Shown: positions 1-41,416 of the stretch, piece after piece
Layout: each line of letters starts with the position of its first letter
How positions within the stretch are numbered: the first letter of the stretch is position 1
Source of the DNA: Aliarcobacter sp.
Lineage (GTDB): Bacteria > Campylobacterota > Campylobacteria > Campylobacterales > Arcobacteraceae
Length of the DNA stretch: 41,416 nt
Reading direction: 5' to 3'
Assembly (NCBI GenBank): GCA_028681275.1
Contig: JAQUIV010000004.1
Coordinates: 1-41,416 of the forward strand
The notes under the pieces: model-generated
Seen by the model: only the letters and a program-made list of their open reading frames with translations
Database searches by the model: none
Told to the model about the DNA's origin: nothing
Translations under genes and position numbers: made by a program

Positions 1-12
1 GTATTTCCAATA

Positions 13-345
13 TCACATAAAATCAACTCTAACACTCCAATCATTTTGTTTTAAATACTCTTTTGCTTTTGAGCATAATGGACTACTTATTAATAACTCT
101 TTTTTCTTAAAATTATGGTCTAAATAACTTGAAAGTTTTTCACAAAGTTCCATTAAATCATCGGCATTTTTTCGTATAAATCTACTTTTAGAATCAACAA
201 TAAATATTGCATAAAATTTTGAATCAATTGTTGTTGCTGCATAAATATCTATTTTTTTTCTTGAATCTAACTCTTTTGGAGTTATTTGTTTAATCTGCTT
301 AAAAAGTATATTTTTATTTGTGTAATATGTTGTTAGTTTTTTCAA
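13..345 (-). CDS. Hypothetical protein, 110 aa
   Basis: I do not recognise a family. The product is small, basic and soluble, with no signal peptide or membrane segment. It starts with a Lys-rich N-terminus, has a hydrophobic core around residues 42-51 (FYAIFIVDSK), and ends with a predicted helix and short strand (SVRVDFM). The start is a TTG at 345-343. It is preceded on the minus strand by AAAGG at 357-353 with a 7-base gap, which supports this start although no ATG lies there. The gene is divergent from the yjjP/yjjB exporter pair. The intergenic region of about 107 bases is very AT-rich and probably holds promoters for both directions. Composition matches its neighbours. A real gene is likely from the ribosome binding site and uninterrupted frame, but the function is unknown. 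Confidence 0.6.
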   Translation of the reverse strand: MKKLTTYYTNKNILFKQIKQITPKELDSRKKIDIYAATTIDSKFYAIFIVDSKSRFIRKNADDLMELCEKLSSYLDHNFKKKELLISSPLCSKAKEYLKQNDWSVRVDFM

Positions 346-415
346 TTTCTTACCTTTGTATAAATATTATATCAAATATAGGCTTTTTTCTATTATTTTT
401 TATTACTTATTAGGC

Positions 416-421
416 TATAAT
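416..421 (+). promoter_or_regulatory. Putative -10 box upstream of yjjP
   Basis: A perfect TATAAT lies 31 bases before the yjjP ATG, in a T-rich region. There is no clear -35 hexamer, which is usual for vegetative promoters of Campylobacterota. No good Shine-Dalgarno sequence stands before the ATG at 453. Confidence 0.35.
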
Positions 422-452
422 CCAAAAAAATTAATTATAAAAATAAAGTAAA

Positions 453-1226
453 ATGAAAGACTTAAATTATCAAAAACAATCACTAATCACAAGAACTATT
501 ATCAAATCTGCTGTTTTAATGTCAGAATTTGGAGCAGAATCTATTTTAATTGAACAAACAGCCCAAAGACTTGGAAAAGCTTTGGGAATTGATTCTGTTG
601 AAATATCTTTAATTCCATCTGCAATAGTTTTAACAACACTTCACGATAACCAATGTGTTACAACAACAAGAAGAGTTCATCACAAACCCATAAATATGTC
701 AATCGTTTGTGAAATTCAAAAAATAGTAATAAATATTGAAAAACAAAAGTACGATGTAAACTATTTGGTAAAAGCTTTAAAAGATATTGAGCCAAACTAC
801 TATAATAGATGGCTTGTTGTTTTTATGGTTGGACTTGCTTGTGCTTCATTTGCTTATTTACAAGGAAGTGATTGGAGTGCATTTTTTATAACATTTATGG
901 CTTCTTCAACTGCTATGTTTGTTAGACAAGAGTTAGCAAAACGAAGATTTGTTTTGATTATCACTTTTGGAGTCACTGCATTTACAGCAACATTAATTGC
1001 AAGTATTTCCCAACTAAATGGTATTAGTTCAACACCAAATATTGCCCTTGCCTCAAGTGTTTTATTATTAGCACCGGGGTTTTCTTTTGTAAACTCATTT
1101 TTAGATGCCCTAAAAGGTTATTTAATGATGGGATGGGGGCGTTGGATGGAGGGAATTTTACTAACAATTGCCACATCAATGGGAATAATTATAGCTATGG
1201 CTATTTTAAATATAAAGGGTTGGTAA
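453..1226 (+). CDS. yjjP: ThrE/YjjP-type exporter, large subunit
   Basis: This is the larger half of a split ThrE-family exporter (DUF1212 / Pfam ThrE). Related proteins export threonine and serine; E. coli YjjP-YjjB has been linked to succinate export. The substrate here is unknown. Length is 257 aa, close to E. coli YjjP. The N-terminal ~110 residues are soluble and carry the family's early block (LMSEFGAES, residues 22-30) and the stretch VTTTRRVHHKPIN around 69-81. Residues from about 119 on contain roughly five hydrophobic segments, ending at IIIAMAILNIKGW. The stop codon is directly followed by the yjjB ATG, so the two are translated together as one inner-membrane transporter. Family assignment is firm; substrate is not. 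Confidence 0.85.
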   Translation: MKDLNYQKQSLITRTIIKSAVLMSEFGAESILIEQTAQRLGKALGIDSVEISLIPSAIVLTTLHDNQCVTTTRRVHHKPINMSIVCEIQKIVINIEKQKYDVNYLVKALKDIEPNYYNRWLVVFMVGLACASFAYLQGSDWSAFFITFMASSTAMFVRQELAKRRFVLIITFGVTAFTATLIASISQLNGISSTPNIALASSVLLLAPGFSFVNSFLDALKGYLMMGWGRWMEGILLTIATSMGIIIAMAILNIKGW

Positions 1227-1697
1227 ATGAGCAGTTTAATAATTAATTTGCTTGTTGAATCAATATTTGCAAGTGTCGCTTCTGTTGGTTTTGCTATGGT
1301 TTTTAATGTTCCAAAACATACTTTAATTTATTGTGCAGTTGGTGGAGCAATTACCTATATAACAAGAACTATTTTTTTACATTTAGGACTAGGTATTGAG
1401 ATTTCAACATTTTTAGCTTCAACTATTATAGGAATCATTGCTTTATATTGGTCAAGAAAATATCTGATTCCAAGACCTGTTTATACTGTTGCTTCAATTA
1501 TTCCAATGATTCCAGGAACTTTTGCTTTTGCTGCAATGATAAGTTTGGTTGATATGAATTCTCATGGAGTAACACCTGAATTAATTGAGATGTTTATTGA
1601 AAATGGATTAAAAGCTGTATCTATTTTGGGAGCTATTAGTTTTGGTCTTGCTTTACCATCACTTTATTTTATGAGATTAAATCGACCAGTTATTTAA
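1227..1697 (+). CDS. yjjB: ThrE/YjjB-type exporter, small subunit
   Basis: This is the small membrane half of the split ThrE-type exporter (ThrE_2 / DUF3815), 156 aa, matching the usual YjjB length. Four or five hydrophobic helices cover nearly the whole chain. The family's PxxPGT-like signature is visible as MIPMIPGTFAF near residues 92-102. It begins at the base after the yjjP stop, with no spacer, so translational coupling and a 1:1 complex are expected. The gene ends in a hairpin shared with the convergent ubiD gene. By family knowledge it builds the channel together with the membrane part of YjjP. Exported substrate (amino acid or dicarboxylate) cannot be read from the sequence. Confidence 0.85.
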   Translation: MSSLIINLLVESIFASVASVGFAMVFNVPKHTLIYCAVGGAITYITRTIFLHLGLGIEISTFLASTIIGIIALYWSRKYLIPRPVYTVASIIPMIPGTFAFAAMISLVDMNSHGVTPELIEMFIENGLKAVSILGAISFGLALPSLYFMRLNRPVI

Positions 1698-1724
1698 AAA
1701 AGAGAAGAATTTCTCCTCTTTTTT
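1696..1724. terminator. Bidirectional intrinsic terminator between yjjB and ubiD
   Basis: An AAAAAAGAG arm (1696-1704) pairs with CTCTTTTTT (1716-1724), with three more base pairs inside after one mismatch. The A-run on one side and T-run on the other let it work for both convergent genes. It overlaps both stop codons. Confidence 0.75.
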
Positions 1725-3534
1725 ATAAATAGAATTTTTTTATAAATTCATCACTTACATCAATAATTTTTCTTTGTCTTAAAGACTCAATAACCTCTTT
1801 TGTACAATCAACATCATCAGGCCATCTTCGTTTGAAATTATCATGGGCATTTTTATCAGTTGCATCTAAACACATAGTGTGTCCATCTATAAATAAATCT
1901 CTATTTGAATCTATATTATTACAAACTCTCCAAACAAGCATATATTCATTTGTTACATCATTTTTTGCACTATCTACAATAATTAAAATTTTAATATGTT
2001 CAAATAATGGTTTTAACTCTTCAAATAGATATTTTTGATTTCTTGTTTTTTCTACACTAATTACAGTAATTGGATTTTTTGTATCAAGGAAATATTGTTT
2101 TAAAGTTTTTATTTCACTTGAAATATTTTGCATTTTAGATAACAACAGCTCATCATCTAAAAGTGTAATTCCTAACTCGTCTATTTCATCACCCGTACAA
2201 TCAAGTCCTAGTTTTCCACCAACTGCAAATTTTGGACTTGAATGGTCAAGGGCATCAACAACACCTTTCGAGATTAACATATCTTCAACATTTATTCTGT
2301 TTAAAATATGTTTTATAACCGCTTGGTGATTTGTTAAATCTGGTGCGTCTTCATTTACAAAAATTGCGTGTTTAACAAAACTCATTTGTCCAACTCCCCA
2401 AAATGCATGCATCATCTGGCTTGCGTGACCTGGATATAAAGTTTTTATTTTTGCCATAATAAGATTGTGAAAAACCCCATTTTCAGGCATATAATAATCA
2501 ATTAAATCAGGAGCAGTTGTTTTTAAAAGTGGTAAAAATATTCTCTCAGTTGCGTGTCCCATATATTTATCTTCTAAAGGTGGTTTTCCAACAACTGTTG
2601 CTAAAAATGTAGGTTTTGCTTTACTTGTAATTGCAGTTATTTCCATAAATGGATACTCTTCTTCAAGTGTGTAATAACCAGTATGGTCTCCAAATGGTCC
2701 CTCAATTCTTATTTTTGATGGGTCTACAAAACCTTCAATAATAAAATCATTATCTTTTGGAACATAAATATCATTTGTAATTGATTTTACAAGTTCAGCA
2801 TTTTTATTTTTTACAAAACCATAAAGCATAAGCTCAAAAATTCCTATTGGAAGTGGTGCTTGTCCACACCAAATATACATAGGATCCCCACCAATTCCTA
2901 TACTTACTGGCATTTTTTTACCAGCTTTTTTATATTCATGGAAGAAGTGATTTGAGTCTTTATGAATTTGCCAATGAAGTCCTAAAGTGTTATCAGAATA
3001 AACTTGAAGTCTATACATTCCAAGATTTTTTAATTCTCCATTTAAAGAAGTTGTGTAAACTTGCCCCATTGTAATAAATGGACCACCATCTTGTTCCCAA
3101 GTTGTAAGAATTGGTAAATCAGAAAGTTTTGCATCAGAGCCTAATTTTATGATTTGTTGGCACTCACCTTTTCCTTTTAATTTTTTGGGAATTGTATTTT
3201 TAAGTGCAAAAAGTTTTCCAAAAGTTGAAAGTTTTTCACTAAAAGTTGTTGGTGGTTTCATTTTTAATAAAGACTCTATTTCTCGCCCTATTTTATCCCC
3301 ATCACCAATAAAAAGTTCAACTGCTTTTTCGTTACAAAATACATTCATTAAAACTGGGATATCAAATTTTTTATTGTTTTTCTTATCAACTGGATTTGTA
3401 AATAAAATTGCTTTTGAGTTTTCTGTTTTAACTTCAATATAGGCAATATGTGGGATTTCTAAATAAATATCAAGTTCATCATCAATAATTTTTAGTAAAT
3501 CATGTTTTTTTAATAGTTCTATGGCTTCTTTCAT
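1723..3534 (-). CDS. ubiD: UbiD-family decarboxylase (menaquinone biosynthesis)
   Basis: This is a prenylated-FMN-dependent decarboxylase of the UbiD family. At 603 aa it is longer than E. coli UbiD (497 aa) and fits the ~600-residue class annotated as menaquinone biosynthesis decarboxylase in Campylobacterota, which make menaquinone by the futalosine route. The active-site block EGPFGDHTGYYT, with its conserved Glu, lies near residue 280, and the earlier block ITMGQVYTTS near residue 155 fits the family. The start is supported by GAGGGA a few bases upstream on the minus strand. It stands alone, divergent from the C-S lyase gene and convergent with yjjB. By inference the product supports the menaquinone pool used by complex I and FrdCAB further along the window. 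The exact substrate is not proven. Confidence 0.88.
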   Translation of the reverse strand: MKEAIELLKKHDLLKIIDDELDIYLEIPHIAYIEVKTENSKAILFTNPVDKKNNKKFDIPVLMNVFCNEKAVELFIGDGDKIGREIESLLKMKPPTTFSEKLSTFGKLFALKNTIPKKLKGKGECQQIIKLGSDAKLSDLPILTTWEQDGGPFITMGQVYTTSLNGELKNLGMYRLQVYSDNTLGLHWQIHKDSNHFFHEYKKAGKKMPVSIGIGGDPMYIWCGQAPLPIGIFELMLYGFVKNKNAELVKSITNDIYVPKDNDFIIEGFVDPSKIRIEGPFGDHTGYYTLEEEYPFMEITAITSKAKPTFLATVVGKPPLEDKYMGHATERIFLPLLKTTAPDLIDYYMPENGVFHNLIMAKIKTLYPGHASQMMHAFWGVGQMSFVKHAIFVNEDAPDLTNHQAVIKHILNRINVEDMLISKGVVDALDHSSPKFAVGGKLGLDCTGDEIDELGITLLDDELLLSKMQNISSEIKTLKQYFLDTKNPITVISVEKTRNQKYLFEELKPLFEHIKILIIVDSAKNDVTNEYMLVWRVCNNIDSNRDLFIDGHTMCLDATDKNAHDNFKRRWPDDVDCTKEVIESLRQRKIIDVSDEFIKKFYL

Positions 3535-3626
3535 TTTTCCCTCAAAGTATACCTCTAATAAGGTAATTAGTATAAATCTTATATCATTTTATCAATAAAA
3601 AATAGTTTATAATAGAGGTTTTGAAT

Positions 3627-4799
3627 ATGCTTAATAATGTTGAATACAATTTTGATGAAGAGATTAATAGAAAAAATACAAATTGCGCAAAATATGATGG
3701 TTTAAAAAAATATTTTGGATACGAGGATTTAAATCCACTTTGGGTTGCTGATATGGATTTTAAAACTCCCTCTTTTATAAATGATGCCATAATAAATGCG
3801 GCTAAAAACTCACTTTATGGATATAGCATCGATAGTGATGAAATTTATCAATCAATAATAAACTGGCAAAACACTCAACATAACTGGCAAATAAATAAAG
3901 AAGATATTTATATGATAAATGGCGTAGTTCCAGCTTATAGTGCTTGTATTGAAGCCTTTAGTGAAGAAAATGATGAAGTAATCGTTCAAACACCTATTTA
4001 TCCACCACTTTTTAAATGTGTAACTGCAAATAATAGAAAAGTAGTTGTAAATGAACTAAAAAAAGATGAAAATGGTTATTACACTATGGATTTAGAAGAT
4101 TTAGAAAAAAAAATCACTCCTAAAACAAAAATTCTAGCTTTATGTTCACCACACAATCCAGTTGGTCGAGTTTGGAGCAAAGAAGAACTAGAAAAACTTG
4201 CAAATATCTGTATCAAACACAACATTATAATAGTTTCAGACGAAATTCACTCAGATATTACATTCAAAAAATTCACTCCACTAGCTTCCATTTCAAAAGA
4301 GATTGCAAATCAAACAATTACTTTAAACAGTGCTGGAAAAACTTTTAATATTGCTGGATTAAATAGTGCATATGCCATTAGTAAAAATCAAGATTTATTA
4401 AATAAATTCAAAAAAGTAGCTCAAAAAAGAGAGATTCAATCAATAAACTTTTTTGGATATATAGCAACAAAAGCCGCTTATGATAATGGAGCTAAATTTG
4501 TAGAAGAATTAAAAAAATATCTTTTATCTAATATAGAGTTTACAAAAAATTATTTTGAAAAAAATGGTATAAAAATAAATTTCTTTTTTCCAGAAGCAAC
4601 CTACCTTTTATGGCTTGATTTCTCTAATTTCAACCTTTCTCATAATGAAATTAAAAATAAATTATTAATTGGAGCAAAATTAGCTTTAAATGATGGTGTT
4701 TCTTTTGGTAGCAATGGAAATAAATACTTTAGACTAAATCTTGCACTTAGTCAAAAAGCCCTAGAAATAGCATTAAATCAGTTATCTAAAGAGTTTTAA
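3627..4799 (+). CDS. MalY/PatB-type PLP-dependent C-S lyase
   Basis: This is a fold-type I PLP enzyme of the MalY/PatB group (cystathionine beta-lyase / cysteine-S-conjugate beta-lyase), cytosolic. It would cleave cystathionine or similar thioethers to a thiol, pyruvate and ammonia. The N-terminal signature NPLWVADMDFKTP, the cofactor-binding DEIHSD and the Schiff-base lysine in NSAGKTFNIAGLNSA (Lys238 from this start) are all visible. Length of 390 aa is normal. The frame is also open from a TTG at 3621, but AGAGG at 3614-3618 lies 8 bases before the ATG at 3627 and only 2 before the TTG, so the ATG is chosen. A TATAAT at 3608-3613 is very close to the start. Biosynthetic versus salvage role cannot be decided from sequence. 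Confidence 0.85.
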   Translation: MLNNVEYNFDEEINRKNTNCAKYDGLKKYFGYEDLNPLWVADMDFKTPSFINDAIINAAKNSLYGYSIDSDEIYQSIINWQNTQHNWQINKEDIYMINGVVPAYSACIEAFSEENDEVIVQTPIYPPLFKCVTANNRKVVVNELKKDENGYYTMDLEDLEKKITPKTKILALCSPHNPVGRVWSKEELEKLANICIKHNIIIVSDEIHSDITFKKFTPLASISKEIANQTITLNSAGKTFNIAGLNSAYAISKNQDLLNKFKKVAQKREIQSINFFGYIATKAAYDNGAKFVEELKKYLLSNIEFTKNYFEKNGIKINFFFPEATYLLWLDFSNFNLSHNEIKNKLLIGAKLALNDGVSFGSNGNKYFRLNLALSQKALEIALNQLSKEF

Positions 4800-4850
4800 T
4801 AGCAAAGAAATAGCAAAGTATTACATTTTTTCTCACTATATAGATTAATG

Positions 4851-4878
4851 TTTGCAAATATCAGAAAAACTTTATAAT
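4851..4878 (+). promoter_or_regulatory. Putative promoter of the nuo-gltA operon
   Basis: TTTGCA (4851-4856) and a perfect TATAAT (4873-4878) are separated by 16 bases, in the 132-base gap before nuoA. A second TACAAT (4895-4900) is a weaker alternative. This is the only clear gap upstream of a 14.5-kb run of same-strand genes. Expected leader is about 45 bases. Confidence 0.5.
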
Positions 4879-4931
4879 GAACTATAAATTAGTGTACAAT
4901 CACTCAATAATATTAGTAACTAGGGGAAAAA

Positions 4932-5294
4932 ATGTCAACTGAATTAATTCTTGCCTCTACTATTTTTGTATCTATTGGATTTATACTTGTTTGTGTATTT
5001 ATACTAACAAAGTTTATCGGTCCAAAAAATCAAAATTCTGAAATGAAAAACAGTGTGTATGAAAGTGGTGTTACAAATCCCATTGGAACTACAAATATCA
5101 GGTTTTCGGTAAAATTTTATTTAGTTGCTATTTCCTTTTTATTATTTGATGTGGAAATAATTTTTATGTTTCCTTGGGCTATAAATATTTTAGAGTTAGG
5201 TTATTACGGACTTTTCAAAATGTTTATATTTATGGGATTGTTGTTTGCAGGATTAATTTATCTTTATAAGAAAAAGGCATTATCATGGGATTAG
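4932..5294 (+). CDS. nuoA: Complex I subunit A (NuoA)
   Basis: This is a membrane-arm subunit of respiratory complex I, 120 aa with three transmembrane helices (about residues 8-27, 62-84 and 90-112). The family motif with YESG is visible ([11 protein letters not shown]), as is the conserved acidic block [15 protein letters not shown] in helix 2. AGGGGA lies just before the ATG. It is the first gene of the nuo operon. Its last ten bases overlap the start of nuoB, as in many nuo operons. Confidence 0.95.
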
Positions 5295-5800
5295 GAGTTT
5301 CTACTAATTTAGAAAATTCTATTGTTACAACAAGACTCGACCATGCTGTAAATTGGGGAAGAACATATTCTTTATGGCCAATGGTATTTGGAACAGCTTG
5401 TTGTGCAATTGAATTTATGGCAGCAGCTGGTTCAAGATATGACTTATCAAGATTTGGTGCTGAAGTTGTAAGATTTTCACCAAGACAAGCTGACTTAATG
5501 ATAGTTGCTGGAACAATTTCATATAAACAAGCACCTATTTTAAAAAAAATCTATGAACAAATGTGTGAACCTAAATGGGTTATTTCTATGGGTGCATGTG
5601 CTTGTTCAGGTGGATTTTATGATAACTATACAACTCTTCAAGGAATTGACCAAATTATTCCAGTAGATGAGTATATCGCAGGTTGTCCTCCAAGACCAGA
5701 AGCTATCCTTGATGCAATTATGAGAATTCAAGAAAAAGTGAATAACGAATCTATGAAAACTAATAGAATCAAAGACTTCAAAGGAATCTTAGATGCTTAA
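5285..5800 (+). CDS. nuoB: Complex I subunit B (NuoB), cluster N2
   Basis: This connecting subunit holds the terminal [4Fe-4S] cluster N2, which hands electrons to the quinone. All four ligands are present: the tandem Cys39-Cys40 in [12 protein letters not shown], Cys105 in GACACSGG and Cys134 in AGCPPRPEA. Their spacing is the same as in E. coli NuoB. Length is 171 aa, with a short N-terminus. The ATG lies inside the end of nuoA, and the last bases overlap the start of nuoCD, so the three are translationally coupled. Nothing is unusual. Confidence 0.96.
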
Positions 5801-7427
5801 ATGTGATTTATTAATTGATTCAAAAGATATAAAATCTACTATTTCTAAATTAAAAAATGAAGATGATTATTCGATTTTATTAGATGTTACGGTTATTGAT
5901 TATTTAAAATTTCCAGATATTACTCCATCGAGATTTGCAGTTGTTTATATTTTAAGAAATACTTCATTTAAAAAACAAATTTCTGTAAAAGCTTATATAG
6001 ATGATAATACATTAGAAGTTGATTCTTTAACTCCTTTTTATGATGCTGCAAATTGGGCAGAAAGAGAAGCATATGACCAATATGGAATAAAATTTAAAGG
6101 TCATCCAAATTTAAAAAGAGTTTTAAATCATCACCAATTTGTAGGGCATCCTTTAAGAAAAGATTATGAAATCACAAGAGGTCAAATCTGTACTTCTTCA
6201 GAAGATTTAATGGATGAAATGAACCCTTTATTAAAACAAAAAGGTTATTCGCCTGAAGATATAAATGATTTAATGCTTTTAAATGTAGGACCATCACATC
6301 CAGCATCACATGGAACAATAAGAAATTTTATGGCTCTTGAGGGTGAAACAATCACTGCTTGTGTGACCGAAATTGGTTATTTACATAGAGGATTTGAAAA
6401 ATCTTGTGAAAATCACACTTATTCTCAAATCATTCCTTATACAGATAGATTAAATTATTGTAGTGCAATTTTAAATAATATTGGTTATTCAAAAGCTGTT
6501 GAAGAGATGTTAAATATTAACATCACACCACGTGCAAAAATGATAAGAATAGTTATTGGTGAGTTAAGCAGAATTATCGACCACTTAGTTTGTAATGCTG
6601 CAAATATGGTAGATTTAGGTGGACTTACAAACTTTTGGTATCTATTTGCACCAAGGGATAAAGCTTACGATTTATTATCAAAATTAACAGGGGCAAGACT
6701 TACAAATACTTACACTAGAATTGGTGGATTAGAGTTTGATTTATATGATGGATTTAGTGAAGATTTAGATGTTATTTTAAAAGATGTTGAAGTAGCTATA
6801 GATGATGCTTTGTCTTTAATTGCACACAATAAAATCTTCTTAGATAGAACTCAAGATGTTGGAGTTATAAAAGCAGATTTTGCAATACAAAATGGAATAT
6901 CAGGACCAAATTTAAGAGCAGCTGGTGTTGCCCATGATTTAAGAAAAGACAAACCTTATTATGGTTACGAAAACTTTGATTTTGACCTTGTTATTGGAAG
7001 TCATGGAGATATTTATGACAGAATGATGTGTAGATTTGAAGAGATAAAACAATCTATAAAAATCATAAAACAAGCTATGAAAAATCTTCCTGATGGAGCT
7101 ATAAATGTTTATGCTCCAGGAGTAATACTGCCATCAAAAAAAGATGTTTATGGAAATATTGAGGGTTTAATGAATCAATTTAAACTTACTTTTGAGGGAA
7201 TTAAAGTTCCAAAAGGCGAATATTATTCATCAACAGAAGCAGCAAATGGAGAATTAGGATTTTTTATAGTAAGTGATGGAAGTGGAAAACCTTACAAGGT
7301 TAAATGTAGACCTCCATGTTTTTATACACTTGCAGCATTTTCAAAAATTGTTGAAGGTGGAATGTTAGCAGATGCTGTTGTTACAATGGCTAGTTTAAAT
7401 TTTATTGCAGGGGAGTTTGACAGATAA
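5793..7427 (+). CDS. nuoCD: Fused complex I subunits C and D (NuoCD)
   Basis: This is one 544-aa chain carrying NuoC (about residues 1-155) and NuoD (about 160-544). NuoC is recognised by [11 protein letters not shown] (88-98) and HPLRKDYEI (119-127). NuoD is recognised by [13 protein letters not shown] (165-177), whose His and following residues form part of the quinone cavity, and by the C-terminal GEFDR. Fusion also occurs in E. coli and relatives. The linker (about 128-160) is hydrophilic. It overlaps nuoB by 8 bases, and its stop overlaps the nuoE start by one base. Its role is to build the quinone-binding chamber with NuoB. Confidence 0.95.
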
Positions 7428-7906
7428 TGAATAGTTTTAAATATACCCCTGAAAATGAAATAAAATTTCAAGAATATGTGAGTAGATACCCTAAAATAGA
7501 CTCTTGTATGTTACCAGCTTTATGGTTAGTTCAAGAACAAGAGGGATGGGTAAGTCCAGAAGCCATGATTTATGTGGCAGAAAAACTTGGAAAAACTCCA
7601 ATTCAAGTATATGAAGTTGCAACTTTTTATACTATGTTTAATTTAAAACCAATAGGAAAATATCATATTGAATTATGTAAAACTCTTTCTTGTAAATTAT
7701 GTGGTTCACAAAAAATAAAAGATTACATAAAACAAACTATTGGTATTGAAACTGGACAAACAAGTGAAGATGGTTTATTTCATTTAAGTGAAGTTGAATG
7801 TATGGGAGCTTGTGGTGGAGCACCTATGTTTGCATTAAATGGTGTTTATCATGAAAAATTAACTATTGAAAAAGTAAATGAATTAATTGAGGAGTGTAAA
7901 AAATGA
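7427..7906 (+). CDS. nuoE: Complex I subunit E (NuoE), [2Fe-2S] thioredoxin-like
   Basis: This is the 159-aa input-module subunit with a thioredoxin-like fold and the [2Fe-2S] cluster N1a. The four ligands are Cys84 and Cys89 (LCKTLSC) and Cys125 and Cys129 (ECMGACGG), with the normal Cx4C and Cx3C spacing. The helical N-terminus with PALWLVQEQEGWV is typical. The stop overlaps the nuoF ATG. NuoE and NuoF are absent from C. jejuni and H. pylori complex I, where other small proteins take their place, so their presence is a useful taxonomic and functional marker. Confidence 0.94.
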   Translation: MNSFKYTPENEIKFQEYVSRYPKIDSCMLPALWLVQEQEGWVSPEAMIYVAEKLGKTPIQVYEVATFYTMFNLKPIGKYHIELCKTLSCKLCGSQKIKDYIKQTIGIETGQTSEDGLFHLSEVECMGACGGAPMFALNGVYHEKLTIEKVNELIEECKK

Positions 7907-9153
7907 TTACAAAAATCGTAAGTAAAAATTTTGACATTCCAAATTCACATAAGTTAGAAGTTGCTCTTGCAAATGGAAGATACTCTTCAATAGACAAACT
8001 TTTTTCTATGACTCCTGATGAAGTAATTGCTGAAGTTACAAAATCTGGACTTAGAGGAAAAGGTGGTGGTGGAGCTGCTTGTGGACCAAAATGGGAATTA
8101 ATGCCTAAAAATGACCCAAGACCTGCTTTTCTAATTGTTAATGGGGACGAAAGTGAACCTGGAACTTTTAAAGATAGACAAATTTTTCAATATGACCCAC
8201 ATCTTTTAATAGAGGGAATTATCTGCACTTGTTATGCAATAAATGCTCACCATGCTTATATTTATATTAGAGGTGAATATAAGTTTTTTATTGATAGAGT
8301 AAACGAAGCGATAAAAGAAGCCTACGAAAAGAAAATAATTGGTGATAAAATCATGGACAAATATGATTTTAAATTAGATATTACAGTTCACAGAGGTGGT
8401 GGAGCTTATATTTGTGGAGAAAAATCTGCACTTATTGAATCTTTAGAGGGAAAAAGAGGACATCCACGATTAAAACCAGCAGGAAAAGAGTGTGAATGGT
8501 TCTTCGATAATCCAGCAACAGTAAACAATGTAGAGACAATTTCGTCTGTTCCAAACATTGTTGAAAATGGCTCTGAGGGTTATACAAAATATGGAACAGA
8601 AAAATCACCAGGAACAATGTTATTTGCTATTTCAGGACCTGTTAAAAATCCAGGTGTTTACGAAATGGCATACGGAAATAAAATGATTGATTTTCTTAAT
8701 ATTCTTGGTGGAGGAATGTTAGATGGTAAAAAATTAAAAGCAATTATCCCAGGAGGTTCATCTTGTCCTATTTTGACAGCAGATGAAGTTCAAAAGGCAG
8801 TATTAGATTATGAATCTATGTGGGATATTGGTTCAACTTTAGGTACAGGAGGAATGATAGTTATTGATGAAGATACATCTATGGTTGATGTAGCTAAAAA
8901 TTTGATAGAATTTTATCACCATGAGTCTTGCGGTCAATGTACACCTTGTAGAGAGGGTACAGGATGGATAGATAAGATTTTGAAAAAAATCTTAAAAGGT
9001 GATGGATCAATTGAGGATTTAAATACAATACTTGACGTATGTGAAACTATGAATGGTAAAACAGTTTGTGTTTTCGCACCAGCAGTGAAAGATATTATTT
9101 CAAGTATTGTAAAAAAATTCCCTCAAGAATTTAATATATATTTAAAAAACTAA
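7903..9153 (+). CDS. nuoF: Complex I subunit F (NuoF) with altered NADH pocket
   Basis: This is the FMN- and N3-cluster-bearing subunit that normally oxidises NADH, 416 aa against about 445 in E. coli. Cluster N3 ligands Cys343, Cys346, Cys349 (ESCGQCTPCREG) and Cys389 are present. The FMN loop NGDESEPGTFKDR (80-92) is close to normal. The NADH side differs from the family. The glycine-rich loop reads GKGGGGAACG where GRGGAGFxTG is expected, so the adenine-stacking Phe is Ala58. GEET is GEKS, putting Lys174 where E. coli has Glu183. KPPFPA is KPAGKE, so a second adenine-stacking Phe is Gly194. The Lys of that stretch (Lys191) is kept. FMN and Fe-S binding are expected; the electron donor may not be NADH. 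It overlaps nuoE by 4 bases and is followed by gltA after 29 bases. Confidence 0.92.
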   Translation: MITKIVSKNFDIPNSHKLEVALANGRYSSIDKLFSMTPDEVIAEVTKSGLRGKGGGGAACGPKWELMPKNDPRPAFLIVNGDESEPGTFKDRQIFQYDPHLLIEGIICTCYAINAHHAYIYIRGEYKFFIDRVNEAIKEAYEKKIIGDKIMDKYDFKLDITVHRGGGAYICGEKSALIESLEGKRGHPRLKPAGKECEWFFDNPATVNNVETISSVPNIVENGSEGYTKYGTEKSPGTMLFAISGPVKNPGVYEMAYGNKMIDFLNILGGGMLDGKKLKAIIPGGSSCPILTADEVQKAVLDYESMWDIGSTLGTGGMIVIDEDTSMVDVAKNLIEFYHHESCGQCTPCREGTGWIDKILKKILKGDGSIEDLNTILDVCETMNGKTVCVFAPAVKDIISSIVKKFPQEFNIYLKN

Positions 9154-9182
9154 AAATTTAATTTAATAAACAGGAGAAAATT

Positions 9183-10469
9183 ATGGCAAAAAATACAATG
9201 ACATTAACTGATAACAGAAATGGCAAATCTTATGAATATAATATTATTGACGGTACAAGAGGACCAAGCGTTGTAGATATTTCTACATTTTACAAAGATT
9301 CAGGTATGTTTACTTATGACCCAGGTTATACTTCAACTGCATCTTGTGAATCAAAAATCACATTTATTGATGGTGAAAACTCGGAGTTAAGATATAGAGG
9401 ATATGACATTGCAGACCTTGCTGGAAAACACTCTTTCTTAGATGTTTCTTATTTATTAATGAGAGGAAAACTTCCAACTCCTGAGGCTTCTAAAAACTTT
9501 GATTTAGAAATTAGACATAGATCATTCTTAAATGAAGGAATTATCAGATTATTTGACGCATTACCAGATGGTGCTCACCCAATGGCAACTATGGGAGCTG
9601 CAACTATGGCTTTATCAGCGTTCTATAAAGACCACCTACATTTAGAAGATGAAGATGCTTTCAAAATGATGAGAAGAAGAATTCTTGCTAAAATGCCAGT
9701 AATCGCTGCTATGGCTTATAGAAATTCAATTGGTACACCACTAATTTATCCAGACGTAAATAGATATTTCACTGAAAACTTCTTATATATGTTAAGAGCA
9801 TATCCAGGTGGAAGAATGAAATATTTAGGAAATGGACAAAATGATGAAATCAAACAAGTTGAAATCGATGCATTAGATGCTATTTTAACTTTACATGCTG
9901 ACCATGAGCAAAATGCTTCTACAACAACTGTAAGAAACGTAGGTTCAACTGAAGCTCACCCTTATGTTGCAATTGCATCTGGTATCTCTGCATTATGGGG
10001 TTCAGCTCACGGTGGAGCAAATGAAAAAGTTATGGATCAATTAAGATTAATTGGTGATATTAAAAATGTACCAACTTATATTGCAAAAGCTAAAGACAAA
10101 AATGATCCATTCAGATTAATGGGGTTCGGACACAGAGTTTATAAAAATAGAGACCCAAGAGCTGAAACATTAAAAGGATTACAAGATAAATTAAGAGAAG
10201 AGTTAAAACTTGACTCAAAATTACTTGATGTTGCTGCTGCTGTTGAAGAAGCTGCATTAAATGATGATTACTTCAAACAAAGAGGTTTATATCCAAATAT
10301 TGACTTCTATTCTGGTGTAATTTTAACTGCTTTAAAAATCCCTGTTGAAATGTTTACTCCAATCTTCGTTATTGGTAGAACTCCAGGATGGTTAGCACAA
10401 TGGTCTGAATTAAAACAAGATCCAAAACATAAAATTGCAAGACCAAGACAATTATATACAGGTAACTAA
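9183..10469 (+). CDS. gltA: Citrate synthase inside the nuo operon
   Basis: This is a 428-aa type II-like citrate synthase. It condenses acetyl-CoA and oxaloacetate to citrate in the cytosol, the entry step of the TCA cycle. Catalytic blocks are visible: GSAHGGANEKV with the first His, MGFGHRVYKNRDPRA with the second His, and the C-terminal region GRTPGWLAQW. The family's LRYRGYDI region also fits. It lies on the same strand between nuoF and nuoG, with gaps of 29 and 33 bases, and has a strong AGGAGA (9172-9177) before its ATG. The position inside a complex I operon is unusual. By eye it uses more C-ending codons (TTC, GAC, CAC) than the nuo genes, as expected for a highly expressed enzyme. 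Function is firm. Confidence 0.97.
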   Translation: MAKNTMTLTDNRNGKSYEYNIIDGTRGPSVVDISTFYKDSGMFTYDPGYTSTASCESKITFIDGENSELRYRGYDIADLAGKHSFLDVSYLLMRGKLPTPEASKNFDLEIRHRSFLNEGIIRLFDALPDGAHPMATMGAATMALSAFYKDHLHLEDEDAFKMMRRRILAKMPVIAAMAYRNSIGTPLIYPDVNRYFTENFLYMLRAYPGGRMKYLGNGQNDEIKQVEIDALDAILTLHADHEQNASTTTVRNVGSTEAHPYVAIASGISALWGSAHGGANEKVMDQLRLIGDIKNVPTYIAKAKDKNDPFRLMGFGHRVYKNRDPRAETLKGLQDKLREELKLDSKLLDVAAAVEEAALNDDYFKQRGLYPNIDFYSGVILTALKIPVEMFTPIFVIGRTPGWLAQWSELKQDPKHKIARPRQLYTGN

Positions 10470-10502
10470 AAAAAATATAAACTTCCATGTAAGGGATACT
10501 AA

Positions 10503-11939
10503 ATGGGTGAAATGGTTAATATCACAATCAATGGAGTTGAAATGCAAGCTTCTAAAAACAGCTTGCTAATTGATAAATTATTGGATGAAAATATCCATAT
10601 TCCTCATTTTTGTTATCACCAAGCATTGGGAAAAGATGGTAATTGCAGAATGTGCATGGTCGAAATTGAAGGTCAAAAAAGACCTCAAATCGCCTGTGAC
10701 ACACCTATAAAAGATGGAATGATTGTAAGAACTAAGGGAAAAAATATCGAGAAAGTAAGACGAGATATTCTTGAACTTGAACTTATAAATCATCCAATTG
10801 ACTGTCCAACTTGCGATCAAGCAGGTGAATGTAAACTTCAAGATTATTATATGGAATCTGGTTTTTACGAATCAAGAATAAATACTGACTCAAAAAATCA
10901 TGCAAGAAAAAGAATCGATTTAGGTTCAAATGTAATGCTTGATCAAGAAAGATGTGTACTTTGTACAAGATGCGTAAGATTTTGCGCAAATATCACAAAA
11001 ACCCATGAATTAGGTGTTATTAATCGAGCTGACCATTCAGTAATTGGAACATTTCCAGGTCGCCCGCTTTCTAATCCTTATGCTATGAATGTTATTGATA
11101 TTTGTCCAGTTGGAGCATTAACAAATAAAGATTTTAGATTTAAACAAAGGGTTTGGTTTTTAGAATCATTTGATGCAATCTGTAATGGTTGTTCAAAAGC
11201 TTGTAATATTTATGTTGATCACAGAAAAGAAAAATATAAAGATGACCAAATTTTTAGATTTAGACCAAGAGTTAATAAAGCAATTAACGGTTGGTTTATG
11301 TGTGATGAAGGAAGATTATCTTATAAAAATGAGAGTGAAAATAGATTTGAAACTCCATTATTAAATAAAATCGAAACTTCAATAGATAATACAATTGCAA
11401 ATGTATTTAAAGAACTCTCTACTAACTCAAATATATTATTTGTATTAAGTGCAAATCTTTCTTATGAAGAGATGTTAAATGTAAAAAATTTAGCTTCAAA
11501 ATTAAATGCTGAAGTTTCAGGATATTCACCAGATACTTTTGATAAAAATTTTGCAGATGATTTTTTGAAAACAGAAGATAAAACAGCAAATAGAAACTCT
11601 TTTAAAGAGTTAGAAATAGATGAAACAAAAGAGCATTTTGAAGCAAGTTTAAACAGTTCATCTTTAATAGTTATTGTTGAAAATAGTTATTTTAATGATA
11701 ATCTTAAACTACTTGAAAATAAAAAAGTAATATCTTTATTTAGTCATAATTGTTCAACAATAAACTATTCAAATATTGCAATTCCAGTAGCTTCTTTTTA
11801 TGAAAAATCTGGAACATATATAAATAAAGATGGAATTAAACAAAAAGTAATTTCTAAAATAGATAAAAATAATCCAAAAGAGACTATAACTACAATAATA
11901 GAACATCTAAAATCTATGATTGAAAAAGGAACTCTATGA
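10503..11939 (+). CDS. nuoG: Complex I subunit G (NuoG), shortened
   Basis: This is the iron-sulfur-rich input-arm subunit. It is 478 aa, compared with roughly 780-910 aa in Thermus or E. coli. All cluster ligands are present: N1b (Cys37, 48, 51, 65), N5 (His97, Cys101, 104, 110), N4 (Cys151, 154, 157, 201) and N7 (Cys227, 230, 234, 267). The following molybdopterin-oxidoreductase-like domain is reduced to about 200 residues, yet keeps a family-like end (IPVASFYEKSGTYINKDG). This points to internal shrinkage rather than a frameshift. AAGGGA lies 6 bases before the ATG, and the stop overlaps the nuoH ATG, so no downstream remnant exists. It should still carry electrons between NuoF and NuoI. 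Confidence 0.92.
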   Translation: MGEMVNITINGVEMQASKNSLLIDKLLDENIHIPHFCYHQALGKDGNCRMCMVEIEGQKRPQIACDTPIKDGMIVRTKGKNIEKVRRDILELELINHPIDCPTCDQAGECKLQDYYMESGFYESRINTDSKNHARKRIDLGSNVMLDQERCVLCTRCVRFCANITKTHELGVINRADHSVIGTFPGRPLSNPYAMNVIDICPVGALTNKDFRFKQRVWFLESFDAICNGCSKACNIYVDHRKEKYKDDQIFRFRPRVNKAINGWFMCDEGRLSYKNESENRFETPLLNKIETSIDNTIANVFKELSTNSNILFVLSANLSYEEMLNVKNLASKLNAEVSGYSPDTFDKNFADDFLKTEDKTANRNSFKELEIDETKEHFEASLNSSSLIVIVENSYFNDNLKLLENKKVISLFSHNCSTINYSNIAIPVASFYEKSGTYINKDGIKQKVISKIDKNNPKETITTIIEHLKSMIEKGTL

Positions 11940-13219
11940 GTACTTCATCAATAATTATCATGATAATAAATATTGCATTAGCTGTTGTTTTAGCTGTTGC
12001 ATTAACTCCTCTTTTTGTATGGTGGGAGAGAAGAATTTCTGCTTTTATACAAGATAGAAGTGGACCAAATAGATGTCATATTGGACCATTTAGATTAGGT
12101 GGAATAATTCAAAGTTTTGCAGATATGCTAAAACTTGTATTCAAAGAAGACTTCACTCCCTCTCATATCAAATATAAATTTTTCTTTACAATTGCCCCTG
12201 CTATTGTATTTATGTGTTCATTTTTAACATTTGCAGCTATTCCTTTTGCTGATGTTTTAGTAATAGACGGAAAAGAACATATCATGCAGGCAATTCCGAT
12301 GGAACTAGGAATCATGTGGTTTTTAGCCTTTGCAGGACTTTCTGTTTATGGAATTATTCTTGGAGGTTACTCTTCAGGAAGTAAATATGGACTTTTAGGT
12401 TCAATTAGAGCTTCAGCTCAAGTTATCTCTTATGAAGCTGCAATGGGATTAGCAATTATTTCAATGCTTTTATCTTATGGTTCAATTCATTTAACTGATA
12501 TGGTAAATGCTCAAGCTGGAACATATTTAGGTGTAATTCCTATGTGGGGGATATTTATACAACCAATTGCTGCTGTAATTTTTATTATTTGTGCTTTCGC
12601 AGAGACAAATAGAGCACCTTTTGACTTAGCTGAGGGTGAATCTGAATTGGTTGCTGGTTATCATACTGAATATTCAGCTATGAAATTTGGACTTTTCCAA
12701 GTTGGTGAATATTCAGCTATGAGTGCTTCAAGTGCAATTATTGTAACACTATTTTTTGGTGGTTATCAAATTCCTTGGTTGGATACACAAGCTATTCAAA
12801 GTAATATGAATTATATTATTATGGTAATTATTGCCCTTCTTCCAATAAAAGTTTTTTTTCTTACAAAATGGATGAAAAATAATAATAAAGCAATAGGAAA
12901 AAATACTTCAAGACAAAAAGAGACAAAAATCTTAACAATTATTTTTTGGTTTTTAGCTTTATTTATTATGGCTGTATTAATAACTTTTTTAGTAGTAGGT
13001 CTTGGAACAAATGGAGTTAATATAGCAACTGCTGTAATTCAAGTTGCAACTTTCTTAATCAAATTCTTTTTAATGGCATTTGTTTATATTTGGGTTAGAT
13101 GGACTGTTTTAAGATTTAGATATGACCAATTACAAATGTTAGGTTGGAAAGTGCTGATTCCTTTAGCTCTTTTAAATATCGTAATAACTGCAATTGTTGT
13201 TGTAGTAAGAGGAAGTTAA
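11936..13219 (+). CDS. nuoH: Complex I subunit H (NuoH) with inserted segment
   Basis: This membrane subunit forms the quinone entry and first proton path. The core is typical: WWERRISAFIQDRSGPNR (29-46), the cytoplasmic loop ETNRAPFDLAEGESELVAGYHTEY split over 223-246, and the C-terminal RFRYDQLQMLGWK (393-405). Length is 427 aa against about 325 in E. coli. The surplus is mainly at about 282-366, between the FFGGYQIPW end of helix 7 and the final helix pair. It contains a basic loop (KWMKNNNKAIGKNTSRQK) flanked by two hydrophobic stretches (about 292-310 and 333-355), probably two extra transmembrane helices. It overlaps nuoG by 4 bases. The purpose of the insert is unknown. Confidence 0.94.
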   Translation: MSTSSIIIMIINIALAVVLAVALTPLFVWWERRISAFIQDRSGPNRCHIGPFRLGGIIQSFADMLKLVFKEDFTPSHIKYKFFFTIAPAIVFMCSFLTFAAIPFADVLVIDGKEHIMQAIPMELGIMWFLAFAGLSVYGIILGGYSSGSKYGLLGSIRASAQVISYEAAMGLAIISMLLSYGSIHLTDMVNAQAGTYLGVIPMWGIFIQPIAAVIFIICAFAETNRAPFDLAEGESELVAGYHTEYSAMKFGLFQVGEYSAMSASSAIIVTLFFGGYQIPWLDTQAIQSNMNYIIMVIIALLPIKVFFLTKWMKNNNKAIGKNTSRQKETKILTIIFWFLALFIMAVLITFLVVGLGTNGVNIATAVIQVATFLIKFFLMAFVYIWVRWTVLRFRYDQLQMLGWKVLIPLALLNIVITAIVVVVRGS

Positions 13220-13220
13220 A

Positions 13221-13727
13221 ATGGGAACAATAGTAGTACCAAGATACGGTAAATCATTTAAAGACAAATTATATCTTCCAGCAATTGCAGGAGGAATGAA
13301 AACAACTATTAAACATTTTATACATAATTTAAAAGATATTGATAATTTAAAAACTATGCAATATCCAGAAGTTCAACCAGATGATTTAAATGAAAGATAC
13401 AGAGGTGTTCATAGACTTACAAAACATGAAGATGGAAGTGAAAAATGCGTTGCTTGTTTTATGTGTGCAACTGCTTGTCCTGCTGATTGTATTTTTATTG
13501 AAGCTGTTGAAAGATTTGATGATATTGCAGAAAAAAGACCTAAAGAGTTTAAAATTGATTTATTAGAGTGTGTATTTTGTGGATATTGTGTTGAAGCATG
13601 TCCATGTGACGCAATTAGGATGGATACGGGTATTTTTTCATTTGTAGCAAGTTCTAGGGAAGATTTTGTTTTAAATAAAGAAGCTTTAATGGCAAATGAA
13701 AGATCAAAGGATTTAAACAATGGCTGA
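13221..13727 (+). CDS. nuoI: Complex I subunit I (NuoI), clusters N6a/N6b
   Basis: This is a ferredoxin-like subunit, 168 aa, which relays electrons from NuoG to NuoB through two [4Fe-4S] clusters. The ligands are in two CxxCxxCxxxCP motifs: Cys76, 79, 82, 86 and Cys117, 120, 123, 127. The N-terminal ~60 residues would lie along the membrane surface. It begins one base after the nuoH stop and overlaps nuoJ by 8 bases. No key residue is missing. Confidence 0.95.
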   Translation: MGTIVVPRYGKSFKDKLYLPAIAGGMKTTIKHFIHNLKDIDNLKTMQYPEVQPDDLNERYRGVHRLTKHEDGSEKCVACFMCATACPADCIFIEAVERFDDIAEKRPKEFKIDLLECVFCGYCVEACPCDAIRMDTGIFSFVASSREDFVLNKEALMANERSKDLNNG

Positions 13728-14247
13728 TTTTATTTTTATTGCTTTGGCATTTTTAGCAATTAGTGGTGCAATTGCTATGATTGTATATAAAAATCCTATG
13801 TATAGTGCTTTGGGAATTTTAATTACAATGTTAAGTGTAGCTGGAATGTTTGCTTTATTAAATGCAGTTTTCTTGTTCTTAGTTCAGCTAATCGTTTATG
13901 CTGGTGCTATTATGACTTTGATTCTGTTTATTTTGATGTTTTTAAATATAAAAGAAGAAGATTTACCACATGAACCAAATAAATACAAACTAATTGTAAT
14001 TGGTGCATTTATAATGATTCCATTAAATGTTTTAATATTAAAAGCTGTTTCTAAACTTCCAGCAAAAGATTTAACTATTAGTGATACAAATTTTGGAGAT
14101 ATAAAACCTCTAGGAATGGAACTTTATAACAATTGGTTTATTGCTTTTGAGTTAATTTCTATTTTACTTTTAATTGCACTTATAGGTTCAGTTGTACTTG
14201 CAAAAAAAAGAAAATCAAAACTAAATAACAAAGGAGAACAATTATGA
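13720..14247 (+). CDS. nuoJ: Complex I subunit J (NuoJ)
   Basis: This is a membrane-arm subunit, 175 aa, with five hydrophobic helices. Helix 3 carries the conserved FLVQLIVYAGAIMTLILFILMF stretch (positions about 46-67), including the Tyr and Gly around which the helix bends during turnover. The C-terminus is basic and cytosolic. It overlaps nuoI and nuoK, and a GGAGAA stands before the nuoK start inside this gene's end. Confidence 0.94.
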   Translation: MADFIFIALAFLAISGAIAMIVYKNPMYSALGILITMLSVAGMFALLNAVFLFLVQLIVYAGAIMTLILFILMFLNIKEEDLPHEPNKYKLIVIGAFIMIPLNVLILKAVSKLPAKDLTISDTNFGDIKPLGMELYNNWFIAFELISILLLIALIGSVVLAKKRKSKLNNKGEQL

Positions 14248-14558
14248 TTTCATTAACATCTTATGCTTTTGTTTCAATGATGTTATTCTCTATTGGAGTA
14301 ATTGGAGTAATTGCAAGAAGAAATATCTTTGTTATTTATATGTCAATTGAATTGATGTTAAATGGTGTAAATCTATTTTTAGTTACCTTTGCAAGATACC
14401 ATTTTAATATGGATCCACAAGTTATTACAATAATGGTTATTTCAATAGCTGCTGCTGAAGCTGCGATATTTTTATCTGTAATTATTTTACTTTTTAGATC
14501 AAAAAAATCTTTAGATACAAATATTTTCACAACTCTTACACAAGGGGAAAAATCATGA
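14244..14558 (+). CDS. nuoK: Complex I subunit K (NuoK)
   Basis: This is a small membrane-arm subunit, 104 aa, with three transmembrane helices, homologous to MrpC of Na+/H+ antiporters. Conserved membrane Glu residues in SIELMLNGVNL and AAAEAAIFLS are present; these are part of the central proton-path acidic axis. It overlaps nuoJ and nuoL by 4 bases each. Confidence 0.95.
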   Translation: MISLTSYAFVSMMLFSIGVIGVIARRNIFVIYMSIELMLNGVNLFLVTFARYHFNMDPQVITIMVISIAAAEAAIFLSVIILLFRSKKSLDTNIFTTLTQGEKS

Positions 14559-16441
14559 ATACTTCACTATTAGTATGGATTATTTTAGCTCCTTTATTAG
14601 GTGCAATAATAAATGGTTTACTCTATTTTTATCATATTAAAAAAAGTAAAGTATCTGATATTTATTTTTCGCTAATTGGAACAATCACTCCTTTTATCTC
14701 TTTTTTGATTACTCTTTGTTTATTTCTAAGAATGAATGATGAGAATATCATATTTAAACAACATCTTTTTACTTGGTTAAATGTTGATAAATTAAATATT
14801 GAAATGGCTTTTTTAGGTGATAATCTTTCAATATTTATGTCAATGTTTGTAACTTTTGTTGGTTGGTTGATTCATATTTATGCAATTGGTTATATGAGAG
14901 GTGATAGTGGATTCGGTAAATTTTTTGCCTATTTCAATCTATTTTTAGCTTCAATGTTAATTTTAGTTCTTGCAGATAATCCAATTATTTTATTTATCGG
15001 TTGGGAAGGTGTTGGAGTTTGTTCATACCTTTTAATTAAATTTTATTATGGAAAAGCTGAAAATGTAATAGCAGCAAATAAAGCTTTTATTGTAAATAGA
15101 GTTGGAGATTTTGGATTTTTACTGGGAGTTGTAACTCTATTTTTTGCTTTAGGAGAAGTTAATTTATCATTTACTTCTATTGAAGCAAATTTAGCTAATG
15201 CTTCAAATGAGTTATTAATTCTTTCAGGAATTCTGCTTTTTATTGGAGCAATGGGAAAATCAGCTCAAATTCCACTTTATGTTTGGCTTCCTGATGCAAT
15301 GGCAGGACCTACTCCAATTTCAGCTTTAATTCACGCAGCAACAATGGTAACAGCGGGTATTTATATGGTTGCTAGATTTCACTTTTTATATAGTGGAATT
15401 GAAGAGATTGGGTTATTTATAGCTTATATTGGGGCATTTTCAGCACTACTAGCAGCAATTATTGCTACAAGACAAACTGATATTAAAAAAATCCTTGCAT
15501 ATTCAACTATGAGTCAATTAGGTTATATGTTTATAGCTGTTGGTTTAGGTTTTTATTCAACGGGACTTTTTCATGTATTTACTCACGCATTTTTTAAAGC
15601 GATGTTATTCATGGGTGCAGGTGGTGTAATTATGGCAATTCACCATGAACAAAATATCTTTAAAATCGCACAACACCGAGCAAGTTTACCAATAATTGGT
15701 GCAACTTTTTTAGTTGGTGTTATTGCAATTTCAGGGATTCCTCCATTTTCTGGATTCTTTTCAAAAGATGCAATTTTAGCAGCTGCGTTTCAAGAAGGAC
15801 AATATCTAATTTGGGCGATTGCAATGTTCACAGCATTTTTAACAGCATTTTATATGTTTAGAATGTATTTTATTGTTTTTGTAGCACCAAATCATCACGA
15901 TGAACATTATGTTTATACTTCAAAAACAATTACAATTCCTCTTTTAATTTTAGCTATTGGAGCAATTGGAGCTGGATTTTTAAATCTTCCATCTGTATTT
16001 GGAGGAAATCATTTTGTTGATACTTGGCTTGGTCAATTAAACTCAAAACATATTCATATGGATATAGTTACAGAGTATGTATTAATGGCATTGTCAATAA
16101 TCGTAGCAGCTACTGGAATTATGGCAGCTTATTCAAAATATGCAAATTTTGATGTTCACAAACCAGAAGATGAAACAGGATTAATAGGAAATAAATTTTA
16201 TATTGATGAACTTTATAATGTTTTATTTGTTCAATCAACAAAAAAAGTATCAACTTTTATAGATAAAGTTGTAGATGAAAAAATTATTGATGCCTTTATA
16301 ATGAATTCATCAATCGGTTTTGTAAATATTGGTAAAAGAGTTGCCATGATACAAAATGCAAATGTAAGATTTTATGCAGCCTTTATGTTGGTGGGAATGA
16401 CTGCTATATTTATTTACTTATATATCACATTAGGATTATAG
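14555..16441 (+). CDS. nuoL: Complex I subunit L (NuoL), antiporter-like
   Basis: This is the distal antiporter-like proton-pumping subunit, 628 aa, with the long C-terminal part that forms the lateral helix. Conserved blocks include FIGWEGVGVCSYLLI with the key Glu of helix 5, MGKSAQIPLYVWLPDAMAGP split across residues about 233-252 with the pump Lys, and the following ALIHAATMVTAG. Normal length and no disruption. It is coupled by overlap to nuoK and followed after one base by nuoM. Confidence 0.95.
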   Translation: MNTSLLVWIILAPLLGAIINGLLYFYHIKKSKVSDIYFSLIGTITPFISFLITLCLFLRMNDENIIFKQHLFTWLNVDKLNIEMAFLGDNLSIFMSMFVTFVGWLIHIYAIGYMRGDSGFGKFFAYFNLFLASMLILVLADNPIILFIGWEGVGVCSYLLIKFYYGKAENVIAANKAFIVNRVGDFGFLLGVVTLFFALGEVNLSFTSIEANLANASNELLILSGILLFIGAMGKSAQIPLYVWLPDAMAGPTPISALIHAATMVTAGIYMVARFHFLYSGIEEIGLFIAYIGAFSALLAAIIATRQTDIKKILAYSTMSQLGYMFIAVGLGFYSTGLFHVFTHAFFKAMLFMGAGGVIMAIHHEQNIFKIAQHRASLPIIGATFLVGVIAISGIPPFSGFFSKDAILAAAFQEGQYLIWAIAMFTAFLTAFYMFRMYFIVFVAPNHHDEHYVYTSKTITIPLLILAIGAIGAGFLNLPSVFGGNHFVDTWLGQLNSKHIHMDIVTEYVLMALSIIVAATGIMAAYSKYANFDVHKPEDETGLIGNKFYIDELYNVLFVQSTKKVSTFIDKVVDEKIIDAFIMNSSIGFVNIGKRVAMIQNANVRFYAAFMLVGMTAIFIYLYITLGL

Positions 16442-16442
16442 T

Positions 16443-17930
16443 ATGAATTCAGAAATTCTTTCATTTATCATATTTTTACCTGCTATTGTAGCAATTGGAT
16501 TGATGCTAACAACTAGGGATGTAAATACAATTAGAAACATAGCTTTTTTAACAACAACTGTTATTTTGGCACTTGTATTAAAAATCTATATAGAATTTAT
16601 TCCAAGTGCTGGAATGCAATTTGTTACAAATATTCCATGGATTGAGAGTTATGGTATAAATTATTATATTGGATTAGATGGTTTTTCACTTACTATTTTA
16701 ATGATGATTGCTATTTTAATTCCTACTTCTTATTTATTATTATGGGAAGGTAAAACTAAAGGATATTGGATAAATATGCTTTTAGTTCAATCGGGAGTTA
16801 CGGGAACTTTATTATCTTTAGATATTGTACTTTTCTATTTCTTTTGGGAAATTATGCTTTTACCTGTATTTTTATTAATTGGACAATATGGATTTGATAA
16901 CAAGATATTTACAACAATAAAAGTTACTGTTTATACAATGGCTGGTTCACTGTTAATGTTTGTATCAATCATGTATTTAGGTGTAGCATATTACAATGAA
17001 TTTGGAGTTTGGTCTTTCTCTTATGATAAATTAATGCAAATAACAACTATTCCTTATGATATTAAAGTTTGGTTGTTTTTAGGATTTTTAGTTGCATTTG
17101 GAATTAAAATTCCTATTTTCCCACTTCATACTTGGATTATGGAAACATATAAAAATGCCCCAACTGGTGCAGTATTTTTATTATCATCAATAATGGCAAA
17201 ACTTGGAATTTATGCAATTGTTAGATTTATGATTCCACTTTTTCCAGAAATTTACATTGAATTTTCAACTTGGCTTGTGGCAGTTGGATTATTTGGTTTA
17301 ATATATTTTGGAATAGCAGCTTTAATGCAAGATGATATTAAAAGAATGTTTGCATATTCATCAGCTTCACACTTAAGTTTTATTTCTGCTGGTATTTTTT
17401 CATTAAATTCTTATGGTATTAATGGAGCTTTATATTTAATAATTGCACACGCAATTGCAACTGGTGCTCTGTTTTTACTTGTTGGATTAATGCATGAACA
17501 AACTGGATTTAAAACTATTAAAGATTTGGGTGGAATTGCTAAAAAAGCACCTATTTTTACATTTATTTTTGCTGTTATGTTATTTGCAAATGTTGGACTT
17601 CCAGGAACAAATGGATTTGTATCAGAATTATTAATTATTTTTGGAATTTATGAATTTAACCATACTTTAGGATATGTTGCAACTTTAACTGTTATTATTG
17701 GAGCAAGTTATATGTTATGGATGTTTCAAAGGGCAATTTTGCAAAATAGACCTGAGGGATTAAAAGAACTTGTAATGAGAGATTTAAAAATAAAAGAGAT
17801 TATTGGATTAACTCCATGGGTTATTTTAGTATTTCTAATGGGATTTTATCCTGAGATTTTTTTAAATAAGTTTGAACCAACCGTAACGCACTATCTAAAT
17901 GATATTTTACAAATTGGAGCTACAAAATGA
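16443..17930 (+). CDS. nuoM: Complex I subunit M (NuoM), antiporter-like
   Basis: This is the central antiporter-like proton-pumping subunit, 495 aa, about 14 transmembrane helices. [20 protein letters not shown] carries the conserved helix-5 Glu, and [20 protein letters not shown] carries the pump Lys of helix 7. [14 protein letters not shown] is the usual late block. It starts one base after nuoL and overlaps nuoN by 4 bases. Confidence 0.95.
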
Positions 17931-19447
17931 ATCAATTTTTCTACTTAATCCCAGCTCTAACTATATTAACTGGTGCATTAACTCTTATGTTTATGAGTAT
18001 GTATGAAAGATTTACAGTAAAAAATTTTATTGTTGTTTCTTCGATTTTTTTAATTGTTGCATTAGGTTTTACTTTAAGTAATGTGAATAGTTCTTATTCT
18101 GTACAACCATTTGAAAGTTTATTAAATGGTGTTTTAACATTTGATACTTTCTCGAACTTTTTTAATATTTTATTAATTGCAGGGACTTTATTAACTCTAT
18201 TAATTGGGGAACACTATTTCCAACATAGATCTTATTTTAAAGGTGAATTTTTCTCTATTTTATTATTTGCTTTATTTGGAATGATGTTATTAGCTTATGC
18301 AAATGAGTTGATAACAGCGTATATTGCACTTGAAATTGCATCTTTTTCTGTTTATATTATGGTTGGATACAATAGTGATGATTCAAAAAGAGTTGAAGCA
18401 ATTTTTAAATATTTAGTTCTTGGTTCATTTATTGGAGCCTTTTATCTATTAGGTGTAGTTTTAATTTATGGTGCAACACAGAGTACAAATTTAGCTGATA
18501 TTTCAAAATTCATTTCTATGGCAAATTCAAATGAGATGATTCTTGTATATATTGGCTTAACTTTAATGTTATTTACATTTTTATTTAAAATCGCTGCTTT
18601 CCCATTCCAAGCTTGGGTTCTTGATGTTTATCGAGGTGCACCAATGGTTATTACAGCTTATATGGCATCGATTTTTAAAATTGCAATTTTTTCATTCTTC
18701 TTAAGAACTCTATTAAGTTATATCTCTCCAATTATAGATTTTTGGGATGAAATTTTAACAGTAATTATTGTTCTAACTTTAGTTTTTGGAACATGGTTAG
18801 CAGTAACTCAAAAAATTGTAAAAAGAATGTTAGCTGCATCTTCAATTGTTCACACGGGATATTTACTTTTAGCTTTTATAGCTTTAAGTTACAAAGATGG
18901 GCAAATAATAAATATTGATTCAGCATATGCAACAATGTTTTATTTAATTGCATATTTATTATCTGCTCTTGGAACTTTTGGATTAGCGTCACATATTATT
19001 TCTGAAACAAATGTAAAAGTTACCTATGATGATTTTAAAGGTTTAGCAAAACAAAGACCTTTTTTAGCAGCAATGATGACAATATTTTTGCTTTCACTTG
19101 CTGGGATTCCATCAACTATTGGATTTATTGGTAAATTTTATGTATTTACAGAAGCTATAAATGCTGGATATATTGTTTTAACTACTATTGCAATATTTGC
19201 AACAATTGTTTCTGTTTATTATTATTTTAAACTTATTGCAATGATGTATTTTTATCCACCAAAAGATGAATGTATTTCTGAAGAATTTAACGATAAAAGA
19301 GTTTCAACTTATGCAATAGCTTTTGTTGCAATTTTAACAATTTTAGGTGGAATTGGTTCAGCAATTGTATTTTTTATTCCTGCAATGAACATTGATGAAA
19401 TAATTAATTTAGCACAATTAGCAGTTCAATCTTTATTCATAAAATAG
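17927..19447 (+). CDS. nuoN: Complex I subunit N (NuoN), antiporter-like
   Basis: This is the proximal antiporter-like proton-pumping subunit, 506 aa. The conserved Glu of helix 5 is in [18 protein letters not shown], and the helix-7 Lys is in [39 protein letters not shown] is the standard late block. It is the last gene of the operon. A terminator hairpin follows 66 bases later, which separates the nuo operon from frdCAB. Confidence 0.95.
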
Positions 19448-19513
19448 ATTGTGTTAATAAGTAACATTCTTTTTTCATTTTAATTAATTTTTTATACAAA
19501 AACTCTCAAGACT

Positions 19514-19536
19514 AAAACCCCTAGAATGGGGTTTTT
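19514..19536 (+). terminator. Intrinsic terminator of the nuo-gltA operon
   Basis: AAAACCCC (19514-19521) pairs with GGGGTTTT (19528-19535) around a 6-base loop and runs into T residues. The rest of the 210-base gap to frdC shows no gene, only AT-rich sequence and the frdC leader. Confidence 0.85.
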
Positions 19537-19657
19537 GAACCCATTATTTCTAATTTCCTACACTTTCTTTTTTCAAAAATATAAAGATAATTGAAGTAGA
19601 TTTAAGCTACTATTTCGCTATTATTCAAAAAAATCTAAATCGCAGAAAGGATAGCAA

Positions 19658-20458
19658 ATGAGTGACCTAATAGAAGGTTATTTGGGGAAAACAGTTGAAG
19701 GGAAAAAAAGTAGATTACCTGCAAAACTTGATTTTATTCAAAGTTTTACTGGTGGATTCTTAGGTTTATTTATGTGGGCACATATGTTATTAGTATCATC
19801 GATATTAATATCAAAAGATTTTATGTACACAGTTACAAAACTTTTAGAAGGAAGTTTTATTTTTGAAGGTGGAAATCCATTATTAGTTACAATAGCTGGT
19901 GTTGTTGTATTTATAATTTTCATTGTACATGCAGCTTTAGGGATGAGAAAATTACCTGGTAATTTTAAACAATACCAAATAATTAAAGCACATTCAAAAA
20001 GTATGAATCATGATGATACAAAACTTTGGTTTATTCAAGCATTTACTGGTTTTGCAATGTTCTTCTTAGGTTCTGTTCACTTATATATCATTACAACAAA
20101 TTCAGCAGACATTGGTCCTTACGAAAGTGCTGATAGAGTTTGGTCTGAGTGGATGTGGCCTTTATACATTCTTTTATTATTAGCAGTTGAATTCCATGGA
20201 ACAATTGGTCTTTATAGATTATGTGTTAAATGGGGATGGTTTGATGGTGAAAATCCAAAAGCAACTAGAAAAGCACTTAAAAAAGTAAAATGGTTATTAA
20301 CAGTATTCTTCCTAGTATTAGGGTTCGCTTCATTAGCAGCTTATATGAAAATTGGTATGGAAAATGCTAAAAATGGAACAGTTGGTCAAAAATATACTCC
20401 AACTGCGAAAGTAATGGAATTTAATATTACAAATAAAAGTGTTGGAGGAATTGCATAA
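19658..20458 (+). CDS. frdC: Fumarate reductase di-heme cytochrome b subunit
   Basis: This is the membrane anchor of quinol:fumarate reductase, 266 aa, like Wolinella succinogenes FrdC (256 aa). Five membrane helices are expected. The four heme-axial histidines fall at 42, 91, 141 and 180, exactly two residues before the Wolinella positions 44, 93, 143 and 182. The quinol-site Glu (Wolinella Glu66) is Glu64, and the E-pathway Glu180 is Glu178. The electron and proton chemistry should therefore match the Wolinella enzyme. AAAGGA (19646-19651) precedes the ATG. The stop shares one base with the frdA ATG. In a microaerobic respirer the complex might also run as succinate dehydrogenase; this is inference. 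Confidence 0.95.
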
Positions 20459-22443
20459 TGAAAATTAATTACTGTGATGCATTAGTAATCGGTGGAGGAT
20501 TAGCAGGTTTAAGAGCTGCTGTTGCTGCACAAAAAAAAGGTTTAAATACAATCGTTTTATCTTTAGTTCCTGTTAAAAGATCTCACTCTGCTGCTGCTCA
20601 AGGTGGTATGCAAGCATCTTTAGGTAACTCAAAAATGTCTGATGGTGATAATGAAGATTTACACTTTGCTGATACTGTAAAAGGTTCTGACTGGGGATGT
20701 GATCAAGTTGTTGCTAGAATGTTCGTACACACTGCACCAAAAGCTATTAGAGAATTAGCATCTTGGGGGGTTCCTTGGTCAAGAGTTAAAGCTGGTTCAA
20801 GAGAAGCTGTTATTAATGCTAAAAAAACAACTATTACTGAAGATGCAGATAGAGATGGGTTAATTACATCTAGAGACTTTGGTGGAACTAAAAAATGGAG
20901 AACATGTTATACAGCTGATGCAACAGGACATACAATGTTATTTGGTGTTGCAAATGAAGCTTTAAAACACAATGTTGATATTAGAGATAGAAAAGAAGCA
21001 CTTTCAATTATTCACGAAGGTGGTAGATGTTATGGAGCAATCGTAAGAGATTTAATTACTGGTGAATTAGAAGCTTATGTTGCAAAAGGTACATGTATCG
21101 CTACTGGTGGATACGGAAGAGTATTTAAACAAACTACAAATGCTGTAATTTGTGAAGGTATTGGAGCTGCTATCGCACTTGAAACTGGAATTGCAACTTT
21201 AGGAAATATGGAAGCTGTTCAATTTCACCCAACACCAATCGTACCATCAGGGATTTTATTAACTGAAGGTTGTAGAGGAGATGGTGGAATCTTAAGAGAC
21301 GTTGATGGTCACAGATTTATGCCAGATTACGAGCCAGAGAAAAAAGAACTTGCTTCAAGAGACGTTGTTTCAAGAAGAATGATTGAACATATCAGAAATG
21401 GAAAAGGTGTTCCTTCACCTTATGGATTCCACGTATGGTTAGATATTTCTATTTTAGGTAGAGAACATATTGAGAAAAACTTAAGAGACGTTCAAGAAAT
21501 TTGTCAAATCTTCAACGGTATTGATCCTGCTGATGAAGGTAGAAAAGGATGGGCTCCAGTTCTTCCAATGCAACACTACTCTATGGGTGGAATTAGAACT
21601 AAACCAACTGGTGAATCTCAAAACTTAAATGGTTTATTCGCTTGTGGTGAAGCTGCTTGTTGGGATATGCACGGATTTAACAGACTTGGAGGAAACTCTG
21701 TTTCTGAAACAGTTGTTGCTGGTATGATTATTGGTAACTATTTTGCTGATTATTGTTTATCAAATGATGTAACAATTCCTACTTCAACAGTTCAAAAATT
21801 CTTAGATAAACAAGATGCATATTTAAATGAAATTCTTTCTTACAATGGAACTGAAGATATTTTCAGAATCAAAAACAGAATGCAAAATTTAATGGATCAA
21901 AAAGTTGGTATCTTTAGAGATGGTGAGAACTTAAAAGCTGCTGTTGAAGAATTAGAAGACTTATTAAGAAAAACAAAACAAATTAATGTAAAATCTAAAG
22001 AAAGAGCTGGAAATCCAGAACTTGAAGAAGCATATAGAGTTCCTAGAATGTTAAAAGTAGCACTTTGTGTTGCAAATGGAGCATTACAAAGAACTGAATC
22101 AAGAGGTGCTCACTATAGAGAAGATTACTTAAAAAGAGATGATGCTAACTGGTTAAACAGAACATTAACTTCTTGGCCAGATGAAAATCAAACTCTTCCA
22201 ACAATTTCTTATGAGCCATTAGATATTATGACTATGGAATTACCACCAGCATTTAGAGGATATGGTGCTAAAGGTATGATTATTGAGCATGAATTATCTG
22301 AAAAAAGACAAGCTGAAGTTGATGAATTAACTGAAAAAATGCAAGCTGAAGGTAAAGATAGACACGAAATTCAACATGCATTAATGCCATTTGATTTACC
22401 AATGAACTATAGAGAGAAAAATGAAAGAGCAGGAGATTTATAA
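20458..22443 (+). CDS. frdA: Fumarate reductase flavoprotein subunit
   Basis: This is the catalytic flavoprotein, 661 aa, cytosolic side, interconverting fumarate and succinate. The dinucleotide fold is at the N-terminus ([12 protein letters not shown]). His43 in [10 protein letters not shown] is the covalent FAD attachment. Active-site residues His257 (QFHPTP) and Arg301 (SRDVV) sit at the numbers known for Wolinella FrdA. The C-terminal helical domain ends with a charged segment of alternating Glu/Lys. No signal peptide or twin-Arg motif is present, so this is not the periplasmic soluble type. It overlaps frdC and frdB by one base each. By eye it is rich in optimal codons, as for gltA. Confidence 0.96.
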
Positions 22444-23174
22444 TGAGTATTGAAAAAGGTAGAGAAATAACTATATCAGTTCTTAAATTTAACCCAAGAA
22501 GTAAGGTTTCAAAACCTCACTTTGTTGAATATAAATTAGAAGAGACTCCAGGGATGACTCTTTTCATTGCTTTAATGAAAATTAGAGAAGAAATGGATGC
22601 AGATTTATCTTTTGACTTCGTATGTAGAGCTGGAATTTGTGGTTCTTGTGGTATGGTTGTAAATGGTAAACCAACACTTGCTTGTAGAACATTAATTGCT
22701 AACTACCCAACTGGTAAATTACAATTAATGCCTATGCCAGCATTTGAACTTATCAAAGATTTATCTGTAAATACAGGTAAATGGATGGAAGCTATGTCTA
22801 AAAGAGTTCAATCTTGGATTGTAACTAACGAAGAAACTGATATTACAAAAATGGAACAAAGAGTTGATGCTGATTTAGCAAATGATACATTTGAGTTAGA
22901 CAGATGTATTGAATGTGGAATTTGTGTTGCTTCTTGTGGAACTGCACTTATGAGACCAAACTTTGTTGGACCAGTTGGACTAAACAGAGTAGCAAGATTT
23001 GATATTGATCCACATGACAAAAGAACTGCTGAAGATTTCTATGAATTAATCGGTGACGATGATGGAATTTTTGGTTGTATGTCATTAATGGCTTGTGAAG
23101 ACCATTGTCCAAAACACTTACCATTACAAAACAAAATTGCTTACTTAAGAAGAAAATTAGTAGCACTTAGATAA
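22443..23174 (+). CDS. frdB: Fumarate reductase iron-sulfur subunit
   Basis: This electron-relay subunit is 243 aa and has three clusters. [2Fe-2S] ligands are Cys61, 66, 69 and 81 ([10 protein letters not shown] and LACRTL). The C-terminal domain carries the paired motifs [12 protein letters not shown] and [16 protein letters not shown] for the [4Fe-4S] and [3Fe-4S] clusters. Length matches Wolinella FrdB (239 aa). It completes the frdCAB operon and is followed by two hairpins in tandem. Confidence 0.96.
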
Positions 23175-23179
23175 TTATT

Positions 23180-23200
23180 ACGAAGGATTTTTTCCTTCGT
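23180..23200 (+). terminator. First hairpin after frdB
   Basis: ACGAAGGA (23180-23187) pairs with TCCTTCGT (23193-23200) around five T residues. The T-tract after it is poor, so it may act as a mRNA-stabilising hairpin or partial terminator together with the next hairpin. Confidence 0.6.
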
Positions 23201-23205
23201 TAATA

Positions 23206-23255
23206 AAAATATAAAAAGTTAAATATCATTAGTGGTATTTAACTTTTTATATTTT
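23206..23255. terminator. Long perfect inverted repeat, likely terminator, before the dynamin pair
   Basis: The arms 23206-23225 and 23236-23255 are exact reverse complements over 20 bases with a 10-base loop (TCATTAGTGG). The T-rich right arm suits termination after frdB. It lies 21 bases before the dynamin gene start, so it could also regulate that gene. It is why an upstream ATG at 23232 is not accepted as a start. Confidence 0.65.
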
Positions 23256-23276
23256 AGGGCATTATGGAGTAATAAA

Positions 23277-25628
23277 ATGAGTTTGGCAAATGATTATTTC
23301 TTACTATATCATGGTATAACTTTTGAACAAAATTTAGATATAGAACCAATTGAAACAACAATAGATGAAGAGATATTTACTATTTATGCTTTAATAATTA
23401 GTGCGACTAGAAAAAATTATGATAAATATTTACCTTTAACATCATTTAAAACTTTATGCCAACAAATAAAGGTAAAAAGTCCCTCAAATATTAATGAATT
23501 AAATCATCTACAACATAATATTGTACAATCAATTCTTTCAAATAAATCAAAACAAAATATTTCTGTGTTACACACATCATTTGAGTATCTAAGAAGTGAA
23601 AATATTATTAATAAAGAAAATTACGATAAATTAATATCTTTATTTGATTATAAAGAACTTGATATTGTTGAGGAAGAAGTTTTAACTTCTAATAAAGTTG
23701 ATGAAGAGTTAGAAAAATCATCATTTAAAGATTTAAAATCTACTATTGAAGAGTTAATATCAGAACTTCAAAGTGACATTACAAATGAAGAGATTTCAAA
23801 TGAAATCAAAGCTACAAAAGATTATTTAAATACTCAAAAATTCTCTATTGGAATTACAGGTGTTATGAATGCTGGTAAATCTACAATGTTAAATGCTCTT
23901 ATGGGAAGAGAAATTCTTGGAAGTGCCGTTGTTCCTGAAACTGCGAACTTAACAATTGTAAAACATAATCCTACTGATAATGCAAAAGTATATTATTGGA
24001 ATAGCCAAGAGTGGGATAGAATAAAAAAATCAGCTGAACAACTTGAATCTATGAGAGATTTTGTAAATGAAACAAATAAAATCTTTGGTGATGAATTAAA
24101 AAATTACATTAGACCAGTTTCAAGATTTGATGAAGTAGATATAAATGATTTATCTTCTTATACTTCAGCAGAAGCAAGTGGGAAAAAATGTAACTTAGTA
24201 AAATATGTTGAGCTTGGTTCTAAACTAGATTTTTTATCTGATGGAATTGAAATCGTTGATACTCCAGGACTTGATGACCCAGTTATTCAAAGGGAAGAGA
24301 TTACAAAAGAGTATATTTCTCAATGTGATATGATGTTACATCTTATGAATGTATCTCAAAGTGCTACTTTAAAAGATGTTGAATTTATAATTGATGCCCT
24401 ACTTTACCAAAATATCTCAAAACTTCTGATTGTTATTACAAGAGCTGATACAGTTTCAAAAGAACAACTTGATGAAGTTATCAAATATACAAAAACATCT
24501 ATCGAAAAACAACTACGAGCGCAAAACAAAGATTCTCAACTTGATTATATTTTAAAAACTATCAAATTTATTCCAATTTCTGGAAGAATGGCGCTATTAC
24601 ATAGAACTGGAAGAGAACAAGAAGCATTAGATGCTGGTTATACACTTGAACAAACTGGTATTTTAGAGATTGAACAATATTTAACTGAAACTCTTTTTGG
24701 TTCTAATTCACAAAAAGGTGAACTTGTAATTCAATCTGCAAAAAATCAATTACAAAGAATTATTGAGAAACAAAACTCTTTTTACAACTATGAATTGCAA
24801 CTTCTTTCAAAATCAAAAGATGAATTAGAAAAAGAACTTTTAGATTTTAATAAGAAAAAAGCTGTTAATACAAGAATTTTCCAAGCAATGAATGAAGATA
24901 TTAATTATTATAAAAATGATGCAAAAGATTATATAAATTCATTAGAGACTTTTTTACAAAGTGAATTAATTGATTTACAAAATGTAATCAAACAAAGGGT
25001 TGTGGGAGATGTTCGATACTCTTTTGAAAAAACTAAAAAAAGACCTGAAAACGCAAGAATAAAAGTTATTGTTGAAACTGCAATAAAAGATGGAATTATC
25101 GATGTTATTAGAGATTATAGATATAAATTTATTAAAAAATCTCAAACTATTGGTGAACAATGTGAACAAAAATACCATGATTTAGGTTTTACAATTGGAC
25201 ATAAAAATGAGAATTTTGATGCAAGAGGATTTTTCCAAGATGACTTTAAATCAGGATTTTTAACATCAAATAATGAAGTTTTAGTATCACAAGTAATAGA
25301 TGCTGTTTCAAAAGCAAAAGATTCAAAACTAAATGAACTTGATAGGGAAATTGAATTACTTATTAAAAATCAATTTACATCTATTGAAGAAGATATAAAA
25401 TCAAAAGCAAAAAAAGTTAGTTCATTATTGATTGAATCATTCTTCACAACTTTAAATGCTCCATTAAAAACATTTGAACAAAAACTTAAAAATGATGAAG
25501 AGATACTTCAAAATCAAATTAACTCTTTTGAAGAAAATGATAAAAATAGAGCTCAATTATCAATTGATATTCATAAAAACATTAAAAAACTTGAAAATAT
25601 ATCTACAACAATAAAAGGATTATACTAA
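23277..25628 (+). CDS. Bacterial dynamin-like GTPase, first of a pair
   Basis: This is a large GTPase of the dynamin/Fzo type, 783 aa. The order is a helical N-terminal segment (about 1-185), then a GTPase domain with P-loop GVMNAGKST (from about residue 195), G3 DTPG (328-331) and G4 TRAD (388-391). A long helical stalk with many Lys/Glu follows to the end. No clear transmembrane helix; membrane contact would be through a paddle in the stalk. The ATG at 23277 has GGAG 7 bases upstream. The next gene, of the same family, overlaps by one base. In C. jejuni an equivalent pair (Cj0411/Cj0412) forms a heteromeric membrane-tethering complex. The same role is likely, but physiology is uncertain. 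Confidence 0.85.
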   Translation: MSLANDYFLLYHGITFEQNLDIEPIETTIDEEIFTIYALIISATRKNYDKYLPLTSFKTLCQQIKVKSPSNINELNHLQHNIVQSILSNKSKQNISVLHTSFEYLRSENIINKENYDKLISLFDYKELDIVEEEVLTSNKVDEELEKSSFKDLKSTIEELISELQSDITNEEISNEIKATKDYLNTQKFSIGITGVMNAGKSTMLNALMGREILGSAVVPETANLTIVKHNPTDNAKVYYWNSQEWDRIKKSAEQLESMRDFVNETNKIFGDELKNYIRPVSRFDEVDINDLSSYTSAEASGKKCNLVKYVELGSKLDFLSDGIEIVDTPGLDDPVIQREEITKEYISQCDMMLHLMNVSQSATLKDVEFIIDALLYQNISKLLIVITRADTVSKEQLDEVIKYTKTSIEKQLRAQNKDSQLDYILKTIKFIPISGRMALLHRTGREQEALDAGYTLEQTGILEIEQYLTETLFGSNSQKGELVIQSAKNQLQRIIEKQNSFYNYELQLLSKSKDELEKELLDFNKKKAVNTRIFQAMNEDINYYKNDAKDYINSLETFLQSELIDLQNVIKQRVVGDVRYSFEKTKKRPENARIKVIVETAIKDGIIDVIRDYRYKFIKKSQTIGEQCEQKYHDLGFTIGHKNENFDARGFFQDDFKSGFLTSNNEVLVSQVIDAVSKAKDSKLNELDREIELLIKNQFTSIEEDIKSKAKKVSSLLIESFFTTLNAPLKTFEQKLKNDEEILQNQINSFEENDKNRAQLSIDIHKNIKKLENISTTIKGLY

Positions 25629-27655
25629 TGAGTGCAAATTTAAATATCCTAAAAAGTTTTGTAAATGAATACAAAGAAACCTATACTATTCAAGAAGTTG
25701 TTTATGAAGAAGGATTAGTTGGAGATATAAAAAAAATCCAAACTAAACTGCTTGATGAGAAATTTTTACCATCAACTCAGCTTGAAAATATTCTAAATAA
25801 ACAAATAAGACGGGCAAGATACCCAATGGAAATTGCGATTACAGGGCAATTTTCTTCTGGAAAATCAACATTTTTAAATGCTTTACTTGCAAGAAATATT
25901 TTACCAACGGGAATTACTCCAGTTACTTCAAAAGTAAATTTTATAAATTATGGTGAAGAGTATAAACTAAAAATTACTTATTATTCAGGAGCTCAAGAGT
26001 TTGCTCCAATAGAATCAATTGCTGATTTTACAGACCAAAGACAACATGAAATGCAAGATATAAAATATCTTACACTTTATGCTCCAATGGATATTTTAAA
26101 AGATATTTCTTTTGTTGATACACCAGGACTTAACTCTCAATCTCAAAGTGATACGGACACAACAAGAAAAGTTTTAAGGGATGTTGGTGGAATTATTTGG
26201 CTAACTCTGATTGATAATGCTGGAAAACTTTCAGAAGCTGAAGTTTTAGAAGAGTATATGCAACACTTTAAAAATAAATCTTTATGTGTTTTAAATCAAA
26301 AAGATAAATTAACTCCTGAACAAGTTGAAACAACTACAAATTATGTAAAAGAAAAATTTGGAAAATATTTTGCTCAAGTTACTCCAATTTCAGCAAGAAT
26401 GGCACTTGAATCAAGAGCTCATCAAAAAAGAGTTTTACTTGATGATGAATTTGAATTAATTACTAAAGAGTTTAAAAAAGAGTTAAATAACAATATTGGT
26501 ATTGCCTCATTAGACTTCTTCAAAGATTCATTTGAAGTATTCCACAAAAAGATTGAAGAGATTAATTCAAAAGATATGTCAGGAGATATGAAACTTTTAA
26601 AAGATTCAAATATCAATGAAGTTTTAGAGTTTATTGAAAATACAATAAGACCACAAGCTGCTGAATCTAAAGAATTCGCAATTAAAAAAGATTTAAGAGG
26701 TATTTGTGATATTTTAATCAAAGAGTATGAAACAATCACAAAAATCTATGATGCTTTAATTGAAGTTTTAAAAGGTTGTGAAAATTCTGTTATTGAACAT
26801 TTTGAGAATATCCATAAAAAATACTCAAAAGAGTTGTTTAATATCTATAACTCTTTAGTAACGATTATGGAAAAAATTGCCCATGAAACTTACAAAGGTA
26901 TCAAAAAAAGAACTGCAACAAGATTTGAAGAGACTAAAAGTTTTATAGGTTCAAAAATTGAGAAATACAATTATGAAACTTATTGGATTGACTCAGATAG
27001 CATCTATAAAAAACTTTTTTACGATGATCAAACAATTGATAAAATGTTTAAAAGATCAATTAAACTTCTAAAAAATATCGAACTTGATACTGATGAAGCA
27101 TTTAGAGATGCATATAATATCATCAAAAATGAAGTTACAAAGTGGCAAGAGCCTTATGAACTTATCAAAAAACAAAGGGAAATTGGTTCGGATTTAGAAT
27201 TTTCAAACACAAGACACTTTGCAGCAAAAGTTTATGAAAATGTTTTAAAAACATACCATACAGCTATTTTAGAAAATATCTCAGCAATTAGAAAAAAGTT
27301 TGCATATTTTAATGGAGCATTATCATATTCATATATTCAAACAACACAAGCAACTATTGCTCACTTTGAACAACAAATTTTAGAATCAGAAGAGTTATAT
27401 AAAAAAGAACCTTCAAAATTCTCAATTCAACATCCAAGAGAAGATGAGATTGTTGCAAAACTAAAAGCAAATTTTGGATTTGAAAAAATCGAAGATTTCT
27501 TAACTTCAAAAAGAAACTATTTATTTAAAATTGTAAAATACTCAAAAGAGCAATATTTAGAATTAAACGAAGATAGAATCAAATTTGTAACTTCAAAAAA
27601 AGAGCAATATTTAGAAAAAATCAAAGATTTAGAGGCTATAAAAGAGGAGATTTAA
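25628..27655 (+). CDS. Bacterial dynamin-like GTPase, second of a pair
   Basis: This is the partner of the preceding dynamin-like protein, 675 aa. The GTPase domain comes early: P-loop GQFSSGKST (73-81), switch threonine in TPVTSK (97-102), G3 DTPGLNS (164-170) and G4 NQKD (223-226). The rest is a helical bundle with charged coiled-coil character, ending in LEKIKDLEAIKEEI. Its shorter N-terminus and different P-loop mark it as the second type of the pair rather than a recent duplicate. The ATG sits on the stop of the first gene, which implies fixed stoichiometry. A short AAGAG/CTCTT hairpin and T-run follow at 27642-27668. Confidence 0.85.
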   Translation: MSANLNILKSFVNEYKETYTIQEVVYEEGLVGDIKKIQTKLLDEKFLPSTQLENILNKQIRRARYPMEIAITGQFSSGKSTFLNALLARNILPTGITPVTSKVNFINYGEEYKLKITYYSGAQEFAPIESIADFTDQRQHEMQDIKYLTLYAPMDILKDISFVDTPGLNSQSQSDTDTTRKVLRDVGGIIWLTLIDNAGKLSEAEVLEEYMQHFKNKSLCVLNQKDKLTPEQVETTTNYVKEKFGKYFAQVTPISARMALESRAHQKRVLLDDEFELITKEFKKELNNNIGIASLDFFKDSFEVFHKKIEEINSKDMSGDMKLLKDSNINEVLEFIENTIRPQAAESKEFAIKKDLRGICDILIKEYETITKIYDALIEVLKGCENSVIEHFENIHKKYSKELFNIYNSLVTIMEKIAHETYKGIKKRTATRFEETKSFIGSKIEKYNYETYWIDSDSIYKKLFYDDQTIDKMFKRSIKLLKNIELDTDEAFRDAYNIIKNEVTKWQEPYELIKKQREIGSDLEFSNTRHFAAKVYENVLKTYHTAILENISAIRKKFAYFNGALSYSYIQTTQATIAHFEQQILESEELYKKEPSKFSIQHPREDEIVAKLKANFGFEKIEDFLTSKRNYLFKIVKYSKEQYLELNEDRIKFVTSKKEQYLEKIKDLEAIKEEI

Positions 27656-27750
27656 AACTCTTCTTTTTATTAAACACCCAAACTCACTTTTGATCTTATT
27701 ACATCCCACCAAAAATTTTACTTGTTTAAATAATATAATTTCTTTATTCC

Positions 27751-27783
27751 GTGACACCATCTGTGACGCCAAAAAAGTATAAT
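27751..27783 (+). promoter_or_regulatory. Short direct repeats and -10 box in the gap before the Ser/Thr-rich gene
   Basis: The 169-base gap (27656-27824) contains GTGACACC (27751-27758) and GTGACGCC (27763-27770), starts 12 bases apart, then TATAAT (27778-27783). The repeats stand where a -35 region or activator site would be. Nothing else is seen in the gap. Confidence 0.4.
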
Positions 27784-27824
27784 AAGAATTACAGTTATAA
27801 AATTCTAATAAATAGGAAACTAAA

Positions 27825-28391
27825 ATGGAAATAACATCTTTAACAAATAGTGACATTTACGATAATTCAAATAGAACTTCAAATGTTGAAAAAGCAAAAA
27901 GTGATGATTTTGAAAGTTTAATTTCTTCTACAAAATCAACAAATCAAACTACGACTCCAAAAATAGATGAAAAAGAAATAATTGTGTATAAAAGTTCAAC
28001 TCAAAGCCTTTATGAAGATGTTATTTCACTTCTAAGAACTGGTCTTACTGTTGCAGAAATAAAAGCATTTGAAGATAGATTAAAAGAGATTCTAAAAATG
28101 AAAGAAGATAAAGAATCAGGTAAAGAAATAAGTATAAAAGATATTGAAGCAGCTCTTAAAAAACTAGAACTGGAAATATTAGAGGCTAAAAAAAACATAA
28201 CTGGAGAAGTAGTAAAAAAAGCTTCAAATAGCACAACTTCACCATCAAATTCTAGTTCCGATTTTGATACTACAATTGGTAATATTTCGAATATGCTTCA
28301 AGAGATGAAAAATAGCTCTAATAATACAAAACAAGATTCTGATGATAATAAAGAGTATGATAGATTAAAATTATTATTAAAAATGAGCTAA
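27825..28391 (+). CDS. Hypothetical Ser/Thr-rich helical protein, 188 aa
   Basis: I do not recognise a family. The N-terminal ~50 residues and the C-terminal ~55 are rich in Ser, Thr, Asn and Asp and are probably disordered. A central block (about 55-125) is strongly helical and charged, with a pattern ending in AALKKLELEILEAKKN. There is no signal peptide or membrane segment. AGGA at 27814-27817 lies 7 bases before the ATG and supports the start. It has its own -10 box. This two-ended layout is seen in some flagellar or secretion accessory proteins of the phylum, but nothing in the neighbourhood supports that, so no function is given. Confidence 0.7.
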   Translation: MEITSLTNSDIYDNSNRTSNVEKAKSDDFESLISSTKSTNQTTTPKIDEKEIIVYKSSTQSLYEDVISLLRTGLTVAEIKAFEDRLKEILKMKEDKESGKEISIKDIEAALKKLELEILEAKKNITGEVVKKASNSTTSPSNSSSDFDTTIGNISNMLQEMKNSSNNTKQDSDDNKEYDRLKLLLKMS

Positions 28392-28427
28392 AGGAAGCAT
28401 TACAACACAATAAGTTATAATTCACCC

Positions 28428-28919
28428 ATGAAATACATAAGCCACTACCCAAAAGATTTGCAAGATAAAATCAAAGTTCTAATAGAAAAAGAAAAATTAT
28501 CTTCATATATAAAAACAAAATATCCAACTGCTCACACTTACACAAATGATAAAACTTTGTACTCTTATGTGATGGATTTGAAAAATGAATACTTCAAAAA
28601 ATATCAAGTTTCAAAAGTAATGTACGATGGAAAAATAAATGTAATCAACAATGCTTTAGGAATGCACTCGATAGTTTCAAGGGTTCAAGGTGGAAAACTA
28701 AAATCAAAAAATGAAATTAGAGTTGCCTCAGTTTTTAAAAATATGCCCGAAGAGTTTTTACAAATGATTGTTGTTCACGAACTTGCCCACTTTAAAGAAA
28801 GAGATCACGACAAAGCTTTTTATAATCTTTGCACTTTTGTAATGCCCTCTTATCATCAAGTTGAATTTGATTTGAGAGTTTATCTAACTCATGTTGATTT
28901 ATTTGGAAAACTTTACTAA
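28428..28919 (+). CDS. YgjP-like zinc metallopeptidase-fold protein
   Basis: This 163-aa protein has the metal site HELAHFKERDHDKAF (His117, Glu118, His121 and downstream His127), matching the YgjP/M48-like DUF45 group, which is related to the SprT/WLM folds. Substrate is unknown; the E. coli relative has been linked to nucleotide hydrolysis. There is no signal peptide. No Shine-Dalgarno sequence is present. Instead TATAAT at 28416-28421 ends 6 bases before the ATG, so transcription from it would begin at or next to the start codon. Alternatively it is translated from a longer transcript with the upstream gene, 36 bases away. Confidence 0.75.
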   Translation: MKYISHYPKDLQDKIKVLIEKEKLSSYIKTKYPTAHTYTNDKTLYSYVMDLKNEYFKKYQVSKVMYDGKINVINNALGMHSIVSRVQGGKLKSKNEIRVASVFKNMPEEFLQMIVVHELAHFKERDHDKAFYNLCTFVMPSYHQVEFDLRVYLTHVDLFGKLY

Positions 28920-28993
28920 AAAATAACTAGAATGCTTTTTTGTTGCGACACTTTAATGTTAAACTTTTTTAAAGAATTTTAAAGGAGTTTAAA

Positions 28994-30106
28994 ATGAGCA
29001 AATTTTTATATATTACAGATCAAGATGAATATGCAGACCATAGTTTTATCGGTCCATTATTCCAAAAATATTTAACTAAACATTTTGATATAAATACAAC
29101 ATTTTTTTCTAAAGACAAAGAAGATATTGAAATACAAGAAGATGGAAGAATCATTATTCCAGAAAAATCGAAACATCATATTTTAGAAGAGTTAGAAAAA
29201 CATGGAATAAATCTAAGTGAATATCAATTTGTAGTTGTTAGAAATAATACTGATTTATTAAAAGAGGTATTAAAACAAAAAGCAAAATATAACTTCAAAG
29301 TTGGTTTTAGACTCTCTTTTCCAAAAAGAATTGCAAAACTTGAAACAGATTTAGCAAACAATAAAAAATCAATTTTAGATGTAATAAGCAATAAAATTCA
29401 AACTTTTATGGAAGTTAATCTAATAAATGAATGTGATATTTTTCTTCCAACTTCATTTCAAATGAAAGATGATCATTTCAAAGATGTAAAAACAAGAACT
29501 TTTGTTATTCCATCGGCAATTGACCCTGATATTTTACATGAAAATATTCAACATGAGGGAAATGAAAAAAGATTTTTCTATGCTGGAACATTGGATAAAT
29601 TAAGAGAATTTGAAACTATTTTAGAAGCTTTTAGCAATATTCATAATTCAAACTTCAAACTAATGATTTCTACAAAAGACCCAGAATTTTTGGACCATCT
29701 ATTAATTGATTTTCCGAATTTAAAAGAAAACATTGAAATTTATGATGCAAAAACAAGAAAAGAGTTGTTAGAACTAATCGCACTTGCTGATGTTGGATTA
29801 TCTCCACTTCCAAATATTGCTTTATTTAATAGTTCAACTCCAATGAAAGTGCTTGATTATTACTCAAGTGCCGTTCCTTGTATTATGAGTGACAATGAAA
29901 ATAATGCTTCAATTTTTGAAGATAATGTTAGTGCTTGGTTTACAACTTTTGATAAAGAATCAATTCAGAAAAAACTTGAATATATAATTTCTCTGTCAAA
30001 AGATGAAGTTACACAAGTTGGTAAAAAAGGGCAAGAAAGACTTTTAGCTGTTAGAAACTACGAGAGAATTGCCGCTGATTTATCTCACCAATTAAATATT
30101 TTATAA
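28994..30106 (+). CDS. Glycosyltransferase, GT4-like (group 1)
   Basis: This 370-aa protein has a two-Rossmann GT-B layout. The C-terminal half has the expected order: VIPSAIDPDIL (about 172-182), FFYAGTLDKLREFETILEAF (about 194-213), then LIALADVGLSPLP and the acidic stretch around MKVLDYYSSAVPCIMSD (about 282-298), which correspond to the sugar-nucleotide-binding region. The N-terminal half is unlike common families, as is usual for the acceptor domain. No membrane segment is seen. AAAGGAG stands before the ATG. It is isolated from any obvious polysaccharide cluster, so donor and acceptor cannot be predicted. Confidence 0.75.
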   Translation: MSKFLYITDQDEYADHSFIGPLFQKYLTKHFDINTTFFSKDKEDIEIQEDGRIIIPEKSKHHILEELEKHGINLSEYQFVVVRNNTDLLKEVLKQKAKYNFKVGFRLSFPKRIAKLETDLANNKKSILDVISNKIQTFMEVNLINECDIFLPTSFQMKDDHFKDVKTRTFVIPSAIDPDILHENIQHEGNEKRFFYAGTLDKLREFETILEAFSNIHNSNFKLMISTKDPEFLDHLLIDFPNLKENIEIYDAKTRKELLELIALADVGLSPLPNIALFNSSTPMKVLDYYSSAVPCIMSDNENNASIFEDNVSAWFTTFDKESIQKKLEYIISLSKDEVTQVGKKGQERLLAVRNYERIAADLSHQLNIL

Positions 30107-30126
30107 GAAGAATTTTCTTCTTATAA
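30101..30126 (+). terminator. Hairpin overlapping the glycosyltransferase stop
   Basis: TTATAAGAAGAA (30101-30112) and TTCTTCTTATAA (30115-30126) are exact reverse complements. The loop would need to open a few inner pairs. The tail is only moderately T-rich, so termination is probable but not certain. Confidence 0.55.
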
Positions 30127-30132
30127 TTTACC

Positions 30133-30171
30133 TTGATTTAAATCATTTATCAAAAAAATATTTTTTGATAA
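30133..30171 (+). promoter_or_regulatory. FNR/CRP-like box and adjacent palindrome before the HPP gene
   Basis: TTGATTTAAATCAT (30133-30146) fits the FNR-type pattern TTGATnnnnATCAA except for the last base. Directly after it, TTATCAAAAAA (30147-30157) and TTTTTTGATAA (30161-30171) form a perfect 11-base inverted repeat with a 3-base centre, ending 8 bases before the ATG. These look like control sites for the HPP gene. Confidence 0.45.
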
Positions 30172-30179
30172 CATGAAGC

Positions 30180-30743
30180 ATGAAAACTTTTTTACAACAA
30201 TTCAAAAAAACAAATTCTGAACCTTTAGAAAAATCAAACCTTTTTTGGTCATGGATTGGCTCATTTTTAGGAATACTTGCAATTTCATATTTTCATCGAG
30301 ATATTTTAGAAGATACAGATTTAACTTTGGTTATTGGTTCTTTTGGAGCAAGTGCTGTGTTAGTTTATGGAGCTGTAAATTCTCCTTTGGCACAACCTAG
30401 AAATCTTATTGGTGGGCATATAATATCTGCAATTATCGGAGTTATTTCTTTCAAACTATTTTCTGGAAATATTCTGTTTTGTTCAGCTTTTGCCGTTGCC
30501 ACTTCAATATTTTTAATGCAATTAACCCTAACTTTACATCCACCAGGTGGTGCAACTGCGCTAATTGCAGTTATTGGAAGTGAACAAATACATGAATTAG
30601 GTTTTTTATATGTTTTAGTTCCTGTAACAACGGGGGCTTTTATTTTATTAATAATCGCCGTTGTTGTAAATAACATCCCAAAACATAGATATTATCCTGA
30701 ATCTTTAAAAGATTACAATAGAAGATGGTTTAGTGATGAATAA
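30180..30743 (+). CDS. HPP-family integral membrane protein
   Basis: This 187-aa protein of the HPP family has four to five hydrophobic helices and the family's signature LHPPGGATALIAVIG (about 120-134). A conserved earlier block is LAQPRNLIGGHIISAI (about 70-85). Plant and cyanobacterial relatives transport nitrite; the bacterial role is generally unproven. The N-terminal ~25 residues are cytosolic and polar. There is no clear Shine-Dalgarno sequence before the ATG. Its promoter region carries an FNR-like site, which would fit control by oxygen or nitrogen oxides. The gene converges on recQ, with only 3 bases between the two stops. Confidence 0.8.
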   Translation: MKTFLQQFKKTNSEPLEKSNLFWSWIGSFLGILAISYFHRDILEDTDLTLVIGSFGASAVLVYGAVNSPLAQPRNLIGGHIISAIIGVISFKLFSGNILFCSAFAVATSIFLMQLTLTLHPPGGATALIAVIGSEQIHELGFLYVLVPVTTGAFILLIIAVVVNNIPKHRYYPESLKDYNRRWFSDE

Positions 30744-30746
30744 AAT

Positions 30747-32867
30747 TTATAACTCTTTTTTTAAATATTCATACAAATATAAATGTTGTCTTAACTCTTT
30801 AAAACTATCAAGTTTTAAGCCCTCTTCTATCCAAATTTTTATATTTTCTGGAATTTCCAACGGTTTTAAAAGTTCTTCTTTTTTCTCTTTTGAAATTTTT
30901 TCATGTTCAGTCAAAACTGTAATATGACCCAGAACTGAAGTTAATCCTAAATCTCTAATTTGAGCAATTTCTTCTACACTTTTTCCCTCGTTTAAAAGGT
31001 CAAAAGTTTCAAGATATGTTTTTGTAAGTTTTTTTAATGGCTCTTTATTTTCAAGTTTTTCTTTAAATTCCTCTTTTATCTCTTTAGATAAATTCAAAAA
31101 ACTCTCTCCATATTTTTCATATTTTACAAGTCCAACTCCATTTATTTCTAACATTTGCTCTTTTGAAATTGGAAGTTTATTTGCAAACTCTTTTAAAGTT
31201 TTATCCCCAAATATCACATAAGCTGGAACTTCGCTTTCTAAAGCTATTTCTCTTCTTAAGTTTCTAAATCTTTCATAGACTAACTCATCAAAACTTAGTT
31301 CTGTTTCTTCTTCTTGGATTTTTGAAGTAATTCCTAATTTATCACTATCAATAAAAAGTTTTTCTTTGCCTTTTAAAATCTCTAAACCTAAATTTGAAAT
31401 TTTTAAAACTCGAAATTCCCCTAAAACCAAAGCTTGAATGTCGATTAGTTTATCAGCAATTGCAATCCATTCATTTTTACTTTTATCAACTCCTAGATTA
31501 TAAACACTTAATTTATCATGTCCAAACTCTAAAAGTTTTTGATTCTTCGAACCTCTTAAAATATCAATAATATGATTTAATCCAAATCTTTGTTCACTTC
31601 TATAAATGGCACTTAGAAGTTTTTGAGCCTCAACACTCACATCAACCTGCTCCACTTCACCTTTTGTACAGTTATCACACAAAGTTTTACAAACTTCTAT
31701 TTCATCTTCAAAATATCCAGCAATCATCTTATGACGGCAATTATTGCTCACACAATATCTATACATAAACTCCAATTTATCAAGTCCCGTTTGCTTATAA
31801 CCATCATCAATAGCTTCTTCGATTTGGATTTTTCTTTTTACCTCATCAGATTTTGAATAAAGCATGTAAACATAAGACATTTCGCCATCACGCCCTGCTC
31901 GACCTATCTCTTGATAGTAATTTTCAAGAGTTTTAGGCAAAGATGTGTGAATTACAAAACGAATATTTGATTTATCAATTCCCATTCCAAAAGCGATAGT
32001 TGCAACTACAATATCTATTTTTTCATATACGAAATCATTAAAAACTTCATTTTTTCTATCATTACTAAGTCCCGCATGATAGGCTTTTGCGCTATATCCA
32101 CTTTCACTTAGGAACTCAGCTGTTGATTCTGCTTCTTTTCTTGTAAAAGTATAGATAATTCCACATAAACCTTTGTGGGTTTTTAGGAAGTTTAAAATTT
32201 GAGTTTTCCCATTTGCGATTCGTGGTTCAACTTTTATATCAAGATTATCTCTTACAGTTTTTGCACGAAAATGTCTTGGGTTTTGTAAATTCAGACTTTG
32301 TGATATATCAGCTTCAACTTTTTTTGTGGCAGTTGCAGTAAATGCGCAAATTGATGTATTTGGGAAAAATCTTTTTAATCTATCAAGATTTCTATATTCA
32401 GCCCTAAACTCATGTCCCCACGCACTTACACAGTGCGCTTCATCAATTACAAAATAGTTTATATTTATTCGCTGTAAAACTGAAACAAACTCATTTGAAG
32501 TGAACCTTTCAGGTGCAACATAAATAAATTTCAACTCCCCATTTAAAAGCTTTTGTAAAGTGAAACTATTTTCATCATTTGAAGTAGCAGAACTTATCAT
32601 TTCAGCACTAATATTCAAATCATTAAGGGCTTTTATCTGGTCTTGCATAAGTGCAATAAGAGGGGAAATTACAACCGTAGTTCCATTCATAAGTAAAGTT
32701 GGAAGCTGATAACAAAGTGATTTTCCGCCACCTGTTGGCAAAATCGTCAAAACATCTTGTTTAGCAAGAATCGTATCAACAACCTCTTCTTGGAAACTTC
32801 TAAAATGCTCGTGACCGAAAATATCTTTTAGTATTTGGTATTTTTTATTCATTTGGGATGGTATCAT
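30747..32867 (-). CDS. recQ: RecQ-type DNA helicase
   Basis: This ATP-dependent 3'-5' DNA helicase for recombination and repair is 706 aa, longer than E. coli RecQ (609 aa). Domains in order: helicase core with Walker A LPTGGGKS (43-50) and DEAH (142-145), motif V/VI block ATIAFGMGIDKSNIRF and QEIGRAGRDGE (319-329), zinc-binding cysteines around 372-400 (YCVSNNC, CKTLCDNC), winged-helix RQC (about 410-510) and HRDC (about 528-595). An extra C-terminal helical domain (about 610-706) has a helix-turn-helix-like pattern (EIAQIRDLGLTSVLGHI). The start is uncertain: ATG codons at residues 1 and 6 both lack a clear ribosome binding site. Confidence 0.93.
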   Translation of the reverse strand: MIPSQMNKKYQILKDIFGHEHFRSFQEEVVDTILAKQDVLTILPTGGGKSLCYQLPTLLMNGTTVVISPLIALMQDQIKALNDLNISAEMISSATSNDENSFTLQKLLNGELKFIYVAPERFTSNEFVSVLQRININYFVIDEAHCVSAWGHEFRAEYRNLDRLKRFFPNTSICAFTATATKKVEADISQSLNLQNPRHFRAKTVRDNLDIKVEPRIANGKTQILNFLKTHKGLCGIIYTFTRKEAESTAEFLSESGYSAKAYHAGLSNDRKNEVFNDFVYEKIDIVVATIAFGMGIDKSNIRFVIHTSLPKTLENYYQEIGRAGRDGEMSYVYMLYSKSDEVKRKIQIEEAIDDGYKQTGLDKLEFMYRYCVSNNCRHKMIAGYFEDEIEVCKTLCDNCTKGEVEQVDVSVEAQKLLSAIYRSEQRFGLNHIIDILRGSKNQKLLEFGHDKLSVYNLGVDKSKNEWIAIADKLIDIQALVLGEFRVLKISNLGLEILKGKEKLFIDSDKLGITSKIQEEETELSFDELVYERFRNLRREIALESEVPAYVIFGDKTLKEFANKLPISKEQMLEINGVGLVKYEKYGESFLNLSKEIKEEFKEKLENKEPLKKLTKTYLETFDLLNEGKSVEEIAQIRDLGLTSVLGHITVLTEHEKISKEKKEELLKPLEIPENIKIWIEEGLKLDSFKELRQHLYLYEYLKKEL

Positions 32868-32893
32868 AGTTTGAGTTAAGGAGTTATGTAAGA

Positions 32894-32929
32894 TAAAAAA
32901 ATATTGAGGGTAAAATAATATACCCTCAA
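32894..32929 (-). terminator. Intrinsic terminator after the coiled-coil gene
   Basis: On the minus strand TTGAGGGTA (32929-32921) pairs with TACCCTCAA (32912-32904) and is followed by a run of T. It closes the BON/coiled-coil pair, transcribed leftwards. The recQ start lies just beyond. Confidence 0.8.
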
Positions 32930-32982
32930 ATAGAGTTATTGTTTCGTTTCATTTTAGGAGGTTGAAATTTTTTTTAATAACA

Positions 32983-33255
32983 CTAACTCATTGCTAAATG
33001 AGTATTTATTGCAATAAAAGTTTCATCAATAGCTTTTTTATCAGCTTCGAATTCTTCTTTTCTAGCTTTGCAGAATGCTTCTAATTTTGTTTTTGCTTCT
33101 TTTATCTTTAATTCTGCGCTTTCTATTTGCTTATCTAATTTTCTATTGGCATCCGCATCAAATTCAGAAGTTAAATTTTTTAGTTCGCGTAAATTTACTT
33201 CATACTTATCTAATTCAGCCTGTTTTTCTTGTTGATATAGTTCTTTATCATTCAT
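32983..33255 (-). CDS. Small coiled-coil protein, sll1863-like
   Basis: This 90-aa, fully hydrophilic, Lys/Glu-rich product would form one or two long helices (heptad-like spacing from about residue 5 to 75). It resembles the sll1863-type stress-response coiled-coil proteins in size, opening (MNDKELYQQEKQAELDKY) and composition; this is by eye only. The frame is open further upstream to an ATG at 33360, but that start overlaps the BON gene end and adds an unlikely stretch. The ATG at 33255 has AAGGAT 5 bases upstream and is preferred. It follows the BON-domain gene by about 97 bases and precedes a terminator. A cytosolic stress role is possible. Confidence 0.65.
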   Translation of the reverse strand: MNDKELYQQEKQAELDKYEVNLRELKNLTSEFDADANRKLDKQIESAELKIKEAKTKLEAFCKARKEEFEADKKAIDETFIAINTHLAMS

Positions 33256-33352
33256 TCTAAATCCTTTTTTAATTAAGAAGGGAACTCTTATTAAACATGG
33301 AGTAACTAGTTTTGATTTACTCTCATCACTATGTTCAAGTATACTAATATTA

Positions 33353-33922
33353 TTATTCAACTGTCATATTGTTAATAACTTTTTTAACACCTTCAACATC
33401 TTCAACAATTTTACTTACAAGTTCTTTTTCAGCTTTATTTTTAGCTTTTCCACTAACAGTAACTACTAAATCAGTAGTTGTAACAGAAGTTCTTAAAGCT
33501 CCAGTTGCAGCATGTAAAGTTAATGCCATTTTTACTTTTGTAGTAATAGCTGAATCTTCAAGCCTTTCCCCTACGGTGCTTGTTTGTTCATTAATTACTT
33601 TCATCTCATTTTGAACACTTTTAACTCCTTGAACAGATGCCGCAACTTTTGTAGTCATATCTCTTTCAGTATTATCCTGAACAGTACCTTGAAGAAGTAC
33701 AACACCATTAGTAGTTGTAACATCTGTTCCTAAAGTAGCTGTTGAAGAATCTTTCATTAATGCCATTTTTACTTGGGTAGTAATAACGGTATCATCAATC
33801 TTTTCTCCAATAGTAGATTCAGATTTTGTTGTGTTTGGAACTTCTGTTGCTAGAAGAGGAACTGTATTTACGATTAAAACGGTAGCAACTACTGCTGCTT
33901 TTAAAAATTTACCTTGTTTCAT
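33353..33922 (-). CDS. OsmY-like periplasmic protein with two BON domains
   Basis: This 189-aa protein has a signal peptide (hydrophobic core AAVVATVLIVNTVPLLA, about residues 9-25, cleavage probably after LLA or nearby). Two BON repeats follow, about 37-108 and 113-189. Each begins with a GE+(I/L)(D)D..ITT.VKMAL block (GEKIDDTVITTQVKMAL and GERLEDSAITTKVKMAL) and contains a TTTxxVVxxxG strand. BON proteins such as OsmY bind membrane surfaces and protect the envelope under osmotic or stationary stress. AAAGGA stands 7 bases before the ATG. A plausible -10 box lies about 35 bases further upstream. Confidence 0.88.
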   Translation of the reverse strand: MKQGKFLKAAVVATVLIVNTVPLLATEVPNTTKSESTIGEKIDDTVITTQVKMALMKDSSTATLGTDVTTTNGVVLLQGTVQDNTERDMTTKVAASVQGVKSVQNEMKVINEQTSTVGERLEDSAITTKVKMALTLHAATGALRTSVTTTDLVVTVSGKAKNKAEKELVSKIVEDVEGVKKVINNMTVE

Positions 33923-33956
33923 AATTCTTTCCTTTGTGTCTATCTTAAGACAAGTC

Positions 33957-33962
33957 AGTATA
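33957..33962 (-). promoter_or_regulatory. Putative -10 box of the BON-domain gene
   Basis: The minus strand reads TATACT here, about 35 bases before the BON ATG, with no convincing -35. The 181-base gap (33923-34103) otherwise holds an imperfect palindrome TTTAAG-GAATT-CTTAAA (34003-34019) and no gene. Confidence 0.35.
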
Positions 33963-34103
33963 GTCCTATTAATGTTAAAAGGAAGCTTAAATCAATCACT
34001 TATTTAAGGAATTCTTAAATTAAACTGTTATTTAGGTTAAAAAAAGTCTCCAAAAGGACAAAGGGAAGGTTTATTTATACAAAACTATTATTTTAAAATA
34101 TCT

Positions 34104-34631
34104 TCAACTTTTATAAGCTTCGTAAAAAAAACTCCCAAGTGCAGACATAAAAGAGTTATGAACTTCATTTGCTTTGATTTTTTTTCCTAAAAATTCTAAA
34201 TCTTTTGTTGTACAAGCATCATGCACAACGGTACAATCAAATCCTAAATCAAAAGCTGCTCTTGTGGTTGAGTCTATACACATATGGCTCATCATTCCAC
34301 AGATTACTAACTCTTTTATATTTTGTGTTCTAAGTTCATTTTCTAGCTTTGTTTTTAAAAAGCTATTTGGAAAGTTTTTTTCTATGATGATTTCATTTTC
34401 AAGTGGTTTTACATTTTCATGTATTTTTACACCTTTTGTATTTGGTAAAAAGTATTTTGCACCTTCTCTTAAATTTATATGTTGAACATGAAATATTGGC
34501 ATAGAATTTTTTCTAAAATATTCCAATAACTCTTTTGCTTTTAAACTAGCTTCCATTGGATTTACCAACTCACAATTTCCACCTTGGAAATAATCATTTT
34601 GAATATCTATAATAATTAATGCTTTACTCAT
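34104..34631 (-). CDS. Isochorismatase-family cysteine hydrolase
   Basis: This 175-aa cytosolic hydrolase of the isochorismatase-like group (related to nicotinamidase) has the catalytic triad visible: Asp9 in IIIDIQNDYF, Lys84 in IEKNFPNSF and Cys117 in GMMSHMCIDS. The conserved cis-peptide region precedes the Cys. The substrate is unknown; such enzymes hydrolyse amides such as nicotinamide or remove carbamoyl groups, among others. Its start overlaps the stop of the tautomerase gene by 4 bases, so both are made from the TetR-type promoter at about 35055-35084. The pairing suggests breakdown or detoxification of a small ring or amide compound, but this is inference. Confidence 0.85.
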   Translation of the reverse strand: MSKALIIIDIQNDYFQGGNCELVNPMEASLKAKELLEYFRKNSMPIFHVQHINLREGAKYFLPNTKGVKIHENVKPLENEIIIEKNFPNSFLKTKLENELRTQNIKELVICGMMSHMCIDSTTRAAFDLGFDCTVVHDACTTKDLEFLGKKIKANEVHNSFMSALGSFFYEAYKS

Positions 34632-35014
34632 AAGATTTTACTTTGAATATATCTGTACTCTTGTGTTAATCCTTCAAATCCCCAAGAATCTCCATCTACT
34701 TCATCTATTACAATATAACTAGCAGGAGTTATTTCTCTTAATAATCCTTGAAAGTCGTTATAACACTTTTTTATATAGTTTGCTTTTTGCTCTTTTGTAT
34801 TTGTACCTTTTGTGATTTTTATATCCAAATAAAAAGTAACACAATTTTTTCCACCAACACTCCAATTATTTTGTGGAACAAACTCAACTAAAACAGAAGT
34901 TACATCTGCTTTTTTATTTAAAATAGTTGTTGTATTTTCTAACACAATATCGACAATTTTTTCTCTTAATTCATCACTTTCTTTTGCATTTAGTTTTACA
35001 TTTATATAAGGCAT
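34628..35014 (-). CDS. Tautomerase-superfamily protein
   Basis: The mature N-terminus would be Pro (MPYINVKLNAKES), the catalytic residue of the 4-oxalocrotonate tautomerase/MIF superfamily. At 128 aa it is double the classic 62-residue tautomerase, consistent with two tandem beta-alpha-beta units (about 2-65 and 66-128), the second without an N-terminal Pro. SVLVEFVPQNNWSVGG matches the first unit's late strand. AAGGAT lies 5 bases before the ATG. It is the first gene of a two-gene operon with the cysteine hydrolase and sits directly under two palindromic operators. Substrate unknown. Confidence 0.8.
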   Translation of the reverse strand: MPYINVKLNAKESDELREKIVDIVLENTTTILNKKADVTSVLVEFVPQNNWSVGGKNCVTFYLDIKITKGTNTKEQKANYIKKCYNDFQGLLREITPASYIVIDEVDGDSWGFEGLTQEYRYIQSKIL

Positions 35015-35033
35015 TTTAAATCCTTTAATTTTA

Positions 35034-35049
35034 TTGACTAATCAGTCAA
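35034..35049. promoter_or_regulatory. TetR-type operator 1
   Basis: This site is the palindrome TTGACTAATCAGTCAA, six matched bases on each side of a four-base centre. It lies just downstream of the predicted -10 box (35055-35060), around the transcription start, a position suited to repression. Confidence 0.75.
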
Positions 35050-35054
35050 GTAAA

Positions 35055-35084
35055 ACTATAACAAAATCTTAACTAATTAGTCAA
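35055..35084 (-). promoter_or_regulatory. Promoter with TetR-type operator 2 for tautomerase-hydrolase genes
   Basis: On the minus strand, -35 TTGACT (35084-35079) and -10 TATAGT (35060-35055) are 18 bases apart, a good sigma-70 promoter. The -35 lies within a second palindrome TTAACTAATTAGTCAA (35069-35084), one base different from its reverse complement at the paired positions and nearly the same as operator 1. Two operators straddling the promoter suggest tight repression. Confidence 0.75.
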
Positions 35085-35106
35085 GATTAAAAAAGAAAAT
35101 TATGAT

Positions 35107-35673
35107 TTATTTTAAAGAGTTTAAAAATAGTTCTAATTGAGAGATACAAGTTTGAAAATAATTTCCATCTTGTGATTTTTTTGCAGTTCCTAAACATCCT
35201 TCTATTGAAGCCACTACAAACATAGCTAAAGCTTTTGTATCATTATGTTTTATTTCACCTTTTTTTATGGCTTTATTTAAAACTTCTTCAATAATATTTT
35301 CAAATCTAATATATACTTTTTCTAAAGCTACTTTAAAATCTTCATCAATAGGAGATAACTCTTGCATAAGATTATTTAATTTACATCCACAAGTAAAATC
35401 AAAATTTTTTCTATCTTTTATTAATTTTAAGAGTTCCTCACAAATATTTTTTTCATATTTCAGTAAAACTCCATATTTATCTTCTATGTAAGAATTTATT
35501 CTTTCATTTACAACAGCAAGTCCTAACTCTTTTTTTGACTTAAAAAAGTGATACATAGAACCTTTGTTCATTGAAGCTTGTTTTAAAATTTTATCTATTG
35601 AAGTTGCTGTATATCCATTTTGGTAAATCTCATTAAAAGCGACTTCTAGTAGTTTTTCTCTTGGGTTATTCAT
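35107..35673 (-). CDS. TetR/AcrR-family regulator
   Basis: This 188-aa one-component repressor has a typical N-terminal TetR DNA-binding domain (about 6-52): LLEVAFNEIYQNGYTATSIDKIL then the recognition part SMNKGSMYHFFKSKKEL, quoted in two pieces. The C-terminal helical ligand domain resembles AcrR-like TetR_C families. It is encoded directly upstream of the tautomerase-hydrolase pair, and its likely operators lie in the gap between them. The ribosome binding site is weak (AGAGAAA). Its own start is only 21 bases after the L,D-transpeptidase gene, so it may be transcribed with that gene. The inducing ligand is unknown. Confidence 0.9.
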   Translation of the reverse strand: MNNPREKLLEVAFNEIYQNGYTATSIDKILKQASMNKGSMYHFFKSKKELGLAVVNERINSYIEDKYGVLLKYEKNICEELLKLIKDRKNFDFTCGCKLNNLMQELSPIDEDFKVALEKVYIRFENIIEEVLNKAIKKGEIKHNDTKALAMFVVASIEGCLGTAKKSQDGNYFQTCISQLELFLNSLK

Positions 35674-35694
35674 GATTTCTCTTTTTTATATTTC

Positions 35695-36681
35695 TTATTT
35701 CAAAATAACTTTAACATCATTCAAACTTTTCAGATTTGCAAATTGATTTAAAAAAGTTGCTAGTTGTAAAACTTCGCCATTTTTCATTCTAATACATCCA
35801 GCTGATTCGTTTGTTCCTATTGTTTTTTCATTTAAGGTTCCATGTATTCTAAATGTATTTTTTCCATCAACTTCATGGGTTAAATTTATTTTTGCAGCGC
35901 CCATATAGTTGTATTTATCACCTGGAAGAACCATTGAAGGAAGATTTATTCCTCTTTTTTTAAAACTTTTTATTGTATCAGCAGTTGGGTACCAAATAGG
36001 ATTTAACGAAATTTTAGTCACTTTTCCAGCACCAAAAGGTTTTTTTACATCATCTTTTCCTGTTGATACTTTATATGTTTTTAAATCTTTTAATTGATTA
36101 TCAACTTTTCCTTTTACTGTCATCAAATTACTTACAGAATCAACTTCAATTAAAATCTGTTCATATGAAGCTACATTTGTTAAAAGATTAGAAGAGTTGT
36201 CTTTTTTTATCTCTTTTATTTCAACAACTTTTTTGGTTGGCACTTTTTCAATTTTTTCAATTTTTTCTACTTTGTCTACCTTTGGTTCTTCTTTTTGAAA
36301 AGTCGGTTTTTCTATCTTCTCATCTTTTTCAATCTCTTGGCTAGATTCTATTAATTCATCTGTTTTTTCAATTTTTACAGGTTTTAGAGCTTCAACTTTT
36401 GTTTGTTTTTTTTCATCAGCCTTATCGAACTCTTCCATACTTATTTGTTTTAATTCTTCAATATATTTTAACTCTTCTTTAGTATAAACTATTGGTTTAT
36501 TAACTCTTTTAGGTAGTTCTTCAGCAAGTTTTTGTCCTGCAGAAAAAGGATATGAATTTACTAATTTTAACTCTTCAATTTTTGGATTAGTTGATACTAA
36601 TTCTAATTCAGGTTTTGTAGATGCATACATAAATAAACTAGTTGTGAATATTAATAATAAAGGCAACACTTTTTTTATCAT
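35695..36681 (-). CDS. L,D-transpeptidase (YkuD domain), exported
   Basis: This envelope enzyme acts on peptidoglycan, 328 aa. Residues 1-20 form a signal peptide or anchor (hydrophobic core LPLLLIFTTSLFMYA). Residues about 60-165 are a Lys/Glu-rich, low-complexity linker with repeated VEKIEKIEK units, long enough to span the periplasm. The YkuD domain covers about 174-327, with the catalytic His280 (RIHGT) and Cys296 in SAGCIRM (293-299). The usual motif is HGCxR; here Ala294 replaces the His before Gly-Cys. In this phylum, similar enzymes also trim peptide stems to set cell shape. It could crosslink 3-3 bonds or attach proteins. The start has no close Shine-Dalgarno sequence. Confidence 0.85.
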   Translation of the reverse strand: MIKKVLPLLLIFTTSLFMYASTKPELELVSTNPKIEELKLVNSYPFSAGQKLAEELPKRVNKPIVYTKEELKYIEELKQISMEEFDKADEKKQTKVEALKPVKIEKTDELIESSQEIEKDEKIEKPTFQKEEPKVDKVEKIEKIEKVPTKKVVEIKEIKKDNSSNLLTNVASYEQILIEVDSVSNLMTVKGKVDNQLKDLKTYKVSTGKDDVKKPFGAGKVTKISLNPIWYPTADTIKSFKKRGINLPSMVLPGDKYNYMGAAKINLTHEVDGKNTFRIHGTLNEKTIGTNESAGCIRMKNGEVLQLATFLNQFANLKSLNDVKVILK

Positions 36682-36851
36682 TGTTTTATATAATTCCCCA
36701 TTTCCATAATTGCATTATTTTACCCTTTAATTCTTATAAATTCGCAAAATAATTTAAAATATCCAAGCTTAAATCCCAAATTTTATGTTATAAAATAATA
36801 AATATGCTAAACTTCCACATTAATTTAAATCCGTTATTATAAGGAATATTT

Positions 36852-38072
36852 ATGTTATCAAGTGACAATTTTATAGATTTAGGAACAAAGTTTCAAACAA
36901 CTTGTAAACCAATGTCTAGAATATTTATTTTACTTACAATCCCAAGTGCTTTACTTGCAATAATAATTTTATGCTATTTAGGGAAATTACCATTAAAAGT
37001 AGAAATTCATAGTGTAATTCTAATAGGATTTATCTATTTTATCTACCTATTTTTCGTAAAACATAATGCTTATTATGTTTCATGCAAATTTAAAACTCAA
37101 CATGAAAGTATGTTTTTTTCTTTAAAAGATTATGTGGATAATAATTTATTAACTATTGATAATACTACTAAAGCAAATGGAAGTGTTGATGATTTTTTAC
37201 AAGATTATACAAGCAATCTAAGAAATACAAACTTCTCTTCAATAGCTTCAGGAATTTTCCCAACACTTGGTATTTTAGGAACTTTTATATCAATTGCATT
37301 AAGTATGCCTGATTTTTCAACTGGAACTACAACAGCACTTGAACAAGAGATTTCACTACTTTTAGGTGGAGTTGGAACAGCGTTTTATGTTTCAATTTAT
37401 GGAATATTTTTATCAATTTGGTGGACTTTTTTTGAAAAAATTGGAATGAGTAGATTTGAACATGATGCTTTTTTAATCAAAGAATCAACTAAATCATTTT
37501 TCTGGACAAGAATTGATATTGAATCAATTCATATAAAAAGTAATCTTGATAATTTCTCTAAAATGTCAGAAGTTTTTGAAAAATTAACTTCAAGTAATAT
37601 GATGGATAATATCAATCTTTTAATAGAAAAAAGAGTTGAAATTCTTGATGAAATTCTAAAAAAAGAGTTAATTTTATCTACAAAAATTAGTGAAAATATT
37701 GATAATAACGAAAAATTATCAACAATGTTAAAAGATATGACTTTAAATATGAGTACAACAATTAGAAGTTTTGAACAACAAAAAGATTCTTATACTCTTA
37801 GTGCTCAACTTTTAAATAATAGTATTGGAAAATTAAATTCTCATTTAGATAATCTAAGTTCAGATAACCTAAAAGCAATTTATTCAAATATTGTGAAAAG
37901 TATTGAAACAATGAAAAGTGATATGGAAAAAATCGAATGGAAATTTAAACAAGGTTTAGATGAATACGATACTAAATTTGCAGATAAATTACAAAATTCA
38001 CTTGAATCAATAGACCAACAAACAGTAAAAATAATAGAAGATTTAACAGAGTTTAAAGAACTATCAAAGTAG
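36852..38072 (+). CDS. MotA/TolQ/ExbB-like channel protein, ZorA-like
   Basis: This 406-aa inner-membrane protein has four hydrophobic helices: about 23-43, 52-70, 130-150 and 167-190. The last two form a MotA/ExbB-type core (IFPTLGILGTFISIALSM and LLLGGVGTAFYVSIYGIFLS). After residue 215 comes a long cytosolic coiled-coil tail of nearly 190 residues. That long tail is a hallmark of ZorA from Zorya anti-phage systems and of related lone motor pairs, and is not found in flagellar MotA. AAGGA lies 6 bases before the ATG. The partner gene starts 6 bases downstream. By family knowledge the pair forms a 5:2 ion-driven stator. No Zorya effector gene is nearby, so the task is unknown. Confidence 0.8.
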   Translation: MLSSDNFIDLGTKFQTTCKPMSRIFILLTIPSALLAIIILCYLGKLPLKVEIHSVILIGFIYFIYLFFVKHNAYYVSCKFKTQHESMFFSLKDYVDNNLLTIDNTTKANGSVDDFLQDYTSNLRNTNFSSIASGIFPTLGILGTFISIALSMPDFSTGTTTALEQEISLLLGGVGTAFYVSIYGIFLSIWWTFFEKIGMSRFEHDAFLIKESTKSFFWTRIDIESIHIKSNLDNFSKMSEVFEKLTSSNMMDNINLLIEKRVEILDEILKKELILSTKISENIDNNEKLSTMLKDMTLNMSTTIRSFEQQKDSYTLSAQLLNNSIGKLNSHLDNLSSDNLKAIYSNIVKSIETMKSDMEKIEWKFKQGLDEYDTKFADKLQNSLESIDQQTVKIIEDLTEFKELSK

Positions 38073-38078
38073 CCATAA

Positions 38079-39086
38079 ATGTACAATAAAGAACAAAAAA
38101 ATGATGAAAACTTCTGGATTTCTTATGCAGATTTAATGGCTGGTTTACTTTTTGTATTTATTTTAGTTCTTGGAGCTATTGTAATAAAATATATTTTTAC
38201 TCAAAATAATTTAGAAAAAGAGAAATTAGCTTTAAATCAAAGTCAAGAAGAGTTGACAAATAAAAATGAAGTTTTAGATAAATTAAATACTTTAATAAAA
38301 AAACTTGAAGATGAAAAAACAGAGTTATCAACTCAGTTATCAAAATCAAATGAAACTATTAATTTAACTAATAGTGAATTGCAAAAATTAAAAGATGTTT
38401 TATTAGCTTATGAAATAAAAGACAAAGAACAAACAACAGAGCTTGAAAACACTAAAAATACAATCACTCTAAAAGATAGTGAACTTAATGTTTTAATAAA
38501 TAAATTACTTGAGCAAGAAAAAGCTCACCAAAAAACCGTTGAAGAGTTTGATATTACAAAAGCTAAAATCAAAACTTTAACTGGAATAAAACTAAATGTT
38601 ATCAAAAAACTAAAAGAGAAATTAGGAAAATCTATAAATATAGATGAAAAAAGTGGAGCTATAAAATTCTCTTCAAATATTTTATTTGACCAAAATGCAT
38701 ATAAACTAAAAGATAGCTCAAAAAAAGAGCTTGATGTTGTACTAAAAAAATATATTTCTACTCTACTTGAAGATAAAGAGATTAGAAAATATATCCATGG
38801 AATCACTATTGAAGGACATACAAACAGTGATGGTACATATTTAAGTAACTTACAACTTTCTCAACAAAGAGCTTTAGAAGTTATGCAGTTTTTATATGAA
38901 TCAAATAGTATAAATAAAGATTTATTAAATAAATATGTAAGTTCAAGTGGAAAATCATCTTCAGATTTAATATACAAAGATGGAGTTGAAGATAAAGATG
39001 CTTCAAGAAGAATTGAGATTAAATTTATCATCAAAAATGAAGAAGCAGTAAAAGAACTTCAAAATTATTTAGGGGAAAAAGAGTAA
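38079..39086 (+). CDS. MotB/OmpA-like partner, ZorB-like
   Basis: This 335-aa protein has a single N-terminal membrane helix (about 21-41). The ion-binding Asp18 lies in FWISYADLMAGLLFVF. A long periplasmic coiled coil (about 45-180) follows, then an OmpA-type peptidoglycan-binding domain (about 205-325) with EGHTNSDGTYLSNLQLSQQRA and SRRIEIKF. This fits the MotB/ZorB architecture, but the periplasmic coiled coil is unusually long; classic MotB has only a short plug and linker. It follows the MotA-like gene by 6 bases with no ribosome binding site of its own, suggesting coupling. Its stop overlaps the ATG of a 46-residue gene. Confidence 0.82.
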   Translation: MYNKEQKNDENFWISYADLMAGLLFVFILVLGAIVIKYIFTQNNLEKEKLALNQSQEELTNKNEVLDKLNTLIKKLEDEKTELSTQLSKSNETINLTNSELQKLKDVLLAYEIKDKEQTTELENTKNTITLKDSELNVLINKLLEQEKAHQKTVEEFDITKAKIKTLTGIKLNVIKKLKEKLGKSINIDEKSGAIKFSSNILFDQNAYKLKDSSKKELDVVLKKYISTLLEDKEIRKYIHGITIEGHTNSDGTYLSNLQLSQQRALEVMQFLYESNSINKDLLNKYVSSSGKSSSDLIYKDGVEDKDASRRIEIKFIIKNEEAVKELQNYLGEKE

Positions 39087-39226
39087 TGGAAATATCAAAA
39101 GAATCTCTTTATGAACCTAAAAATCTTCAAGCTTTAAGAGCTGATGTAAATGAAAAACTAAAGAAGAAAAGTAGATTTTCTTTCTTTAGAAAAATTAAGA
39201 AGTTTTTTTTAGATATAATAAAATAA
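39086..39226 (+). CDS. 46-aa basic protein coupled to the ZorB-like gene
   Basis: The sequence TAATG makes the stop of the MotB-like gene overlap this start. AGGGGA (39071-39076) lies 9 bases upstream, so translation is well supported. The first half is helical and polar (MEISKESLYEPKNLQAL). The second half is strongly basic with aromatic residues (KKKSRFSFFRKIKKFFLD) and could lie on a membrane surface or bind the acidic tail of the MotA-like protein. No known family is recognised. It could be a small regulator or assembly factor of the motor pair. It is easy to miss because of its size. Confidence 0.6.
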   Translation: MEISKESLYEPKNLQALRADVNEKLKKKSRFSFFRKIKKFFLDIIK

Positions 39227-39246
39227 CATTTTAATAAGGAGTTCTT

Positions 39247-39738
39247 ATTTATAATTTATTTTTTTTAGTTTTATTTACTTCTTTACTAAATGCCCAATCG
39301 TTGGCAACTTTTCCAAAAAATATAAATGAAATGGTTCTTGTAAAACAAAGTGTAATTCCAGGAAAAAATGTAATTTTACCAAAAGAGACACCACTTTTTT
39401 TGCAAGAAACAGTAAAAATGTATAACTGGATAAACAATGGAGAGGGAACAAAATTAAATATCTTTGTTCCAAAAGAAAAAATTGAACAATATAAAAATCA
39501 TGGTCCATACACTGATGGAGTAACAGCAGTTGCTATTTATGAAGACCAAAATATAGTATTTGTTACAGAACATATTGATGGTGAACCTATTTATGGAACT
39601 TACGATAGAGCCGGAAATGATATTAGTAAAACTCACATCTCTTTAGAAATAAACAAATGTTATCAATGCCATGAGGGATATTCTGATATTTGTAAAAATG
39701 GAACTTGCGCAACTCCTATTATTGATATTTTCAAATAA
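39247..39738 (+). CDS. Cytochrome P460-family c-type heme protein, ATT start
   Basis: This is a 163-aa exported heme protein. The C-terminal heme motif KCYQCHEG (Cys138, Cys141, His142) and the preceding pattern around YDRAGNDISKTH fit the cytochrome P460 family, whose members act on hydroxylamine or NO, or serve as cytochrome c'-beta. No ATG or GTG occurs at a suitable place. AAGGAG (39236-39241) is followed 5 bases later by ATT at 39247, which opens a clear signal peptide (YNLFFLVLFTSLLNAQS). The only other start, a TTG at 39301, would remove that signal and strand the heme protein in the cytosol. Extra Cys residues follow the heme motif. It is 20 bases after the microprotein and 3 before the diguanylate cyclase. 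Confidence 0.72.
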   Translation: MYNLFFLVLFTSLLNAQSLATFPKNINEMVLVKQSVIPGKNVILPKETPLFLQETVKMYNWINNGEGTKLNIFVPKEKIEQYKNHGPYTDGVTAVAIYEDQNIVFVTEHIDGEPIYGTYDRAGNDISKTHISLEINKCYQCHEGYSDICKNGTCATPIIDIFK

Positions 39739-39741
39739 ATT

Positions 39742-41148
39742 ATGAATTTAAATTTAAAAAATAAGATATTTTTATCACATTTAATACTAATTTTTTTATT
39801 ACTAATTGGACTATCTTACAGACAATATATTAATCAATTGGATAATTATATAAAGTATGTTAGTTCTTTTCATAAATCAGCATCTTATTCAATCGTAAAT
39901 ACTTTTTCCCTTTCAATTTCTGGAAATAATTATGCAAATGTCCAACTACCAATGTTTATAAATGAACTTCAGAGAAATAGTAAATTATTATATTTAAAAG
40001 CAGAAGGAATTACTGACGAATCTTTGTCATTATTTAGAGTAAATTATGATAAAGAATTAAAAGAGATATGGAGAGATATTTATCCTGAAAATTTTGAAAA
40101 AGAGATAGATAAAAAAATAGAATCTTTATCTTTAAAATTAAATAATTCCCAAGAAGACAAAATAAAAATTGAATTTTTGATAAAACGTTCACAAGATGCA
40201 CTAGATGAATATAAAAGAAATATACTTTTAAATACTCAATATTCAAATAAATATAGTGATTATTTAAACCATGAAGATACTTTTGTTGATTTACAAAAAA
40301 AGATTTTAGTTTTAAATTTAAAAACAGATAATAAAAATGGTGGAAATTTAAAAATGATATTTGATATATCTGAGGTATCTAATATTCAAAAAAATATTAT
40401 TTACAATATATTAATTGAATTTGTTATTTCACTTGTTTTCTCAATTTTTATACTCAATATTCTTTCAAATAGAATAACTAATCCACTAAATCAATTATCA
40501 TCATTTATATCAAATGATTTATCAAAATTAAAAATTGATGAAATTCCTGCAATAAATCGTTCAGATGAAATAGGTGTTTTAGCTAAAACTTTTTCTAAAC
40601 TTTTAGGACAAATTAATATATATGTAGAAAAACTTGAATTTATAAATAAAATTGACCCATTAACAGGAATCTATAACAGAAGAGCTTTTGATGAACTTTC
40701 GAAAGAGATTTTAAATATAAATGAAAATAAATTTACAGCTATTCTTTATTTAGATATAGATAATTTTAAAAAATATAATGATTTTTACGGTCATAATATG
40801 GGTGATATTACACTTCAAAAAGTTGCAAGAACCATTAATAATACTTTAGAAAAAAAAGATGATAAATCTTTTAGATTAGGTGGCGAAGAGTTTTGTGTTT
40901 TTATAATAGTAAATAATCAAAAAGAGATGATACAAATTTCTAATAAAATTCTAAAAAATATTAGAAAATTAAATATTGAACACATAGAAAATGATAATAA
41001 AGAAATTGTTACCATTTCTATTGGTGCTTACTTAAATACCTCAAATAAAACTATCACAGAAATGCTTCAATACGCAGACAAAGCCCTATATAAAGCAAAG
41101 GAAAATGGAAGAGATAGATTAGAGATTTTTAATTTAGAAAATCTCTAA
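39742..41148 (+). CDS. Membrane diguanylate cyclase with HAMP and periplasmic sensor
   Basis: This 468-aa signalling enzyme makes cyclic di-GMP from two GTP. Order: membrane helix (about 10-24), periplasmic helical sensor domain (about 25-218), second helix (219-241), HAMP (242-295) and GGDEF domain (about 300-465). The latter has DPLTGIYNRRAF, the metal-binding LDIDNFKKYND, and the active-site GGEEF (380-384). The RxxD inhibitory site before GGEEF is KKDD here, so product inhibition by the usual I-site is doubtful. It begins 3 bases after the cytochrome P460 stop, so the heme protein is probably its periplasmic input or a functional partner. Its 3' end overlaps the convergent dehydrogenase by 20 bases. 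Confidence 0.9.
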   Translation: MNLNLKNKIFLSHLILIFLLLIGLSYRQYINQLDNYIKYVSSFHKSASYSIVNTFSLSISGNNYANVQLPMFINELQRNSKLLYLKAEGITDESLSLFRVNYDKELKEIWRDIYPENFEKEIDKKIESLSLKLNNSQEDKIKIEFLIKRSQDALDEYKRNILLNTQYSNKYSDYLNHEDTFVDLQKKILVLNLKTDNKNGGNLKMIFDISEVSNIQKNIIYNILIEFVISLVFSIFILNILSNRITNPLNQLSSFISNDLSKLKIDEIPAINRSDEIGVLAKTFSKLLGQINIYVEKLEFINKIDPLTGIYNRRAFDELSKEILNINENKFTAILYLDIDNFKKYNDFYGHNMGDITLQKVARTINNTLEKKDDKSFRLGGEEFCVFIIVNNQKEMIQISNKILKNIRKLNIEHIENDNKEIVTISIGAYLNTSNKTITEMLQYADKALYKAKENGRDRLEIFNLENL

Positions 41149-41416
41149 TATTTTTAGCCACCATTTGCACAAGTTTATTTCTAGCTTCAACACTTGCCCA
41201 ACCAATATGTGGAGTTAATAAAAGTCTATCTTTATTTTTTACTTTTAAAAGTGGATTATCTTCTAAAATTGGCTCAACTGAAACCACATCAATTCCACAA
41301 TAAATCTCTTTTTCATCAATGATTTTTGCTAAATCAGACTCATTTATAATTCCACCTCGACCAAGATTTAATAAAATCGAACCATCTTTGATATTTTTCA
41401 TATTTTCATAATTTAA
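41129..41416 (-). CDS. D-2-hydroxyacid dehydrogenase, C-terminal part (cut by window edge)
   Basis: The frame is open to the right edge, so only the last 95 residues are visible. They belong to the NAD-binding and C-terminal part of a D-isomer-specific 2-hydroxyacid dehydrogenase: DGSILLNLGRGGIINE, GIDVVSVEP with the catalytic Glu, and LTPHIGWAS with the catalytic His. GIDV and HIGWAS resemble the glycerate/hydroxypyruvate reductase branch more than phosphoglycerate dehydrogenase, but with this fragment the substrate is open. An internal ATG at 41401 is not the real start. Its stop lies within the last codons of the diguanylate cyclase gene. Confidence 0.85.
   Translation of the reverse strand, partial: LNYENMKNIKDGSILLNLGRGGIINESDLAKIIDEKEIYCGIDVVSVEPILEDNPLLKVKNKDRLLLTPHIGWASVEARNKLVQMVAKNIRDFLN

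Follow-up and report, generated by a model that had tools for sequence, protein, structure and literature searches.

We analysed a window of 41,416 nucleotides, the whole stretch of contig JAQUIV010000004.1 (positions 1 to 41,416, forward strand) from an Aliarcobacter sp. of the Arcobacteraceae (GCA_028681275.1; 1.84 Mb, 157 contigs, 77% complete). Near its end, a gene for a c-type heme protein, predicted to be exported, stands directly ahead of a gene for a membrane diguanylate cyclase. The features of the locus, in window coordinates, are as follows.

39227-41131: insertion spot bounded by a 46-amino-acid ORF and a dehydrogenase gene in convergent orientation; five genus genomes have it uninterrupted
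39236..39241, + strand: Shine-Dalgarno-like AAGGAG ahead of the heme gene, 5 nt before the ATT at 39247
39247..39738, + strand: exported c-type heme protein with a cytochrome c'-beta/P460 fold (homologs, predicted structure, structural alignments)
39532..39534, + strand: Ala96, aligned (8gar and 2je2) with the lysine that cross-links the heme in P460
39658..39672, + strand: CxxCH heme-attachment motif, residues 138-142, present in 71/72 homologs
39691..39708, + strand: Cys149 to Cys154, a possible disulfide; both kept or both lost in homologs
39739..39741, + strand: gap of 3 bases between heme gene and cyclase, read from the sequence
39742..41148, + strand: membrane diguanylate cyclase with TM1, periplasmic sensor, TM2, HAMP-like linker and GGDEF domain (sequence, predicted structure, fold search)
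39826..40377, + strand: periplasmic sensor, about residues 29-212, limits by eye from the model; common to chemoreceptors
39922..39924, + strand: Gly61 of the G-x-N sensor motif, kept in 65/67 full paired receptors and 2/6 lone receptors
40462..40611, + strand: HAMP-like linker, residues 241-290 (PF00672, 16.2 bits, below the cut-off of 25)
40879..40893, + strand: GGEEF active-site motif, residues 380-384, read from the sequence

The open reading frame of the heme gene has 163 codons (39247-39735) and ends in a TAA stop (39736-39738). Upstream of residue 19 it holds no ATG, GTG or TTG, the earliest of these being a TTG at 39301. The ATT at 39247 is the likely start, chosen because it keeps a signal-like N-terminus and follows the AAGGAG by 5 nt. 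This ATT may be a genuine rare start codon, or the draft genome may contain a sequence error here. Because of the ATT start, and because the signal-like N-terminus has no basic residue, export of the window protein is less certain. The protein has one CxxCH, a motif found in 43/43 sequences of our smaller homolog alignment and in 71/72 of the larger one, where the sole sequence without it is the broken fragment of locus L005. At the places of Cys149 and Cys154, 63 of the 72 homologs have cysteine at both, 7 have Gly and Met, and 2 have gaps.

As the initial annotation stated, only three bases separate the stop of the heme gene from the ATG of the cyclase at 39742. The cyclase is 468 amino acids long (stop 41146-41148) and carries the GGDEF domain (PF00990, E 4.9e-41) with a GG(D/E)EF motif by which diguanylate cyclases are recognized; in a fold search, GGDEF structures match its model with Z 25-26. 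Placed by eye, its membrane helices lie near residues 8-30 and 214-238, and the predicted model has long helices (5-47 and 210-257) around these membrane spans. The periplasmic sensor that had been put at ~190 residues is present, with ~183 residues by this reading. HAMP PF00672 matches 20 of 22 cyclase homologs at E up to 0.1. As for the sensor itself, a Pfam search of 40 sensor domains at E up to 1 gave no family that matched more than two of them, Cache families matched none of the cyclases, chemoreceptors or sensor domains, and a comparison with PDB sequences gave no convincing match (best E 0.047). Its secondary structure, judged by eye, is compatible with a PAS-like Cache fold, and the fold-search matches cover the GGDEF part; the sensor may be a divergent Cache-like domain. 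Many diguanylate cyclases have an RxxD product-inhibition site. The residues ahead of GGEEF (40861-40893) are KKDDKSFRL, so that RxxD seems absent here, and the Desulfopila homolog (L006) has RKGD. The last 20 bases of the cyclase gene (41129-41148) also belong to the dehydrogenase ORF, which is convergent.

The heme gene and the cyclase form an insert in this genome, as seen by comparison with nine genus relatives that have the upstream ZorB-like gene. In five of these (G017, G020, G021, G022 and G023), 115 bases (stop-to-stop frames) lead from the ZorB-like gene to the dehydrogenase, with no pair in between. G025 has other cargo of about 1.4 kb (L161) at the same insertion spot, and in the remaining three no dehydrogenase lies within the stretch covered. 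The basic 46-amino-acid ORF at 39086-39226, which matches no Pfam or NCBIfam family, was found at the same place when the junctions of G020, G022, G023 and G025 were read. Since it belongs to the relatives' junctions too, the window insert consists of the heme gene and the cyclase only. Further upstream (36852-39086) lies a MotA/ExbB-like and OmpA/MotB-like pair that resembles ZorA/ZorB, with NCBIfam matches far below their cut-offs. Of 31 genus genomes, 30 have the ZorB-like gene, this genome among them, so this pair looks housekeeping rather than a Zorya system. We rejected the idea that the heme gene is part of the ZorAB-like operon, given that distribution, the finding of the heme protein in no other searched genus genome, and the status of the pair as an insert.

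The heme protein had been labeled a P460. Its AlphaFold2 model (mean pLDDT 83.9) shows the beta-sheet fold that, together with a C-terminal CxxCH, marks the c'-beta/P460 superfamily. The best 12 structural alignments are all to cytochromes c'-beta (Z 8.6-10.2) or P460 (Z 6.0-8.5), and the next chain reaches Z 3.7. The closest predicted fold is a cytochrome c'-beta, 7ead (Z 10.2, rmsd 2.7 over 113 residues); another, 6hih, aligns with Z 9.8 and rmsd 2.9 over 112 residues. A Foldseek search with the same model had no c'-beta or P460 among the best 50 matches listed (best E 0.034), so the relationship rests on the second structural aligner. The Pfam family Cytochrome_P460 (PF16694) scores 12.2 bits on the window protein, below the cut-off of 27, and matches 33 of 43 homologs at E up to 1 (best E 9.4e-5). 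A search of the protein's own genome with PF16694 gave no match, and the controls gave none either.

A further point is the residue that cross-links to the heme in P460. Its position is given in the residue table of a review of P460 and c'-beta, in the part of that source available (PMC11928373), and we located it here, five residues past a shared D-G, from an alignment to 8gar and 2je2 that is weak yet anchored by a motif. Among 72 homologs this place holds Ala in 46, Leu in 23, Gly in 2, Val in 1 and Lys in 0/72. According to the same part of the review, cytochromes c'-beta carry Phe, Met, Leu, Val, Ile or Glu there (PMC11928373). A hydrophobic residue in place of the lysine, a c'-beta feature, is thus found here as well; Leu and Val are in that published list and Ala and Gly fall outside it, which makes the Ala of the window protein unusual for a c'-beta. 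Another mark of cytochromes c'-beta is a distal capping residue, Phe or Arg. Sequence and model suggest a c'-beta-like protein, closer to a gas binder than to a hydroxylamine-oxidizing P460; we rejected the latter because the lysine is absent from 72/72 homologs. The P460 label therefore holds for the predicted superfamily fold and fails on the defining lysine and on the Pfam score. Hydroxylamine, one of the cues that the initial annotation had the heme protein report, is made unlikely by the same lysine count. The heme protein is probably a ligand binder, by its modeled fold. In the available text of the review, the c'-beta of Methylococcus binds NO and CO (PMC11928373), and cytochromes c'-beta in general are described, in the sources as available, as putative NO binders whose role is unsettled.

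The pairing of the heme protein with a membrane receptor extends well beyond this genome. Co-occurrence across genomes had been named beforehand as a check on the proposed sensor, and the neighborhood proved conserved. In one profile scan of species genomes, many of them draft MAGs, we found 42 loci with relatives of the heme protein, and a membrane receptor adjoins it in 42/42. In 41 of these the receptor gene follows immediately downstream in the same orientation, and in L038 it lies directly upstream. It is of the cyclase type in 23 loci (L006-L028), hosted by Vibrio, Enterovibrio, Veronia, Reinekea, a Desulfopila, gammaproteobacterial MAGs and one Helicobacteraceae MAG. The GGDEF motif is seen in 21 of the 23; L009 runs off its contig, and the frame of L013 is broken. 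In the other 19 loci (L029-L047), from Campylobacterota, Nitrospinota, Nitrospirales and a Thiobacillus, the receptor is of the chemoreceptor type. The MCP signaling domain was matched in 17 of the 18 chemoreceptor-type receptors scanned, and one piece of the broken L045, outside those 18, carries the MCP motif. One gammaproteobacterial MAG (G459) has a pair of each type, L007 and L087. Loci with broken frames stand outside the cyclase alignment (L010, L013) and the chemoreceptor alignment (L045), and L002-L005 stand outside all three alignments of the main scan, that of the heme protein included. The heme proteins linked to chemoreceptors (L029-L047) have two more paired cysteines, at the positions of residues 41 and 60, in 19/19 cases. 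In the larger alignment 19 of 72 homologs have cysteine at both positions, and the pair is absent from cyclase-linked heme proteins.

The two receptor types share their periplasmic domain. An hhalign comparison of 22 cyclase-type with 18 chemoreceptor domains gave Prob 98.0 and E 2.3e-13, and in the joint sensor alignment two glycines are invariant, with N, S, L and N-G-G positions nearly so. We read these loci as one sensor module family with two predicted outputs, cyclase or chemoreceptor. Of the two-protein c-di-GMP sensor first proposed, the conserved pair stands (42/42 loci), while its restriction to c-di-GMP does not, as 19/42 loci have a chemoreceptor-type receptor.

We also reversed the search, with the periplasmic domain of the receptor as the profile. 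The sensor was found in all 42 genomes, and 8/8 extra receptor copies have a heme gene directly upstream. Among 197 Vibrionaceae genomes, the family of V. harveyi, the sensor occurs in 34 and the heme protein in 29, all among the 34. By coordinates, 35/35 heme genes adjoin a receptor and 35/41 receptors adjoin a heme gene, with a split match in G465 counted once and the flanks of the six lone receptors read. In 321 Gammaproteobacteria, the sensor was found in 4 genomes as 5 receptors, 5/5 beside a heme gene; two of these are in G467 and the other three carry the MCP motif. For the Vibrionaceae counts and the G467 pairs, no more than 18 candidates per genome were scored. In 298 Campylobacterota, the heme and sensor profiles match the same two genomes, and single-sequence searches of other samples added two further Campylobacterota genomes, G046 and G426. 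The heme protein is present in 2/104 family genomes and 3/397 phylum genomes; the heme-protein ORF of L002 (G046, same family) is identical in sequence to that of L044. No relative was found in the viral contigs searched. The linkage counts of the 42-locus scan and of the Vibrionaceae and Gammaproteobacteria samples led us to reject a chance neighborhood. A split fusion was also rejected: the cyclase starts with a membrane helix of its own, and the gaps in relatives run from about -4 to +250 bases, depending on the start codons chosen, in different frames, although in the window the heme and cyclase frames agree.

It is tempting to ask what happens to the receptor when its partner is missing. 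Six Vibrionaceae receptors have no heme gene and all six keep the GGDEF motif, so the cyclase can persist without the heme protein. Well-supported branches in a tree of 49 cyclases require five changes to account for the lone state. Three of the lone receptors (L138-L140) lie downstream of a 185-amino-acid gene, which we take to be a pgsA; the same gene stands ahead of intact pairs in L012, L021 and L024, and loss of the heme gene is therefore the simpler reading. In four of the five lone lineages, Gly61 of the sensor is replaced by N, N, D or R. In the fifth (L141/L142), Gly61 is retained and Gly201 is changed, along with Gly89, a change shared with its paired sister L105. Gly61 is kept in 65/67 full paired receptors versus 2/6 lone ones (Fisher 2.0e-4, ignoring relatedness), and Gly61, Gly89 and Gly201 are all kept in 64/67 versus 0/6 (Fisher 4.9e-7, likewise ignoring relatedness). 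For the tree and these counts, near-identical sensors were collapsed and matches of <100 residues removed (the second half of L013); the paired receptors number 67 instead of 69 because the partial L009 and L013 were left out, and three gammaproteobacterial loci from the 321-genome sample stand outside the counts. The two paired exceptions, both with Ala at Gly61, are L095, which has an intact-looking partner (245 bits), and L134, whose partner is short. In L134/L144 the heme protein ends just after CxxCH and the adjoining receptor has Ala for Gly61, possibly a decaying pair. General decay is not the whole story, since the lone L091, with its Gly61 change, sits on a branch that does not exceed its paired sister's in length (0.22 vs 0.32). 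From these patterns we infer that Gly61 may lie where the heme protein acts.

Co-variation points the same way. Across 43 cyclase-type pairs, heme-protein distances correlate with sensor distances (r 0.73) and with GGDEF distances (r 0.55), and sensor and GGDEF distances correlate with each other (r 0.86). After controlling for GGDEF, the partial correlation between heme protein and sensor amounts to 0.61, a value reached by 0/2000 permutations. This speaks against GGDEF alone as the cause of the co-variation, even with the close correlation of sensor and GGDEF. The glycine changes in 4/5 loss lineages and the co-variation beyond GGDEF together suggest contact between heme protein and sensor.

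On the evidence of sequences and models, we consider it highly probable that the heme protein and the receptor form a functional two-protein extracytoplasmic sensor. In the mechanism that we propose, the exported c'-beta-like cytochrome would carry the heme and meet the signal, and would dock on the receptor's periplasmic domain, probably close to Gly61-x-Asn63. Gain or loss of a ligand, or a redox change in the cytochrome, would alter the docking contact; TM2 and the HAMP-like linker would pass the change to GGDEF, and c-di-GMP would go up or down. In the other branch, the same heme protein and sensor pair would drive a chemoreceptor. The contact, the direction of the effect, the role of Gly61 and the ligand are what we infer in this scheme. 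For NO as the ligand we see an even chance; redox state or another small ligand as the cue is somewhat less probable, and hydroxylamine turnover by the heme protein is very unlikely, the chemistry being disfavored by the missing cross-linking lysine.

The strongest competing explanation makes the heme protein a redox or structural subunit with no gas ligand, one that keeps the receptor in a single state until oxidation or damage releases or alters this subunit. The joint conservation or loss of Cys149 and Cys154 would suit such a redox switch, and there is an analogy in YfiR-YfiN. However, CxxCH is kept in 71/72 homologs, including 7 without the cysteine pair, which makes the heme the constant part, and we regard this explanation as unlikely. 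A second possibility has the heme protein as an enzyme or scavenger (hydroxylamine oxidation, peroxidase or NO buffering) and the receptor sensing the substrate or product alone, so that the two share an operon and do not touch. Close gene linkage by itself would fit this too, and relatives of the fold oxidize hydroxylamine or bind NO, as stated in the available part of the review (PMC11928373). Against it stand the cross-linking lysine, lacking throughout the homologs, the sensor glycine that changes in 4/5 heme-loss lineages and the co-variation of heme protein and sensor beyond GGDEF, and it appears improbable. That the two genes are chance neighbors traveling on a mobile segment would fit the rarity of the pair in the phylum and its state as an insert here, but the insert comprises only these two genes, and the linkage recurs across several phyla, beside different flanking genes and with either type of output, counts that already contradict this idea and make it almost certainly wrong.

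The two-protein extracytoplasmic sensor, our preferred reading, has partial parallels among known systems. NspS-MbaA, the polyamine receptor of Vibrio cholerae, is described in the source as available as a separate periplasmic polyamine-binding protein with a bifunctional membrane c-di-GMP receptor, and the pairing of a periplasmic protein with such a receptor is similar. MbaA carries both GGDEF and EAL domains. In our pair, by contrast, a c-type heme protein is the partner, and GGDEF stands alone in the receptor, with no EAL match. YfiN is controlled by a periplasmic partner, YfiR, which is thought to hold it in one state, and the YfiBNR receptor has a CHASE8 periplasmic domain. Like YfiN, our cyclase has a membrane-bound arrangement with HAMP and GGDEF, and its residues 184-453 match the DgcN/YfiN model (E 7.8e-37, 127 bits, far below the cut-off of 325); unlike YfiBNR, the partner is a heme protein, and CHASE8 is not among the Pfam matches of the cyclases or sensors. 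The H-NOX (HNOB) heme proteins are cytoplasmic. To our knowledge, the heme-based c-di-GMP sensors tabulated in PMC8846402 are cytoplasmic too. The accessible part of that review lists a stand-alone heme protein, H-NOX, with a partner cyclase in its table of NO sensors, and has 0 occurrences of "cytochrome" (PMC8846402). Our pair likewise joins a separate heme protein to a cyclase, but the heme is c-type, the fold is different and the protein is predicted to be exported; HNOB was not matched, and P460 is the sole, weak, match. Judged by its sequence features, the pair is a member of none of NspS-MbaA, YfiR-YfiN and H-NOX/cyclase, as one defining feature of each is missing.

The sCache_heme receptors (DUF3365) also bring an extracytoplasmic c-type heme to signaling proteins, with NO-sensor properties, according to the available text of a 2026 preprint (PMC12889525). 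There, CxxCH lies within the receptor's own Cache domain, whereas here it sits in a separate protein of another fold; the window cyclase sequence has no CxxCH, and DUF3365 does not match the cyclases. The cytochromes c'-beta of Methylococcus and Thermus offer the closest predicted fold and share the lack of a cross-link lysine. No signaling partner for them is apparent in the accessible text of the 2025 review, which has 0 occurrences of "diguanylate", "chemotaxis", "operon" and "signal transduction" (PMC11928373); here, a receptor partner is encoded beside the heme protein. In the open-licence literature we found no paper on cytochrome P460 together with diguanylate cyclase and no published description of a heme protein-receptor pair, the broad queries covering top matches only.

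NO and redox cues guide the bacterial choice between biofilm and swimming. Our most specific proposal, for which we put the chances slightly short of even, is an undescribed receptor class. In it, a detachable cytochrome c'-beta would serve an uncatalogued periplasmic domain as its gas-sensing subunit, probably for NO; this domain would be plugged into a cyclase or a chemoreceptor, would spread as a two-gene cassette and would read the heme subunit through Gly61-x-Asn63. If true, this would give the c'-beta family a signaling role and a concrete partner, and having c-di-GMP and chemotaxis receptors alike served by a separate, exported heme subunit would amount to a different means of reading the outside. 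The lone receptors and Gly61 open the way to a direct genetic test. One further locus of Vibrio campbellii (L005:5010-5830) has a heme frame broken before CxxCH together with a shortened receptor, and both partners look decayed.
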